From positions 496,001 to 560,000 of the forward strand of contig NZ_CANKWO010000001.1 in the NCBI RefSeq assembly GCF_947487515.1: a DNA stretch of 64,000 bases, written 5' to 3'. The position numbers and the translations under genes were made by a program. Source of the DNA: an uncultured Litoreibacter sp. GTDB lineage: Bacteria; Pseudomonadota; Alphaproteobacteria; Rhodobacterales; Rhodobacteraceae. Below, piece by piece: positions 1 to 64,000 of this stretch. Position 1 is the first letter of the stretch; each line of letters opens with the position of its first letter. The notes beneath the pieces are model-generated. The model searched no databases, was not told the DNA's origin, and was given only the letters and a program-made list of their open reading frames with translations.

Positions 1-1260
1 CAGACCGCAATCGATACCCTGTCCAAGAACGACCGAGGCAGATTCACCATCCCGACTGAAGGGCTGTACCCCTATCAGTGGAACTGGGACAGCGCCTTCA
101 TTGCCCTCGGCCTCGCGACCTATGATATGGAACGGGCATGGGCAGAGATCATCTCCCTGATCGAGGGGCAATGGCCCGACGGAATGATCCCCAGCATCAT
201 CTTTAGAAGCGATGACACAGATTATTTTCCGGGCCCCTCTCGCTGGGGCAATACTTTGGGAAGCACCCCGTCTACGGGCGTATCACAGCCTCCGGTTTTG
301 GCCACGATCGTGCGCCAGATCACCGAAGGCCCGCAGGGGGCTGCACGCCGCGCCGAGGTCTTCGACCAGATTTTTGCGTGGCACAAATGGTTTCACGAGG
401 CGCGCACCGTCGATGGCATCGTGGCGACCGTCCATCCGTGGGAGACGGGGCGCGACAATTGCCCCGAATGGAACATCGGGCTGGACCTCATGCAAGTCGC
501 CCCCGATTTGCCCCCCTATACGAGGATGGACAATAAACACGTCGATCCCAGCTTCCGCCCTACCCAAGAGCAATACGACAAATATCTCACCATCGTGCAT
601 TTTGGCGACAGCATCGGCTGGGACCAACGCAGATTGACCGATGAAGGCCCGTTCCTGATGGCGGATCCGAACATCCACTTTGTGCTGCTCCGTGCGGATA
701 AAGACCTTCTGGCCATGGCAACCGAGATGGGCAAACCTGCGGACATTCGCGACCAGATCAGCGCGTGGATCGCCAAGGGCGAAGCCGCCACGGATTATCT
801 TTGGAGCGACGACCTCGGTGCCTTTGTTGCGCGCGACATTCGCAGCGGTGCCTTCTCCACCGGCTTTAGCAATTGCAGCGCCCTATGTTTTTACGCCGAC
901 AGTGGTACGCACATGCAAAGGGCACGCACGATCGAGAACCTGAAGCGCATCGCCGGCAAGGTCGAACATCTTTTGCCAAGTTGGGATCCTGATGCGGACG
1001 GCTTCGAGGCACAAAGATATTGGTGCGGCCCCCTCTGGCCCCAGATGAACTACATGACCGCACGTGGCTTGGACGAGCAAGGAGAGGCCGAGCTGGCCAT
1101 GCAAGTTCGAAATGGACTGTGCGATGCCATCGAAAAATCCGGCTTTTGGGAATGCTTCAACCCCCTCACCGGCGCTGGCTGTGTTGGGTCCAATTTCTCG
1201 TGGACAGCGGCGATCTGGCTGTCTTGGCAACATGAAACCAAGCTCGAAGGCGTGGCCTAG
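1..1260 (+). CDS. MGH1/GH63-like glycoside hydrolase, 5' end outside window
   Basis: The frame is open from base 1, so the start lies to the left; 419 residues are visible. Aromatic- and acid-rich blocks typical of (alpha/alpha)6-barrel glucosidases of the GH63/mannosylglycerate-hydrolase (MGH1) type can be read: WNWDSA near residue 30, RDNCPEW near 151, YWCGPLWP near 340 and NFSWTAA close to the end. No signal peptide can be judged because the N-terminus is missing. It ends 21 bases before an ABC-transporter ATPase gene, so it probably hydrolyses an oligosaccharide imported by that transporter. The family call is firm; the substrate is unknown. Confidence 0.75.
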   Translation, partial: QTAIDTLSKNDRGRFTIPTEGLYPYQWNWDSAFIALGLATYDMERAWAEIISLIEGQWPDGMIPSIIFRSDDTDYFPGPSRWGNTLGSTPSTGVSQPPVLATIVRQITEGPQGAARRAEVFDQIFAWHKWFHEARTVDGIVATVHPWETGRDNCPEWNIGLDLMQVAPDLPPYTRMDNKHVDPSFRPTQEQYDKYLTIVHFGDSIGWDQRRLTDEGPFLMADPNIHFVLLRADKDLLAMATEMGKPADIRDQISAWIAKGEAATDYLWSDDLGAFVARDIRSGAFSTGFSNCSALCFYADSGTHMQRARTIENLKRIAGKVEHLLPSWDPDADGFEAQRYWCGPLWPQMNYMTARGLDEQGEAELAMQVRNGLCDAIEKSGFWECFNPLTGAGCVGSNFSWTAAIWLSWQHETKLEGVA

Positions 1261-1281
1261 GCCGAATAAAGGATACGAAAT

Positions 1282-2334
1282 ATGGGGTCTATCAGCCTGA
1301 AATCAGTCGAAAAATGGTTTGGCGACGTTCAAGTCATCAAAGGCATCGACTTGGACATCCAAGATGGGGAGCTTGTTATCTTCGTGGGCCCTTCCGGCTG
1401 CGGGAAATCCACATTGCTGCGCATGATTGCGGGATTGGAAGAAACCAGCCGCGGACAGATAATGCTCGATGATGTTGAGGTGACCCATAAGGTGCCGTCC
1501 GAACGCGAACTGTCGATGGTGTTTCAGTCCTACGCGCTTTATCCGCACCTCAGCGTGGCGGAAAACATGGGGTTCGCCCTGAAAACTGCGGGGGCGTCCA
1601 AGGCTGAAATTGAACAAAAAGTCAACCGTGCCGCCGATATTCTCAAACTTGATGCCTACATGAACAGACGCCCGAAAGACCTGTCCGGCGGGCAACGCCA
1701 ACGCGTCGCCATTGGACGTGCAATCGTGCGCAAGCCTAAGGGCTTTTTGTTTGACGAGCCTCTGTCCAATCTGGATGCCTCTTTGCGCGTGGATATGCGG
1801 TTCGAGATCGCCCGCCTTCATAAGGCGCTGGAAACCACGATGGTCTATGTGACCCATGATCAGGTCGAGGCCATGACCCTCGCGGATCGGATCGTGGTGC
1901 TCAGGGACGGCCTAATCATGCAGGTTGGCACCCCGCGCGAGTTGTATGAAAAGCCCGACAATGTCTTCGTCGCGCAATTTATCGGCAGCCCGAAAATGAA
2001 CCTGATGCCCTGCACCGTTCAGAAAGGAAATTTCGCCTTGGCTGGCGGTCGTGGTGGCGCGCTAGGGTCGGATCAGCGCAACGCCGCGGTTCAACTCGGA
2101 ATCCGCCCAGAACACATCACCGTCACCGAGGCAGGCACGGGGCATTGCGACGGGGTGGTTCAAGTCAGCGAATATCTTGGGGCCGATTTCTTTCACTATG
2201 TAGATTGCGGCCCGCTGGGGCTGCTGACGATCCGAACCTCCGGAGCCTTCCCAGACATTGAAGGCAAGACGGTCGGGTTAAACTTTGAGGGTGAAAACCT
2301 GCATTTCTTCGCCGCTGACGGCCGCGCTTTGTAG
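1282..2334 (+). CDS. Sugar ABC transporter ATP-binding protein (UgpC/MalK family)
   Basis: A 350-residue ATPase that energises carbohydrate import at the inner membrane. Walker A GPSGCGKST is at 36-44, the Q-loop is in VFQSYALYP, the LSGGQ signature is at 134-138, Walker B FLFDE follows near 155-159 and the H-loop histidine is in YVTHDQ near 192. The C-terminal 110 residues form the regulatory TOBE/OB region of the MalK/UgpC (CUT1) subfamily. It follows the glycoside hydrolase by 21 bases; the permeases and binding protein presumably lie upstream, outside the window. UgpC, MalK and MsmX cannot be separated from sequence alone. Confidence 0.9.
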   Translation: MGSISLKSVEKWFGDVQVIKGIDLDIQDGELVIFVGPSGCGKSTLLRMIAGLEETSRGQIMLDDVEVTHKVPSERELSMVFQSYALYPHLSVAENMGFALKTAGASKAEIEQKVNRAADILKLDAYMNRRPKDLSGGQRQRVAIGRAIVRKPKGFLFDEPLSNLDASLRVDMRFEIARLHKALETTMVYVTHDQVEAMTLADRIVVLRDGLIMQVGTPRELYEKPDNVFVAQFIGSPKMNLMPCTVQKGNFALAGGRGGALGSDQRNAAVQLGIRPEHITVTEAGTGHCDGVVQVSEYLGADFFHYVDCGPLGLLTIRTSGAFPDIEGKTVGLNFEGENLHFFAADGRAL

Positions 2335-2410
2335 CGGTCCGTCTCGGCCCAAGGATCGGGGGCAGCGCGTGCCCTCGCATTGCGCTGCACCGGCGTTCAC
2401 CCTGAATTCA

Positions 2411-2435
2411 AAAGAAAAGGCCGCCCAAGGCGACC
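2411..2435 (-). terminator. Rho-independent terminator of tRNA-Ser
   Basis: On the minus strand a 7-bp stem (GGTCGCC/GGCGGCC, one G-U pair, 3-base loop; plus-strand 2419-2435) is followed by a U-rich tract corresponding to the A-rich bases 2411-2418. It lies 27 bases downstream of the tRNA-Ser 3' end, as expected for termination of that transcript. Confidence 0.7.
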
Positions 2436-2461
2436 CAATCAAAGCGACCACAAATCGGTGG

Positions 2462-2551
2462 TGGCGGAGGAACAGGGATTCGAACCCTGGGAGGACTTTC
2501 ACCCTCGTCGGTTTTCAAGACCGGTGCATTCGACCACTCTGCCACTCCTCC
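2462..2551 (-). tRNA. tRNA-Ser (anticodon TGA)
   Basis: This 90-base gene folds as a class II tRNA with a long variable arm. The acceptor strands are GGAGGAG (from 2551) and TTCCTCC, the discriminator is G at 2465 and CCA is encoded at 2464-2462. The T-arm CAGGG-TTCGAAT-CCCTG is perfect. The anticodon loop CTTGAAA carries TGA (plus-strand TCA at 2515-2517), which reads UCA-type serine codons. Confidence 0.95.
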
Positions 2552-2793
2552 GACGCACAAGGACTTACCCGCCTCTTTTTGATTCTGGAACCCCTTGGTT
2601 TGACACAATAGATCACGCCAAATTTCGCCGATGATGCAACGGATTGCTTTGCAACATGCAGATTATTTAATAGGGTGCGCATGAACGGGCGCCCATATTC
2701 TGGGTGATCTTGGAAAATGTCACGAAAAGTGGCACGGAATGCACCATGAAAGGTGCGGCGGGCAAAGGCAGTATTATGGGGCAGCAGCATATT

Positions 2794-3684
2794 ATGACAC
2801 GAGCATGGCGAATTGCGTTACTGTTGGGAGCCACGGCGGCACTTGCGGCCTGTGAAGACAGTCAAGGTTTTGATTTCTTGAAGAAAAAAGATACCGCTGA
2901 GACAAGTGCAATCGACGCGAAAGCAGTGGCCAACGGCCCGACAACCGAGCGTGAAGTCGAAGCCCCAGACGTGTTTCAAGCCAGCGAAGACGGGCTTTGG
3001 GATGGACGCCCCTCCCTTGGTGGCGTGTGGGTCGCCTACCCCGGCGTGAAAGACCCAGAGCGGGTCGTGATCCGCAACCTGTCCAACAACAAAACCGTAA
3101 TCGGAGCCCTTTTCCGTCGCGAACGCGACAATCCGGGGCCAAAATTGCAACTCTCATCAGACGCGGCGCAAACGCTGGGAATGATCGCCGGTCAGCCCAC
3201 AAAAATGACGGTCACAGCCTTGCGCACCGAAACAGTGCCAGTGGCCGCCCCTGCGATCTCGTCGCCGGCGGGGACCGAAACCCTGCCCGCGCCAGACGCC
3301 ATCGAAGCAAAATCGCTGGACCCGATCAGCAAAGCCAAGGCAGCCCTTGATAAAACCGCGAAAGCCAGCCCTGCGCCGGCAGCCACAGCGGCTCCGGTAC
3401 CAGCGGCGAAGCCTACGCCCGCCGCGGCCCCTGCGCGCAAATCTTCGAGCTTGTCCAAACCGTTCATCCAGATCGGCATTTTCTCGGTTAAAGAAAACGC
3501 CGACAACACCGCAACCTCCCTCCGCGGGATCGGCATTTTGCCAGCGGTCAAAAAGGGATCAAGTCAGGGCAAAGACTTCTGGCGCGTGATCGTCGGGCCA
3601 TCGGGCTCCTCCTCCGAGCGCGCAACACTACTGAAGAAGGTAAAAGAGCTGGGCTTCAACGACGCCTATTTCGTTACCAACTAG
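2794..3684 (+). CDS. SPOR-domain lipoprotein
   Basis: A 296-residue envelope protein. The chosen ATG gives a hydrophobic signal ending in the lipobox LAAC with the acylated cysteine at residue 20; ATGs at 2776 and 2746 are in frame but would bury the signal peptide. The middle is Ala/Pro-rich and looks like a flexible linker. The last 75 residues (from about 220) resemble a SPOR domain, which binds denuded septal peptidoglycan. The D-Ala-D-Ala carboxypeptidase gene starts 24 bases downstream, which supports a cell-wall role. The exact start is uncertain. Confidence 0.8.
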   Translation: MTRAWRIALLLGATAALAACEDSQGFDFLKKKDTAETSAIDAKAVANGPTTEREVEAPDVFQASEDGLWDGRPSLGGVWVAYPGVKDPERVVIRNLSNNKTVIGALFRRERDNPGPKLQLSSDAAQTLGMIAGQPTKMTVTALRTETVPVAAPAISSPAGTETLPAPDAIEAKSLDPISKAKAALDKTAKASPAPAATAAPVPAAKPTPAAAPARKSSSLSKPFIQIGIFSVKENADNTATSLRGIGILPAVKKGSSQGKDFWRVIVGPSGSSSERATLLKKVKELGFNDAYFVTN

Positions 3685-3708
3685 ACACATATAACCAAAG
3701 GAGCCGCC

Positions 3709-4878
3709 ATGAGCATCCGCGCTGCCACGCTTATCGCCGCCCTCACGTCCTCCCTTTGCATGAGCTTCGCTGCGCATGCCTTTGAAACCTCTGCGAAATC
3801 CGCAATCGTTTTGGACTTGAGCACCGATCTGACCTTGATGGAAAAGAACGCCGATATGGCGCTCCCACCTGCGTCTATGTCCAAGTTGATGACGTTGAAT
3901 ATGACGTTTGAGGCACTTGAGGATGGTCGCTTGTCGCTGGATCAACTGCTGCCAGTTTCGCAACATGCACAGGACTATGGCGGCTCCACCATGTTCTTGA
4001 ACACCCGTGATCGCGTGAGCGTTGAAGACCTGATCCGCGGTGTCATCGTTCTTTCGGGGAATGACGCGGCAGCCGTGCTGGCAGAAGCCATTTCCCCTGA
4101 CGGCACCGAACGCGGCTTTGCCCAAATGATGACAGAGCGTGCGCAAGACTTGGGCATGACCAACTCGACCTTCGCCAACTCCAACGGCTGGCCCGCCCCT
4201 GCGCAGCGCATGTCGATGCGTGATCTGTCGATCTTGGCCAAGCGCCTGATCACCGTCTACCCGCAGTACTACGGCTACTTCGCCGAAACCGAATTTGCCT
4301 TTGACGACCGCGCCCCTGACAACCGTTTCAATCGCAACCCTTTGCTCAAATTGGGCATTGGCGCCGACGGCTTGAAAACCGGCCACACGAGTGAAGCAGG
4401 CTACGGGCTTGTGGGGTCGGCCAAACAAGGCATGCGGCGCATTATCTTTGTGCTGTCCGGCCTTGGCACTCCGCAGGCGCGCGCCACCGAAAGCGAACGC
4501 ATCACCAATTGGGCCTTCCGCCAATTCGCCGAGCAGCAATTGGCCGAGCAAGGCGTGATCATGGCCGAAGCCGAGGTTTGGATGGGCACATCCGCCAAGG
4601 TTGGCATGGCGGCGGTTGAAGACATCAAGGTTCTGGTGCCGGTTTTGAAAAAGGACGGGGTTACCGCCAAAATTCAGTACCAAGGCCCGCTGGAGGCCCC
4701 GATCACCGCAGGCGACAAGATTGCCGAGCTGATCGTGAGCGTCCCGGGCATTGGCGACGCGACCCATGACTTGGTGGCCACCGAAACCGTCAATAACGGG
4801 GGCTTCATGGTGCGGGTGCGCACAGCCGCGACCGTTTTGTTCCGCCAGTTGACCGGCCAAGCAGCGACTTTGTTTTGA
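3709..4878 (+). CDS. dacA: D-alanyl-D-alanine carboxypeptidase (PBP5/6 family)
   Basis: A 389-residue periplasmic serine peptidase that removes the terminal D-Ala from peptidoglycan pentapeptides. A signal peptide ends around AHAF at residue 24. All three penicillin-binding motifs are present: S56-M-S-K59, S116-G-N118 and K223-T-G225. The C-terminal beta-rich domain and an amphipathic tail are of normal length. An AAAGGAG ribosome-binding site precedes the ATG. Its TGA stop overlaps the TTG start of tmk, so the genes are likely translationally coupled. Confidence 0.95.
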   Translation: MSIRAATLIAALTSSLCMSFAAHAFETSAKSAIVLDLSTDLTLMEKNADMALPPASMSKLMTLNMTFEALEDGRLSLDQLLPVSQHAQDYGGSTMFLNTRDRVSVEDLIRGVIVLSGNDAAAVLAEAISPDGTERGFAQMMTERAQDLGMTNSTFANSNGWPAPAQRMSMRDLSILAKRLITVYPQYYGYFAETEFAFDDRAPDNRFNRNPLLKLGIGADGLKTGHTSEAGYGLVGSAKQGMRRIIFVLSGLGTPQARATESERITNWAFRQFAEQQLAEQGVIMAEAEVWMGTSAKVGMAAVEDIKVLVPVLKKDGVTAKIQYQGPLEAPITAGDKIAELIVSVPGIGDATHDLVATETVNNGGFMVRVRTAATVLFRQLTGQAATLF

Positions 4879-5504
4879 GCGGTCTGTTTTTGACATTTGA
4901 AGGCATTGACGGCTCTGGGAAATCCACTCAGTCGCGCCTTTTGGCGGGCCATCTGGAGGCCGCAGGGCATGACGTTGTGCTCACCCGTGAGCCCGGCGGC
5001 TCCTTGGGGGCGGAGGATATCCGGCGGCTGTTGGTTGAGGGGGACCCCGGTCGCTGGTCTGCTGAAACAGAGATACTGCTTTTCACCGCCGCCCGCCGCG
5101 ACCATCTGGAACGCCTGATCACCCCTGCCCTAAAGGCTGGGAAAATCGTGATCTGCGACCGCTTTGCCGATAGCACCCGCGTCTACCAAGGGGCCACCCG
5201 TGGCGACCTGCGCCAGATCGTCGACGCTTTGCACTCTCAGATGATTGGTATCGAACCCGACCTGACATTGGTCATCGACATGGACCCCGACATTGCGCTG
5301 GAACGCGGGTTGGCGCGCGGATCGGGAGAAGACCGTTTTGAAGACTTCGGCGCGGAGTTCCAGCACAAGTTGCGCGACGGCTTCTTGGCGCTGACAAAGG
5401 ACTATCCCGACCGCACCCAACTGATTGACGGGACAAAGGGGGCGCAGGACGTCGCGCATACTATTGCCGCTGTCGTCGACAGCTTTCTGGCTGCCCGCTC
5501 ATGA
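4875..5504 (+). CDS. tmk: Thymidylate kinase
   Basis: A 209-residue kinase phosphorylating dTMP to dTDP. The P-loop GIDGSGKST is at 10-18, the DR(F) motif sits in ICDRFADST near 93, and an Arg-rich LID segment follows near 150. The start is TTG at 4875, overlapping the dacA stop; it is chosen because the protein then begins MSGLFLTFEG, as in relatives, and no closer ATG exists. The 3' end overlaps holB by ATGA, so dTMP kinase and the clamp-loader subunit are co-transcribed. Confidence 0.96.
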   Translation: MSGLFLTFEGIDGSGKSTQSRLLAGHLEAAGHDVVLTREPGGSLGAEDIRRLLVEGDPGRWSAETEILLFTAARRDHLERLITPALKAGKIVICDRFADSTRVYQGATRGDLRQIVDALHSQMIGIEPDLTLVIDMDPDIALERGLARGSGEDRFEDFGAEFQHKLRDGFLALTKDYPDRTQLIDGTKGAQDVAHTIAAVVDSFLAARS

Positions 5505-6625
5505 GTGACGAAGACCTTCCCTCCTCTGACCAGATCGACGGCGCCCCACACCCGCGCGAAACCACTGCGTTGATTGGCCAACAGGTGGCCGAAGAGGCGT
5601 TCCTCGAGGCCTTTACAGGTGACCGGCTGCATCACGCGTGGATGATCACCGGCCCGCGCGGCGTGGGCAAAGCAACATTGGCGTGGAAGCTGGCAAAGTT
5701 TTTGCTGGCCAATCCGCCTGTCGATCCAAATGATATGTTCGGTGCGCCCCCTGCGCCCACGTCCCTTGAGATAGATCAGAGCCACCCGATTGCCACCCGC
5801 ATGGCCGCAGGCAGCGAGCCGGGGCTATTCGTGCTCAAACGCCCCTATGACGCTGACAAAAAGAAATTCAAGCAGCAGATCACCGTCGATGAAGTGCGTA
5901 AACTAAAGGGGTTCTTCTCCCTCTCGGCCACCGAAGGTGGTCGCCGCATTGTGATTGTAGACGCGGCTGATGATATGAACGTCTCGGCGGCAAATGCCCT
6001 GCTGAAAGTGCTGGAAGAGCCCCCCGCAGATGCGCTGTTGTTTTTGATCAGCCATCAGCCATCCCGCCTGTTGCCCACCATCCGCTCCAGATGCCGTGAG
6101 TTGCGCTGCGTGACAATGAACGCACAGGACATGGCGGCCGCATTGACCGCCACGGGTGCCGATGTGGGGGGGCACGGGCCGGCGTTGGCGGAACTCTCTG
6201 GTGGCTCGGTTGGGGAATCCTTGCGGATGCTCAACCTTGGGGGGCTGGAGGTCTACGCGGACCTTGTCGCATTGGCAGCAACCTTCCCGAAGCTGGACCG
6301 CACCATGATGGTCGCCTTGGGCGAAAAAGCCGCCGCCCGAGGGCAAGAGGCCCGTTATGAGTTGATGCTGCGGCTGACGGATGTGCTTTTGTCACGTCTT
6401 GCGCGCGCGGGACTTGGGCTTGCACAAACCGAAGCCGCCGCCGGAGAATTGGCCATGTTGGCCCGCCTGTCTCCCGACGCAAATGCATCACGGGCGTGGG
6501 CCGCCGTATCGGCAAATATTTCATCGAGGGCGCAACATGGGCGCGCGGTGAACCTTGACCCTTCGGCGCTGGTCATTGATATGGTTCTTGCAATGAACGA
6601 GGTGGCGGCGAAAACCGCGGCCTAA
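5501..6625 (+). CDS. holB: DNA polymerase III subunit delta'
   Basis: A 374-residue AAA+ clamp-loader subunit. The P-loop TGPRGVGKAT is at 50-59, the AAA+ core extends to about 220, and the segment LLKVLEEPPADALLFLISHQP with its sensor region is typical of delta'/gamma proteins. The C-terminal helical collar domain follows. It starts inside the tmk stop and is followed after 11 bases by the TatD-like nuclease, the order tmk-holB-tatD common in proteobacteria. Confidence 0.93.
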   Translation: MSDEDLPSSDQIDGAPHPRETTALIGQQVAEEAFLEAFTGDRLHHAWMITGPRGVGKATLAWKLAKFLLANPPVDPNDMFGAPPAPTSLEIDQSHPIATRMAAGSEPGLFVLKRPYDADKKKFKQQITVDEVRKLKGFFSLSATEGGRRIVIVDAADDMNVSAANALLKVLEEPPADALLFLISHQPSRLLPTIRSRCRELRCVTMNAQDMAAALTATGADVGGHGPALAELSGGSVGESLRMLNLGGLEVYADLVALAATFPKLDRTMMVALGEKAAARGQEARYELMLRLTDVLLSRLARAGLGLAQTEAAAGELAMLARLSPDANASRAWAAVSANISSRAQHGRAVNLDPSALVIDMVLAMNEVAAKTAA

Positions 6626-6636
6626 CGAGGTCAAGA

Positions 6637-7422
6637 ATGAGCACCCCTGAGATTACCGACAGCCACTGCCACCTTGATTTCCCCGACTTCGATGGCGAAC
6701 TCCCCGATGTCATCGCCCGCGCCCATGCCGCAGGTGTGACCCGCATGGTGACCATCTGCACCCGTTTGCGCCAAGAACCGCAGGTGCGCGCCATCGCCGA
6801 CGCCCACCCTTCGGTCTTTTACGCCGCTGGCACCCACCCGATGAGCGCCGCCGAAGAGCCTCTGGCCACGGTAGATGAATTGGTCGCCCTTGCGGATCAT
6901 CCCAAGTTCGTAGGCATCGGTGAAACCGGCCTCGACTACCACTACACGCAAGACAGCATGGACATCCAAAAGGAAAGCCTACTGATCCACATCGAAGCCG
7001 CGCGTCAAACCAAGCTGCCCTTGATTATTCACGCACGCGGAGCAGATGACGACATGGCCCAGATACTGGCAGATGAGCACGCAAAGGGGGCCTATACATG
7101 TGTCATGCATTGCTTCTCATCGTCCAAGGAGCTAGGCCAAGCGGCCCTTGATCTGGGCTTCTATCTATCGATGTCGGGCATCGCCGCCTTTCCCAAATCC
7201 CAAGACCTCCGAGACATCTTCGCGGCGGCGCCTTTGGACCGCATCTTGGTGGAAACCGACAGCCCCTACCTTGCACCACCCCCCTACCGCGGCAAGCGCA
7301 ACGAGCCCGGGTATTCGGCCTATACGGCCCGCGTGGGCGCAGAGGTCTTCGGGCTTGAGTACGCCGAATTCGCGGCCCAAACGCAGGCCAACTTCGAACG
7401 CCTGTTCTGGAAAGCCGCGTGA
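6637..7422 (+). CDS. TatD-family metal-dependent DNase
   Basis: A 261-residue TIM-barrel amidohydrolase-fold nuclease. Metal ligands can be seen as D8-S-H10-C-H12 near the N-terminus, GETGLDYHY near 93, HARGADD near 129 and ETDSPYLAP near 206. An ACGAGG-like site lies a few bases before the ATG. The family (TatD/YcfH) is a 3'-5' exonuclease thought to act in DNA repair. The stop overlaps the MBL hydrolase start by four bases, and the pair is often adjacent in alphaproteobacteria. The start could vary by a few codons. Confidence 0.93.
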   Translation: MSTPEITDSHCHLDFPDFDGELPDVIARAHAAGVTRMVTICTRLRQEPQVRAIADAHPSVFYAAGTHPMSAAEEPLATVDELVALADHPKFVGIGETGLDYHYTQDSMDIQKESLLIHIEAARQTKLPLIIHARGADDDMAQILADEHAKGAYTCVMHCFSSSKELGQAALDLGFYLSMSGIAAFPKSQDLRDIFAAAPLDRILVETDSPYLAPPPYRGKRNEPGYSAYTARVGAEVFGLEYAEFAAQTQANFERLFWKAA

Positions 7423-8213
7423 AACGTCGCTTCACCATATTGGGCTGCGGCTCGTCGGGCGGAGTTCCGCGTCTCGGGGGGCACTGGGGGGATTGCGACC
7501 CTGAAAACCCGAAAAACCGCCGCCGCCGCTGTTCCTTGCTGATCGAGCAGATCGGCCCGCAGGGAACCACTTCGGTGCTGATCGATACCTCGCCGGACCT
7601 GCGTTCGCAGCTTCTGGATGCGCAGGTCGGGCGGCTGGACGGGGTGGTCTACACCCATTCCCATGCGGATCATGTTCACGGCATCGATGACCTGCGCATG
7701 GTTGTGTACAACATGAAGGAACGCCTGACCGTTTGGGCTGACGGGGATACCTCCAACAGCCTGATCTCTCGATTTGGCTATGTGTTTGTGCAGCCCGAAG
7801 GCTCTCCCTATCCGCCAATTCTGACACTGAAATCCATCAACGGCCTGATCGAAATTGACGGGGCTGGCGGCACCATCCCATTGACGCCCTTCAAGGCAAA
7901 CCACGGCACAATCGACGCGCTTGGCTTTCGCATAGGCGACGTGGCCTATCTGCCAGACGTGGCCGCGTTTTACGACGAAACCTGGGAGGCACTTCAGGGA
8001 TTGGATTGCTTCATCATCGACGCCTTGCGCCGCGCACCGCATCCAAGCCATTCCCATTTGGACAACACATTGGGCTGGATCGAGAAGCTCGCCCCGAAAC
8101 GCGCCGTGATCACCAATATGCATATCGATCTGGACTATGCGACGCTTGAGGCGGAAACCCCCGACCACATCACCCCCGCCTATGACGGAATGACAATCGA
8201 GGTCGACCTCTAA
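7419..8213 (+). CDS. MBL-fold metallohydrolase (PhnP-like)
   Basis: A 264-residue metallo-beta-lactamase-fold protein with the metal-binding motif H80-S-H82-A-D84-H85. The N-terminal GCGSSGGVPR loop and the CDPENPKNRRRR insertion resemble the PhnP/cyclic-phosphate phosphodiesterase branch. It overlaps the TatD stop by four bases and abuts the next gene. No phn genes are nearby, so a phosphonate role is not supported; it probably cleaves a phosphodiester. The substrate is unknown. Confidence 0.85.
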   Translation: MKRRFTILGCGSSGGVPRLGGHWGDCDPENPKNRRRRCSLLIEQIGPQGTTSVLIDTSPDLRSQLLDAQVGRLDGVVYTHSHADHVHGIDDLRMVVYNMKERLTVWADGDTSNSLISRFGYVFVQPEGSPYPPILTLKSINGLIEIDGAGGTIPLTPFKANHGTIDALGFRIGDVAYLPDVAAFYDETWEALQGLDCFIIDALRRAPHPSHSHLDNTLGWIEKLAPKRAVITNMHIDLDYATLEAETPDHITPAYDGMTIEVDL

Positions 8214-9143
8214 ATGGGGGCGCTGCTGGAAGTCATCCTCCCCGTCTTCCTTGTCATTGGCGCAGGCTTCATTGCCGTAAAGCGCGGGTTATTCACCGAT
8301 GACGGTGCCGACGCGCTGATGAAATTCACCCAGAACTTCGCCATCCCCTGCCTGCTGTTTCGTGGCATCGCGGGTTTGGAGCTAGGGGCCTATTTTGAGC
8401 TTGGCTTGCTGGCGTCCTATTATGTCCCTGCGGTCTCGGGCTTCGCACTTGGATCTTTGGGAGCACGTCTCCTGTTTGGGCGCCCGTGGGAAGACAGCAT
8501 CGCCATCGGGTTTTGCTGCCTGTTTTCCAATGCAGTGCTTTTGGGCCTGCCCATCACCGAGCGCGCCTATGGCGCGGAGGCCCTTTCGCCCAACTATGCG
8601 ATCATCGCGTTGAACGCGCCCATTTGCTTTGGCGTGGGCATCACCGCGATGGAAATTATGCGCAACAAAGGGGGCGGCATCTGGCCCACCGCCAAGGCCG
8701 TTTGGCGCGCCGTTACCCATAACGCGCTGATCATCGGCATCACGTTGGGATTTGTGGTCAATGTCACCTCCCTGCCCTTGCCCAATGTGTTGACCGACGC
8801 AATTGATTTGATGATCCGCGCCGCCTTGCCCGCCGCCATTTTTGGCTTGGGCGGCGTCTTGGCGCGCTACAAGTTGGAGGGCGACACCGGTCCGGTTATC
8901 ATGGTTTGCGCACTCATGCTGATCATTCAGCCCAGCTTAACTTGGGTGATGGCAGGGGCCACCGGCTTGGCGACAGGTGCGTCGCGCTCGGTGATCCTTA
9001 CGGCAGCCATGGCCCCTGGGGTAAACGCCTATGTCTTTGCCAATATGTACGGCGTGGGCAAGCGCGTCGCGGCCTCGGCGGTGTTGGTGTCGACGGCGCT
9101 TTCCGTGCTTACGCTGTGGGTGTGGCTGGCTCTGCTGCCTTAG
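8214..9143 (+). CDS. AEC-family (auxin efflux carrier-like) permease
   Basis: A 309-residue inner-membrane carrier with about ten hydrophobic segments in two five-helix halves, as in the bile/arsenite/riboflavin AEC branch. The ATG follows the preceding TAA directly, so it is part of the same operon. The substrate cannot be predicted; AEC members move small organic acids. Its last 35 bases overlap the 3' end of the convergent Hint-domain gene. Confidence 0.85.
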   Translation: MGALLEVILPVFLVIGAGFIAVKRGLFTDDGADALMKFTQNFAIPCLLFRGIAGLELGAYFELGLLASYYVPAVSGFALGSLGARLLFGRPWEDSIAIGFCCLFSNAVLLGLPITERAYGAEALSPNYAIIALNAPICFGVGITAMEIMRNKGGGIWPTAKAVWRAVTHNALIIGITLGFVVNVTSLPLPNVLTDAIDLMIRAALPAAIFGLGGVLARYKLEGDTGPVIMVCALMLIIQPSLTWVMAGATGLATGASRSVILTAAMAPGVNAYVFANMYGVGKRVAASAVLVSTALSVLTLWVWLALLP

Positions 9144-9717
9144 TGTAGGAACGCAGCAGCACCTGTGCTTCATGGGCTTGCAAGGGCGGAAATGCCAGTT
9201 TGGCCCCTGCGGGAATGGCCGAGGCGTCGGCCTGCCCCAATTGAGAGCTTTCCACCGGCACCCGTTCGGCAAAGATTATGTGATGCGCATCGAAGCCCAA
9301 ATAGGCATAGCGCACCATCCCGCCCACGTCGCGGGTCACCGTCACGCCATTGACGAAATCCCGCGCTGCGACCAGCACCTCCCATTCGCCAAACAGCAAG
9401 TCCGACTGCCACCCCGCAAACCGGATGCGGTGATCCGCGGTGACACAAAGGTCATGTTCATTATTCAAGGTCCCCGCCTTGAAGCGGATCGGGGCAGCGT
9501 CCTCAACTGCTTCGAAGCGCCGAACCCCCATGGAGCGGATCGGTTGCGCACCGTGATCCAAAGTCTCGACCAAATCGCCGACCTTAAGGTCTTGGATCAA
9601 CCGGTCTCCCAAGGGGGTCAGGATATGGGTTCCAAGCGCAAAGCAGGGATTTTTCCTGCGGTTGTAGGAAATACGCAGCCCCGCGTCTTGGGAAATCTGA
9701 AGCTGATGCTGTGACAT
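9109..9717 (-). CDS. Free-standing Hint-domain protein
   Basis: A 202-residue protein built almost entirely of a Hedgehog/intein (Hint) fold. A Cys at residue 25 opens the motif CFALGTHILTP; the block VGDLVETLDHG and the HRIRF segment are typical of the Rhodobacterales Hint branch. The start at 9717 is chosen for its AAGGACG ribosome-binding site; a frame open to 9795 has none. Hint domains self-cleave, but there is no extein to process and no obvious C-terminal His-Asn. The gene overlaps the AEC carrier tail-to-tail by 35 bases. Confidence 0.8.
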   Translation of the reverse strand: MSQHQLQISQDAGLRISYNRRKNPCFALGTHILTPLGDRLIQDLKVGDLVETLDHGAQPIRSMGVRRFEAVEDAAPIRFKAGTLNNEHDLCVTADHRIRFAGWQSDLLFGEWEVLVAARDFVNGVTVTRDVGGMVRYAYLGFDAHHIIFAERVPVESSQLGQADASAIPAGAKLAFPPLQAHEAQVLLRSYTKAAEPATPTA

Positions 9718-9961
9718 AACACGTCCTTGGGTAATTCGCCCCCTCTGACTACTTTCCAAGTTTGTCCCAAAACTGGCCAAAACGCCGTCAAGCATGGCAA
9801 TTAAGTGGCATATCGCATGGAAAGGGAAACACTGCGTTTCCAGTCCCTACAAACCCGAGGTTGCCAATTTTGTCACCGCATTGGCCCGCCTCCCCTTGGG
9901 CTATAGGTAAACCGGCTGAAATGCAGTATAATGGCGGCATTCATTTAACGAAGGTTTCATC

Positions 9962-10939
9962 ATGATTACCCCATCCGCCTTTCGCAAAAGCTGCATCGCC
10001 CTCTCAGCATGTGCCGTGCCCCTGATGGCGCCCACTTTGGCCAGCGCCCAGATGTATCCCACAATGAATGACCCCAGATCCGACGCGATCGGCGCCCATG
10101 TTGGAGGTGACATCGCCAGTTTCCGCGATGCCATTGCCCAAAGACGCGGTCGCATCAGCCGCCCGCAGGTCTTGCAAGAAAGTAATAGCCTCAGCGGTGG
10201 CGAAAGCCCGTCATGGGGCGGCATTTCTTCGGCTTGGGCGTCTGCCGACACCAAGCGCTTCAACGGCACCTATTCAGGCAATTCGACCAACCTGATCTTC
10301 GGCGCGGATACGCTTCTTGGTGACGCTTTCGCAGTGGGGATCATCGCGGGCTACAACAACTCGTCCGTCGACGTCCCCGCAGGCCAGCGTGTCAAAGCCG
10401 AAGGGCTTTCCATCGGGACGTATTTTTCCGCCCAATTGTCCGACACCCTTAACCTTGACGGCTTTGTCGGCTTCGGCAAGCCTGACTACAATGTCGATGG
10501 CGGGCAGTTCTCGGGCGATAAGACCTTCGGCAACCTGACGCTGACCGGCAGCGTGCCGCTGCAACGCGCCGAGCTGTCCCCGTTCATCAGCGTGGCCTCC
10601 GTGCGCGAGAAACTACCGGCCTTTACCAGCACCGCCCCCGTCGTCGCCTATGCCGCCACCGAGATCAAAAGCTTCGTCGCCACCATCGGCACCGGCGTTC
10701 ACTATAACCCGATCGATAAGGGCAATCTGACCTATCTGCCAAACGCGGGCTTCGAAGTTGACTACGTCCGCAATGATGACGGCTTTGGCACCACCGACAG
10801 CTTTACCGCGCCGCGGATCAGCGGGGGCGTGACGATCCTCAGTGATACCGGTGCGGCAAACTTCGGGGCCCACATATCGCGCACCTCGGAAGGGACGACC
10901 ACCGTCGGCGCCAATGCGTCCTACTTCTGGCAATTCTGA
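9962..10939 (+). CDS. Outer-membrane autotransporter-type beta-barrel protein
   Basis: A 325-residue protein with a signal peptide ending ASA-Q at 29. From about residue 75 it has alternating hydrophobic/polar strands typical of an autotransporter beta-barrel, and it ends in Trp-Gln-Phe, the aromatic C-terminus recognised by the BAM complex. Only about 50 residues separate the signal peptide from the barrel, so there is no passenger. It has an AAGG-type site before the ATG and stands alone. It could be a porin-like structural protein or a remnant of a longer autotransporter. Confidence 0.75.
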   Translation: MITPSAFRKSCIALSACAVPLMAPTLASAQMYPTMNDPRSDAIGAHVGGDIASFRDAIAQRRGRISRPQVLQESNSLSGGESPSWGGISSAWASADTKRFNGTYSGNSTNLIFGADTLLGDAFAVGIIAGYNNSSVDVPAGQRVKAEGLSIGTYFSAQLSDTLNLDGFVGFGKPDYNVDGGQFSGDKTFGNLTLTGSVPLQRAELSPFISVASVREKLPAFTSTAPVVAYAATEIKSFVATIGTGVHYNPIDKGNLTYLPNAGFEVDYVRNDDGFGTTDSFTAPRISGGVTILSDTGAANFGAHISRTSEGTTTVGANASYFWQF

Positions 10940-10944
10940 TACCT

Positions 10945-10987
10945 GTCCCAACGTGGCCCACCTTAAAGGATGGACCGCGTTGGGGAC
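10945..10987 (+). terminator. Hairpin after the outer-membrane barrel gene
   Basis: GTCCCAACG (10945-10953) pairs with CGTTGGGGAC (10978-10987) with one bulged G. There is no U-run after it, so it may act as a Rho-assisted end or RNA-stability element rather than a classical terminator. Confidence 0.4.
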
Positions 10988-11039
10988 GACAAGATTGCAG
11001 CCTGCCAGCGCCTTCACGCCCGCCAATCTGCCATCTTCG

Positions 11040-11366
11040 TCACGCGATCAAAGCGTCACGAACTGTATCGTCCCAACCCAGATATAGCGCATCCCCGTCC
11101 CGAATAATCGGACGCGCCATCACTTTGGGCTTGGCTGCAATCTGCGCCTCGGCTTCGGAGTTCTTCAGCCAATCATTCAAACCGCGGTAGTCATTCGTCG
11201 TGCGATCCACCAAGCGGTCGCCAAATTCGGTGATCAGCTCCTCGAGTTCCGCTTCGCTCAACGGCTCAGCACGTACATCGCGAAACTCCACCTGTTTTCC
11301 GGCGGCTTCCAAATCCTTACGCGCCCGCCCACATTGGGGACAGGTGCTTATGCCGTAAATCAACAT
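11040..11366 (-). CDS. ArsC/Spx-family thioredoxin-fold protein
   Basis: A 108-residue protein of the arsenate reductase-like (YffB/Spx) family. The active-site motif CPQC is at residues 10-13 and the C-terminal block KPKVMARPII contains the conserved Arg-Pro turn. The start at 11366 is preceded by AAGGAGAACGC; a longer frame to 11441 would add 25 unlike residues. It is far from the ars operon near 49 kb, so it is more likely a glutathione- or thioredoxin-linked reductase than the resistance enzyme. Confidence 0.85.
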   Translation of the reverse strand: MLIYGISTCPQCGRARKDLEAAGKQVEFRDVRAEPLSEAELEELITEFGDRLVDRTTNDYRGLNDWLKNSEAEAQIAAKPKVMARPIIRDGDALYLGWDDTVRDALIA

Positions 11367-11476
11367 GATGCGTTCTCCTTTGAAGATGCGACAAGCCTGT
11401 TGCATATTCCACAAGAACACAAGCCATTGCGCCATGACCAAGAAGCGTCACAAAAATCAGCAATTTCAAGGAGTTA

Positions 11477-11563
11477 TGGTGCGGTCGGAGGGACTCGAAC
11501 CCTCACTCTTGTTACAGAACAGCGACCTCAACGCTGCGCGTCTACCAATTCCGCCACGACCGC
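11477..11563 (-). tRNA. tRNA-Leu (anticodon GAG)
   Basis: An 87-base class II tRNA. Acceptor strands GCGGTCG (from 11563) and CGACCGC (11487-11481), discriminator A, encoded CCA at 11479-11477, T-loop GGTTCGAGTCC and a long variable arm. The anticodon loop reads TTGAGGT, giving GAG (plus-strand CTC at 11527-11529). Confidence 0.95.
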
Positions 11564-11863
11564 AAAATCATAGGGATGTGGGCGGCGTTCTAGCGTGCAC
11601 CTCTGCCCTTGTGAAGCGCTAAATCGCATCAAATGAAAAAGGGCTGGTATTCGACTGGTTTCGGGACACTTTGGCTGGCCGCCCTGTGCAAAAAATTCAG
11701 CCAATTAGAGGGCTTGACCCCTTCCAATGCTTCGGCGCATCCATTGCAGTATAAGGTGGCCCCACCCGACGTCCCATTTCCGCAAGCGCCACGGGCTGTT
11801 ATAGTGGCACCTGCCCCTCACCCATCGGCCTATGCGCCCCCCTGAAACGAAGGCAAACCGGAT
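11564..11863. other. Intergenic stretch without a convincing gene
   Basis: Three hundred bases separate tRNA-Leu and lipB, which are divergently transcribed. A 70-codon open frame (11633-11845) has no ribosome-binding site, a Pro/Ala-rich translation and no recognisable domain, so I do not call it. I saw no hairpin or repeat here. Confidence 0.6.
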
Positions 11864-12520
11864 ATGGTAGACTGGATCACAACCGACGGATTGACCGACT
11901 ATGCGCAGGCCGTGGCGTTCATGGAAGACCGCGCCAATGCGATCTATGCCGGAGAAGCGTCCGAATGCATCTGGTTGGTCGAACACCCGCCGCTCTATAC
12001 TGCGGGGACCTCTGCCGACACGGCCGATCTTGTGTCCCCCGATCGCTTTCCGGTGCATGAAACCCGCCGAGGCGGGCAATATACCTACCACGGGCCAGGA
12101 CAACGCGTGGCCTATGCGATGCTGGATTTGAACAAGCGCGGCAAAGACGTACGCAAATATGTGCAAAGCCTCGAGGCATGGGTGATCGCGACATTGGCGG
12201 AATTTTCCGTGACCGGCCATATTCGCGAGGGCCGCGTGGGGGTCTGGGTTGAACGCCCCGAAAAACCACTCAACGCCGACGGCAGCTTGGCCGAAGACAA
12301 GATCGCGGCCATCGGGGTGCGCCTGCGCAAATGGGTAACCTTCCACGGGCTGTCGATCAACGTGGAGCCGGATTTGGAACATTTCACCGGCATCGTGCCT
12401 TGTGGAATCTCCAAGCACGGGGTGACATCGCTGGTCGATTTGGGGCTTCCGGTGACCATGGATGATCTCGATCTGGCCCTTAAATCCAATTTTACGCAGA
12501 TTTTTGAGGGCTCAAGGTAA
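11864..12520 (+). CDS. lipB: Octanoyltransferase
   Basis: A 218-residue cytosolic enzyme that moves octanoate from acyl-carrier protein to lipoate-dependent proteins. The signature [12 protein letters not shown] is at 69-80; the catalytic Lys146 (in KIAAIGVR) and Cys180 (in PCGI) are both present. The insert [15 protein letters not shown] at about 130-144 is a common alphaproteobacterial variation. It is transcribed alone. Confidence 0.96.
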
Positions 12521-12687
12521 AATCATTCCGCTAAATGCGACATTTTGCGCCTTCTGCGGCAGGTTGCAACATTGCCCCTGCGCCCTATCGCCTCTAAAAC
12601 AGCGGCACAACAACGGGGCGAGTCTGCCCTGTCTTTCGCGTAGGGCCAATCGCCTTGCCAATAAATGAGTGGAAACGGGAGAAACGC

Positions 12688-14358
12688 ATGGCCGACGCCG
12701 CCATCCAAGGGCACGACCACGACGAGCGGGGGTTCTTCACCCGCTGGTTCATGTCCACAAACCATAAAGATATCGGGATCTTGTATCTCTTCACTGCCGG
12801 CCTGATGGGCTTGGTGTCTGTTTTGTTCACCGTTTACATGCGGTTGGAATTAATGGACCCCGGCGTGCAATACATGTGTCTCGAAGGCGCACGTCTGACT
12901 GCTGCGGCTGTTGCTGACTGTACCCCGAACGGCCACCTGTGGAACGTTTTGATCACTGGCCACGGCATCTTGATGATGTTCTTCGTCGTGATCCCTGCCC
13001 TGTTCGGCGGCTTTGGCAACTACCTGATGCCACTGCAGATCGGCGCGCCTGACATGGCGTTCCCGCGCATGAACAACCTGTCCTACTGGATGTATGTGGC
13101 GGGCTGTTCGCTGGCTGTGGCGTCCCTGCTGACACCGGGTGGGAATGACCAATTGGGCTCCGGCGTGGGCTGGGTACTTTACGCCCCGCTGTCCACCTCC
13201 GAGGCCGGTATTTCCATGGACTTCGCCATCTTCGCGGTTCACCTTTCCGGTGCCTCCTCGATCCTTGGCGCGATCAACATGATCACCACCTTCTTGAACA
13301 TGCGCACACCTGGCATGACGTTGCACAAAGTGCCTTTGTTTGCTTGGTCCATCTTCGTGACCGCGTGGCTGGTGCTTCTGTCCTTGCCAGTTCTGGCCGG
13401 TGCGATCACCATGTTGCTGACAGACCGTAACTTCGGCACCACCTTCTTCCAAGCGGAAGGCGGCGGCGACCCGATCTTGTACCAACACCTGTTGTGGTTC
13501 TTCGGCCACCCAGAAGTGTACATCATCATCGTTCCGGGCTTCGGCATTATCAGCCACATCATCGCGACCTTCTCCAAGAAGCCGGTCTTTGGCTACCTGC
13601 CGATGGTTTACGCGATGGTTGCAATTGGCGCGCTTGGCTTCGTTGTCTGGGCACACCACATGTACACTGTCGGCATGAGCTTGTCGCAGCAGTCCTACTT
13701 CATGATGGCCACTATGGTGATCGCAGTGCCAACCGGCATTAAGATCTTCTCGTGGATCGCCACCATGTGGGGCGGCTCCATCGAGATGAAGACCCCAATG
13801 TTGTGGGCCTTCGGCTTCTTGTTCTTGTTCACCGTGGGTGGCGTGACAGGCATTGTTCTGTCGCAAGCGGGCATCGACCGCGCCTACCACGACACCTACT
13901 ACGTTGTGGCACACTTCCACTACGTGATGAGCTTGGGCGCCGTGTTCTGTATCTTCGCAGGTATCTACTTCTACCTGCCGAAGTTCTCGGGCCGTATGTA
14001 CCCTGAATGGGCTGGTAAGCTGCACTTCTGGGCGATGTTCATCGGGGCCAACCTGACGTTCTTCCCACAGCACTTCTTGGGTCGCCAAGGCATGCCACGT
14101 CGCTATATCGACTACCCAGAGGCCTTCGCCTACTGGAACTACGTGTCGAGCTGGGGCGCCTTCTTGTCCTTCGCATCGTTCATCTTCTTCATCGGCGTCA
14201 TGGTCTACACGTTGACCAAAGGCCGCAAGGTGACTGAGAACAACCCTTGGAACGAATATGCGGACACATTGGAATGGACACTTCCGTGCCCTCCTCCAGA
14301 GCACACATTCGAGATTCTGCCCAAGCAGTCTGAATGGGACAAAGGCCATAGCCACTAA
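12688..14358 (+). CDS. ctaD: Cytochrome c oxidase subunit I (aa3 type)
   Basis: A 556-residue haem-copper oxidase core subunit with twelve transmembrane helices. Haem ligands are His92 ([10 protein letters not shown]) and His411; His409 ligates the high-spin haem (VAHFHYVMS). CuB ligands are His274, in the H-P-E-V-Y motif with Tyr278, plus His323 and His324. The YGTVH-type tyrosine and the D-channel acid in [12 protein letters not shown] mark an A-type oxidase. Start 12688 follows GGGAG; an upstream in-frame ATG at 12655 adds 11 unlike residues. Subunits II and III are not in the window. The DUF2244 gene follows after 6 bases. Confidence 0.96.
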
Positions 14359-14364
14359 CCGGCC

Positions 14365-14904
14365 ATGCCTATCCAACGCATAAATCTTGCTGAAAGGGCC
14401 TCGGATTATCCGCAGGCCCTTTCTTCTTATCAGGGCAAGCCGCCGGTCTACCGCGTGCTGCTTTACCCCCACCGGTCCTTGCCGCGCGCAGGCTTCGTGT
14501 TCTTTATCGCCGTCACATCCGTCATGCTGGCCCTGCCCTTGCTTGCGTTGATGCAAACGGCGGTATTTTGGGGGCTGCTGCCCTTCATGGTGATCACTGT
14601 CTTCGCAATCTGGATGTTCCTGATGCGCAGTTACCGCACAGGGCAATTGGTCGAGGAACTCAGCCTTTGGCCCGACCGCGTCACTCTGATCCGCCGCAAC
14701 CCCGACAGCAGCCAGCAAGAATGGCAAGCCAACCCCTATTGGGTCGAGGTCATACCCCACGACACCCCTGTCCCCCACTATCTAACCCTGCGTGGCGGCC
14801 CCAGAGAAGTCGAACTAGGTGCGTTCCTATCTGTGGAGGAGCGGATGGAGTTGAAGGCAGAGTTTGAGGAACAGCTGCGGCTTTTGGCGGTAACTCAGCA
14901 GTAA
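14365..14904 (+). CDS. DUF2244 inner-membrane protein
   Basis: A 179-residue protein with two hydrophobic helices at about 43-60 and 66-86 and a cytosolic C-terminal region rich in conserved Trp, Arg and Gly (ELSLWPDRVTL, NPYWVEV, LRGGPREVELGAFL), as in the DUF2244 family. It starts six bases after the ctaD stop with no separate promoter visible, so it is co-transcribed with the oxidase. DUF2244 genes commonly accompany alphaproteobacterial oxidase genes. The function is unknown; a role in oxidase assembly is an inference from position. Confidence 0.85.
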   Translation: MPIQRINLAERASDYPQALSSYQGKPPVYRVLLYPHRSLPRAGFVFFIAVTSVMLALPLLALMQTAVFWGLLPFMVITVFAIWMFLMRSYRTGQLVEELSLWPDRVTLIRRNPDSSQQEWQANPYWVEVIPHDTPVPHYLTLRGGPREVELGAFLSVEERMELKAEFEEQLRLLAVTQQ

Positions 14905-14910
14905 GACCTG

Positions 14911-14966
14911 TGCCCGCACATAGTCAGGCGTGAGCCCAGCTCCCCCCCTTCAGCACAGTGCGGGCA
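14911..14966. repeat. 9-bp inverted repeat with a 38-base loop
   Basis: TGCCCGCAC at 14911-14919 is exactly complementary to GTGCGGGCA at 14958-14966. It lies just after the DUF2244 stop and lacks a U-run. It could be an RNA stem ending the ctaD transcript or a protein-binding site. Confidence 0.4.
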
Positions 14967-15033
14967 TCTGAGCTATTGCACACGGACGGTTGGACCTTAG
15001 AACTTTCATCACAGATTGGTGACAGGCCGACCC

Positions 15034-15843
15034 ATGAAAAGGCAACGCATGAGACTTCTTCAAGCTACTTTAATAGCGGTGTTCAGCTGTACCATTGTCA
15101 GTGACGCAAACGCGCAGCAACGTGTTGTTGATTGCTCCCAAGACCATGCTCTTTGCGATCTGGAAAACATCAAGACCATTGATGAAGAATGGAACAACAC
15201 AGTGCTTAGGCATTGTAGGATTTCGAACAAGCGAACTGGCATCGTCATTCGAAATGTTCAGAACTTCACTCTAGAGCGCTGCGTGATCGAGAATATCTCT
15301 AAAGGCAGTGGGATTTATATGAACCCGATGCATCCGTCTCAGAACGTGACGCTGATGGGGAACACACTTCGAAACATCGCAAAGAACGGGATCGCCGCGC
15401 CGGAAAACAGTGTCAGCCACCTGACCATCGACAGCAATATTCTCGTTGATGTCGCCACTAAGGGGCGACGGGGCTTGCACCACGGAATCTACATTCAAAC
15501 GCCGGCTTCTCGGATCGTGGATAACCAGATCACCAGAGTGCACGATGGGAACGGCATTGCCATTAGAAGCTCGGGAGAGGTGTCTGGCAATGTGATACGT
15601 GACACGGGGAAATCGGGCGTCGGCTATTTTAACGACCACCCCGCGCCACGGCCTTCGATCCTCGCCATATCTGGCAATACAATTTCCGGCTATGGTCAAC
15701 GAGCCTCTGGGCGAGCGGGGATTGAAGTGCTGACAAATTCGCCTCGCCACCTCGTCATTGACCGCATTCTCATTGAAAACAACCTAGTGGCAGGAGCAAA
15801 TCCCGTTAACTGCAATGACCACAAAGATTGCACCGTTCGGTGA
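15034..15843 (+). CDS. Secreted right-handed parallel beta-helix protein
   Basis: A 269-residue protein with a signal peptide ending near ANA-Q (residue 28). The mature part is a chain of short beta-strand repeats with regular Asn/Gly turns and V/I-rich strands (IVIRNVQNFTL, NVTLMGNTLRNI, LTIDSNILVDV), the pattern of pectate-lyase-like NosD/PbH1 helices. GTG 15016, ATG 15034 and ATG 15049 are all possible; 15034 gives a normal signal peptide. GC is visibly lower and codon choice less biased than in the neighbours, suggesting acquisition. No catalytic residues could be assigned. Confidence 0.75.
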   Translation: MKRQRMRLLQATLIAVFSCTIVSDANAQQRVVDCSQDHALCDLENIKTIDEEWNNTVLRHCRISNKRTGIVIRNVQNFTLERCVIENISKGSGIYMNPMHPSQNVTLMGNTLRNIAKNGIAAPENSVSHLTIDSNILVDVATKGRRGLHHGIYIQTPASRIVDNQITRVHDGNGIAIRSSGEVSGNVIRDTGKSGVGYFNDHPAPRPSILAISGNTISGYGQRASGRAGIEVLTNSPRHLVIDRILIENNLVAGANPVNCNDHKDCTVR

Positions 15844-15844
15844 A

Positions 15845-15890
15845 CGCCCCCCAACCTTTGAAACCGTGACCACGTCAAAGGATCGGGGCG
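15845..15890 (+). terminator. Large hairpin after the beta-helix gene
   Basis: CGCCCC (15845-15850) pairs with GGGGCG (15885-15890) and CCTTTGA (15855-15861) with TCAAAGG (15875-15881), a 13-bp interrupted stem just past the stop. No U-tract follows. Confidence 0.5.
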
Positions 15891-15971
15891 TCGCTAGTTA
15901 GGCGGAAGGCAGGCTTTGGCCGAAAGAAATTTAGTGCTCACTGCGTCTCGTATTGCAGCCCCGCGCTGCGC

Positions 15972-16430
15972 CTACCCCAGCCGCGCCTTAACCATTGGGC
16001 CCACACTGCCGAAATCCATCTGGCCTGTGTATTTCCCTTTCAAGATCCCCATCACGCGCCCCATGTCGCGGATGCTTTCTGCGCCGACTTCTTTGATCGC
16101 CGCATCCACTGCGGCCTCCGAATCCTTTTCGGACAATTGCGCAGGTAGAAAGTCTTCGATCACTTTGACCTCGGACAACTCACGCTCTGCCAATTCAAGG
16201 CGCCCGCCCTCCTCATAGGCACGCGCGCTTTCTTGACGTTGCTTCACCATCTTGCCGAGAATCGCCAAAACCTCTGGATCGCCGACGCTTTTGCCATCAA
16301 TCCGCAGCGCGATGTCTTGGTCTTTGATCGCCGCATTAATCAGCCGCAAAGTGCCCAAACGGGCTGCGTCCTTGGCCTTCATGGCCTCCTTAAGGGCATC
16401 GGTGATGCGTGTGCGCAAGTCATTGGACAT
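15972..16430 (-). CDS. yqeY: GatB/YqeY-domain protein
   Basis: A 152-residue, mostly helical protein matching the YqeY family, which shares the tRNA-binding tail domain of GatB. Typical blocks are the N-terminal DALKEAMKAKD, the central DQDIALRIDGKS.VGDPEVLAILGKMVKQRQESA and the C-terminal MGRVMGILKGKYTGQMDFG. It is divergent from carA with 169 bases between the starts. The role is presumed to be in tRNA-dependent amidotransfer or RNA binding, but is not established. Confidence 0.93.
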   Translation of the reverse strand: MSNDLRTRITDALKEAMKAKDAARLGTLRLINAAIKDQDIALRIDGKSVGDPEVLAILGKMVKQRQESARAYEEGGRLELAERELSEVKVIEDFLPAQLSEKDSEAAVDAAIKEVGAESIRDMGRVMGILKGKYTGQMDFGSVGPMVKARLG

Positions 16431-16531
16431 AAGGTGCCTTCCCTGAGACCTTGTGAAGCGCGTCTTTTACCTAAATCCGTCAAACATCACAACAGCCCCT
16501 TTGCGCGTTGCAAAAAAGGCAGTTGCTGTGG

Positions 16532-16560
16532 TTGACGCCCCCTGATCCCCCCCGTAGATA
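16532..16560 (+). promoter_or_regulatory. Probable sigma-70 promoter of carA
   Basis: TTGACG (16532-16537) and TAGATA (16555-16560) are separated by exactly 17 bases, 40 bases upstream of the carA start. Both hexamers are close to consensus. Confidence 0.6.
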
Positions 16561-16599
16561 GTCCAAAGTTTTGCATTCAGCTTTGTGGGAGAAGCCGCC

Positions 16600-17754
16600 A
16601 TGACCGCCAAACCGACAGCCTGTCTTGTTCTGGCCGATGGCACCGTATTTTACGGCCATGGCTTTGGGGCAACCGGCCAGACCACCGCCGAGCTATGTTT
16701 CAACACCGCCATGACCGGCTACCAAGAAATCATGACCGACCCGTCCTACGCGGGCCAAGTGGTCACTTTCACCTTCCCGCATATCGGAAACACGGGTGTG
16801 ACAGCCGAGGATGACGAAACCTCCGTCCCCGTCGCGGCCGGAATGGTGGTCAAATGGGACCCAACGAAATCTTCGAACTGGCGCGCAACGGGTGAGCTGA
16901 CCGACTGGCTGAGCAAGACCGGCCGCATCGGCTTGGGTGGCATTGACACCCGCCGCCTGACCCGCGCCATCCGCTCGCAAGGCTCGCCGCATGTTGCCAT
17001 GGCACATGACCCTGAGGGCAATTTCGATTTGGAAGCGCTGGTCGCCGCCGCGCGTGGTTTTGCTGGGCTTGAAGGCCTTGATCTTGCAAAAGAAGTCACC
17101 TGCGCACAATCCTATACATGGGACGAGCAACGCTGGGCATGGCCCGAAGGCTTCACCAAGCGGACCGAGAAAGGCCATAAGGTTGTCGCCGTAGATTTCG
17201 GGGCAAAACGCAACATTCTGCGCTGCCTCGCGTCAGCTGGGTGCGATGTAACCGTTTTGCCTGCCTCCGCCACCGCAGAGGAAGTCTTGGCCCATAATCC
17301 TGACGGGGTATTCCTGTCCAACGGGCCCGGAGACCCTGCGGCCACGGGCGTTTATGCAGTGCCGATGATCAAGGGCGTTTTGGAGCAAGACATCCCCGTC
17401 TTTGGCATCTGCCTCGGTCACCAAATGCTGGCTTTGGCTCTGGGCGCGAACACCATCAAGATGAACCACGGCCACCACGGCGCCAACCACCCCGTTAAGG
17501 ATTTGGACACCGGCAAGGTCGAGATCACCTCGATGAACCACGGCTTTACCGTCGACAGTCAGACGTTGCCCGAAGGCGTGTTGGAGACACATATCTCGTT
17601 GTTTGATGGATCGAACTGCGGCATTCGCGTGAAAGATCGCCCTGTGTTTTCAGTGCAGTACCACCCTGAAGCCTCCCCAGGACCACAAGATAGCTACTAT
17701 CTGTTCGAACGCTTCGCCGCGGCAATGGCCGATAGAGCATCTGTGTCAGCTTAA
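16600..17754 (+). CDS. carA: Carbamoyl-phosphate synthase small subunit
   Basis: A 384-residue glutaminase that supplies ammonia to CarB for arginine and pyrimidine synthesis. The N-terminal CPSase domain runs to about 185; the class I glutamine amidotransferase domain follows with the nucleophile Cys271 (GICLGHQ) and His355/Glu357 (YHPE). The start is ATG 16600 after GGGAGAAG; an in-frame GTG at 16585 is less likely. carB is not adjacent, which is usual in alphaproteobacteria. Confidence 0.97.
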   Translation: MTAKPTACLVLADGTVFYGHGFGATGQTTAELCFNTAMTGYQEIMTDPSYAGQVVTFTFPHIGNTGVTAEDDETSVPVAAGMVVKWDPTKSSNWRATGELTDWLSKTGRIGLGGIDTRRLTRAIRSQGSPHVAMAHDPEGNFDLEALVAAARGFAGLEGLDLAKEVTCAQSYTWDEQRWAWPEGFTKRTEKGHKVVAVDFGAKRNILRCLASAGCDVTVLPASATAEEVLAHNPDGVFLSNGPGDPAATGVYAVPMIKGVLEQDIPVFGICLGHQMLALALGANTIKMNHGHHGANHPVKDLDTGKVEITSMNHGFTVDSQTLPEGVLETHISLFDGSNCGIRVKDRPVFSVQYHPEASPGPQDSYYLFERFAAAMADRASVSA

Positions 17755-17813
17755 CGCCCCCTTAAGGAGAATCAATCAGTCTTCCAGCGTAGACCTTGCG
17801 CCGGAGATGAAGG

Positions 17814-19781
17814 ATGAACGCGCCTGTTAAGCTGCCCAATCAGGCCAGCGCGCGCTCCGAACACAGGGGGTGGCGGGAAGAAGCCTTTCGTCGCCAACCC
17901 GCCAATGCGCAATCCCTTTTGGGCAAACAGCTGGTGGACAAAGGTGTTATCACCTCTCCCCAACTGTTGGTGGCCTTGGCACTTCAGGCGCGCCAGAATG
18001 TGCCCTTGGGGGAAATACTGGTCGCACAAGGCTTTGCAACCGAAGTCGATATTCTAAAGGTTCTCGCCAGACAGCATGACACCTATTTGGTCGATCTGGC
18101 CGCTTCCCCACCGGATCCGCGGCTGTTTGCATCGTTTTCGCCGGATGATTGCTTGCGGTTTGGCTTCATGCCTTGGCGCATGCAAGGGGACAAAACCATT
18201 CTGGCGACAGCCCATCCCGAACGCATCAACAGCATTCGCGTAAAACTGCCCCCGGACCATGACAATGCAGACTTCGTCTTGGCGGCGCGAAACGATATTC
18301 AGGAGGAAATTCACCTCCATTACAGTGCCCGACTTGCGCAACAAGCCGAAGAGAGAACTGCCCCGCAAGACAGTTGCCGCAATTGGTCCACCACAATGAT
18401 GCAAATGACCTTGCTGACCTGCATTATACTATCGATCTTTGGCGCTTTCTTTGCCCCCGTTTGGTTGATCTGGACACTCTTTGGCGCGGCCACATTCTCT
18501 CTTTTCCTCAACAGCATTCTCAAGGCCGCCTGTACGTGGATCGCGCTTTGGCACGAAGCCGAACCGGCGTCGGATATGGCGCAACGCTCGGTCGGCAGGC
18601 TTCCCAAGATTTCCATTCTTGTTCCCTTGTTTCGCGAACGCGACATTGCGGGGGCCTTGGTGAAACGCCTTGCGCGGATATCCTATCCTAGGGAACTTTT
18701 GGAAATTTGCTTGGTTGTGGAGGCCAGCGATGAAGTAACACAAGAGGCCCTGACCAAAGGGGGGCTTCCTCAATGGATGCGCGTTGTGCGCGTGCCGCAG
18801 GGCGGAGTGCAGACAAAACCGAGGGCATTGAACTACGCATTGGATTTCACATCAGGCTCTTTGGTCGGGGTCTATGACGCCGAAGATGCGCCGGATCCTG
18901 GGCAGCTTCATGAGGTCGCTAAAAAGTTTGCGTTTGGAGGAGATGACCTTGCCTGTGTGCAAGGCATTTTAAGTTTCTACAATTCAAAAACAAATTGGTT
19001 ATCTCGTTGTTTTTTCTTCGAATATGCAGGTTGGTTTCAGGTCATGTTGCCCGGTTTGCAAAAACTGGGCTTTGCCATTCCTCTGGGGGGAACGACCCTG
19101 TTTTTCCGCCGCGATGTCTTGGTTAAACTTGGGGCGTGGGACGCTCATAACGTGACCGAAGATGCCGATCTGGGTATGCGTCTGGCGCGGCGGGGATATC
19201 GATGTGAGATGATGGAATCGGTCACCCAAGAAGAAGCCAACAGCCACGTCTGGCCATGGGTCAAACAGCGATCACGCTGGCTCAAAGGATATGCCGTTAC
19301 TTGGTGCGTTCACATGCGCCGGCCAGTCCTTTTGTGGCGCGAATTGGGGGCATGGAAGTTTCTTGGTTTCCAGACGTTGTTCCTGAGTACGCTGATGTCA
19401 TTCCTACTGGCCCCCGTATTATGGTGGAGCTTGTTGGCCTATCTGTTCAACTGGCCCAACCCTGTGTTTGATCCAATGCCCAAACCGATGGTTCATGTGG
19501 CAACTGCCTTTTTTCTCTTCGCTGAGGTTGGAACGCTTGCAGTATTCACAACTGCAGTGAAAGGGTCTGTAAACCGCCCGAGCATTGGATGGATTATAAC
19601 CCTCCCCGCCTACTTCATTTTTGGTACTTTGGCCGCATACAAAGGTCTTGGTGAATTGCTGTTCAACCCGTTCTACTGGGACAAAACCGAACACGGTATG
19701 TTCGGTGGCGCGTCCGATAGTTCAGTCAGCACCGATCTTTCCGGCGTCGATACGAAGACGAGTCTGGAAAGCTATGGATAA
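17814..19781 (+). CDS. MshEN-domain glycosyltransferase family 2 fusion protein
   Basis: A 655-residue inner-membrane protein. The N-terminus has two MshEN-type motifs (LLGKQLVDKG at 36-45 continuing to Gln58; PLGEILVAQG at 64-73 continuing to Gln87), a module that in MshE and relatives binds cyclic di-GMP. Two helices lie at about 197-240. A GT2 domain follows at 265-495 with D355-A-E-D358, T448-E-D450 and Q485-R-S-R-W489, the D,D,D,QxxRW set of processive beta-glycosyltransferases. Three to four helices close the protein. It may make an exopolysaccharide under second-messenger control; no other polysaccharide gene is adjacent. Its last 60 bases overlap the convergent GntR gene. Confidence 0.85.
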   Translation: MNAPVKLPNQASARSEHRGWREEAFRRQPANAQSLLGKQLVDKGVITSPQLLVALALQARQNVPLGEILVAQGFATEVDILKVLARQHDTYLVDLAASPPDPRLFASFSPDDCLRFGFMPWRMQGDKTILATAHPERINSIRVKLPPDHDNADFVLAARNDIQEEIHLHYSARLAQQAEERTAPQDSCRNWSTTMMQMTLLTCIILSIFGAFFAPVWLIWTLFGAATFSLFLNSILKAACTWIALWHEAEPASDMAQRSVGRLPKISILVPLFRERDIAGALVKRLARISYPRELLEICLVVEASDEVTQEALTKGGLPQWMRVVRVPQGGVQTKPRALNYALDFTSGSLVGVYDAEDAPDPGQLHEVAKKFAFGGDDLACVQGILSFYNSKTNWLSRCFFFEYAGWFQVMLPGLQKLGFAIPLGGTTLFFRRDVLVKLGAWDAHNVTEDADLGMRLARRGYRCEMMESVTQEEANSHVWPWVKQRSRWLKGYAVTWCVHMRRPVLLWRELGAWKFLGFQTLFLSTLMSFLLAPVLWWSLLAYLFNWPNPVFDPMPKPMVHVATAFFLFAEVGTLAVFTTAVKGSVNRPSIGWIITLPAYFIFGTLAAYKGLGELLFNPFYWDKTEHGMFGGASDSSVSTDLSGVDTKTSLESYG

Positions 19782-20372
19782 ATGATCGCGAAGCGCCTTT
19801 GACGCCGCAGCACCATCGCGCGCTTCAATCGCTTGAACGATGGCCAGATGTTCGGCCAAAGCCACTTCACCGCGCCCGGCCGCGGCAAGGGATGTCGTCG
19901 CCAGCAACGCCATAGAGCGATACACGAGGTCAAGCTGGCGCACCAAGAACTGGTTGTGTGATGCCAAGTGAATCTGGCGATGAAAGCGCCTGTTCGCCTG
20001 AGACAACCGCGACGGGTTTGACAAAAACGCGTGATCCTCTTCGACCATCGCATACAGAACCTTCACCTCTTCGGCGGCCGCATGTTGTGCAGCCAATTCC
20101 GCCGCAAGCCCCTCCAAGGCCGTCCGCACTGTATACAGCTCTGCCATCTGATTGTGATCCAAAGACGCCACGATCAACGATCGCCCGTCACGCGTTAACA
20201 TCGATTGCGTCTCCAATCGCTGCAACGCCTCACGGATTGGCGTGCGCGACACGCCAAACCGGTCGGCCAATTCGCTTTCGACCAAGCGATTTCCCGGCTT
20301 GTAGATGCCCGTATCAATCGCATGGAGGATCAAGCCATAGGCGTCATTTGCGGCGGGTACATCAATGGACAT
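19722..20372 (-). CDS. GntR-family regulator (FadR/FCD subgroup)
   Basis: A 216-residue repressor with an N-terminal winged helix (LADRFGVSRTPIREALQRLE at about 36-55) and a helical FCD ligand domain containing metal-binding-type residues (HRQIHLASHN near 131-140; HLAI near 175). It is divergent from the HAD nucleotidase gene, with 113 bases between them. Its 3' end overlaps the glycosyltransferase gene. The ligand is probably a small carboxylate as in other FCD proteins, but the target is not evident. Confidence 0.9.
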   Translation of the reverse strand: MSIDVPAANDAYGLILHAIDTGIYKPGNRLVESELADRFGVSRTPIREALQRLETQSMLTRDGRSLIVASLDHNQMAELYTVRTALEGLAAELAAQHAAAEEVKVLYAMVEEDHAFLSNPSRLSQANRRFHRQIHLASHNQFLVRQLDLVYRSMALLATTSLAAAGRGEVALAEHLAIVQAIEARDGAAASKALRDHLSIAFQTRLRIDAGKIGAD

Positions 20373-20485
20373 TATTCACACTTTCTGGATCACTGCCGCA
20401 CGCTAGCCCTCTGCCCAGCTTGGTGCAAGTTTATCGCCGCATTATTCCCGTTGCAGTCCGCCCTCCGAACGCTAAAGTCGCGCTT

Positions 20486-21133
20486 ATGCCATCCTTTGAC
20501 TTCTCTCGCATACGCACTTGGGTGTTTGATCTCGATCACACGCTTTACCCGCCACAGATGCAGCTTTTCAGCCAGATTGAAGTCCGTATGGCCAATTGGG
20601 TGATGAAAGAGCTGGGTGTCGACCGCGCCGAGGCAGACCGTCTGCGGGCCAAATATTGGCGCGAACACGGAACGACTTTGGCGGGATTGATGCGGCTTCA
20701 CAACGTAGAACCAGAAGGCTACCTGAGCGATGTGCATGACATTGACTTTACGGTTCTCGATCCCGACCCGTTGTTGCGCGATGCGATATCCGCTTTGCCA
20801 GGGCGCAAGGTGATTTACACAAACGGCACCGCGCCCTATGCAAAAAACGTGTTAAACGCCCGTGGCTTAGAGGGTGAATTTGATGCAATCTACGGCGTAG
20901 AACACGCCGATTTTCACCCTAAACCTGATCGATCTGCATTTGAAAAAGTCTTCGCGTTGGATGGGCTCTCGCCCGACGTTTCGGCGATGTTCGAGGACGA
21001 TCCGCGCAATTTGGCCGTTCCGCATGCCATGGGGCTGCGCACGGTGCATGTGGCCCCAACCCCGCAAGCCGCACCCCATATTCACCATCACACCGACGAT
21101 CTGCGCGGCTTTCTGACCCAGCTGATCCCATGA
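20486..21133 (+). CDS. Pyrimidine 5'-nucleotidase (HAD superfamily)
   Basis: A 215-residue HAD phosphatase. Motif I is FDLDHTLYPP near residue 15, motif II is IYTNGTAPYAK near 111, the catalytic Lys is in HPKPDRSAF near 146, and motif IV is FEDDPRNL near 166, matching the SDT1/YjjG-like pyrimidine nucleotidase group. The frame is open 528 bases further upstream, but that part is antisense to the GntR gene and is not protein-like; ATG 20486 begins the true domain. No strong ribosome-binding site precedes it. A GntR gene is divergent. Confidence 0.88.
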   Translation: MPSFDFSRIRTWVFDLDHTLYPPQMQLFSQIEVRMANWVMKELGVDRAEADRLRAKYWREHGTTLAGLMRLHNVEPEGYLSDVHDIDFTVLDPDPLLRDAISALPGRKVIYTNGTAPYAKNVLNARGLEGEFDAIYGVEHADFHPKPDRSAFEKVFALDGLSPDVSAMFEDDPRNLAVPHAMGLRTVHVAPTPQAAPHIHHHTDDLRGFLTQLIP

Positions 21134-21171
21134 CCCTTGGCCTCGCGTCAGTGGCGACATAGGTTGACTGC

Positions 21172-22356
21172 ATGAGCACGGATATTTTCATCTCTGGTGG
21201 TGGCGTCGCAGGCCTGACAGCGGCATGCCTGTTTGGCAGCCAAGGATACAATGTCACCTGTGTTGACCCAGCACCACCCGTCACTCAACGAGATGCGGAC
21301 GGGGCCGACCTGCGGTCAACCGCATTCTTGCAACCTGCCATTCCGGTGTTGGAGATGGCGGGCGTCTGGCATCAACTTGCCCCCCATGCCATGCCCCTGC
21401 AAACCATGCGTATCGTCGATGCCGGCGGCGAGGCGGCAACGCCCCGCGCGACCCGCGATTTCGATGCCGCCGACATCTCGGAACTGCCCTTTGGCTGGAA
21501 CCTGCCCAATTGGTTGATCCGCCGAGAGTTGGTCGCCCGTTTGGCCGAGCTCCCCAATGTGGAATTCCTGCATGGCGTTGCCTGTACAAAAATATTCACC
21601 CGTTCTGCTTCTGCCAAACTTTGGCTCAGCAATGGGACCACCCAAGATGCGCAGCTGGTCATCGCGGCAGACGGGCGCAACTCACTGATCCGTGAAAACA
21701 TGGGGATCGAGGTTAAAACCAAGCGCTATGGACAAAAAGCGCTGGCCTTCGCCGTCACCCATCCGGTGCCACACAACAATGTTTCAACCGAGATCCACCG
21801 CACCGGCGGGCCATTCACCTTGGTACCCCTGCCCGATTACAACGGCTCGCCCAGCTCAGCCGTGGTTTGGATGGAAACCGGTCCCGAGGCCGCCCGCCTA
21901 CACGCCCTGCCCGAAGACGCCTTCAACGCCGAAATGTCGGAGCGGTCATGCCACCTGTTCGGCCCGCTGACTTTGGCCTCCAAACGCAGCATTTGGCCTA
22001 TCATCGCACAGGTCGCCAACCGTTTCAGCGCCGAGCGCGTCGCCTTGATCGCAGAGGCTGCCCATGTCGCCCCCCCCATTGGGGCTCAAGGGCTGAATAT
22101 GTCATTGACTGATCTGAGCGAATTGCTGGACCTCAGCCATTTGCACACTTTGGGCAGCAAAGACATGTTGGATGCCTATGACAAAAAACGCCATCTTGCC
22201 GTGAAGCTACGGGTGGCGGGGATCGATTTGCTGAACCGTGCATCCATGTCGCAAACCGAATGGATCAGGGACCTGCGATCGGCAGGGATCGGGGCGATAC
22301 ATGACACCGCCTCGATCCGAAAATCACTGATGAGACTTGGGCTTGGTGCCCGTTAA
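21172..22356 (+). CDS. UbiH/UbiF-family FAD-dependent hydroxylase
   Basis: A 394-residue flavoprotein monooxygenase of the ubiquinone-biosynthesis family. The dinucleotide motif GGGVAGL is at 9-15, the second FAD motif is in IAADGRNSL near 164, and the third, AEAAHVAPPIGAQGLN near 297-312, matches the UbiH signature. It probably hydroxylates a polyprenyl-aromatic ring during ubiquinone synthesis; the position (C5, C6 or C1) cannot be told. The 3' end overlaps the convergent aminotransferase gene by four bases. Confidence 0.9.
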   Translation: MSTDIFISGGGVAGLTAACLFGSQGYNVTCVDPAPPVTQRDADGADLRSTAFLQPAIPVLEMAGVWHQLAPHAMPLQTMRIVDAGGEAATPRATRDFDAADISELPFGWNLPNWLIRRELVARLAELPNVEFLHGVACTKIFTRSASAKLWLSNGTTQDAQLVIAADGRNSLIRENMGIEVKTKRYGQKALAFAVTHPVPHNNVSTEIHRTGGPFTLVPLPDYNGSPSSAVVWMETGPEAARLHALPEDAFNAEMSERSCHLFGPLTLASKRSIWPIIAQVANRFSAERVALIAEAAHVAPPIGAQGLNMSLTDLSELLDLSHLHTLGSKDMLDAYDKKRHLAVKLRVAGIDLLNRASMSQTEWIRDLRSAGIGAIHDTASIRKSLMRLGLGAR

Positions 22357-23480
22357 AGCACTTCGTCCGTGATCTCTTGCAGCGCCTTCAATGTGCCCTC
22401 GACATCATACAGCTTATCAAGGCCGAACAGCCCAAGGCGGAAGGTGCGAAAATCGTCCGGCTCGTCGCATTGCAAAGGCACACCCGCCGCGATTTGCACA
22501 CCAATGGCCGTAAATTTCGACCCGTTTTGCACCGCAGGATCGTCTGTATAGCTGACCACCACGCCAGGCGCACCAAAGCCATCGGCGGCGACGGAGGTAA
22601 TGCCTTTGGCTTTCAACATCGCCCGCACGCCGTCGCCCAACTGCCATTGCGCCGCGCGGAGTTTCTCGAAACCGTAGTCGCGGGTCTCTAGCATCGTGTC
22701 GCGAAAGCCGCGCAAGCCGTCCGTGGGCATCGTCGCGTGGTAGGCGTGACCGCCGCCCTCATAGGCTTCCATGATGGTGAGCCATTTCTTCAAATCAATC
22801 GCAAAGCTGTCGGATGTGGTCTCGTCGATCTTGGCGCGTGCGCGGGCGGACATCATCACCAGCCCTGCGCATGGCGTGGCCGACCAGCCCTTTTGCGGCG
22901 CGGAGATCAGAACATCCACGCCCGTCGCCTGCATATCCACCCAAGCACAGCCCGAAGCGATGCAGTCCAGCACCATCAACGCGCCGACTTCATGGGCCGC
23001 GTCGGCCATGGCTGTGATGTAGTCATCGGGCAGGATCACACCGGCGGAGGTTTCCACATGCGGCGCGAACACCACAGCTGGTTTTTCATCACGGATGCGG
23101 GCCACCACGTCGTCAATCGGGCACGGCTGGAACGGCGCGCGGGTGTCGTTGCCAGTTTGGCGGGCCTTCATCACGGTGGTCTCGGACGGCAAGCCGCCCG
23201 CTTCCATGATCTGGGACCAGCGGTAGGAAAACCAGCCGTTACGCACCACAAGCGCCCGTTGGTCGCGGGCAAACTGGCGGGCCACGGCCTCCATCGCATA
23301 GGTGCCACCGCCCGGAATCACGGCGACGGCCTCGGCCTTATAGACGTCTTTCAACATCCCCGAGATATCGGTCATCACCCCCTGAAAGGCCTTGGACATG
23401 GAGTTCAACGAGCGGTCGGTGAACACCACCGAGAATTCGCGCAGACCATCGGGATCAACGTTTTCGAGCAATGCAGACAT
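22353..23480 (-). CDS. Class V aminotransferase (alanine/serine-glyoxylate type)
   Basis: A 375-residue fold-type I PLP enzyme. The small-domain start, the GGGTYAMEAV glycine loop near 57, the Asp in VLDCIASGCAW near 169 and the PLP lysine in SAPQKGWSATP near 197 match the AGXT/SGAT/aminoethylphosphonate transaminase branch. GGTTACC-type spacing with AGGAGG precedes the ATG. There are no phosphonate or serine-cycle neighbours, so glyoxylate transamination is the best guess. Confidence 0.85.
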   Translation of the reverse strand: MSALLENVDPDGLREFSVVFTDRSLNSMSKAFQGVMTDISGMLKDVYKAEAVAVIPGGGTYAMEAVARQFARDQRALVVRNGWFSYRWSQIMEAGGLPSETTVMKARQTGNDTRAPFQPCPIDDVVARIRDEKPAVVFAPHVETSAGVILPDDYITAMADAAHEVGALMVLDCIASGCAWVDMQATGVDVLISAPQKGWSATPCAGLVMMSARARAKIDETTSDSFAIDLKKWLTIMEAYEGGGHAYHATMPTDGLRGFRDTMLETRDYGFEKLRAAQWQLGDGVRAMLKAKGITSVAADGFGAPGVVVSYTDDPAVQNGSKFTAIGVQIAAGVPLQCDEPDDFRTFRLGLFGLDKLYDVEGTLKALQEITDEVL

Positions 23481-23612
23481 GGGGTAACCTCCTGAGTTTG
23501 GAAGGGACGTTAGGAGGGATTTTGGGAGGATGCACGGGTTAATTTGAAGTTTTTCACTTCATACTCATGGTATTTAGTGATCTACAAAAGCTCTATTTTC
23601 ACGGAGTTCATA

Positions 23613-23915
23613 ATGCATAAATTTACTTTCCCCTTTTTCATTTTTTTGCTTGCCTCATGTAGCACCGAGTTGACGCCAGGTGCTCAGTTGGTACGACAAA
23701 TATCTACAGCGATGACTTCAGAGTGTACGTTCTTAGGACCTGTTTCTGGATCAGAATCTCTGGGCTTTGATATAGCGGGGGATGCTGAGAGCGCTTTCAA
23801 CAAGGTTCGGAATGAAGTCGCGGCACGTGGTGGCAACGCTTTTGTGTTAACGAATTCGACCTCCAGCGACGTCGCTACCAACGTTCAAGCAGACGCATAT
23901 AGATGCCCGACCTAA
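23613..23915 (+). CDS. Small DUF4156-like lipoprotein
   Basis: A 100-residue protein. The short hydrophobic leader ends in a lipobox LASC with Cys at residue 16. The rest has two further cysteines and the pattern C-x-x-L-G...N-K-V-R-N-E-V-A-A-R-G-G-N, which resembles DUF4156 envelope lipoproteins. ACGGAG lies ahead of ATG 23613; the open frame extends to 23544 but without a site. The coding sequence is AT-richer than its neighbours. Confidence 0.7.
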   Translation: MHKFTFPFFIFLLASCSTELTPGAQLVRQISTAMTSECTFLGPVSGSESLGFDIAGDAESAFNKVRNEVAARGGNAFVLTNSTSSDVATNVQADAYRCPT

Positions 23916-23943
23916 ACGCTACACTTAAGCCGGTCGGGGACTG

Positions 23944-24396
23944 TCACAACGGCCCCGCCAATCGCTCCTCGCTCAGCAGCACGTTGGCCTCCACATCCCC
24001 TACCCCCGGCAAGGTCATGACGCGGCGGCGTAGGACGCGTTCGAAATCGGACAGGTCACGAGCGACCACGCGCAGGCGGTAATCATAAAGGCCCAGCACA
24101 TGTTGCACGGTTTGCACCTCGGGGATGGCGGTCACCGCGCGCTCAAAGTCCTCAAGGCTAACGCGCCCTTTGGTGGCGAGCTTCACGCCTAGGAACACCG
24201 TGACGCCAAACCCCAACGCCTCCGCGTCCAGATCAACGCGGCGGCCAGCCAGCACGCCCTCGTCCTGCAACCGCTTGATACGCCGCCATGTGGCGGGTTG
24301 GCTGAGGCCCAATTCACGCCCCAAAGCCCCCGCACTTAACGTTGCATCCGCCCCAAGGGCGCGCAGGATGGCGAAATCTATGGCGTCCCAACTCAT
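23944..24396 (-). CDS. Lrp/AsnC-family regulator, second of a pair
   Basis: A 150-residue regulator with an N-terminal helix-turn-helix (AGALGRELGLSQPATWRRIKRL at about 22-43) and a C-terminal RAM ligand-binding domain. It overlaps the upstream paralogous regulator by four bases, so the two are co-translated and may form hetero-oligomers. They are divergent from ilvC, which suggests branched-chain amino-acid control. Confidence 0.92.
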   Translation of the reverse strand: MSWDAIDFAILRALGADATLSAGALGRELGLSQPATWRRIKRLQDEGVLAGRRVDLDAEALGFGVTVFLGVKLATKGRVSLEDFERAVTAIPEVQTVQHVLGLYDYRLRVVARDLSDFERVLRRRVMTLPGVGDVEANVLLSEERLAGPL

Positions 24397-24848
24397 ATCG
24401 GTAACGTCTCGGTGGTCTTGATCGTGGCCACATGCATCAAGGCCTCCAACTCCGCAATATGCGGCAGGGTCAAGATGTGGTCGCGGTACAGGCTTTGGTA
24501 ATGCGCCATGTCGCGGGCAATCACTGACAGACGCACATCCACACGGCCAAGGAAGGTTTGAATGGCAATGACTTCGGGTATGTTGCGGGCCGCGTCTTGG
24601 AAATCATCGAACGCCCGTGGCGCGGTCTTATCCAGCGTGAAACGCAAGGAGACCTCGACCGCGAACCCAAGCTTTGCCCAATCGATCACCGCGTATTGGC
24701 CTTTCAGGATGCCGCTCGTGGTGAGCTTCTCAAGCCGCCTTGCTGCGGTGGCGGGCTGGATTGCACATCGCTCAGCCAAGTCCGACACAGGAGCAGTCGG
24801 ATCAGATTGCAAGTAACGCAAAAGGCGGCGATCAACATCATCAAGCAT
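24393..24848 (-). CDS. Lrp/AsnC-family regulator, first of a pair
   Basis: A 151-residue protein with HTH (VSDLAERCAIQPATAARRLEKL at about 20-41) and RAM domain. It is the promoter-proximal gene of the two-regulator unit and starts 135 bases from the ilvC start on the opposite strand. It differs clearly from its partner, so the pair is not a recent duplication. Confidence 0.92.
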   Translation of the reverse strand: MLDDVDRRLLRYLQSDPTAPVSDLAERCAIQPATAARRLEKLTTSGILKGQYAVIDWAKLGFAVEVSLRFTLDKTAPRAFDDFQDAARNIPEVIAIQTFLGRVDVRLSVIARDMAHYQSLYRDHILTLPHIAELEALMHVATIKTTETLPI

Positions 24849-24887
24849 GAATTTTTAATACATTAGCCAAATCACGAATGCCAGGGC

Positions 24888-24906
24888 ATATATCTTACAG
24901 ATATAT
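24888..24906. promoter_or_regulatory. Palindrome between the lrp pair and ilvC
   Basis: ATATATC and GATATAT form a perfect 7-bp inverted repeat around TTACA (24888-24906), midway between the divergent regulator and ilvC starts. AT-rich dyads are typical Lrp/AsnC operators, so this is a candidate shared operator. Confidence 0.45.
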
Positions 24907-24923
24907 CATCGCTTTAACTCTAG

Positions 24924-26006
<1,083 letters not shown>

Positions 26007-26051
26007 GGCCTTTTCTCTCGGCTCAGGCCGAGCGATAGGATGAATTCGGAA

Positions 26052-26078
26052 AAGGCGTCTCGCAAGAGGCGCCTTTTT
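26052..26078 (+). terminator. Intrinsic terminator of ilvC
   Basis: AAGGCGTCTC (26052-26061) pairs with GAGGCGCCTT (26066-26075), one G-U pair, loop GCAA, followed by five T at 26074-26078. Confidence 0.9.
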
Positions 26079-26095
26079 CATTTACCGGTGGTCAC

Positions 26096-27016
26096 ATGAG
26101 CACCCCGACCCCCGAAAACCCTGGATTGGTGAACTGGCTTTTGATCATGTCGCTTGGCATCATCTGGGGCAGTGCCTTTATGTCGGTGCGCCTGTCGCTG
26201 GACGGCTTTGGCCCATGGAGCGTCGCCGCTTGGCGCACAGCCATTGGCGGTGTCACCCTCGCGGTTTTTGGCGCAGCCTTGGGGCAAGGTCTGAACACCA
26301 TCCCCTCCCTGCGGGGCTGGGCCTTTGCCGGCGTTATTGGTGCAGGCGCAATTGCCCTGCCCTTTGCCTTGCTAAGCTGGGGGCAGCAATTCGTGCCATC
26401 CGCCTTTGCGGGGGTTGCCATGGGGGCGGTGCCTTTGCTGGTTTTGCCGCTTGTCTACCTGTTCTCCAAAGAAGAAGGCATCGGTCCGCGCCGCATCATC
26501 GGGATGTCACTGGGGTTCATAGGTTTGTTCATCCTCGTCGGACCAGGAGCCACAGCCACATCCGGCCATGAGGCCGAGTGGTTGGGCCGCCTTGCCTGTC
26601 TTGGCGCGGCGGCCTGCTACGCATCCGGGTCTGTGATCACCCGCCGCTCCCCCAAGATGCCACCAATCGCCTTTGCAACGGCCTCCTTGCTGGTGGCCGC
26701 CATAATTCTTGTTCCGATTGCGGTGATCACCGAAGGCGTGCCCCAAAGCTACCCGATGAAACCCACGACCGCCTTGATATATGCAGCGCTGATCCCGACC
26801 GCATTGGCCACGGTAATTCGTGTGCGGGTTATCACGACCGCTGGCTCACTTTTCATGACATTAACAAGCTATCAGGTGCCGGTCTGGTCCGTCATTTTCG
26901 GGGTGAGCTTCATGGCTGAAGCCCTTCCCCAACAAATGTTTTTCGCTCTTGCGATTATCCTCGCGGGCATCGCAATCAGCCAGTCACGCGCTATGGCAGA
27001 CCTGTTCAGGCGGTAG
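26096..27016 (+). CDS. DMT-superfamily (EamA) exporter
   Basis: A 306-residue inner-membrane protein with ten predicted helices in two EamA repeats (roughly 10-140 and 160-300). It starts shortly after the ilvC terminator and therefore needs its own promoter. EamA proteins often export amino acids or metabolites; the neighbour ilvC does not prove a substrate. Its 3' end overlaps glmM tail-to-tail by 11 bases. Confidence 0.88.
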
Positions 27017-28349
27017 CGGTTTGAACGGCTGAAACCACGCTGCCCACGACCTGCGCAAGCTTTGCCTCATCCTCGCATTCTGCCATGACGCGGATAAGCG
27101 GCTCGGTGCCTGACTTGCGGATCAACAAGCGACCGTTGCCGTCCAAAGCCGCCTCTGCATCCTTGATCGCGGCCTTCACCGAGGCCTCATCCAGCGGCAT
27201 TTGCCCCGCTGAATAGCGTACGTTTTCCAACAGTTGCGGGCATCGTTCGAATTGCGAGACCAAGGCGCTTGCGGGTTTGTTCAGCTGCTTCATCGCAACC
27301 AAGAATTGCAGCCCCGCCACCAAGCCATCGCCGGTGGTCGCATAATCGGTCATTACGATATGGCCCGACTGCTCCCCGCCAAGATTATAGCCGCCTTTGC
27401 GCATCCGCTCGACGACATAGCGGTCGCCAACGTCGGTGCGCTCCAAGCGCAGGCCTTTGGATTCCAGATGACGTTCCAGCCCGAGGTTGCTCATGACGGT
27501 GGCCACCAATGCCCCGCCCTTCAAGCGCCCTTCGTCAGCCCAACGGGTGGCCATGAGGGCCATCAATTGATCCCCGTCCGCAACTGCGCCGGTCTCGTCC
27601 AAAATCATCACTCTGTCGGCGTCACCGTCCAAGCAGATGCCCACGTCCGCACCATGAGCCACAACCGTCTCGGCAGCGGTGGTCACATTTGTCGAGCCAC
27701 AGCCTTCGTTAATGTTATAGCCGTTGGGCGACACACCGACGGGGATCACTTCCGCCCCGAGTTCCCACAGAACTTCCGGAGCCGTTCTATAGGCAGCCCC
27801 ATTGGCACAATCGATCACAACCTTGAGGCCCTTGAGGGTCATACCCTCCGGAAGCGTTGACTTCACCCGTTCGCCATAGCGAAAACGCCCGTCGTAAATG
27901 TGCTTCGCACGGCCGATGTTCTCGGATTGAGCGGGGCGAATCTCCTCTTCCATTATGGCTTCGATCGCCATCTCGTCCTCATCCGACAGTTTGAACCCGT
28001 CGGGGCCGAAAAACTTAATGCCATTGTCGTAATGCGGGTTGTGAGACGCAGAGATCATCACACCGACATCCGCGCGCATCGAGGTGGTCAACATACCCAC
28101 AGCGGGAGTTGGCACCGGCGACAACAGCAACACATCCATCCCCGTAGAGGTAAATCCGGCCGTCAAAGCGTTCTCGAACATATAGCCGGACAATCGCGTG
28201 TCCTTCCCGATGACCACGCGGTGGCGACTTTGGTCTTTTCGGAAATAGCGCCCAGCGGCAGCCCCCAGCTTCAAGGCCATATCTGCGGTCATTGGATATG
28301 TATTTGCGCGCCCGCGCACCCCATCGGTGCCAAAGAATTTCCGTGCCAT
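27006..28349 (-). CDS. glmM: Phosphoglucosamine mutase
   Basis: A 447-residue enzyme converting glucosamine-6-phosphate to glucosamine-1-phosphate for UDP-GlcNAc. The phosphorylated Ser102 lies in MISASHNPH, the metal loop is CLDGDADR near 240, and the phosphate-binding loop [11 protein letters not shown] is near 417. It is downstream of folP and folB on the same strand, an arrangement seen in many proteobacteria. Confidence 0.96.
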
Positions 28350-28396
28350 AGAAGGGCTTTCCTGTTTGTTCTGCCCGCGTTGCTGCGCGGGTCAAA

Positions 28397-29401
28397 TTAT
28401 GAGGTATGTAGCGCGCGCCATAAAGCGAAGGCTTGCCGGTGCGCATCTATATCATGTGCACGGATGATCTGAACACCCTGCATAAGCCCTTTTAATGCCA
28501 CAGCCACCGATCCAGATGCGCGGTCTTCCGCTTGTGGGGCCCCGCCAATGTTACCAATGAAACGTTTTCGTGAAACCCCAAGCAAGATTTGGCAGCCCAA
28601 GGTGTGAAACAGGCTCAGGTTGCGGATCAAGGTCAGGTTATGCGCTTGAGTTTTGCCAAAGCCAATGCCGGGATCCACGATGATCCGTTCCTTGGGAATA
28701 CCAGCCTTTTGCGCTGCGGCGACGCGCGCGGCAAGGTGGTCAAACACATCCAGCAGCACATTGTCATACTGCGGGCTGTCTTGCATGGTTTTGGGATCAC
28801 CTTGGGCATGCATCAAGCAAATGGGGGCTGTGCTGTCTCGTGCCACATTTGGCATCTCGGCATCATAGGTCATGGCCGAGACATCGTTAAGCATCGTCCC
28901 TCCCGCCGCCAACGCCGCCTGCGCCACTGCCGCCTTGCGTGTATCGATGGAAATCGGCGCCGTCACGCCGGCCTCCCTGAGGGCCGCAATAACCGGTGCC
29001 GTGCGGGTGATTTCTTCCGCTTCGGGCACAAAGGCCGCGCCCGGGCGCGTACTTTCCCCCCCGATGTCCAAAATATCTGCACCCGCCTCAAGCATCACTT
29101 GCGCATGTGCGGCAGCAGCCTGCGGTGCGGAATACTTCCCCCCGTCCGAGAAGCTGTCAGGCGTGACATTCAGCACCCCCATGATCGCCGCCCTGTCTTT
29201 GGGCAAACCGGCCAAAACATGTGGCTCACTCAAGGTTTGCAAATGTTCAAAGGGCATATCCGAGGCGGGCATCAGCGCGTGGCTGATCCCGCGCTCTAAT
29301 GGCTCAACCTGATTGAACCACAACGGGCCACCGTGCAGGGAAACCGCATCCGCAGGGCGTTTTGCATCAGCACAGACAATCGGGCGAAAGTAGACAGGCA
29401 T
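28397..29401 (-). CDS. folP: Dihydropteroate synthase
   Basis: A 334-residue TIM-barrel enzyme joining p-aminobenzoate to the pterin pyrophosphate; it is the sulfonamide target. The core motifs GVLNVTPDSFSDGG (about 74-87) and DIGGESTRPGA (about 112-122) are intact, as are the PGIGFGKT and GVSRKRFIG loops. The N-terminus carries about 65 extra residues before the first barrel strand. It lies 9 bases after folB, so folB-folP-glmM are probably one operon. Confidence 0.95.
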   Translation of the reverse strand: MPVYFRPIVCADAKRPADAVSLHGGPLWFNQVEPLERGISHALMPASDMPFEHLQTLSEPHVLAGLPKDRAAIMGVLNVTPDSFSDGGKYSAPQAAAAHAQVMLEAGADILDIGGESTRPGAAFVPEAEEITRTAPVIAALREAGVTAPISIDTRKAAVAQAALAAGGTMLNDVSAMTYDAEMPNVARDSTAPICLMHAQGDPKTMQDSPQYDNVLLDVFDHLAARVAAAQKAGIPKERIIVDPGIGFGKTQAHNLTLIRNLSLFHTLGCQILLGVSRKRFIGNIGGAPQAEDRASGSVAVALKGLMQGVQIIRAHDIDAHRQAFALWRALHTS

Positions 29402-29410
29402 AGGCTTAGA

Positions 29411-30349
29411 TTACCCAAGCAATGGCGCAGAGTTCAACAACTCTTCAAAGGAAAGAACCTCCCCCGCCCCATGCGCCATATCCCCGACCGACACGACCCG
29501 CGCCGCATCAAATTCGCCAGCCAACCATTCGGCCAAAGCAGCTGCATCTCGCGTATCGGTTTCGGGCCCATCCGTGGCATCGAGAACCAACTTCGACGGG
29601 GCCCAGACACTCATCTGACCATGCTTCATGGCCCAATCCAGCTCTGTGCGGGTCGACACCACGACGCAGCGGCGATCCAATGCGGCCAGCACCCACGCAT
29701 TTTGCTCCAACGCCAACAGGTCGATCCGGCGTTGCGCGGCGGGGTGCTTTGCCTTCGGAGCGGGTTCACCACCGACCGGCACACAGAGTATGACCGGCGC
29801 GCCTGATGCCTCCAAAGCATCCAGCGCCTTGCCCAATTCCGCAGCACCGATGACGTCATTCCCCAAGAAAGCCACCAATGGGGCCACCTCAACTGCGGTC
29901 TCGGCCACATCGCGTAGCATTTCGCGGTCGCGCACGATCTCGACACCAAGGGCACCGGGGCCGCGGTCCAGTTTTTCAATGCGCACAAACACCCGTGCGG
30001 CCAGCGGATCTGCGAGAATATCCTCGGCCACTTTCGCCGCCAATGTCTCCAGAAGGTTCAGGCGTTCCGCTTGCAATTCGCGGTCGATCGCCTCGGTGAT
30101 TGTGTCATAGGACAGAATTTTGTCGACGTCATCATCCACCCCGCCCGCGCCGGTCAACTCCGGCAGCTGCACCTCCACAACCACGTTAAAACAGATGCGC
30201 TGCAATGTGCCGCGTTCTTGCTGAAACGCGCCGATCTCTACTTCACGGATATGGTCGCGCAGCGAAATTCGGTCGCGCAGCTCACCGCCAGAGGTTGCCT
30301 CGGCGCGCTCGCTTGGATGCGCAAACGCCAGTCTAATGTCAGAACTCAT
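29411..30349 (-). CDS. folB: Dihydroneopterin aldolase with C-terminal extension
   Basis: A 312-residue protein. Residues 26-140 match the FolB fold: IGAFQQERG near 39, Tyr81, Glu101 in LLETLA and Lys126 in IEKLD, the catalytic set. Free-standing FolB is about 120 residues, so the remaining 170 residues are an extension I cannot assign; they are alpha/beta-like with no recognisable motif. The start at 30349 is chosen because the frame further upstream is unlike the family. It precedes folP by 9 bases. Confidence 0.85.
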   Translation of the reverse strand: MSSDIRLAFAHPSERAEATSGGELRDRISLRDHIREVEIGAFQQERGTLQRICFNVVVEVQLPELTGAGGVDDDVDKILSYDTITEAIDRELQAERLNLLETLAAKVAEDILADPLAARVFVRIEKLDRGPGALGVEIVRDREMLRDVAETAVEVAPLVAFLGNDVIGAAELGKALDALEASGAPVILCVPVGGEPAPKAKHPAAQRRIDLLALEQNAWVLAALDRRCVVVSTRTELDWAMKHGQMSVWAPSKLVLDATDGPETDTRDAAALAEWLAGEFDAARVVSVGDMAHGAGEVLSFEELLNSAPLLG

Positions 30350-30455
30350 ATGGTCGGGCTTTCTAAATCGCAAAGCGGGGTCACGCGCCTCTCTAGCAGG
30401 CCGGTTCAGGATGCGCACACCCCATTTGCGACCTATTCACCCATGTCTGCGGGGC

Positions 30456-31127
30456 TTAGGAGCGCGCGTAGAACAGGTGAACGCCGTGGCGCGCTGTGCG
30501 GCGGAACTTGGAGGCCCAACGCGGGTTCACCGCCGTTGTGTGGTAGAAGGTTGCCCCGCCCGACAATGTGCGCGGTGCCCCATTGAGCATCATCCGCGCA
30601 ATCTTGCCCACACGGGCAAAGGCGGCGGGTTCGTTGATATGCTCGGGCCGCCCGTCACATGTATAGGTAAACTGGCAGGCAAACTTGCGCCCTGTGCCCT
30701 GTTTGATCACGCCGCAGACCGTGTCAGGAAAGCGCGAGGAAGACACGCGGTTCAAAATGACCTCAGCCACCGCGATTTGGCCTTTGATCGTCTCGCCACG
30801 GGCTTCGAAATATAAGGCCTCAGACAAGCAGCGCCACTCTGGGCCACCGGTGGCGGAGGGCAGCGCGTTCAGCGTTTTTGCATCTGTGATCAGCTTGCCC
30901 GTGCCGACAGCCTTGCGGCCGAGGGGCGTTGATATTTTCACCAATCTGGCGCTGTCCACGGAAGCCAAGCCGTCTTGGTACAGTTTTTCCGACTGCACGA
31001 TCGCCGAACTGAAGGCCAAAGACGTCCCTGTCGAAGACGATTTCGCCCCGTCCGCCGCAGCAATTCCAGCGGTCAAAATCATGCACGCCGCGCCTACAGC
31101 TTTTGCTGTTGCCTGAATAAAGCTCAT
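30456..31127 (-). CDS. SleB-type cell wall hydrolase
   Basis: A 223-residue secreted protein with a signal peptide (cleavage near IAAADG, about 26) and a C-terminal Hydrolase_2/SleB domain: [15 protein letters not shown] with the conserved Glu, then ILNRV and the ending HGVHLFYA. Members cut peptidoglycan. It is a single gene between folB and the PPDK-like operon. Confidence 0.88.
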
Positions 31128-31282
31128 TACTCGCTACCTTGGGGCATATCCCCGCTATGATGATCCCCTCTGATCACAAGACGAGGGACATACTGCCTGA
31201 GCGTTAAGGAATCCAGCCATCCCCCGCGCAGCACCGCAAAATCCGCTAAAATCAGTTTAAATCGTCAATATTTTGTGGGAAT

Positions 31283-33877
31283 TCACAGATCCGGAACAAT
31301 ACCGGCATCTTCGGGAAACTCGAAAACATCGTCTGCTTCAAGCGGATCGCGAATCGCCAGCTGGGCTGCGGCCAGTCGTGCGACCGGCACGCGATACGGC
31401 GAGCAAGACACGTAATCCATACCCAAAGAGCGACAGAACGCGATACTTTCGGGATCACCGCCGTGTTCACCACAGACCGATAAGGTCAGCTTCGAACGCA
31501 CTTGGCGTCCCCGCTCCGAGGCCAGCGCCAGTAGCTCCCCGACCCCGTCCTGATCCAAGGCCAAAAACGGGTCCTCCGCAAAGACACCTTGGTTGACATA
31601 ATCAGACATGAACCGCCCCGCATCATCGCGTGACAGCCCATAGGTCATCTGCGTCATGTCATTGGTGCCGAAACTCAGGAAGCTGGCGTGGGTTGCGATG
31701 TCACCGGCCCGCAAAGCTGCGCGCGGGGTCTCGACCATGACGCCAAAGCGGTACTCAAGGCGCTCACCTGTTTCGCTCATCACGTCAGCCGCCACCGCGT
31801 CAATCCGTGACTTTACGATCTCTACTTCGCGTTTGGCAGACACCAAGGGGATCATGATTTCAGGAACCACAGCCGCCCCTTGCGACGAGGCCTCGATCGC
31901 AGCTTCAAAGATCGCGCGCGCCTGCATCTCGTAGATTTCGGGAACGGTTAGCCCAAGACGCACCCCGCGCATCCCCAGCATGGGATTCACTTCCGACAGA
32001 TCGTCAATACGCGCCTGCGCCTCGCGTGCGCTCATATCCATGGCGTCGGCCAGTTCCACGATACCGGCACGGGTGGAGGGCAGAAATTCATGCAAGGGCG
32101 GGTCAAAGAGGCGCAAACAAACGGGGCGCGGAGCCATGATGCGGAACATGTCCCGAAAGTCGGCACGCTGCATCGGCAAGAGCCGCGACAAAGCCGCCGC
32201 GCGATCTTCGGCGTCTTCGGCAAAAATGGCTTCGCGCAGCACTGTCAGGCGATCCTCGCCAAAGAACATATGTTCCGTCCGGCAAAGCCCGATGCCTTCT
32301 GCCTCGAACAGGCCAGCCGCCTCGGCGTCTTCTGGCGTGTCGGCGTTCGCCCGCACGCCGATGTCGCGCAGGTCATCCGCCCAGCTCAACAACTCGCGGA
32401 AGGCCCCGCTAAGACCTGCTTCGATCAATGGCACGGCCCCCGCGATCACTTGACCGTTGGTTCCATCCAGCGTCACCACATCGCCTTCGCCCAGCACACG
32501 GCCGTCCTCTGAGGTCAATGTGCGGGCCTTGGTGTTGATCACGACACCGGTGGCCCCCGCAACACATGGCAGCCCCAAGCCGCGCGCGATGACCGCCGCA
32601 TGACCATTGGCCCCGCCGCGTTCTGTCAAAATGCCCTTGGCCGCATGCATGCCGCGCACGTCCTCGGGGCTAGTTTCACGACGCACCAGAATGCAGGCCT
32701 CGCCTTGAGCGGCGGCAGTCTGGGCAGCAAAGGAATCAAACACCAGTTTGCCCGTCGCCGCACCGGGGCTAGCGGCAATGCCATTGGCCAGAAGATCACG
32801 CACGGCATCCGGCGTCACTTGCTGGTGCAACAGCTCGGAGATCGCGCGCGGCTCAATTCTCAGCACCGCATCCTCGCGCGAAATAATGCCGTCATTGGCC
32901 AATTGGGTCACCACTGCAACCTCGGCACGCGCCGATCGCGGGGCGGTGACTGCATCCAGAATATAGAGGTTCCCCCCTTCCAGAGTGAACTCGATCTGCA
33001 TCTCTTCACGCAGTCCGGTGCGGCTGACGTCACCTAGGCGGCACAGCTCTTTGAACACCTCTGACTGGGATTCTTCCAGCGACTCTCCACGGTCGTCACG
33101 CGTTAGGAAAATGGTGTCCTCATGCGCCCCGCTTAGCGCGTCTCGCCCTTGGCTCTGGCGTTTGTAACGTCCGACTTCCTGCGCATCACCGCTTTCGGAA
33201 TTGACGAATTGGATCACACCAGCGCCGCTTTCGCCTTTGCCCATGCCGAAGGCCATGCGCTGCACCACTAGGCCTAAACCCGCGTCTTCCGGTGCCCCCT
33301 TGGACATGCGCAACAAACGGGCCGAGGTCCCTTCCCACGCACGCGCTGAAGACTTAAGCACTTGATAAAGCTGCGTTTCCACGTCCTGCGGGAAGGCCTC
33401 GTCGGTCTCGTCCTCATAGGCTGCCAGCGCTTTGTCGACTGTCAGGTCGGGGATGTCGAAGATTTCGTCGTCCAACCGCGCCACGTCGACCGAATAGGAG
33501 CGGATAAATTTCAAATGCAAGGCCGCCGCAGCGCCTGCCCCCAAACGCGAGGCAAAGAAGGCCTCATTGCTGCGGTTCATCCCGATGTTGAGGATGGTGC
33601 TTGGCCCGCCCCAATCCGTCTCCATCGGAGAGGAGCGCACGGATAGAACCGGCCAACTGCCGAAGTAATCCAACAGCCGCGCCATTTCGGGCTGATGCCC
33701 GCTGGCGATCGCCCGCACCGACGGAATTGAGATCGCAACCGTATCTGGAACAGGCATATCTAGCCGGACAAGGCGCTGCAGGCATTTCGCCCGCGCGCCA
33801 TGCAGCTTCCGGTGGATCGCTGCGGTGGGCGTTATCAGCTCAAAGTTCAAATGGTCCAACATACTGCGGCGCAGCAT
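31283..33877 (-). CDS. PPDK-family PEP-utilising protein with degenerate ATP-grasp domain
   Basis: About 864 residues aligned to pyruvate phosphate dikinase. The central phosphohistidine (GGANGHAAVIARG) and the C-terminal PEP/pyruvate barrel are intact: RTEHMFF, LRLFDPPLHEFLP, VETPRAAL, GTNDMTQ and the catalytic Cys in VCGEHGGDP. In contrast, the N-terminal nucleotide domain lacks the GGKG loop (reads LHGARAK), and the QTRxGKRT motif is replaced by LDAVTAPRSARA. It lies 61 bases after glyS. Start is uncertain (33913, 33877 or 33862). It is probably not a normal PPDK; it may bind PEP or use another phosphate donor. Confidence 0.8.
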   Translation of the reverse strand: MLRRSMLDHLNFELITPTAAIHRKLHGARAKCLQRLVRLDMPVPDTVAISIPSVRAIASGHQPEMARLLDYFGSWPVLSVRSSPMETDWGGPSTILNIGMNRSNEAFFASRLGAGAAAALHLKFIRSYSVDVARLDDEIFDIPDLTVDKALAAYEDETDEAFPQDVETQLYQVLKSSARAWEGTSARLLRMSKGAPEDAGLGLVVQRMAFGMGKGESGAGVIQFVNSESGDAQEVGRYKRQSQGRDALSGAHEDTIFLTRDDRGESLEESQSEVFKELCRLGDVSRTGLREEMQIEFTLEGGNLYILDAVTAPRSARAEVAVVTQLANDGIISREDAVLRIEPRAISELLHQQVTPDAVRDLLANGIAASPGAATGKLVFDSFAAQTAAAQGEACILVRRETSPEDVRGMHAAKGILTERGGANGHAAVIARGLGLPCVAGATGVVINTKARTLTSEDGRVLGEGDVVTLDGTNGQVIAGAVPLIEAGLSGAFRELLSWADDLRDIGVRANADTPEDAEAAGLFEAEGIGLCRTEHMFFGEDRLTVLREAIFAEDAEDRAAALSRLLPMQRADFRDMFRIMAPRPVCLRLFDPPLHEFLPSTRAGIVELADAMDMSAREAQARIDDLSEVNPMLGMRGVRLGLTVPEIYEMQARAIFEAAIEASSQGAAVVPEIMIPLVSAKREVEIVKSRIDAVAADVMSETGERLEYRFGVMVETPRAALRAGDIATHASFLSFGTNDMTQMTYGLSRDDAGRFMSDYVNQGVFAEDPFLALDQDGVGELLALASERGRQVRSKLTLSVCGEHGGDPESIAFCRSLGMDYVSCSPYRVPVARLAAAQLAIRDPLEADDVFEFPEDAGIVPDL

Positions 33878-33938
33878 AGGGCAGATGTGCGCCCGCGCAA
33901 GCGTGACGCACATCTATGTTAACGATTTATGACGGGTG

Positions 33939-36032
33939 TTACCCGTCGACCTTGGTCAAATCGGCCACCCCGCCGCAGATCACGCGGATACGGTGCAGCA
34001 AACACAGGCGGTTGCGGCGCACGATCGGGTTGTCGTCGTTGACCTGCGTGGCCTCGAAGAACGCATCAATCGGACCACGAAGCTGCGCCATAGCGGCCAT
34101 GGCTGTGGCGAAGTCACCCTGCCCCATCGCCGGTTTGATCACGCCATCGGCTGTGTCGAGCGCTTTGAACAGGGCCTTTTCCTCGTCCCCTTCGGCGAAT
34201 TTGGGATCAGGATCCAACTCATAGGAAACGCCGTCTTTCTCTTCTTCCTTGGACAGGATGTTGTTGGCACGCTTGAACCCTTGGATCAGGTTTTCGCCGT
34301 CGTCGGTTTTCAGCGCCTCTGACAAGGCCTCTGCCCGCTTCACCAGAAGGTTCAAATCGTCGCTGCCCTCCATCGCAATGCAAGCGTCGATGATGTCGTG
34401 CCGGATGCCCTTGTCTTTGAGGAAGACTTTCAGGCGGTCGTGGAAGAAGGAGAGGAGGTCTTCGGAGATAGACGTGTCACCCGATAGTTTGAGTTGAGAA
34501 ATCAACATCACCACCGACGGCTTCCAGAGTGTCTTCAAACCAATTTCGACGTCATTTTCGAGAAGTAACCGAATAACCCCCAACGCCGCACGGCGCAGCG
34601 CGAAGGGGTCTTTCGAGCCTGTTGGCTTCTCGTCAATCGCCCAGAACCCTGTCAGCAGGTCGATCTTATCGGCCAGCGCCACTGTAACCGACACGGGTGC
34701 TGTTGGTACGTCATCTGACGGCCCCAAGGGCGAGTAATGCTCTTCACACGCAGCACCCACTTCAGCCGGCATCCCCGCCGCATCAGCGTAGTAGCGGCCC
34801 ATCAGGCCTTGCAGCTCTGGGAATTCATAGACCATCTCGGACGACAGATCAGCCTTGGCGACCCGCGCCGCCTGCTCTGCCAGATCAGGATCAGCGCCTA
34901 CCGCAGGGGCAATCTCGCGTGCCAAAGCGGCGATGCGCTCAATGCGTTCCTTCTGCGACCCCAGCTTGTTGTGGAAGGTCACATTCTCCAGCGCGTCGAT
35001 CCACGGCTGCATTTTGTCGCCCTTGGCGATGCGCAGATCGTTCTCCCAGAAGAACGCCCCATCGGCCAAACGTGCAGACAGAACCCGCCCGTTGCCCGCC
35101 AGAATGGTGGCGCCTTGGTCGGCGGTCTCGATGTTGGCGACGGTCACATATTGCTCGATCCGGCCGGTTTTCGGGTTCCTGACCGAGAAGAACTTCTGGT
35201 GCTCTTTCATCGAGGTTTTCAAAACCTCTGGCGGTAGGTCAAGGAACTGCTCCTCGATCTTGCCCATCAGCACCACAGGCCATTCCACCAGCCCTGCGAC
35301 CTCAGCCAGAAGGCCGCGATCCTCGACCACTTCCATGCCCTGCGCAAAGGCCTGATTGGTGGCGTCCGCCCAGATGTGATCGGCCCGCTCGGAGGCATCC
35401 AGCACAACCTTCGCACGCTTTAGCTTTACCGCGTAATCCTCGAAAGACGTTACAGAAAACGCATCCGGCGCCATGAAGCGGTGGCCCTGCGTGGTGTTGC
35501 CTGATGCAATGCCATCGATGTTTAGGTCCACCACCTCGGCCCCTGCCTCATCGGACAGGATGCACAGGATCGAATGCAACGGACGCACCCAGCGCAGCGC
35601 GCCAGTGCCCCAACGCATGGATTTGGGCCACGGGAAGTTGCGCACCGCGTGCTCCAGCACTTCCGCCACGATTTCGGCAGCAGGTCGACCCGGCTTGTCG
35701 ATCACGGCAAACCAAACCTGGCCCTTCTTGTCGTCACGGGCCTCCAGCTGGTCTTCGGTCAGGCCGGTGGAGCGCAGGAAGCCTGCCATCGCCTGCTCTG
35801 GCGCGCCAACCTTGGGGCCTTTGCGTTCTTCTTTGACCGCAGGCGATTCAGCCAGCAGCCCTTCCACCGACAAAGCCAAGCGGCGCGGCGTTGAGAAGGC
35901 ACCGGCAGAAGCATAGGTGAGCCCCGCCTCAACCAAGCCATTGGTGACCAGCTTTTTGAGATCCTCGGCCGCTTTGCCCTGCATACGGGCGGGAATTTCT
36001 TCGGAGAAGAGTTCAATCAGAAGATCAGGCAT
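33939..36032 (-). CDS. glyS: Glycyl-tRNA synthetase beta subunit
   Basis: A 697-residue subunit of the tetrameric alpha2beta2 synthetase. The N-terminus LLIELFSEEIPARM is the GlyS signature, and the FFSVRNPKTG and C-terminal anticodon-binding region are present. The frame is open further upstream to 36233 but that part overlaps the small membrane-protein gene; ATG 36032 is the family start. The operon order is glyQ - small membrane protein - glyS - PPDK-like gene. Confidence 0.95.
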   Translation of the reverse strand: MPDLLIELFSEEIPARMQGKAAEDLKKLVTNGLVEAGLTYASAGAFSTPRRLALSVEGLLAESPAVKEERKGPKVGAPEQAMAGFLRSTGLTEDQLEARDDKKGQVWFAVIDKPGRPAAEIVAEVLEHAVRNFPWPKSMRWGTGALRWVRPLHSILCILSDEAGAEVVDLNIDGIASGNTTQGHRFMAPDAFSVTSFEDYAVKLKRAKVVLDASERADHIWADATNQAFAQGMEVVEDRGLLAEVAGLVEWPVVLMGKIEEQFLDLPPEVLKTSMKEHQKFFSVRNPKTGRIEQYVTVANIETADQGATILAGNGRVLSARLADGAFFWENDLRIAKGDKMQPWIDALENVTFHNKLGSQKERIERIAALAREIAPAVGADPDLAEQAARVAKADLSSEMVYEFPELQGLMGRYYADAAGMPAEVGAACEEHYSPLGPSDDVPTAPVSVTVALADKIDLLTGFWAIDEKPTGSKDPFALRRAALGVIRLLLENDVEIGLKTLWKPSVVMLISQLKLSGDTSISEDLLSFFHDRLKVFLKDKGIRHDIIDACIAMEGSDDLNLLVKRAEALSEALKTDDGENLIQGFKRANNILSKEEEKDGVSYELDPDPKFAEGDEEKALFKALDTADGVIKPAMGQGDFATAMAAMAQLRGPIDAFFEATQVNDDNPIVRRNRLCLLHRIRVICGGVADLTKVDG

Positions 36033-36033
36033 A

Positions 36034-36558
36034 TCAGTTGCTTTCTGTCGGTCGAGCTGGGCATTCAGGGCCGACGGCTGTTCCGTCATAGGCCTTTTGC
36101 CCGCAATCATTGAGCTGCTGCCATATGTAGCCGCGCCCGTCGTCGAAGATGACCACAATGCGGTCCACCCCGTATTCAATGTTTTCGTGGCCCAAGAACG
36201 CCAAAGCGCTGCCATCTGCCAAGGCGTCCCCAATCTCGGACGCGTTGAAGCAGTCGAACCAGTCGGGCGCAGTCAAAGGCACCGCGCCATCTGCCAATTC
36301 GTAGGTTTCCGTCAGCATGGAGTGCGACATTGGCGTATCAAAGCACGCGCGATACCGGATCGGCGAAGACGTCGCGTCAATGGCTGTGATGTCATCTGCG
36401 ATGATCTCTTCCGGCTCTCCGGTGACCACAGACACCAGCTGCACTGCGTCAGGTGCCGCCACTTTGTCGTAGTAGTGATACACTTGCAGGTAATAGAGCC
36501 CCGCGCCCGCTATCAATGCCATGACCATAATGCCGATCCCTACAATCTTGCCGTTCAT
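36034..36558 (-). CDS. Small membrane-anchored protein between glyQ and glyS (DUF6446-like)
   Basis: A 174-residue protein with one N-terminal hydrophobic helix (residues 4-24) and a soluble periplasmic-looking domain with two or three cysteines ([21 protein letters not shown]). It overlaps glyQ by four bases and ends one base before glyS. I recognise it as the DUF6446-type protein found at this position in Rhodobacterales. The function is unknown; the locus suggests co-expression but no link to tRNA charging is visible. Confidence 0.8.
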
Positions 36559-37496
36559 GCCGCGGGCTCTGGGGTATAACCCCCTGCCGCCGTCTGAACG
36601 AAGGCATCTGCGCAGGCCACCGTCAGCGTGCGCACCCGCCCGATGTAGGCTTGGCGTTCGGTGACCGAGATCACCCCGCGCGCGTCCAACAGGTTAAACA
36701 AGTGGGACGCCTTGATGCATTGATCATAAGCTGGCTGCGCCATGACGATACGGCGGCCGGTCTTTGGATCATCCGCAGGTTCCGCCAAGATGCGGGCACA
36801 TTCGGCCTCCGCGTCCTTGAAGTGCTGTAACAGCGTGTCGGTGTCGGCCACGTCGAAGTTCCAGCGCGCATATTGCGCCTCTGCCTCGCGGAACACATCG
36901 CCGTAAGTCAACGGGATCGGCGCATCTGGGTCGTTGAACGGCATCTCGTTGCCGTCATCAAAGCCCAGCACATACATCGCCAAGCGCTCCAGCCCGTAGG
37001 TCAATTCGCCCGAGACAGGTTTGCAGTCATGCCCGCCGACCTGTTGGAAATAGGTGAACTGCGACACTTCCATGCCGTCGCACCAGACTTCCCAGCCAAG
37101 CCCCCACGCGCCAAGCGTCGGGCTTTCCCAGTCGTCCTCCACAAAGCGGATGTCATGCACCCCCATATCGATGCCGATGGCTTCTAGCGAGCCAAGGTAC
37201 AGCTCTTGCAAATCCGGCGGGGACGGTTTGATGATCACTTGGAACTGGTAGTAGTGCTGCCAGCGGTTCGGGCTGTCCCCATAGCGGCCGTCCGTTGGCC
37301 GGCGAGAGGGTTGAACATAGGCCGCAGCCCAAGGCGTCGCCCCCAAAGACCGCAAGGTCGTTGCTGGATGAAACGTGCCTGCGCCAACTTCCATGTCATA
37401 GGGCTGCATCACCGCGCAGCCCTTGGCCGCCCAGTAGTTTTGCAGACGCATAATGATCTCCTGAAAGGAGCGTGGTTTTTGTAGCGTTTCGGCCAT
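36555..37496 (-). CDS. glyQ: Glycyl-tRNA synthetase alpha subunit
   Basis: A 313-residue catalytic subunit. The motif-2-like segment near the N-terminus ([18 protein letters not shown], then [19 protein letters not shown]) and [13 protein letters not shown] are characteristic. ATG 37496 follows AGGGCAAGC; the frame to 37529 is not used. It heads the glyQ-glyS operon. Confidence 0.97.
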
Positions 37497-37687
37497 GGTG
37501 CTTGCCCTAATGGTGGTTTGGTTTCTCAATAGGCAACCCCAGTGGGGGGGTCAATCACCTCCCCCTCTTCACAATCACAACGAACACGAGCTTTTCAGGT
37601 GCGCCCACCGCCTCAGGTGATAGTTTGCGCCAAATGAGAATCAGGGTGGCCCTTAGATCACCCATGGGACCAACGGGGATTTTGAGT

Positions 37688-39424
37688 ATGTCGCGCAGTG
37701 TTTTTGCCGCTTTGTTTTTGACCGCATCCAGCGTGGCTTTTTCTGCTGCAGCACAGTCATGGGTACAGGTGGAAGCTTTGCCAAGCCTGCGTGCGGCAGA
37801 AGATCGCGCCCGCGCCTATAGCTCCGCGCTGACAGATGTGAACGGGTTTCGCCTTAGCTCCGGCTGGTATGCCTTGACCCTTGGGCCCTATGAAGAAGCC
37901 GAGGCTTTGGCCAAACTTCGCCAGCTGCGCAATGCAGGGATCATCCCGCGGGACAGCTACATCTCTGATAGCGCCCCCTACCGCCAGCAGTTCTGGCCGA
38001 TTGGCGGCGGATCGACCGGTATTGCCCCCGAGGCCCCAGCACCATCTGCAGCAGAGCCAGCGGTCGAGGCCCCTACAGCGACCGCCGAGCCGGTGGCACC
38101 GGTGGAGGTTGAAGAAACCCCGCGCGAGGCGCGCGCTTCCGAAGGCCTGATGAGCCGCGACCAGAAGAAAGAGCTGCAAGTCGCCCTGCAGTGGTTTGGC
38201 TTTTACAAGTCCACGATCGATGGGTCCTTCGGCAAGGGCACCCGCAACTCTATGGCAAAATGGCAATCCGCCAACGGCTATAAAGCCACGGGCGTTTTGA
38301 CGACCAAGCAACGCGAAACCTTGATGGGCAGTTACACAAGCGCATTGGCTGCATTGGGGTTGGGTGTGGTCAGCGAGGAAAAGGCCGGTATCGACATCAC
38401 CATGCCCATCGGCCTCGTGGAGTTCGACAAATACGAATACCCCTTCGTTCAGTACAAGGGCAAAGACGGCAACGGCATGCAGGCGATGCTTATCTCGCAA
38501 CCCGGTGACGCAGATACGTTGTCTGGCCTCTTTGAGATCATGCAAACGCTAGAGATTGTGCCACTGGAAGGGGAGCGCAAGAAAAACCGCCGCTCCTTCA
38601 CCCTGACAGGGCAAAATGACCAAATCCATTCCTACACCTACGCCCGTACCGAAGGCGGCTACGTCAAGGGCTTTACACTGGTCTACCCCCCCGCCAAAGC
38701 TGACGATATGGCGCGGGTCATCGAGATCATGCAAGACAGCATGGTTATCAACGAAGGCACTTTGACCCCAGATCTGTCGGATGCGGCGACCCAAGGGATC
38801 GACCTGTTGTCCGGCCTTGACGTGCGCCAGCCGAAATTGTCGCGCTCTGGCTTCTATGTTGACGGGCGCGGGCATGTGCTGACCACCGCGCAGGCCGTGG
38901 CGTCTTGCGGGCGTATCACTTTGGATGGCAGCTACGAGGCGACCGTTAAGGCCACGGGCAAAGGGCTTGCCCTGCTGGAGCCCTCCACCAGCCTTGTGCC
39001 CCTGAACTACGCCAACTTCGCGACCACCCCGAGCCGCTTGCGTGCTCCGGTAGCTGTGGCGGGATATTCCTATGAGGGCGCGCTGGACGCCCCGACTTTG
39101 ACCTATGGCACACTACAAGACGTCAAAGGTCTTGGCGGTGAAGCCGAATTAGCGCGTCTGGATCTCGCGGCCTTGTCAGGTGACGTTGGTGGACCGGTGC
39201 TGAATGCCTCTGGCGGAGTCTCCGGAATGTTGGTGGATCACGATCTCACCGGCAAGGCCCTCCCAAGTTCCGTCCGGTTTTCGTTGAAAGCCAGCGAGCT
39301 TGCAATCTTCCTGAGCGAAAACGGAGTAACCGCATCGGCCAGCGAAGCGACGGGTGAGCTGGATGCGGAAGATCTCGCGGTTTTGGGGACAGATATGGCA
39401 GTTTTGGTTAGCTGCTGGGAGTAG
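37688..39424 (+). CDS. SPOR / peptidoglycan-binding / inactive trypsin-fold protein
   Basis: A 578-residue secreted protein: signal peptide to about 23, a SPOR-like domain (24-94), a Pro/Ala linker, a PG_binding_1 domain (158-215), and a C-terminal trypsin/HtrA-like domain (385-545). In the last, the catalytic positions are changed: VLTTAQAV has Gln402 for His, KGLALL has Gly426 for Asp, and GDVGGPV has Val500 for the nucleophile Ser. The fold is kept but protease activity is not expected. It may be a binding scaffold at the septal wall. ATG 37688 gives the clean signal peptide. Confidence 0.8.
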   Translation: MSRSVFAALFLTASSVAFSAAAQSWVQVEALPSLRAAEDRARAYSSALTDVNGFRLSSGWYALTLGPYEEAEALAKLRQLRNAGIIPRDSYISDSAPYRQQFWPIGGGSTGIAPEAPAPSAAEPAVEAPTATAEPVAPVEVEETPREARASEGLMSRDQKKELQVALQWFGFYKSTIDGSFGKGTRNSMAKWQSANGYKATGVLTTKQRETLMGSYTSALAALGLGVVSEEKAGIDITMPIGLVEFDKYEYPFVQYKGKDGNGMQAMLISQPGDADTLSGLFEIMQTLEIVPLEGERKKNRRSFTLTGQNDQIHSYTYARTEGGYVKGFTLVYPPAKADDMARVIEIMQDSMVINEGTLTPDLSDAATQGIDLLSGLDVRQPKLSRSGFYVDGRGHVLTTAQAVASCGRITLDGSYEATVKATGKGLALLEPSTSLVPLNYANFATTPSRLRAPVAVAGYSYEGALDAPTLTYGTLQDVKGLGGEAELARLDLAALSGDVGGPVLNASGGVSGMLVDHDLTGKALPSSVRFSLKASELAIFLSENGVTASASEATGELDAEDLAVLGTDMAVLVSCWE

Positions 39425-39435
39425 GTCTGCCCTCC

Positions 39436-39460
39436 TCGCTCACCCCTTGAAGGTGAGCGA
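39436..39460. terminator. Hairpin between convergent genes
   Basis: TCGCTCACC (39436-39444) and GGTGAGCGA (39452-39460) form a perfect 9-bp stem with a 7-base loop. It sits between the ends of the trypsin-fold and TetR genes and could stop both transcripts, although there is no long U-run. Confidence 0.5.
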
Positions 39461-39480
39461 CCCGAAGCGCCTACGCAGGC

Positions 39481-40053
39481 CTAGCGGCACAGCCACGCAT
39501 CTAGGTATTTTGTCAGGCGCTTGTCTACTGGATCTTCGGAATTGATCGAGCAAAAGTCCAACGCCATGCTTTGTATTGCAAAGGCTTGTATGCCCTCTGC
39601 CAAAATCACCGGCGACACGTCCTTGCGAAATGGTCCTGTGGAAAACCATTGGGCAAAGACCGTGATCTGGCGCTCAAAGGTGCGCGCCACTGGGCCGATT
39701 TCATCCTTCGCAGCCGCGCCTGAGTGGCGAATGATCAGATCAAAAACGTAACGCTCGCAGGTCATGAACTGAATCAACGGCATAAGATGCCCGATAAGCG
39801 TGTCCACTGTGGTTGGCTGCGGCAGGGATTCGAGTGTGTCCAGACAGGCGTCGATCTTCGCCCCGATGATAATCTCCATCAAGGCATCTTTGTCACGAAA
39901 ATGCGCAAAGAACGTCCCCTTCGCGACGCCCGCGTTTTGCACCACCTGCTCCACACGCAAGGCAGAAAAACCGTCCGAGGCTATAATTTCCCGTGCGGAT
40001 TCAATGAGTTTCGCCCGAGTAGCAAGGGATCTCTTCTGGACTGGTTTGTTCAT
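39481..40053 (-). CDS. TetR/AcrR-family repressor
   Basis: A 190-residue regulator. The HTH is at about 30-60 (VEQVVQNAGVAKGTFFAHFRDKDAL), and the C-terminal ligand domain is helical. ATG 40053 follows GGGGAA; the longer frame runs through the operator. It is divergent from the flavodoxin-fold oxidoreductase gene, which it presumably represses through the paired palindromes at 40097-40134. Confidence 0.92.
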   Translation of the reverse strand: MNKPVQKRSLATRAKLIESAREIIASDGFSALRVEQVVQNAGVAKGTFFAHFRDKDALMEIIIGAKIDACLDTLESLPQPTTVDTLIGHLMPLIQFMTCERYVFDLIIRHSGAAAKDEIGPVARTFERQITVFAQWFSTGPFRKDVSPVILAEGIQAFAIQSMALDFCSINSEDPVDKRLTKYLDAWLCR

Positions 40054-40096
40054 TTCCCCATGAATACAAGATTTCCCGCCGGGGTCAAATTTTAAG

Positions 40097-40134
40097 TTGA
40101 CCGTGGTCACTTTGTTAAATATGACCACGGTCAA
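40097..40134. promoter_or_regulatory. Paired palindromic operator with embedded promoter
   Basis: TTGACCGTGGTCA (40097-40109) and TGACCACGGTCAA (40122-40134) are exact inverted copies. Each half contains the near-palindrome GACCnnGGTC; centres are 24 bases apart. On the plus strand TTGACC (40097-40102) and TATGAC (40120-40125) are 17 bases apart and form a promoter for the oxidoreductase. A repressor bound here would cover the promoter, and probably the divergent tetR promoter too. Confidence 0.75.
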
Positions 40135-40162
40135 TATCGACATTCAACAAAGGATCCCCCCA

Positions 40163-40753
40163 ATGCCCAACAAGCGAATCTTCATTCTGGTTGGCCATCC
40201 AGCCGAAACCTCCCTGAGCCGATCACTGGCTGAAACCTACAAAGAAGCCGCGCAGACCTCCGGAAACGAAGTGCGCATCACCTATTTGCATGACTTGGAC
40301 TTTGACGCTGATTTCGAATACGGCGGATATTCCAAACACAAGCCGCTTGAGCCCTGTTTGACGGCGTTTCAAGGCGATTTGGAATGGGCGGAGCACTTTG
40401 TCTTGGTCACTCCGATGTGGTGGGGTGGATTGCCCGCAAAACTGAAAGGCTTGTTCGACCGGACACTTTTACCTGGATGGGCCTTCGACACGCGCACGCG
40501 CAAAATGGGGCTGCCCCTTCCTTTGCTAACTGGCCGGACGGCGCGCGCTGTCGTGACCTCCGATACTCCAGATTTCTTCTTTGGCTTGCTGTATGGGAAA
40601 GCCTTGCTTCGCCAGCTTAAAGGGCAAATTTTCAAGTTTATCGGTTTGAAGCCAGTGGGGATTTCGCATTTCTCTCAGGCAACGTCTCCCAAGCCCGAGA
40701 AAGTAGAGCTTTGGCTCGCGGACATGAGAAAACTTGGCACGCAGGGCAAGTAG
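40163..40753 (+). CDS. NAD(P)H-dependent flavodoxin-fold oxidoreductase
   Basis: A 196-residue protein of the NQO1/MdaB/KefF type: an N-terminal strand-loop (ILVGHP-x-SLSRSL) for FMN phosphate, VTPMWWGGLPAKLKGLFDR near 75-93 and a late SDTPDF loop. It likely reduces quinones or similar electrophiles in the cytosol. AAAGGA precedes ATG 40163. It is divergent from tetR and shares the operator, suggesting induction by an electrophilic compound. Confidence 0.85.
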   Translation: MPNKRIFILVGHPAETSLSRSLAETYKEAAQTSGNEVRITYLHDLDFDADFEYGGYSKHKPLEPCLTAFQGDLEWAEHFVLVTPMWWGGLPAKLKGLFDRTLLPGWAFDTRTRKMGLPLPLLTGRTARAVVTSDTPDFFFGLLYGKALLRQLKGQIFKFIGLKPVGISHFSQATSPKPEKVELWLADMRKLGTQGK

Positions 40754-40874
40754 CTTCGCGATCAAATGCACAGATGAGGTGAGCGGCACCGCTGCCGCCG
40801 CCTCGCCTGCGCGCAGGGTTCGGTGAGGCAAGGCAATCATTGCCCCTTTAAGACGCAACCGCTACAGTTGCCGC

Positions 40875-41060
40875 ATGAAACATGTACCCAAAGAAACAAC
40901 AGATGACGCGCTTATTCAGGAATTCCTGAACAAGGGCGGAAAAGTCAGCGTTGGCAAGACCAAACCGCTGAACCCAGAACTCGGGCTCAGCAACAATGTT
41001 TGGAACAACAAGCTGACCAAAGAAGAAAAAGCCGCCCGCGACAAGCACACCAAGAAGTAG
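40875..41060 (+). CDS. Small basic hypothetical protein
   Basis: A 61-residue Lys/Asn-rich protein without membrane segment or cysteine. The segment EFLNKGGKVSVGKTKPLNPELGLSNN is compact and looks protein-like. It is flanked by the oxidoreductase on the same strand and the convergent TPP enzyme. I do not recognise a family with certainty; similar short basic proteins occur in alphaproteobacteria. Confidence 0.6.
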   Translation: MKHVPKETTDDALIQEFLNKGGKVSVGKTKPLNPELGLSNNVWNNKLTKEEKAARDKHTKK

Positions 41061-41085
41061 GCAGGGCGGGTTTGCCTGCGCGGGG

Positions 41086-42669
41086 TTAGCCCAGCGCGGT
41101 CTCTGGCGTGATATGGATCAACGTCGGCCCATTGGCGATCAATGCGTCTTGCACCGCTTGCTTGAAGTCCTCAATCGAGCGCGGCGCCGAGGCCCTAGCG
41201 CCATAGGCCTGCGCCAGCTTACAAAAATCGGGATTTTGCGCGATCACCGCGTTCGGGGCAATTTGCGCGCGCGTCATGCTGTCCTCGATCTCTTTCAACT
41301 TGCCGTTGTCCCAAACAATGATCGGCAGGCTCAACCCTAGCTCGACAGCCGTCGCTAGCTCTTGCACGTTGTATTGGAAGCCGCTGTCGCCGTTGATCGA
41401 AACGACTGGCGTATCCGGCATGCCCATTTTCCCACCGATCGCCGCAGGTAGCGCATAGCCCAATGTTCCAAAGCCGGAGGGATGATGCCAATGCCCTGCG
41501 CGCTCCATTGGGTAGGTTTCATTGGCCACATAGGCGAATTGCGTCATGTCGGAAAAGATCATCGTGTCAGACGGCAAGGCTTCGTGCAAAGCATCAACCA
41601 AACCTATGATACCTGGTCGGTCTGCGGCGGTTTCCATGCGCCATTGCTGGCGGGTTTTCGCAATCGCAGCCGCGTCCCAATCGCTGTCGGAGGGCGTCAT
41701 CATCTTCAGCAGAGCTTCCGCAAACACCGTGCAATCCGCCAACACCGGATGCGCGCTGCGGTGGTGGTCGGCTAGAACCTCTGGATCAAGATCAACGCGG
41801 ATCAGCGGGCAGGCATGCATCAAAGGCTTGCGCCAAAGATCGCATTCGGACAGCTCGCTGCCCAACACCAGCACAACATCGGCCTGCGCCATAATATCTG
41901 CGCTGCCCGACCTGCCCAAAGTCGCCCCGAAGGTCAGCGGCGTATCATGCGCGAGAATGCCGCGCCCTGCGTAGGTGGTGAAACTTGCTGCTCCGCAACG
42001 CTCGACCAGCTGTTGCAGATATGCGGATGCATTTTTCGCCCCGCCCCCCGCGATGATCACAGGCTTTCGCGCGGCATGAAGCATCTCGGAGATACGGGTC
42101 AGCTGGGCCGTGTTGGGTGCGTCAAAGGCAATGACCCGATCGCTAAGTGGTGCGGCAGGCGCATCCCCCTCCAGCAAGGAAATCGGCACATTCATCAGCT
42201 TCGGCCGCGCGCGCGAGGTTTGGAACTCCAGCAGCGCACGGTCGATCAAGTGATAGGCCGCCTCTGCCGTATGCGCGGTCTCGGACCATTCGGCAACGCT
42301 CGCCCCTGCGCCTTCTTGATCTAGCATCTGATGCAATTGCCCGCGTGTCCCAACCACATCGTCCAGACATGAGGCAATCACCAACATCGGTACGCTGTCA
42401 GAATAGGCTTGCCCCACAGGGTTCATGATGTTGCACAGGCCCGGTCCAGTAATGACATATGCCACGCCTGGCTTGCCGGTGGCCCGCGCATAGCCATCCG
42501 CCATAAACCCCGCACCCTGTTCGTTGCGGGCCAAGACATGGGTGATCCCTGCCTCTTCTATCCCGCGATACATCTCTTGGTTGTGGACGCCCGGAATGCC
42601 AAAGATCACCTCCACGCCGCGATCCTTCAACATATGCGACAGCTGCGCACCTAAGGGTTTGACGGGCAT
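41086..42669 (-). CDS. ThDP-dependent acetolactate synthase-like decarboxylase
   Basis: A 527-residue ThDP enzyme with the three expected domains: the activating Glu in ARNEQGAGFMADGYAR near 50, a central Rossmann domain, and the ThDP/Mg motif NGDSGFQYN...WDN near 432-458. The relatives it resembles include 5-guanidino-2-oxopentanoate decarboxylase (AruI). No ilvH-type small subunit is adjacent, so classical valine synthesis is unlikely. ATG 42669 follows GGAGAG, one base after the TrkH stop, so it is co-transcribed with TrkH. The substrate is uncertain. Confidence 0.82.
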   Translation of the reverse strand: MPVKPLGAQLSHMLKDRGVEVIFGIPGVHNQEMYRGIEEAGITHVLARNEQGAGFMADGYARATGKPGVAYVITGPGLCNIMNPVGQAYSDSVPMLVIASCLDDVVGTRGQLHQMLDQEGAGASVAEWSETAHTAEAAYHLIDRALLEFQTSRARPKLMNVPISLLEGDAPAAPLSDRVIAFDAPNTAQLTRISEMLHAARKPVIIAGGGAKNASAYLQQLVERCGAASFTTYAGRGILAHDTPLTFGATLGRSGSADIMAQADVVLVLGSELSECDLWRKPLMHACPLIRVDLDPEVLADHHRSAHPVLADCTVFAEALLKMMTPSDSDWDAAAIAKTRQQWRMETAADRPGIIGLVDALHEALPSDTMIFSDMTQFAYVANETYPMERAGHWHHPSGFGTLGYALPAAIGGKMGMPDTPVVSINGDSGFQYNVQELATAVELGLSLPIIVWDNGKLKEIEDSMTRAQIAPNAVIAQNPDFCKLAQAYGARASAPRSIEDFKQAVQDALIANGPTLIHITPETALG

Positions 42670-42670
42670 A

Positions 42671-44119
42671 TCAGGCTCTCCAGAAACGAACGGTGAAAAT
42701 TGCGTAGACCGCCAGCAGCTCAAGCCGCCCGATCAACATAGAGGCGGCCAACAGCCATTTGGCGGTGTCGTTTAACCCCGAGAAATTGCCAGCAGGCCCG
42801 ATTTCCTCGCCCAACCCCGGCCCGATGTTGGCCAAGGCCGACGCCGCCCCCGATACAGAGGTGATAAAATCCAGCCCAGTCATACCAAGAAGGACGGAAA
42901 GCCCCCCCATGGATACCAAAAACAACACGAAGAACGACATCACCGACGACATGACATCCTCGCCCACCGGCTTGCCTTCATAGCGCGGCTCAAAGATCCC
43001 ATGCGGGGTGTGGATGCGGCGGATTTGCGCCTTGATCGACGCAAAAAGCAACTGGTAGCGGAAAATCTTTACCGAACAGGCCGTCGAGCCCGCGCAGCCT
43101 CCGACCAGCCCAAGAAAGAAAAACACCGCCACCGCAAAGCTGCCCCAAAGCTGGTAGTCCACGCTGGCGTAGCCGGTGCCTGATATGATGGAGACGACGT
43201 TGAACAGCCCCTCGCGAAACCCTACCGACGCATCCTCCCCGAAGGCGTAGATGCGAAAGACAGTCAACAGCAGCGTGAAGGCGAAAATCGCCATCAAATA
43301 GGCGCGAAGCTGGCTGTCACGCAGCAACGGCTTGGCCGACCCGGACAACAATTGGACATAGCGTACAAACGGCAAGGACGCCAAAATCATAAAGAAGGAT
43401 GCCACATATTCCGGCGCGCCCTGAAAGGCCCCAAAAGAGGCATCCGACGTCGAGAATCCCCCCGTAGACATGGTGGTCAACGCATGATTGATCGCCTCAA
43501 AAACCGGCATTCCCACCATGGCGTAGGCCACTCCACACGCCACGGTCAAACCAATGTAGAAATAGGCGATCTGGGCCGCGATCTGCACCGCGCGCGGCAA
43601 CACTTTACCCATCGTGTCAAAGGACTCCGAGCGGAAAATCTGCATCCCCCCCACCCGCAATTCGGGCAAGAACACCATTGCAACCACAATGATACCGATC
43701 CCCCCGAACCATTGCAGCATGGACCGCCACAGCTTCAGCCCGTCGGGCAAACTCTCCAGCCCTGTGAACACAGTGGCCCCAGTCGTGGTCAGCCCCGACA
43801 TCGCCTCGAAGAAGGCATCAACATAGCGCGCCTCGGTGGCCCCCAAATACAAAGGCAACGCCCCGAAAACAGGCAGCGCCAACCACACACCCGTGGTCAA
43901 CAAAAAGGTTTGTTGAATGGTTAATCGCCCGCCAACCCCATTGGCCGTGGCCAGCGCCACAAGGCAGCCGACCCCGCCCGTGATGATCGCACTTTCGGCG
44001 AAGGCGGGCCAATGACCGTTGCCGACCCATAGGTCCAGCCCCATCGGCACAAGCATGGAAGCCCCGAGGCAAGCGGTAAGAAGGCCAATCACATAGGCCA
44101 CTGGGCGCGCGTCAAACAT
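42671..44119 (-). CDS. trkH: TrkH-family potassium uptake protein
   Basis: A 482-residue potassium translocator with four M1-P-M2 repeats. Selectivity-filter glycines are visible as TTTGAT, TMSTGGFS, IISGTGYA and ANIGPG. It needs a cytosolic TrkA partner, which is not in this window. It is the first gene of a two-gene unit with the ThDP enzyme, an association of no obvious metabolic logic. Confidence 0.92.
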   Translation of the reverse strand: MFDARPVAYVIGLLTACLGASMLVPMGLDLWVGNGHWPAFAESAIITGGVGCLVALATANGVGGRLTIQQTFLLTTGVWLALPVFGALPLYLGATEARYVDAFFEAMSGLTTTGATVFTGLESLPDGLKLWRSMLQWFGGIGIIVVAMVFLPELRVGGMQIFRSESFDTMGKVLPRAVQIAAQIAYFYIGLTVACGVAYAMVGMPVFEAINHALTTMSTGGFSTSDASFGAFQGAPEYVASFFMILASLPFVRYVQLLSGSAKPLLRDSQLRAYLMAIFAFTLLLTVFRIYAFGEDASVGFREGLFNVVSIISGTGYASVDYQLWGSFAVAVFFFLGLVGGCAGSTACSVKIFRYQLLFASIKAQIRRIHTPHGIFEPRYEGKPVGEDVMSSVMSFFVLFLVSMGGLSVLLGMTGLDFITSVSGAASALANIGPGLGEEIGPAGNFSGLNDTAKWLLAASMLIGRLELLAVYAIFTVRFWRA

Positions 44120-44178
44120 AACGCCAAGGCTTGGAGCGGAGCCGGTGAAGTGTCAAGCTTAAGAAGCCGCCGTTTGCC

Positions 44179-45045
44179 CTATAGCCAACCAGCTGCAAGC
44201 TGCCGCTGATGCGCGACCATAGCATTGCGCATCAAGATCGCGACGGTGACCGGACCTACCCCGCCGGGCACGGGGCTGACCCATCCCGCCACTTCCTTCA
44301 CCGCGTCCGTGTCGACGTCCCCCACGATTTTCGGGCCATCGGCGGTCTCTATCTGATTGATGCCGATGTCGATCACCGCAGCCCCGGGTTTGATCATGTC
44401 CGGACCGACAAGATGGGCTTTCCCCACGGCCACAACAACCACATCGGCTCGGCGAGAATGCATGGCGACCGAGCGCGTCATATGATGGCACACCGTCACG
44501 GTGCAGCCTTCGGCCATAAGCATCATCGCCGCAGGCTTTCCGACGATCTCCGAATGGCCGATCATCACCACTTCCAGCCCTTGCAGCGTCAGGCCGGTTT
44601 CCTTGACCAACTCGACGCTGGCGGCGGCGGTACACGGGGCAAGGGTCACGTCAGAATAGACAATATTCCCGATCGACGCGGGGTTCATTCCCTCGACGTC
44701 TTTCAGCGGATGAATGGCGGACTGCAACGAACGCACATGGATGTGCTCTGGCAACGGACGTTGCAGGATAATGCCTAGAATACTGGGGTCGTCGTTCATC
44801 GCCAAGATGCGTTGTTTGCACTCGTTTTGCGAGATGTCAGCGGGCCAGCGCAGTTGCTCGAACGGCAGACCTGCTTGCTCGGCCCCGCGCGCCTGATTGC
44901 GCACATATACGTCGGCCTCGGGCGTGTCCCCCACCAAAACAGACACCAAACGGGGCATGTCAGCGACCTTGGAGGTGTAGTCCTTCACCTCCTGGATGAT
45001 GCGCTTTTTGACAGGGAGCCCATTGATCAGCCGATTGTCTTTCAT
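44179..45045 (-). CDS. Divergent FolD-like methylene-THF dehydrogenase
   Basis: A 288-residue protein of the FolD family. The folate-binding blocks are present (DVYVRNQARGAEQAG, PLKDVEGMNP, PVPGGVGPVT) as is DIGIN. The catalytic Lys of the YVxxK motif, needed for cyclohydrolase, is Gln here, and the NADP-phosphate Arg of GRSxxVG is His (GHSEIVGKP). The start at 45045 is chosen because the frame above it does not resemble the family. It may be dehydrogenase-only or act on another one-carbon pterin. Confidence 0.8.
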   Translation of the reverse strand: MKDNRLINGLPVKKRIIQEVKDYTSKVADMPRLVSVLVGDTPEADVYVRNQARGAEQAGLPFEQLRWPADISQNECKQRILAMNDDPSILGIILQRPLPEHIHVRSLQSAIHPLKDVEGMNPASIGNIVYSDVTLAPCTAAASVELVKETGLTLQGLEVVMIGHSEIVGKPAAMMLMAEGCTVTVCHHMTRSVAMHSRRADVVVVAVGKAHLVGPDMIKPGAAVIDIGINQIETADGPKIVGDVDTDAVKEVAGWVSPVPGGVGPVTVAILMRNAMVAHQRQLAAGWL

Positions 45046-45234
45046 AATCCGTAATACCTTATATCCGTTGTGGTCACATGAAGGAGAAACGAACGGCATT
45101 TGCAAGGCCCTCGAGGCATGGATTTGACGCGGAATGCCACTAACTTTGTCGCCTATACGAAACTGCCGTCACGGCCCTGCATTTGGCCCGACGCGACGGT
45201 ATTGACCCTGATCGCACACAGGCGTATCTAAATC

Positions 45235-45292
45235 TTGTGGCGATTTGTTACCGGATTGCGGGCCACGTTAAATATGCTGCTAAAGAGGATGG
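45235..45292 (+). ncRNA. SAM-II (SAM-alpha) riboswitch upstream of metZ
   Basis: The P1 stem GTGGC (45237-45241) / GCCAC (45262-45266) encloses a loop GATTTG...CCGG..TTGC, then GTTAAA (45267-45272) and a 3' segment GCTAAAGAGG (45279-45288). This order matches the SAM-II pseudoknot riboswitch that precedes metA, metX and metZ genes of alphaproteobacteria. A terminator follows immediately, then metZ, as expected for feedback by S-adenosylmethionine. Confidence 0.9.
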
Positions 45293-45300
45293 ATAGCGTT

Positions 45301-45332
45301 GAGCCTCCCCCTTTTCCCGGTGGAGGCTTTTT
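45301..45332 (+). terminator. Attenuator terminator between the riboswitch and metZ
   Basis: AGCCTCC (45302-45308) pairs with GGAGGCT (45322-45328) and five T follow (45328-45332), 29 bases before the metZ ATG. GAGG at 45285-45288, part of the riboswitch 3' element, could pair with CCTC at 45304-45307 and act as antiterminator when SAM is absent. Confidence 0.8.
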
Positions 45333-45360
45333 ATTTGGGCGATGCCCAACAGAGGATGAC

Positions 45361-46542
45361 ATGACAAAAGACTGGTCCCCCCGCACCAAATCCGTCCACA
45401 GCGGCTCTCGCCGTTCGCAATATGGCGAAATGTCCGAGGCGATATTCCTGACCCAAGGATTCGTCTATGACACCCCCGAGCAGGCCGAGGCCCGCTTTAT
45501 CGAATCCGGCGCGGATGAGTTTATATATGCCCGCTACGGCAACCCCACCGTGCGCATGTTCGAAGACCGCATCGCGGACATGGAGGGCACCGAAGACGCC
45601 TTCGCCACCGCATCCGGAATGGCCGCCGTTAGCGGTGCGCTGATTTCCCTGTTGAAGGCTGGCGATCATGTCGTCTCTGCCAAGGCCCTCTTTGGGTCCT
45701 GCCTCTATGTTTTGGAAGAAATCTTGGGGCGGTTTGGCGTTGAGGTCACCTTCGTGGATGGGACAGACCTATCCGCATGGGAGGCCGCCGTGCGAGACGA
45801 CACCAAGGTCGTCTTCCTAGAAACCGTCTCCAATCCGACTTTGGAGGTCATTGACCTGAAAGGCGTCGCAAAAATCGCCCATGCCAAAGGGGCGACCGTT
45901 GTGGTCGACAATGTTTTTGCGACCCCTGCGTTTTCAAAGGCTGTGGATTTGGGCGCAGATGTCATCGTTTATTCCGCCACCAAGCATATCGACGGCCAAG
46001 GCCGCTGTCTGGGGGGCGTGATCTGCGGCACACAGGATTTCATTCGAAAAACGGCTGAGCCATATCTCAAACACACCGGCGGGTCTTTGTCTCCGTTCAA
46101 CGCTTGGGTCATGCTGAAGGGCTTGGAAACCATCCATCTGCGTTGCAATGCGCAGGCGGAAAGCGCCCTGTTCATCGCCCAAGCCCTCGAAGGCCACAAC
46201 AAGCTGGATCGCACGCTGTATCCATACCTTAACTCTCACCCGCAACAGTCTATTGCAAAAGAACAAATGGGCGCCGGAGGCACCGTTATCTCGCTGGACC
46301 TTCAAGGTGGCAAAGAGGCGGCATTCAAGTTCCTGAACGCGTTGGATATCATCTTGATCTCAAACAACTTGGGAGATTCCAAAAGCATCGTGACCCATCC
46401 GGCGACGACAACGCATCAGCGGCTCAGCGACGCTCAAAAAGTCGATCTGGGCATCACGGAAGGCCTTGTGCGGATCTCCGTGGGGCTGGAGGACAAGACC
46501 GATTTGCTGAATGACATCCGCACCGCCCTAGACGCGGTCTAG
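45361..46542 (+). CDS. metZ: O-succinylhomoserine sulfhydrylase
   Basis: A 393-residue PLP enzyme of the Cys/Met-metabolism family making homocysteine from O-succinylhomoserine and sulfide. The PLP lysine is in YSATKHIDGQGRCLGG near 210, and ARYGNPT near 59 is the family signature. ATG 45361 follows AGAGG; the frame is open upstream to 45235 but crosses the riboswitch and terminator. Control is transcriptional through SAM. Confidence 0.94.
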   Translation: MTKDWSPRTKSVHSGSRRSQYGEMSEAIFLTQGFVYDTPEQAEARFIESGADEFIYARYGNPTVRMFEDRIADMEGTEDAFATASGMAAVSGALISLLKAGDHVVSAKALFGSCLYVLEEILGRFGVEVTFVDGTDLSAWEAAVRDDTKVVFLETVSNPTLEVIDLKGVAKIAHAKGATVVVDNVFATPAFSKAVDLGADVIVYSATKHIDGQGRCLGGVICGTQDFIRKTAEPYLKHTGGSLSPFNAWVMLKGLETIHLRCNAQAESALFIAQALEGHNKLDRTLYPYLNSHPQQSIAKEQMGAGGTVISLDLQGGKEAAFKFLNALDIILISNNLGDSKSIVTHPATTTHQRLSDAQKVDLGITEGLVRISVGLEDKTDLLNDIRTALDAV

Positions 46543-46577
46543 GACGAATTGGTCGGTTTTTCTTTGTAACGCTTGGC

Positions 46578-46601
46578 TGCGCCCCCATATAAAGGGGCGC
46601 A
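46578..46601 (+). promoter_or_regulatory. Hairpin between metZ and folE2
   Basis: TGCGCCCC (46578-46585) and GGGGCGCA (46594-46601) form a perfect 8-bp stem, 33 bases upstream of the folE2 ATG. There is no U-run. It may end metZ transcription or lie in the folE2 leader; its role is not clear. Confidence 0.4.
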
Positions 46602-46634
46602 AACTGCCGCTGCATCCCAAGGGAAGGAAGCCCG

Positions 46635-47735
46635 ATGAATGTCCATACGCCTGAGCCAGACGAGCCAACCCGCGCAGAGGCCGAAGCCGCCCTTGCGGTG
46701 TTGCGCCAATGGGCGGGGAGTGCGGATCCGATTGAGGTAGCCGCGCTAGATCCGCTGGTCTCGCGCCTGATCCCCGGTGCGGAACTGGCCAATTACCCTG
46801 CCCTTGCCCGCGCTTACCCCGAAGATTTCGCCGTCGATGACGCCTATAAGGCGTCCATGCCCGACCTGCAAAATGGGCCGTCCTCGCTGATCCGCGGGTC
46901 CAAGCAGCATATCCAGCATGTTGGCATCTCTAACTTCCGCCTGCCTATCCGCCTGCGAAGCCGCGACGCCGACGATCTGACCCTTGAGACCTCCGTCACT
47001 GGCACCGTGTCCTTGGAGGCCGAGAAGAAGGGCATCAACATGTCGCGCATCATGCGCAGCTTTTATCGCCACGCCGAACAGACCTTCAGCTTTGAGGTCA
47101 TCGAAGAGACGCTGGATTCCTACAAGACCGATTTGGAAAGCTTCGATGCGCGCATCCAGATGCGGTTCTCCTTCCCCGTGAAGATTGACAGCCTTCGCTC
47201 AGGCCTCAGCGGCTACCAGTATTACGACATCGCGCTTGAGGTCGTTGACACTGCCGGCACGCGCAAGAAAATTCTGCATCTGGATTATGTCTACTCGTCC
47301 ACCTGCCCTTGCTCGCTGGAACTGTCCGAACATGCCCGCCAGTTTCGCGGCCAGCTGGCGACACCGCATTCTCAGCGCTCTGTCGCGCGGATTTCGATGG
47401 AGGTCGATAGCTCCGCAGATTGCCTGTGGTTTGAGGACGCGATTGACCTGTGCCGTGCCGCGGTGCCCACCGAGACCCAAGTCATGGTCAAACGGGAGGA
47501 CGAGCAGGCCTTTGCCGAGCTCAACGCCGCCAACCCGATCTTTGTCGAAGACGCCGCACGGTCGTTTTGCGAGCAGCTGAAAGCAGACCCGCGGATCAAG
47601 GACTTCCGCGTCGTCGCGTCCCATCAGGAAAGCCTGCACAGCCATGACGCCGTATCTGTGATGACCGAAGGGGCCACTTTTGCAGCCGACAGTTTGGACC
47701 CCAAGCTGTTCAACACCTTGTTCCATGTAGGGTGA
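46635..47735 (+). CDS. folE2: GTP cyclohydrolase FolE2 (type IB)
   Basis: A 366-residue enzyme opening GTP for folate synthesis without a strict zinc requirement. KKGINMSRIMRS and STCPCSLELSEHARQ (with the conserved Cys pair near 225-227) are FolE2 signatures. AAGGGAAGG precedes the ATG. No Zur-type box is visible upstream. The GTG start of the next gene overlaps its stop. Confidence 0.93.
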   Translation: MNVHTPEPDEPTRAEAEAALAVLRQWAGSADPIEVAALDPLVSRLIPGAELANYPALARAYPEDFAVDDAYKASMPDLQNGPSSLIRGSKQHIQHVGISNFRLPIRLRSRDADDLTLETSVTGTVSLEAEKKGINMSRIMRSFYRHAEQTFSFEVIEETLDSYKTDLESFDARIQMRFSFPVKIDSLRSGLSGYQYYDIALEVVDTAGTRKKILHLDYVYSSTCPCSLELSEHARQFRGQLATPHSQRSVARISMEVDSSADCLWFEDAIDLCRAAVPTETQVMVKREDEQAFAELNAANPIFVEDAARSFCEQLKADPRIKDFRVVASHQESLHSHDAVSVMTEGATFAADSLDPKLFNTLFHVG

Positions 47736-48412
47736 ATATTGTCATCCTGCCTGGGCTGGACGGGACCGGCGCACTGGTCTCACAGCTTCAAGATTTGCTC
47801 GCGGTCGAACATAGTGTCACGGCGGTTCACTACCCTGCCGAGCTGTCCAGATATGATGACATCAAATCATGGCTGCAGTCCGCTTTACCCCAAACAGATT
47901 ACATCCTCGTCGCGGAATCCTTTTCCGGACCGCTTGCCGTCATGATCGGGGCCAGTTGCCCGCGCCAGCTCAAGGGGATAGTTTTCGTAGCCAGCTTCGC
48001 CCGCTCTCCTCGCCGTTTGCCGGCAATATCTGCGTCCCTGCTGCGCTTCCTGCCGGTTAAATCGCGGGTGTTTACGGGGTTGGCGCAGCCGGTGTTGATG
48101 GGGAAATGGTCCTCCGCTGCATTCACCCGAAGCTTCACGAAATCGCTGCGCATAGTTCCCTTGGCCACATTGTCAGCACGGCTTCGGGAGGTTTTGCGCG
48201 TTGATGTCACAGATAAAATCGCACAGATCAAAGCGCCATACACCTACCTGCAAGCCACGCATGACCGATTGGTTCCGGCAAAAATCTCTAACGATTTCAA
48301 CACCGGTGCCGGAAAGGTCACTCTTGTGGCCGGTCCACATTTCTTGCTGCAAGCAAACCCCGAAGACACCGCGAAACACATTTTGGCCTTCGCAGCGCAG
48401 CAACATCGTTGA
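47732..48412 (+). CDS. Alpha/beta-hydrolase-fold protein
   Basis: A 226-residue small hydrolase starting at GTG 47732 within the folE2 stop (overlap of four bases). The nucleophile elbow is SFSG in VAESFSGPL near 67, the acid lies in THDRLVP and the base His in GPHFLLQ near 210. It may be a lipase/esterase or thioesterase; translational coupling suggests a link to the folE2 operon but gives no substrate. Confidence 0.8.
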   Translation: MNIVILPGLDGTGALVSQLQDLLAVEHSVTAVHYPAELSRYDDIKSWLQSALPQTDYILVAESFSGPLAVMIGASCPRQLKGIVFVASFARSPRRLPAISASLLRFLPVKSRVFTGLAQPVLMGKWSSAAFTRSFTKSLRIVPLATLSARLREVLRVDVTDKIAQIKAPYTYLQATHDRLVPAKISNDFNTGAGKVTLVAGPHFLLQANPEDTAKHILAFAAQQHR

Positions 48413-48436
48413 AGGTGATTGACTTCCATCCATCAT

Positions 48437-48460
48437 ATCCATAATTCATGATATATGGAT
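48437..48460. promoter_or_regulatory. Putative ArsR operator overlapping the arsR start
   Basis: ATCCATA (48437-48443) and TATGGAT (48454-48460) form a perfect 7-bp inverted repeat spaced by ten bases. The right arm covers the arsR start codon (48455), which fits autorepression; ArsR sites usually are AT-rich dyads of this kind. Confidence 0.4.
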
Positions 48461-48787
48461 AAAAATGACGCCCTCGACGCCTTTGCCGCCCTCAGCCAAT
48501 CCACACGACTGGATGTCTTTCGCCTGTTGATCAAAGCAGGGGCAGAAGGCATGTCCGCTGGGGACATCGGACAGGCCCTAGATGTGCGTCAAAACACCAT
48601 GTCCAACAATCTATCGATCCTGACCCGCGCTGGCCTGATCAAAGGCGCGCGCAGTGGACGTAGCATCACCTACCATGCCGACATGGACGGAATGCGCGGC
48701 TTGTTGGCGTTTTTGATGGAAGATTGTTGCGGCGGGCGTGCCGAGCTGTGCCAACCCGTCATCGAAGAAATCGCCTGTGCCTGCTAA
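48455..48787 (+). CDS. arsR: ArsR/SmtB-family repressor
   Basis: A 110-residue winged-helix repressor. The HTH ([23 protein letters not shown]) is near 47-69. The C-terminal cysteines CC in EDCCGG, the next C in LCQPV and CAC at the end form a plausible arsenite site. It is the first gene of the ars unit and precedes acr3 by 35 bases. Confidence 0.92.
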
Positions 48788-48822
48788 GGCCTTCCCCTCC
48801 CCACTCGATCCAAAGGTTTATC

Positions 48823-49890
48823 ATGACTGACACCCCTTCACCGGCCGCAGCAGGCCTTGGCACCTTCGAGCGCTGGCTCTCGGTTTGGGTCGCCCTTGCC
48901 ATCGGAGCAGGCCTTCTGCTGGGCAATCTGTTTCCGGGTCTCTTCTCTGCGCTTGCGGGGCTTGAAATCGCTTCGGTCAACCTGCCGGTGGCGGTGCTGA
49001 TCTGGGCTATGGTTTACCCGATGATGGTCGGGGTGGACTTCGGCGCGGTCAAGCAGGTGGGGGACAAGCCCAAAGGGTTGGTCATCACCTTGGTCGTGAA
49101 CTGGCTTGTGAAGCCTTTCACCATGGCCGCCTTGGGGGTGTTGTTCTTTGAGTATTTGTTCGCAGGACTGATCCCCCCCGACGATGCCCAAGCCTATCTG
49201 GCTGGGGTGATCCTGTTGGGCGCGGCCCCTTGTACGGCGATGGTATTTGTGTGGTCCAACCTGACCCGCGGGGATGCCACCTATACGCTGGTGCAGGTCA
49301 GCGTGAACGACGTGGTTATGATCTTTGCCTTCGCGCCCATCGTGGCATTCTTGCTGGGGGTGACGGATATTGTGGTGCCTTGGGACACGCTTCTTTTGTC
49401 GGTCGGCCTCTACGTGCTGCTGCCTTTGCTGGCAGGCTATCTGACCCGCAACGCTTTGATCCGCAAGAATGGCGCGGCAGCGGTGGACGACTTCAAATCG
49501 CGGGTGCAGCCTTTCTCGATCTTTGGGTTGTTGGTCACTGTGGTGCTGCTTTTTGGGTTCCAAGGCGAGGTCATTCTGGAGCGCCCCCTTGTCATTGCGT
49601 TGATCGCCATCCCCTTGCTGATCCAAACCTATGGTATCTTCTTTGTCGCCTATGGCGCGGCGCGGGTATGGGGCGTTCCCTTCAATGTGGCGGCCCCATG
49701 TGCGTTGATCGGCACCTCCAACTTCTTCGAGCTGGCGGTTGCGGTCGCCATTAGCCTCTTCGGTCTTGGTTCAGGGGCTGCCCTTGCCACGGTGGTAGGA
49801 GTGTTGGTGGAGGTGCCGGTAATGCTGTCACTGGTTGCCTTCGCAAACCGCACGCAACACTGGTTTCCAAAAGAGAAAGGCACATCATGA
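48823..49890 (+). CDS. ACR3-family arsenite efflux transporter
   Basis: A 355-residue antiporter with ten helices expelling arsenite. The conserved Cys is in [17 protein letters not shown] near 136, and [14 protein letters not shown] is the second signature. ATG 48823 follows AAAGG; the frame is open into arsR but only the downstream start is credible. It overlaps arsC by four bases. Confidence 0.93.
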
Positions 49891-50291
49891 GTATCGTCAT
49901 CCACCACAATCCGGCCTGCGGCACCTCGCGCAATGTTCTCGCAGTCCTTGAGGCCACGGGGGAGCCCCTGACCGTCGTGGAATACCTAGAGACGGGCTGG
50001 ACACGCCCCCAGCTGCAAGCGCTGTTTGCCGCCGCCGGTCTTACGCCACGCGACGCGCTGCGCACCTCAAAGTCCCCAGCCGAAGAGTTGGGCTTGCTGG
50101 ACCCTGCCGTCAGTGATGACGCCCTGCTGGATGCGATGCTCGAACACCCCGTCTTGGTGAACCGTCCTATCGTATGCACCCCCAAAGGCGTGCGCCTGTG
50201 CCGCCCAAGCGAGGCTGTGCTGGACCTTCTGGACAGCTACCCCGAAGGGCTGACCAAGGAAGACGGCTCTTTGATGTTAACCCCCTCTTAA
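49887..50291 (+). CDS. arsC: Arsenate reductase (glutaredoxin type)
   Basis: A 134-residue enzyme reducing arsenate to arsenite. Cys11 in [10 protein letters not shown] is the catalytic residue; an Arg in [12 protein letters not shown] completes the site as in E. coli ArsC. Stop/start overlap ATGA with the transporter and 30 bases to arsH indicate one operon. Confidence 0.94.
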
Positions 50292-50321
50292 TCAGACGCC
50301 CTGACAAAACCGAGACACCTC

Positions 50322-51026
50322 ATGACTGATACTCCGCAGATCGATGATGCGCATTTTCGTGTGCCCCTTCCCTTGGCCGCCGCACCCCCCAGCACCCACA
50401 AGCCAAGGATCGCCATGCTGTATGGCTCCTTGCGGGACCGCAGCTTCTCGCGGCTGATGACCGAGGAAGCCGCCCGCGTGCTGACCCGCATGGGCGCGGA
50501 GGTGCGCATCTTTGATCCGCGCGACCTGCCCCTGCCCGATAGCGAGGACGCAGATCATCCCAAGGTGGCCGAATTACGCGCGCTGGTGGCGTGGTCCGAG
50601 GGCATGGTCTGGTGCTCGCCGGAACGCCACGGCGCGATGACAGGCATCATGAAATCCCAGATCGACTGGATCCCCCTAAGCATGGGGGCCGTGCGCCCCA
50701 GCCAAGGAAAAACGCTGGCGGTGATGCAGGTAAACGGCGGTTCGCAATCCTTCAACACGGTCAACCAGCTGCGCATCTTGGGCCGCTGGATGCGGATGAT
50801 CACGATTCCCAACCAGTCCTCGGTGGCCAAGGCATGGCAGGAATTCGACAACGACGACCGAATGAAGCCCTCACCCTTCTACGACCGGATGGTTGACGTG
50901 ATGGAGGAGCTCATGCGCTTTACCCTGCTGACCCGCGACCTCAAACACGACCTTGTCGACCGCTACTCAGAGCGCAAAGAAAGCGGCGAGGAATTGATCA
51001 AGCGGGTGAATGCCAAGGCTGACTGA
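50322..51026 (+). CDS. arsH: ArsH NADPH-dependent FMN reductase
   Basis: A 234-residue flavoprotein that oxidises organic trivalent arsenicals. [16 protein letters not shown] near 36-51 and [20 protein letters not shown] near 100-119 are ArsH hallmarks. It is the last gene of the ars unit, ending one base before the convergent yciB stop. Confidence 0.95.
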
Positions 51027-51632
51027 CTAGGCGTCGGCCTCTGGATCGTCCGAGTATTTTTGCAGCATCCCCGCTTGCGACATGAAGAACGCAAACAAGG
51101 CGATGGGAAAGCCGAAGGTTTCGATTTTCACCCAAGCGTCTGTAGACATCAGTCGCCAAACCAACTCGTTCGCCACGGCCAAAGTGGCGAACATCGCGGC
51201 CAGTCGTTTGGTCAGGATCATCCAGCCCTCGGGCTTCAATGGAAGAAAATCGTCCAACACATATTCCAGCCATGACCGCTTCAGCAGCAAGCCAATCCCA
51301 AGGATCGAGGCGAACATGCCGTAAACGATCGTAGTCTTGATCTTGAAGAATTTCTCGTCGTTGAAATAGACCGTCAGACCGCCAAAGAAGATCACCATAA
51401 AGGCTGTGAGGATTTGCATGCGGCTAAGCTTGCCCGTCAACTTCCACAAGATACCCATCGATATCAGCAGCAGCGGCACGAATAATGCCGTCACCACGAT
51501 GAAGCCGGAATATTCAGTGCCACCAATGGTGTACACCTCTTCTTTCATTTTCACATAGGCAATGAAGAACAACAGCACAGGGCCAAGTTCCAGCGCGGAT
51601 TTCACGCCTTGAGAGATCGTCTTTTCTGCCAT
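51027..51632 (-). CDS. yciB: Inner-membrane septation protein (YciB/IspZ)
   Basis: A 201-residue protein with five to six helices. Typical YciB features are LELGPVLLFFIAYVK at the start, the charged FNDEKFFKIKTTIVYGMFA block near 90 and LTKRLAAMFATLAVANELVWR near 140. YciB acts at the cell envelope and septum. It is followed upstream by the DMT exporter and ftsY on the same strand. Confidence 0.93.
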   Translation of the reverse strand: MAEKTISQGVKSALELGPVLLFFIAYVKMKEEVYTIGGTEYSGFIVVTALFVPLLLISMGILWKLTGKLSRMQILTAFMVIFFGGLTVYFNDEKFFKIKTTIVYGMFASILGIGLLLKRSWLEYVLDDFLPLKPEGWMILTKRLAAMFATLAVANELVWRLMSTDAWVKIETFGFPIALFAFFMSQAGMLQKYSDDPEADA

Positions 51633-51635
51633 GTT

Positions 51636-52541
51636 CTAGCCTCCTGCTTCCACAATTACCGCGCCAAGCGCGATCAGCGCCATCAAGGTCAGGCGGCGCG
51701 GTCCGACCTTTTCGCCCAAAACCAACCAGCCAATCAAGGCCGCAAATACGGTCGAGGTCTCGCGCAATACCGCCGCCTCGCCGACGTTATCCAAACGCGT
51801 CGCCACCATGATCGACCCAAACGAGAAAAACGCCACGAATGCGCCAATCACCCCACGCCCCAACAATGGCGCCAGCGTTGGGCGGTTCGCCTTGCGCCAC
51901 CATAAATAGGCGGCCACAGGAGGCATAAAAAACAGGCCATCTATGAAGAAAAACCATGCAAGAAAGGTAAACGGATCCGCCGTCGCGCGAATGCCGTAGG
52001 CGTCATAGGTCGTATAGGCGGCCACAAACAGCCCCGTCCCGACCGCCAGCCACAAGGCGGGCACCAGCGTGTCGCGGTTCACGGTAATGGTGCGCAAATT
52101 ATATGCCGCCAGCCCGAAAATCCCCGCCAGCAAAGTGGCGACACCAAGCCATTGCACGATGCTAAACACCTCGCCAAACAAGAAATAGGCCCCGATGACC
52201 GTGAACAACGGACCAGTGCCGCGCACCACCGGATAGACGACTGTGTAGGCCCCCTTCGAGTAGGTGAAGCCCTGCATCAGCTTGTAGCCCACATGGATCA
52301 CAAACACGGTCGCAAAGATCGGCCACATATGCGCCTCGGGCCACGGCACCACGAAAAGCGCAAAAGGCGCGGCCATCATGCCATAGCTGAAATCAATCGC
52401 CCCACGCGACAGCCACGGATCGTGGCGCCCCTTCTGCAAAGCCCCGAAAATCGCATGCAACAAAGCCGCCGCCAGTGCCAAGGCCAGCGCCAGCTGGTGC
52501 CCCGCCTCCGTGCCTTCCAGCGAGGTCAGCCATGCGCTCAT
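51636..52541 (-). CDS. DMT-superfamily (EamA) exporter
   Basis: A 301-residue ten-helix carrier. It starts three bases after yciB's operon partner and four bases after ftsY on the minus strand, so ftsY, exporter and yciB form one operon. The substrate is unknown. This is the second EamA protein in the window; the two share little sequence. Confidence 0.86.
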   Translation of the reverse strand: MSAWLTSLEGTEAGHQLALALALAAALLHAIFGALQKGRHDPWLSRGAIDFSYGMMAAPFALFVVPWPEAHMWPIFATVFVIHVGYKLMQGFTYSKGAYTVVYPVVRGTGPLFTVIGAYFLFGEVFSIVQWLGVATLLAGIFGLAAYNLRTITVNRDTLVPALWLAVGTGLFVAAYTTYDAYGIRATADPFTFLAWFFFIDGLFFMPPVAAYLWWRKANRPTLAPLLGRGVIGAFVAFFSFGSIMVATRLDNVGEAAVLRETSTVFAALIGWLVLGEKVGPRRLTLMALIALGAVIVEAGG

Positions 52542-52545
52542 ACGG

Positions 52546-54129
52546 TCACTCGGTGGCTGCGCCGGTCAGGGCTTGGGCGAATTCCTCTGGGTCAAATGCA
52601 TCCAGATCGTCGATTTGCTCTCCCACGCCGATCGCGTGAATGGGCAGGCCGAACTTATCCGCCAAAGCCACCAAAACGCCGCCCTTGGCCGTGCCATCAA
52701 GCTTGGTCATCACAAGGCCAGACACATCGCTGATCTGGCTGAACACGTCCACTTGGTTCAGCGCATTTTGCCCCGTCGTCGCATCCAGCACCAACAAGGT
52801 GTTATGCGGGGCTGTGTCGTCCTTCTTGCGGATGACGCGGACGATCTTGGCCAGCTCTTCCATCAGGTCGGACCGGTTTTGCAACCGCCCTGCGGTGTCG
52901 ATCAGCAAGAGATCCGCGCCCTCTGCCTCGGCCTTCTCCATGGCCTCAAAGGCCAAGGACGCAGGGTCCGATCCTTCGGGGGCCGTCAACACCGGCACGC
53001 CCGCGCGGTCGCCCCATACTTGCAATTGTTCAACGGCGGCTGCACGGAAGGTGTCGCCCGCTGCGATCACAACCTTCTTGCCCGCATTGGAGAATTGCAG
53101 CGCCAGCTTGCCAATCGTCGTCGTTTTGCCCGAGCCATTGACCCCCACCACCAAAACCACCTGCGGGCGCTTCGGGTAGATCGGCATCGGCTTGGCCACC
53201 GGCTCCATGATTTTGGCGATTTCCGCTGCCAAAAGGTCTTTAATTTCTTGCGTGGACAGCTTCTTGCCAAAGCGGCCTTCGGCCATATTCGCGGTCACGC
53301 GCAAAGAGGTGTCGACCCCCATATCCGAGGCGATCAACAACTCTTCGAGCGCCTCTAGCATGTCGTCGTCCAATTCGCGACGCACGACGGTTTTCTCTTC
53401 CTTGCGCCCAAGCATCCGGCCAATCAGGCTTGGCTTCTTTTTCGGCGCGGCAGGCGCATCCGACCCCGCCAGAAGGGCTGCGGCCTCTGGGGCGTCGAGG
53501 GCGGCGGCCACATTCGCCTTGGCCTCTGCCAAGGCCTGTGCGGCGGCCTCTTCGGCGGCTTTTTCTTCACGTTCGGCTTTCTCTGCGGCGGCTTTGGCAG
53601 CTTGTTCCGCTTCCTCGGCTTCTTTTGCGGCTTGTTGCGCCGCACGCTCTGCGGCTTCTGCGGCGCGAGCCTCGGCTTCCAGCGCTTTTTGTTTCGCGGC
53701 TTCGGCCTCGGCAACTGCGGCTACGCGGGCCTCTTCGGCGGATTGCTGGTCGGCGGCAAGCTTTGCGGCGGCGGCCTCGGCGACTTTTGCGGCCAATGCC
53801 GCCGCTTCAACTTCGGCCAGACGCGCGGCCTCTGCTTCTGCGCGGGCTTGTTCTTCGGCGGCCAGTTTTTCCTGCGCCGCCAGTTTTTCCTGTGCAGCCA
53901 GTTTTTCTTGCGCAGCCTGGTCCTCGGCTGCAGCTAGGGCTGCAGCTTTGGCGGCGCGGGCTTCCTCCGCCAAGCGCGCTTCTTCGGCTATCCGCGCCTC
54001 TTCCTTCGCGGTCGTGTCAGCGACGACCTGTTCTTCGACGCCGCCATCTTCGACAATCGCATCCAGACCCTCTTCCAGCTTGGAAGAAGATTTGAAAAGT
54101 TTGTTCTTGAGCTTATTGAAAAAGGACAT
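52546..54129 (-). CDS. ftsY: Signal recognition particle receptor FtsY
   Basis: A 527-residue SRP receptor GTPase. Residues 25-220 are an Ala/Glu/Lys-rich acidic coiled-coil-like A domain with tandem AAQEKL repeats; the NG domain follows. Walker A is GVNGSGKTTT, then DTFRAAAVEQL, DTAGR and TKLDGTAKGG. It delivers ribosome-nascent chains to the Sec translocon. The long acidic leader is common in alphaproteobacteria. Confidence 0.96.
   Translation of the reverse strand: MSFFNKLKNKLFKSSSKLEEGLDAIVEDGGVEEQVVADTTAKEEARIAEEARLAEEARAAKAAALAAAEDQAAQEKLAAQEKLAAQEKLAAEEQARAEAEAARLAEVEAAALAAKVAEAAAAKLAADQQSAEEARVAAVAEAEAAKQKALEAEARAAEAAERAAQQAAKEAEEAEQAAKAAAEKAEREEKAAEEAAAQALAEAKANVAAALDAPEAAALLAGSDAPAAPKKKPSLIGRMLGRKEEKTVVRRELDDDMLEALEELLIASDMGVDTSLRVTANMAEGRFGKKLSTQEIKDLLAAEIAKIMEPVAKPMPIYPKRPQVVLVVGVNGSGKTTTIGKLALQFSNAGKKVVIAAGDTFRAAAVEQLQVWGDRAGVPVLTAPEGSDPASLAFEAMEKAEAEGADLLLIDTAGRLQNRSDLMEELAKIVRVIRKKDDTAPHNTLLVLDATTGQNALNQVDVFSQISDVSGLVMTKLDGTAKGGVLVALADKFGLPIHAIGVGEQIDDLDAFDPEEFAQALTGAATE
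53861..53914 (-). repeat. 18-bp tandem repeat (x3) inside ftsY
   Basis: Three consecutive 18-base units (53861-53878, 53879-53896, 53897-53914), nearly identical, encode AAQEKL repeats on the minus strand. Such a unit can expand or contract in frame without disturbing the GTPase domain. Confidence 0.8.
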
Positions 54130-54235
54130 GGGGGTCTTCGAGGCCTTAAATGTTCCGACTTCTATCCACCTAACCTTTCACAGGCCCAGATGGAAGATGT
54201 GGCGCTCAATTGCCTGTCGGGTTAGGTCTGCGCCC

Positions 54236-55108
54236 ATGAGATGGTTATTCGCCCTATTGCTGATGTCGGCCCCCGCTGTGGCCGCGCCCCCCGACCCGAT
54301 GTGCACCACGGGGAAATGGGGGCATGTGCAATGCATTCGAGACGCGCATTTCGTTCATGACCTGTGCCAGTTGATCGAAACCACCTCCGCGACGCATGGG
54401 TTAAACCCGCATTTCTTCACGCGTCTGCTGTGGCAGGAAAGCCGGTTCAACCCCAATGCACTGTCGCATGCCAACGCCATGGGTATCGCGCAATTCATCC
54501 GCTCTACCGCGACCAAGCGCGGCCTCAAAGACCCGTTCAACCCTGCCGATGCGATTGATCACTCCGCTCAATATCTGGCGGAAATGGTTAAACGCTACGG
54601 GAACGAGGGCATGGCGGCGATCGGCTACAACGGCGGCGAGGCCCGCGCCGAAGGGTTTTTGCAAGGCAAGGGGCTGGCCTCGGAGACAGAAAACTACGTG
54701 CCGATCATCACCGGATTGGAGGCCGATGCTTGGCGCGATGGCAAACCTAAGACACATGATATGCACTTGTCGAAAACCGATAGCTTTCGCAACGCCTGCT
54801 ATGCTTTGGCCAAGAAGCGACAGCTCACACCATTGCGAAAAGTGCCGCGCTACAAACCTTGGGGGGTGCAAATGGCGGCGGACCGGACCAAATCCGGCGC
54901 CCGCAGGCAATTTAAGCTGCGCACGGCCAACTGCCGCGCAACTGTTGCAAACGAAAAACTGGATGTGATTTACAAGAAACACCGCGTGGCAAAGCTAAAG
55001 GGTTGGTACATGGCCCGCATCAGTCGCAACAGCCGAAAATCGGCGCAATCTTTGTGCAATAAACTGCGCAAAAGCGGATGCTCTTGCGCAGTTTATAAGA
55101 ATAATTAG
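54236..55108 (+). CDS. Lytic transglycosylase with SPOR-like C-terminus
   Basis: A 290-residue periplasmic enzyme. Signal peptide ends near AVA-A (residue 17). The SLT domain has the catalytic Glu68 in LLWQESRFNP and MGIAQFI near 82. The C-terminal 50 residues, Lys/Cys-rich (VAKLKGWYMARISRNSRKSA..., ending CSCAVYKNN), resemble a SPOR or basic cell-wall module. The frame is open far upstream (53192) but that part is antisense to ftsY; ATG 54236 is the true start. Confidence 0.88.
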   Translation: MRWLFALLLMSAPAVAAPPDPMCTTGKWGHVQCIRDAHFVHDLCQLIETTSATHGLNPHFFTRLLWQESRFNPNALSHANAMGIAQFIRSTATKRGLKDPFNPADAIDHSAQYLAEMVKRYGNEGMAAIGYNGGEARAEGFLQGKGLASETENYVPIITGLEADAWRDGKPKTHDMHLSKTDSFRNACYALAKKRQLTPLRKVPRYKPWGVQMAADRTKSGARRQFKLRTANCRATVANEKLDVIYKKHRVAKLKGWYMARISRNSRKSAQSLCNKLRKSGCSCAVYKNN

Positions 55109-55114
55109 AGCAGC

Positions 55115-56800
55115 TTACACTTCGTCTTTGAAGTGCTTCATCACCATGCGGATCGGGTTCGGCGCGGCCTGACCCAAACCACAAATTGAGGCGTCGCCCA
55201 TCGCTGTGCACAGCTCTTCCAGCAGGGGTTGATCCCAGCTATCGCGCTCCATCAGCTTCACCGCTTTCTCGCACCCGACGCGACACGGGGTGCATTGGCC
55301 GCATGATTCATCCTCAAAGAAACGCAGCATATTCAGCGCGGCCTCTTTGGCGGAATCCTGATCCGACAGGACAACCACAGCCGCCGAGCCGATGAAGGTG
55401 CCCAAAGGTTGCAACGTGTCAAAATCCAGCGGCACATCATTGATATGCGCAGGCAGCAAGCCGGATGACGGGCCGCCCGGCTGGTAGGCCTTGAACACAT
55501 GCCCCTCCAGCATCCCGCCAGCGGCGTCGATGATATCGGTGATGGTTGACCCCGCGGGCAGCAAATGCACGCCTGGCTTGGCAACACGCCCAGACACCGA
55601 ATAGCTGCGCAACCCTGTGCGGCCATTCTTTTCGGTGGCGTTCAGAACATCCGGCCCTTCACGGCAGATGCGCGCAATCCAATGCAATGTTTCGACGTTA
55701 TGCACCAATGTCGGCTGCCCAAATAGCCCGACCTGCGCCACATAGGGCGGACGGTGACGCGGCAACCCGCGCTTGCCTTCGATCGATTCGATCATCGCGC
55801 TTTCTTCACCGCAGATATATGCCCCCGCCCCGCGACGCAGCTCGATATAGCCTTCGGGCGCCAAACCTGCCGCCTCAATAGCTGCAATTTCGCGACACAG
55901 AATTTCCAGAACCGCCGGATATTCATCACGCATATAGATGTAGCAGCGATCCGCCTCCACAGCCCAAGCGGCGATCAACATACCCTCAAGGAAAAGATGC
56001 GGGGTGCGTTCTAGGTAGTAGCGGTCTTTGAATGTACCAGGCTCGCCTTCGTCGCCATTGACGGCCAAATAACGTGGACCGGCATTGCCGCGCACAAAGC
56101 CCCATTTGGTGCCAGACGGGAAGCCCGCGCCCCCGAGCCCGCGCAAACCGGATTCTTTGAGCAACGTCTGCACGTCTTCCCAATTTCCCCCGCTTCGAAT
56201 CGTCAACAAAGCCGCGTAACCGCCTGTTTTGTTGTAATCTTCAAAGGTTTCATAATCAGGAATTTTGGCGTGCGTATCATCTGCGGCAATCGCCGATTCG
56301 ACCTTGGCGACCGTCGCATGATCCACATGATTATGCCCCAGCTCAAGCACCGGCGCGGTGTCACAACGCCCCATGCAAGGCGCGCGCAACACCCGTACCT
56401 GTGTGGCATCCATCCCGTCTTCCAGCGCGGCCTTCAACGCCTGCGCCCCTGCCAATTCGCACGATAGTGAGTCGCACACACGGATCGTCAACGCAGGCGG
56501 CGGGGTCTCTTCCTCTTTGACCACATCGAAATGGGCATAGAAGCTAGCGACCTCGTAGACTTCGGCCATGGACAGGCGCATTTCTTCGGCCAGCGCACGC
56601 AGATTGGCGGCGGACAAATGGCCGAATTCGTCTTGTATGAGATGCAGAAATTCAATCAACAGATCACGGCGACGTGGCCGATCCCCCAGCAGCGACTGCA
56701 CCACAGCCAAAGCATCGTCTTCATATTGACGGCCTTTGGTGAACTTTCGTCCCCGCCCCTTGCCCGATTTCCAAACGCCTTTGCGTTCATCTAGCGCCAT
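55115..56800 (-). CDS. NuoE-NuoF fusion, NAD-dependent dehydrogenase flavin subunit
   Basis: A 561-residue fusion. The N-terminal NuoE-like part has a 2Fe-2S site (C-x4-C in CDSLSC and CMGRC). The NuoF-like part has FMN loop GLGGAGFP near 220, NADH motifs GEPGTFKDR and GAGAYICGEES, and the 4Fe-4S CGQCTPCRVGC...C. It resembles the beta subunit of soluble NAD-formate dehydrogenase (FdsB) or related diaphorases. No alpha (molybdopterin) subunit is adjacent, so its partner is unknown. It is divergent from alkB. Confidence 0.85.
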   Translation of the reverse strand: MALDERKGVWKSGKGRGRKFTKGRQYEDDALAVVQSLLGDRPRRRDLLIEFLHLIQDEFGHLSAANLRALAEEMRLSMAEVYEVASFYAHFDVVKEEETPPPALTIRVCDSLSCELAGAQALKAALEDGMDATQVRVLRAPCMGRCDTAPVLELGHNHVDHATVAKVESAIAADDTHAKIPDYETFEDYNKTGGYAALLTIRSGGNWEDVQTLLKESGLRGLGGAGFPSGTKWGFVRGNAGPRYLAVNGDEGEPGTFKDRYYLERTPHLFLEGMLIAAWAVEADRCYIYMRDEYPAVLEILCREIAAIEAAGLAPEGYIELRRGAGAYICGEESAMIESIEGKRGLPRHRPPYVAQVGLFGQPTLVHNVETLHWIARICREGPDVLNATEKNGRTGLRSYSVSGRVAKPGVHLLPAGSTITDIIDAAGGMLEGHVFKAYQPGGPSSGLLPAHINDVPLDFDTLQPLGTFIGSAAVVVLSDQDSAKEAALNMLRFFEDESCGQCTPCRVGCEKAVKLMERDSWDQPLLEELCTAMGDASICGLGQAAPNPIRMVMKHFKDEV

Positions 56801-56985
56801 GATGCTCTCCCGATCTTGCTTGTGGAGAACCTATGCCGAGACGCGTCGTCAAGAATACGCAAAAACGACCTCAATGAGCGTTCCTGCGCAGCCTGAGCCG
56901 GATTTATTTACAGCTCTTCCATGATTTGGGCACATTCGTATTATTTAGGAAACATCACAGCTCTACCGATTTGGAATAAACACCG

Positions 56986-58029
56986 ATGCCCCGTTCTTTT
57001 CTCGCCTTCACCCTTGCCACATTGCTGCCTCTTCCCTTCTTGATTGCAGGTGCGTTTTTCGGGGGGTGGGCCGTGTGGATCGCGTTGTTCTACATCACCT
57101 TGTTTGTCGCTGGCGTGGATGAATTCATCCCCGCCTTGACCCGTGACGGTGAGGCGGCAGAGGACGAAGAGGCTGATCTGTTGTCCTTAATGCTTGTGGG
57201 CATTCACTTCTTTTTGCTGATTTTGATGGTTTGGGCCTTGTCGGGTCACGGCCCGCGTTTGTTTTGGATAGAAGCGGTAGGCTTATTCGTGGCCACTGGA
57301 TTGTTCATGGGACAAGTCAGCAATTCCAACGCTCATGAATTGATCCACAGGAATGCCCGCGGTCTGCGTCGGGCGGGCAAATGGGTTTATATTTCGCTGT
57401 TGTTCGGACACCATGTATCGGCGCATCCGCTGGTGCATCACACTCATGTGGGCACGCCAAACGACCCAAACACCTCGCGCCTGAACGAGAGTATCTACCG
57501 CTTTATGCAACGTGCGTGGGTGGGGAGTTTCAAGGCAGGGCTCAGCGCTGAAGAAAAACGCTTGGCGCCTCTTGGCATTGGCCGGTGGGACATGAAAAAC
57601 CCCTATTTTCTCTATGTCAGCGGAGCCGTGCTGATGCTGCTGCTTGCCCTGTTCATTGCGGGGCCATACGGCGTGTTGATCTATGTGCTCTTGGCCATTT
57701 TTGCGCAGACGCAACTGATGTTGTCGGACTATGTGCAGCATTACGGGCTGGAGCGCGCGCAGCTAGCAGATGGAACATATGAGCCCGTAGGCGTCCAGCA
57801 TTCTTGGAACGCGCCGCATTGGTTGTCCTCCCTTTGGATGCTGAATGCCCCGCGCCATTCCGATCACCATGCGCATCCGTCCAAGCATTTCACGAACCTA
57901 GAGATCCCCGCACGCGGGGAGGCCCCCATGCTGCCGCATTCCTTGCCCGTTATGGCGTGTATCGCGCTTTACCCAAAGCTGTGGAAAAAGGTGATGAACC
58001 CGCATGCGCAGGCGTGGAGGGTGGCTTGA
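56986..58029 (+). CDS. alkB: Alkane 1-monooxygenase
   Basis: A 347-residue integral-membrane di-iron hydroxylase oxidising n-alkanes to 1-alkanols. Histidine boxes are HELIH (117-121), HHVSAHPLVHH (142-152) and RHSDHH (290-295), and QHYG near 251. No rubredoxin or rubredoxin reductase gene is in the window; these electron donors must be elsewhere. It is divergent from the NuoE-NuoF fusion with 185 bases between starts. Confidence 0.93.
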   Translation: MPRSFLAFTLATLLPLPFLIAGAFFGGWAVWIALFYITLFVAGVDEFIPALTRDGEAAEDEEADLLSLMLVGIHFFLLILMVWALSGHGPRLFWIEAVGLFVATGLFMGQVSNSNAHELIHRNARGLRRAGKWVYISLLFGHHVSAHPLVHHTHVGTPNDPNTSRLNESIYRFMQRAWVGSFKAGLSAEEKRLAPLGIGRWDMKNPYFLYVSGAVLMLLLALFIAGPYGVLIYVLLAIFAQTQLMLSDYVQHYGLERAQLADGTYEPVGVQHSWNAPHWLSSLWMLNAPRHSDHHAHPSKHFTNLEIPARGEAPMLPHSLPVMACIALYPKLWKKVMNPHAQAWRVA

Positions 58030-58060
58030 CCCGTCGCCGCTTTGCACCCATTTTGGGCCA

Positions 58061-58468
58061 ATGAAATATCTTGCCCTCCTTATCTGCCTTGCACTTCCCG
58101 CCCATGCGGAAACCCCGATGACAGCGGCCCAATTCGAGGCTTTTACCAAAGGGTCGACCATATTTTTCAACCGCCACGGTGCGCCCTATGGCGCGGAGCA
58201 ATATCTCGAAGATCGCAAGGTCATCTGGAGCTTCCTTGACGGTAGATGCCAGCGCGGTTCTTGGAGCGCGAAGAGCGACCAGATTTGCTTCCTATATGAC
58301 GGCCAACCCAGCCCTTTGTGCTGGTATTTCTTCGATGACAACGGCCGCCAATCCGCGCGGGTTGTCGGGGATGTTCCTGAAAACGATCTGGTTGCGGCGG
58401 GAAAAAGCAAAAGCCCCCTCGCCTGCCCGGGACCTGAAGTGGGCGTCAGCTATCGGGTGATTGAATGA
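58061..58468 (+). CDS. Small secreted protein of unknown function
   Basis: A 135-residue protein with a signal peptide (cleavage near HAE, residue 16). Four cysteines (RCQRG, ICFL, LCWY, ACPG) suggest disulfides. Hydrophobic and charged residues are well distributed; no domain recognised. It begins 32 bases after the alkB stop and could be co-transcribed. Confidence 0.7.
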   Translation: MKYLALLICLALPAHAETPMTAAQFEAFTKGSTIFFNRHGAPYGAEQYLEDRKVIWSFLDGRCQRGSWSAKSDQICFLYDGQPSPLCWYFFDDNGRQSARVVGDVPENDLVAAGKSKSPLACPGPEVGVSYRVIE

Positions 58469-58538
58469 GAACGCGCCAGCTGGGGACTTCCGCTCGTGCG
58501 GCATTCTGCAGGTAGGGTCCACAAGTAGGGATAGAAGG

Positions 58539-60089
58539 TTAATCGTCAAACAGGCTGGCTTGGCCTGATTTCGGCGGCTTTGGCTTGGGGGCGGGTTTTG
58601 CGGCCGCGCCGACAGGGATACGGGCATCTTTGAACTGAACCTCCAAGGCGGCGGCTTTCTTGGCGGCCTTGCTGTCAGTGACGACCTTATCGCCATCCCA
58701 AACCACCGCATACCCTCGCTGCAAGGTCGCTTGATATCCCAGCGTTTCGCGCAAACGGTCCAGCTTTTCCATGTTCGAACGCCAGTTGAGCACCTGCCCC
58801 TGTCCGGCTTGCGATGCTGCACGGGTGGCCCGTGCAAGACGGTCGCGTTGTAGGGTTAGGTCGCGGCTAAGCCCGTTGGGGCTTAATCCGGCGGCCACGC
58901 GGTCAAACTGCGCACGGGATCGTTCTGCCCGACGGTCCAACGCCACTGCCAGCTTGTCGCTTGCTTGGTTTAGACGGGCTTTCATCCGGTCGGTTTGACG
59001 CGCAAGGATTGAAGGGCGCAGCGGTGAGACGGCTTTTTCAAACGCCAGCCGTTTTGCCGCGGCCCCTGCCTTAAGCGACGCGTCCAAACGCCCGCCTGCA
59101 ATATCGAAACGTTGACGCGCCACTTGCGTCAATTCCTCGCGACGGGGCAACGCGCGTGACACATCGGCCAAGCGCTGCTTGCGGGCGCCAACCATACCGG
59201 TGAGGGCTTGCGCCATACGCGCCCCATAGCTGTCGACCGCCGCCAGCAGTTCCAACCTTACGGGCACCGCATGCTCTGCCGCCGCCGTCGGCGTGGGCGC
59301 GCGCAAATCGGATACATAGTCAATCAACGTGGTGTCGGTTTCATGCCCCACCGCCGAGATCAGCGGAATGTCCGAGGCCGCCGCCGCACGGGCCACCGCT
59401 TCCTCGTTAAACCCCCATAGATCTTCAATCGAGCCGCCGCCGCGTGCAACGATGATCAGGTCGGGACGCGGAAGGGCCCCGCCTGACGTCAGCGCGTTGA
59501 AGCCGTTGATTGCAGCAGTCACTTGTGGCGCACAAGCCTCGCCTTGCACGGCCACCGGCCAAATCAAGACCTTGCGCGGGAAACGGTCGCGCAAGCGGTG
59601 CAAAATATCGCGAATAACCGCGCCTTGCGGCGAAGTCACAACGCCGATGATCTCTGGCAAATACGGAATGCGCTTCTTGCGCGATGCGTCGAACAGCCCC
59701 TCGCTTTCCAACAGAGCCTTGCGCTTTTCCAGCATGGCCATCAGCGCGCCGACACCTGCGGGGCGGATTTCTTCGATCACCATTTGGTATTTTGATTGTC
59801 CGGGGAAGGTGGTCAGCTTGCCGATGGCTACGACCTCCATCCCCTCCTCGGGCCGAATGGCCATTTTGGCGGCCTGCCCTTTCCAGATGATCGAGGCCAG
59901 CACCGCACGGTCATCTTTGAGGTCCAGATACACATGGCCGGATCGCGCAATCATCACGCGGCCAACCTCGCCTTTGATGCGCACGCGACCAAATTGCCCC
60001 TCGATGGTACGCTTCACCGCACCCGCAATTTCGGTGACTGTAAATTCCGGCTCGTTGCGGCCCGGTTGATCGTCTTCGAGAAGGTCCAT
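58539..60089 (-). CDS. xseA: Exodeoxyribonuclease VII large subunit
   Basis: A 516-residue nuclease subunit degrading single-stranded DNA. An N-terminal OB-fold (about 15-105), catalytic core (RGGGS, GHETDTTL) and a long helical C-terminus fit XseA. ATG 60089 is the family start; the frame to 60503 would add a non-homologous stretch. The small subunit xseB is not adjacent. It is divergent from purD. Confidence 0.93.
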   Translation of the reverse strand: MDLLEDDQPGRNEPEFTVTEIAGAVKRTIEGQFGRVRIKGEVGRVMIARSGHVYLDLKDDRAVLASIIWKGQAAKMAIRPEEGMEVVAIGKLTTFPGQSKYQMVIEEIRPAGVGALMAMLEKRKALLESEGLFDASRKKRIPYLPEIIGVVTSPQGAVIRDILHRLRDRFPRKVLIWPVAVQGEACAPQVTAAINGFNALTSGGALPRPDLIIVARGGGSIEDLWGFNEEAVARAAAASDIPLISAVGHETDTTLIDYVSDLRAPTPTAAAEHAVPVRLELLAAVDSYGARMAQALTGMVGARKQRLADVSRALPRREELTQVARQRFDIAGGRLDASLKAGAAAKRLAFEKAVSPLRPSILARQTDRMKARLNQASDKLAVALDRRAERSRAQFDRVAAGLSPNGLSRDLTLQRDRLARATRAASQAGQGQVLNWRSNMEKLDRLRETLGYQATLQRGYAVVWDGDKVVTDSKAAKKAAALEVQFKDARIPVGAAAKPAPKPKPPKSGQASLFDD

Positions 60090-60153
60090 GTCGTAGCTCT
60101 TGTGATGCCTGCCCGCGCAGCTTAGAACGCCCGAAACCAGAGGGGAAGCGACG

Positions 60154-61412
60154 ATGAACATTTTGATCCTTGGAAGCGGCGGACGTGAACACGCTTTGGC
60201 ATGGGCCGTGAAGCAAAATCCGAAATGTGATCGCCTGATCGTGGCCCCAGGAAACGCGGGCATCGCCGGCGTGGCAGAATGTGCCGCACTCAACATCATG
60301 AGCCCTGATGCTGTCGTCGACTTTGCCCAAAGCCAGTCGATTGATTTCGTCATCATCGGGCCGGAAGACCCGTTGGCCGCGGGCGTTGCGGACGCCCTGC
60401 GCTCTGCGGGCATCTTGTGCTTTGGCCCTTCGGCGGCTGCAGCACGGTTGGAGGCCTCCAAAAGCTTCACCAAGGAAATCTGCGACGCGGCCAATGCACC
60501 CACCGCAGGTTACGCGCATTTCACCGATCTTGAAGCCGCAAAGGCCTATGTTAAGGAGCAAGGCGCGCCGATTGTGATCAAGGCTGACGGTCTGGCCGCG
60601 GGGAAAGGCGTCGTTGTGGCAATGGAGCTGCAAGAGGCCCTAGACGCTTTGGATGACATGCTTGGCGGCGCATTTGGTGCGGCAGGTGCAGAAGTGGTGA
60701 TCGAAGAGTTCATGGAAGGCGAGGAAGCCTCCTACTTCATCCTGTCAGACGGCAAGACCGTTTTGCCGATTGGCACCGCCCAAGACCACAAGCGCGCCTA
60801 TGACGGCGACAAAGGCCCCAACACCGGCGGCATGGGGGCCTATTCCCCTGCCCCTGTTTTGTCGGACGACATCGCAGCCAAAGCCATCAAGGAAATCGTG
60901 CAGCCCACCATCGACGAGATGGCAAAACGCGGCACCCCCTATCAAGGTGTGCTTTACGCGGGCTTTATGATCAAAGACGGGCAGCCACGGCTGGTCGAAT
61001 ACAATTGCCGCTTTGGCGACCCTGAGTGTCAGGTGTTGATGATCCGTCTGGGTGCGCAAGCCCTCGACCTGATGCTCGCCTGTGCCGAAGAACGTTTGGC
61101 AGACGTGAGTGTCAACTGGGCGGATGACCATGCCATCACGATTGTGATGGCGTCAAACGGGTATCCGGCTGCATATGAAAAGGGTTCCGTCATTCGTGGG
61201 CTTGAAGCCCTACCCGAAGACAGCGCCAATATGGTGTTTCACGCCGGAACCAAAGCAGAAGGCGCGACGATCACCGCCGTCGGCGGACGCGTGCTCAGCG
61301 TCACTGCGCGCGGGGCGTCCCTGTCGGAAGCCCGCGACCGTGCCTATGCAATGGTGTCAGATATCGACTGGCCGGAAGGCTTTAACCGTTCAGACATTGG
61401 CTGGCGCGCGCT

Positions 61413-61416
<4 letters not shown>
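60154..61416 (+). CDS. purD: Phosphoribosylamine-glycine ligase
   Basis: A 420-residue ATP-grasp enzyme of purine synthesis. N-terminal GSGGREHALAWA and the ATP-grasp segment KADGLAAGKGVVVA near 145 are characteristic, with ATP-binding loop GEEASYFILSDG and a C-terminal domain with RFGDPE. GGGGAAG precedes the ATG. The 3' end overlaps the FG-GAP gene by four bases. Confidence 0.97.
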
Positions 61417-62662
<1,246 letters not shown>

Positions 62663-62693
62663 CTAGACCGCATCACATAGGGTCCGAGCAGAC

Positions 62694-63254
62694 ATGTCCC
62701 AAATGATCAACAAACGCAGCCTCGCCGCTGCCGTGACGCTTGCCGTTTTGACGGGCTGTTCACCGGTGTCTGTTGGCCCCGACGTCACCAAGCTGATCAC
62801 TCCGACCCATATTACAGCGGTGGATATGAAGCCTCCCTCTGAGCTGCCGGGCGTTTGCTGGGGGCATATTCCAGGGCCGCAGATCACCCAGATCGTGTCG
62901 GATATCGTCATCGCCACCCCTGCCCAATTCGGGCCGAACGGCGAGGAAATATCACCAGCAATTTACCGCGAAGTCACCCGTCCGCAAACGTTCAACGAAG
63001 GCGACGGCCGCTGGTTTACGCGCACATGCGACGCGGATATGACGCCCGAATTCGTGGCCACCTTGCAACGCGCTTTGGCGGCCCGCGGTCTCTACCGTGG
63101 GGACATCAACGGCCTGATGGATCAGCGCACTCTGCGCGCGGTTCAGGAGTTCCAAACACCGCAAGGCCTAGATAGCGCAGTGCTGAGCCAAAGCGCCGCC
63201 CAGCAACTGGGGTTGATCGCGGTTGAGGTCGAACGCGACACCTCCGAAGGGTAA
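62694..63254 (+). CDS. Peptidoglycan-binding lipoprotein
   Basis: A 186-residue lipoprotein with lipobox LTGC (Cys22). The C-terminal 60 residues (about 118-178), LQRALAARGLYRGDINGLMDQRTLRAVQEFQ, match a PG_binding_1 repeat. The middle has two further Cys in VCWGHIPGP and RTCDADM. It is the third wall-binding envelope protein in the window. Confidence 0.85.
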   Translation: MSQMINKRSLAAAVTLAVLTGCSPVSVGPDVTKLITPTHITAVDMKPPSELPGVCWGHIPGPQITQIVSDIVIATPAQFGPNGEEISPAIYREVTRPQTFNEGDGRWFTRTCDADMTPEFVATLQRALAARGLYRGDINGLMDQRTLRAVQEFQTPQGLDSAVLSQSAAQQLGLIAVEVERDTSEG

Positions 63255-63287
63255 CCCTTTGCCCGGAGCGCGCAGGAAAGGACCATT

Positions 63288-64000
63288 GTGGCCAACACCC
63301 CGATCCTCCTAGGAAACTCCATCTACGAGCGCACTGGCAAGGGGACACGCCATCCTTTGGCTTGGCCCAAAACTGCCCCGACCTTGGCGCTTATCCGGCG
63401 CCTGCCGTGGTATGATCCGGCCCAATATGTGGAAAGCCCCCAAACCAGCTCACGCCGGATAAAGGCCTTTCATGACCCGAACTATGTTGACGCCGCCTTT
63501 GACGCCGAGACGCAACAAATGGTCCCCGATGCTATTCGCTTGAAGTTCGGGCTGGGCAGCAGCGACAACCCTATTTTTCCCAGCGTTATCCATCGCGCCT
63601 CGGCGGCCTGTGGTGCAGCACTCAAAGCCGCAGCGCTGTTGCGCGATGGCGGCGTCGTCCACAGCCCGCTGGGTGGCGCGCATCATTCGCAGCCCGCCCG
63701 CGCCAGTGGTTTTGGCTACTTCAACGACCTTGTGCTTGGGATAATGGCCCTCACTGAAACCTCCTCAAAACGCGTCGCCTACATCGATCTGGATGCGCAT
63801 CACGGCAATGCCGTCGAGGACGCCTTTGCCTTCAACCCGAACGTCATGACCGTCTCGGTTCATCAACAGAACTGCTGGCCCCATAGCGGCATTGAGAGCG
63901 ACCCGAAGTTCAATGTCTATAACCTTCCCGTGCCCGCAGGGTTCAACGATAGCGAAATGGCGCATGTGGTTCAGGAGGGCTTGCTGCCCTTGCTGGACCG
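63288..64000 (+). CDS. Histone-deacetylase-family amidohydrolase, 3' end outside window
   Basis: The first 237 codons are visible. The start is GTG 63288, preceded by AGGAAAGG. HDAC motifs are His132-His133 in LGGAHHS, then FGYFND, and metal ligands D169-x-H171 in DLDAHHGN. Bacterial members are acetylpolyamine amidohydrolases or AcuC-type deacetylases; the specificity is not clear. Confidence 0.85.
   Translation, partial: MANTPILLGNSIYERTGKGTRHPLAWPKTAPTLALIRRLPWYDPAQYVESPQTSSRRIKAFHDPNYVDAAFDAETQQMVPDAIRLKFGLGSSDNPIFPSVIHRASAACGAALKAAALLRDGGVVHSPLGGAHHSQPARASGFGYFNDLVLGIMALTETSSKRVAYIDLDAHHGNAVEDAFAFNPNVMTVSVHQQNCWPHSGIESDPKFNVYNLPVPAGFNDSEMAHVVQEGLLPLLD

Follow-up and report, generated by a model that had tools for sequence, protein, structure and literature searches.

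The window analysed here, a stretch of 64,000 nucleotides from an uncultured Litoreibacter sp. (contig NZ_CANKWO010000001.1), contains the methionine biosynthesis gene metZ, which is preceded by a SAM-II riboswitch and has a FolD-like and a FolE2 gene as its neighbours (Table 1). The original prediction had named the gene metZ, and TIGR01325 indeed scores it above the cut-off of that model. Among the 80 top matches out of 583 confirmed metZ relatives, the closest ones with a name are from Litoreibacter (89% protein identity). The frame of metZ is open through 45235-45360, and an in-frame AUG is found directly 3' of the GAGG with which the aptamer ends. An open reading frame of 435 aa that starts at TTG 45235 was rejected as a chance extension of the metZ frame into its leader: only 5 of the 20 leaders of the genus have no stop in this frame between GAGG and ATG.

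Table 1. Features of the metZ locus, with positions in the window.
Feature	Position	Strand	Basis and remarks
FolD-like gene	44179-45045		upstream of and divergent from metZ; best NCBIfam line under its own cut-off
Likely promoter	45202-45230	+	sequence; -35 TTGACC 45202-45207, 17-nt spacer, -10-like TATCTA 45225-45230
Compact SAM-II aptamer	45237-45288	+	within the Rfam match 45227-45304
P1 stem GUGGC:GCCAC with loop	45237-45241:45262-45266	+	5 pairs; cmscan alignment
GATTTG	45242-45247	+	P1 loop
Strand 1, UUACCGG	45248-45254	+	5' strand of the P2 pseudoknot, in the P1 loop
CCGG	45251-45254	+	P1 loop
TTGC	45256-45259	+	P1 loop
GTTAAA linker	45267-45272	+	
Strand 2, GCTAAAGAGG (GCUAAAGAGG)	45279-45288	+	forms the 3' side of the P2 pseudoknot and contributes AAGAGG to the proposed antiterminator; cmscan alignment
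Proposed antiterminator	45283-45315	+	AAGAGG 45283-45288:CCUUUU 45310-45315, GGA 45291-45293:UCC 45306-45308, GC 45296-45297:GC 45303-45304
Intrinsic terminator hairpin and U tract	45301-45332	+	stem 45301-45308:45322-45329 plus 45309-45310:45319-45320; TTTTT 45328-45332
Strand 4, CCGGUGG	45317-45323	+	complementary to strand 1 over 7 bases (2 G-U); duplex -8.6 kcal/mol
Hairpin UUGGGC-GAU-GCCCAA	45335-45349	+	between terminator and ribosome-binding site
Likely Shine-Dalgarno of metZ, AGAGGA	45351-45356	+	sequence; 4 nt before ATG
metZ, O-succinylhomoserine sulfhydrylase	45361-46542	+	393 aa; TIGR01325 544.8 bits, cut-off 510.05
FolE2 gene	46635-47735		downstream of metZ; above cut-off

The covariance search confirmed that the leader of metZ holds a SAM-II riboswitch. 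Using cmscan on the window, we found a match to RF00521 (SAM_alpha, SAM-II) at 45227-45304 on the forward strand, with 57.4 bits (gathering score 36, E 2.9e-10) and with the whole model covered (positions 1-79 of 79). The score was again 57.4 bits when the organism's own genome was searched, and this genome, which is 99.83% complete, contains a single SAM-II match at E <= 0.001. The identity of the element had been correctly predicted from the sequence, and its named parts (P1, GATTTG/CCGG/TTGC, GTTAAA and GCTAAAGAGG) are found where they had been placed. Between 45150 and 45420 the only other Rfam match at E <= 1 is Phe_leader (19 bits versus 55, E 0.69), which we read as a chance match. SAM-V is absent from 45150-45420 at the same E value, so no second SAM aptamer lies over the ribosome-binding site. 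The sole other Rfam matches above gathering score in the window are two tRNA genes, 2465-2551 and 11480-11563 (-).

In the 20 Litoreibacter leaders, P1 and its loop are invariant, save one GATTTG base in one leader, and strand 2 is invariant in all of them. The P2 helix can form: UUGC at 45256-45259 and CC at 45251-45252 face the GC and the GG of 45279-45288. The base 3' of GAGG is an A in 16 of the 20 leaders, and because of this A the ACC:GGU pairing seen in many relatives is one pair shorter in these 16. Judging by its sequence, this copy would be expected to bind SAM. Calculated without pseudoknots, the 151-nt leader folds with no exceptional stability (z -1.42; 16 of 200 shuffles reach it); P1 is missing from such folds of the whole leader, which means that the minimum-energy fold is no guide to the bound state.

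Transcription from the likely promoter at 45202-45230 would begin just 5' of P1. For comparison, 217 unique leaders were obtained from 249 loci by leaving out 15 without the core pattern (6 of them without SAM-II) and 17 duplicates; the 149 family loci behind this set (30 + 119) were drawn from the best matches listed, so that this pool leans to good scorers. TTGAC is found at most 60 nt 5' of GATTTG in 206 of the 217, compared with about 7 expected from shuffles, and in 202 of those 206 leaders it lies 40-50 nt before GATTTG. The -10 element TATCTA agrees with the consensus in 3 of its 6 bases. A simple consensus scan, which allows loops of 3-8 and excludes bulges, listed neither the promoter at 45202-45230 nor the terminator at 45301-45332; we attribute this to its loop and bulge rules and to the weak -10.

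An intrinsic terminator sits between the aptamer and the start codon of metZ, in agreement with the hairpin and five T predicted before the ATG at 45361. The hairpin (45301-45329) consists of 8 pairs, a bulged U, 2 inner pairs and an 8-nt loop, with an energy of -16.0 kcal/mol, and the region 45289-45332 folds with -16.3 kcal/mol, a value that 19 of 1000 dinucleotide shuffles reach. The 5' arm GCCTCC is present in all 20 Litoreibacter leaders. The loop is CCCTTTTCCCGGT in 14 of them and a small variant of it in the other 6; all 20 loops start with CCC(C)TT and end with CCGGT. The spacer between aptamer and terminator, on the other hand, varies freely in sequence within the genus and has a length of 12-26 nt. 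Such invariance of GCCTCC, CCC(C)TT and CCGGT beside a variable spacer would be expected of a loop that has to pair with strands of the aptamer: pairing with these invariant strands would require a constant loop, whereas termination by itself does not.

A second hairpin (45335-45349) follows the terminator. Its equivalent has z < 0 in 20 of 20 genus leaders and z < -1 in 19, and the stems contain compensated changes between these leaders (e.g. TTGGGC/GCCCAA, TTGGGG/CCCCAA and CGGGC/GCCCG). Outside the genus, the hairpin at the equivalent place has a mean z of -1.24, with 30 of 47 leaders below -1 (five leaders that were too short were left out, together with L091 and L100). One guess is that this hairpin insulates the ribosome-binding site.

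A SAM-II riboswitch with a terminator before metZ is an ordinary arrangement in the relatives, and the locus described here is one more copy of it, in Litoreibacter. At E <= 0.001, SAM-II is present in 20 of the 21 genomes of the genus, our own included (the only genome lacking it is 79% complete); sampling found it in 329 of 395 genomes at family level and in 155 of 289 at class level. Among the metZ loci, that is, the best 80 of the 583 confirmed relatives, 74 have SAM_alpha just upstream; the six without it are L074, L078, L095, L108, L110 and L113, with only 112 nt of upstream sequence for L110. Applying a hairpin-plus-U-run rule, we found a terminator after SAM-II in 60 of these 74 leaders and none in the other 14. 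The same division in the larger set of unique leaders gives 180 with a terminator and 37 without. Four metZ leaders from metagenome assemblies (L117, L118, L120 and L121) have SAM-II and no U-rich terminator by the rule; they carry a segment GCCCCGATCAGGG...GGGCCGG after the aptamer and may act another way. Outside the family, we considered the 30 top-scoring loci of the class SAM-II search, whatever the downstream gene: a terminator was found by rule in 19, while 8 have none and 3 lack the pattern. In most of these 19, the strands of P2 visibly recur in the terminator, as with CCGACC and GGUCGG. A purine-G mismatch and a G-U are retained in the terminator stem of many leaders with CCCCCG(A/G)CGC..GCGGTGGGGG, L029 and L061 among them, which looks as if these letters were kept for another pairing.

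Most structural work on SAM-II used a translational example, and the original prediction set the order of elements at metZ against a translational norm. This contrast does not hold for this group, given the terminators in 60 of the 74 metZ leaders and the SAM-II terminators already described or predicted in papers from 2005, 2007 and 2022. SAM-II elements with intrinsic terminators in alphaproteobacteria are found in Corbino 2005 (PMC1273637) and in Barrick and Breaker 2007 (PMC2258182). In the parts of these two papers that we draw on, the systems have the same aptamer, a promoter just before P1, a terminator between P2 and the ORF and a methionine biosynthesis gene, and there is no difference of kind to the present locus. 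Leyn 2014 (PMC4239095) reports that 26 of 30 genomes from Rhizobiales and Rhodobacterales have SAM_alpha before a sulfhydrylase gene; this gene is labelled metY and may be the orthologue of the present metZ, and the parts of the paper used here give no antiterminator for these leaders. A close parallel in gene and element is the metZ leader of S. meliloti (Scheuer 2022, PMC9373788, consulted in part), which shares with ours metZ, SAM-II and a predicted SAM-dependent termination. Under high SAM its short RNA RZ goes up and the metZ mRNA goes down; at the same time the metZ promoter is less active and the mRNA is stabilised, and the drop in promoter activity means that the fall in mRNA is not due to attenuation alone. 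The short RNA product is that of S. meliloti, where RNA was measured, whereas the leader described here is known from its sequence. In the portion consulted of the work on the Pelagibacter tandem SAM-II/SAM-V element (PMC11508383), SAM-II is also linked to transcription control; unlike that system, the region 45150-45420 contains no SAM-V at Rfam E <= 1. The relevant part of PMC3723493 merely cites the SAM-II structure. What is added here are the predicted competing strands.

We consider it likely that the SAM-II riboswitch controls metZ by transcription attenuation, working as an OFF switch. Attenuation had been suggested from the order of the elements, and both homology and the layout of the leader are in favour of it. 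When SAM is scarce, the 3' strand of the aptamer, AAAGAGG, would be free, and this strand would pair with the nascent loop and the 5' arm (AAGAGG:CCUUUU and GGA:UCC) before the polymerase has moved beyond the terminator loop. In addition, the P1 loop, which is then free as well, may bind the beginning of the terminator's 3' arm (UUACCGG:CCGGUGG). The terminator would then be delayed and metZ would be read. When SAM is bound, AAAGAGG would be locked in the P2 pseudoknot, the terminator would form in the absence of a competitor and transcription would halt about 30 nt before the ATG of metZ. The completed terminator exceeds the antiterminator in stability, so that attenuation would have to be a kinetic contest in which the two halves of the terminator are held apart until the polymerase has passed. 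We infer premature termination, the direction of control and which of the pairings antiterminates; for the functional steps, we rely on homology and on the S. meliloti work.

The proposed antiterminator (AAGAGG:CCUUUU, GGA:UCC and GC:GC) is, with -8.8 kcal/mol, the best fold of the segment cut from AAAGAGG to the terminator loop. It covers 5 of the 6 letters of the 5' arm GCCUCC plus part of the loop, and its other side is the aptamer strand that would be held in the P2 pseudoknot on SAM binding. With the segment again cut to start at AAAGAGG, all 20 Litoreibacter leaders are predicted to adopt the same layout: AAAGAGG and the loop form 6-7 pairs in 16 of them and 4 pairs in L002, L004, L013 and L018, and the second helix, to the 5' arm of the terminator, is predicted in all 20 despite the variation of the spacer. 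At -8.8 kcal/mol the antiterminator is much weaker than the terminator (-16.0 kcal/mol), and it would therefore work only kinetically or with a second contact. A longer nascent leader, starting at 45230, has a minimum fold that lacks it. Before the 3' arm is included, this minimum (-22.4 kcal/mol) has neither P1 nor AAGAGG:CCUUUU, and the region of the P1 3' strand is paired with the 5' arm of the terminator. The latter fold, a predicted competitor of the proposed antiterminator, was set aside because it uses spacer letters that the relatives do not keep.

We were not able to find any covariation in the two main antiterminator helices in the 20 leaders of the genus, because both helices hardly vary there. 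What speaks for the proposed pairing of strand 2 with the terminator loop (2:3) is its conservation and its repeated prediction, and covariation is not part of this. Compared with shuffled terminator halves, the antiterminator of the window is no better than controls (z 0.01). We also compared own and shuffled terminator halves in 59 leaders, that is, in the window and in 58 of the 60 leaders with a terminator (L091 and L100, where a wrong or over-long hairpin had been chosen, were left out). In 54 of the 59, the own half gives the pre-terminator segment a better fold than shuffled halves do (mean z -1.4), and halves swapped in from other leaders are as good in 24% of cases on average versus 50% expected, in rows that are not independent since related leaders were counted separately. 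In leaders of the Ruegeria/Leisingera/Shimia type, the predicted partner of GGUCA is a UGACC or UGGCC of the terminator loop, with GAAAGG:CCUUUC or a variant of it inside. This GGUCA antiterminator is predicted in the Roseobacter-type leaders L071, L075, L076, L088, L102, L104, L119 and L127, and the Roseobacter-type terminator loop CGCUUG(A/G)CC is kept across genera. Among the SAM-II papers listed, none was found to describe the antiterminator pairings; they may stand in supplementary figures.

The crystallised SAM-II element of a marine metX is translational and hides the ribosome-binding GAGG. The metZ aptamer also ends in GAGG and an in-frame AUG follows at once, so one could think of translational control, with a ribosome-binding GAGG hidden inside the aptamer. 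Furthermore, the distance of 72 nt from GAGG to the ATG of metZ is much like the layout of S. meliloti metA, for which translational control of this kind is proposed and for which the consulted part of PMC9373788 reports that the riboswitch GAGG is needed though translation starts 74 nt downstream, beyond the terminator. However, the spacing between GAGG and AUG is zero, and only 5 of the 20 genus leaders have an open frame over the whole distance to the metZ ATG. The good Shine-Dalgarno AGAGGA, 4 nt before the ATG of metZ, lies outside the aptamer, the terminator and all switching strands, and terminators follow SAM-II in 60 of 74 metZ leaders; we hold control of translation through the aptamer to be quite improbable. 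Slightly less probable again is that the terminator is constitutive and that the main product of the leader is a short SAM-II sRNA, acting in trans via the CCUCCCCC (anti-Shine-Dalgarno-like) hairpin. While this would agree with the near invariance of the loop and the 5' arm across the 20 Litoreibacter leaders, the same invariance is explicable by pairing with the aptamer strands, and the loops are quite different in other genera. A short RNA, RZ, does arise from the same place in S. meliloti, and trans functions of it are speculated on in the part of PMC9373788 used here.

The competing pair given in the original prediction, GAGG (45285-45288) with CCTC (45304-45307), would also lead to SAM-dependent attenuation. 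The four pairs exist, as predicted, and every one of the 20 genus leaders contains the two stretches. On the other hand, a comparison of the alternative folds, as had been proposed, gives only -3.2 kcal/mol for GAGG:CCTC alone, against -8.8 kcal/mol for AAGAGG:CCUUUU with its inner helices and -16.0 kcal/mol for the terminator, and the conserved loop is left unexplained. We regard this pair as the least likely of the three alternatives, and the exact competitor named earlier is probably wrong. The earlier interpretation is thus partly supported, being right in outline and wrong in the contrast that it drew.

As to a second contact in the attenuation that we favour, complementarity between strand 1 and strand 4 is common outside the Roseobacter type. 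It could be scored in 51 of 58 leaders (the other 7 are without the P2 pattern of our script), with a mean z of -0.97 and 26 of the 51 below -1. In an exchange test, strand 1 was swapped among leaders and the rank of the native strand was compared with a null value of 0.5, ignoring the relatedness of the leaders. The mean native rank was 0.33 for 108 unique rows not of the Roseobacter type (67 of 108 beat the mean, Wilcoxon p 8e-7); with each distinct strand-1 sequence counted once, the difference was not significant (16 of 26, p 0.33). The 39 rows of the Roseobacter type went in the opposite direction, with a mean rank of 0.585 and 5 of 39 beating the mean (Wilcoxon p 2e-5 against). Leaving out the genus and the Roseobacter type, we counted the base before CCGG and the base facing it: A/U 68, A/C 7, G/U 1 and G/C 6 (Fisher p 3e-5, relatedness again ignored), with A/G 11, A/A 2, T/U 5 and T/G 2, mostly non-pairing, outside the 2x2 table.

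If strand 1 resembles strand 3 and strand 2 resembles strand 4, complementarity of strands 1 and 4 would follow without any contact between them, and it may simply come from the likeness between the terminator and P2. A 1:4 pairing as a second antiterminating contact is possible, with partial support from covariation. It is also conceivable, though we consider it doubtful, that the terminator is a sequence copy of the P2 helix of the aptamer, and that the loss of SAM would lead to a two-for-two exchange from 1:2 and 3:4 to 2:3 and 1:4. If this is true, the strand-exchange antiterminator would be pseudoknotted, with each arm of the terminator held by one half of the ligand-binding pseudoknot.

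In summary, the locus extends a family that is already well described by one species, and its value is modest and mechanistic. The comparison of the 217 leaders suggests which letters of the terminator are kept for antitermination, and the SAM-II expression platform with terminators becomes testable by compensatory mutation.
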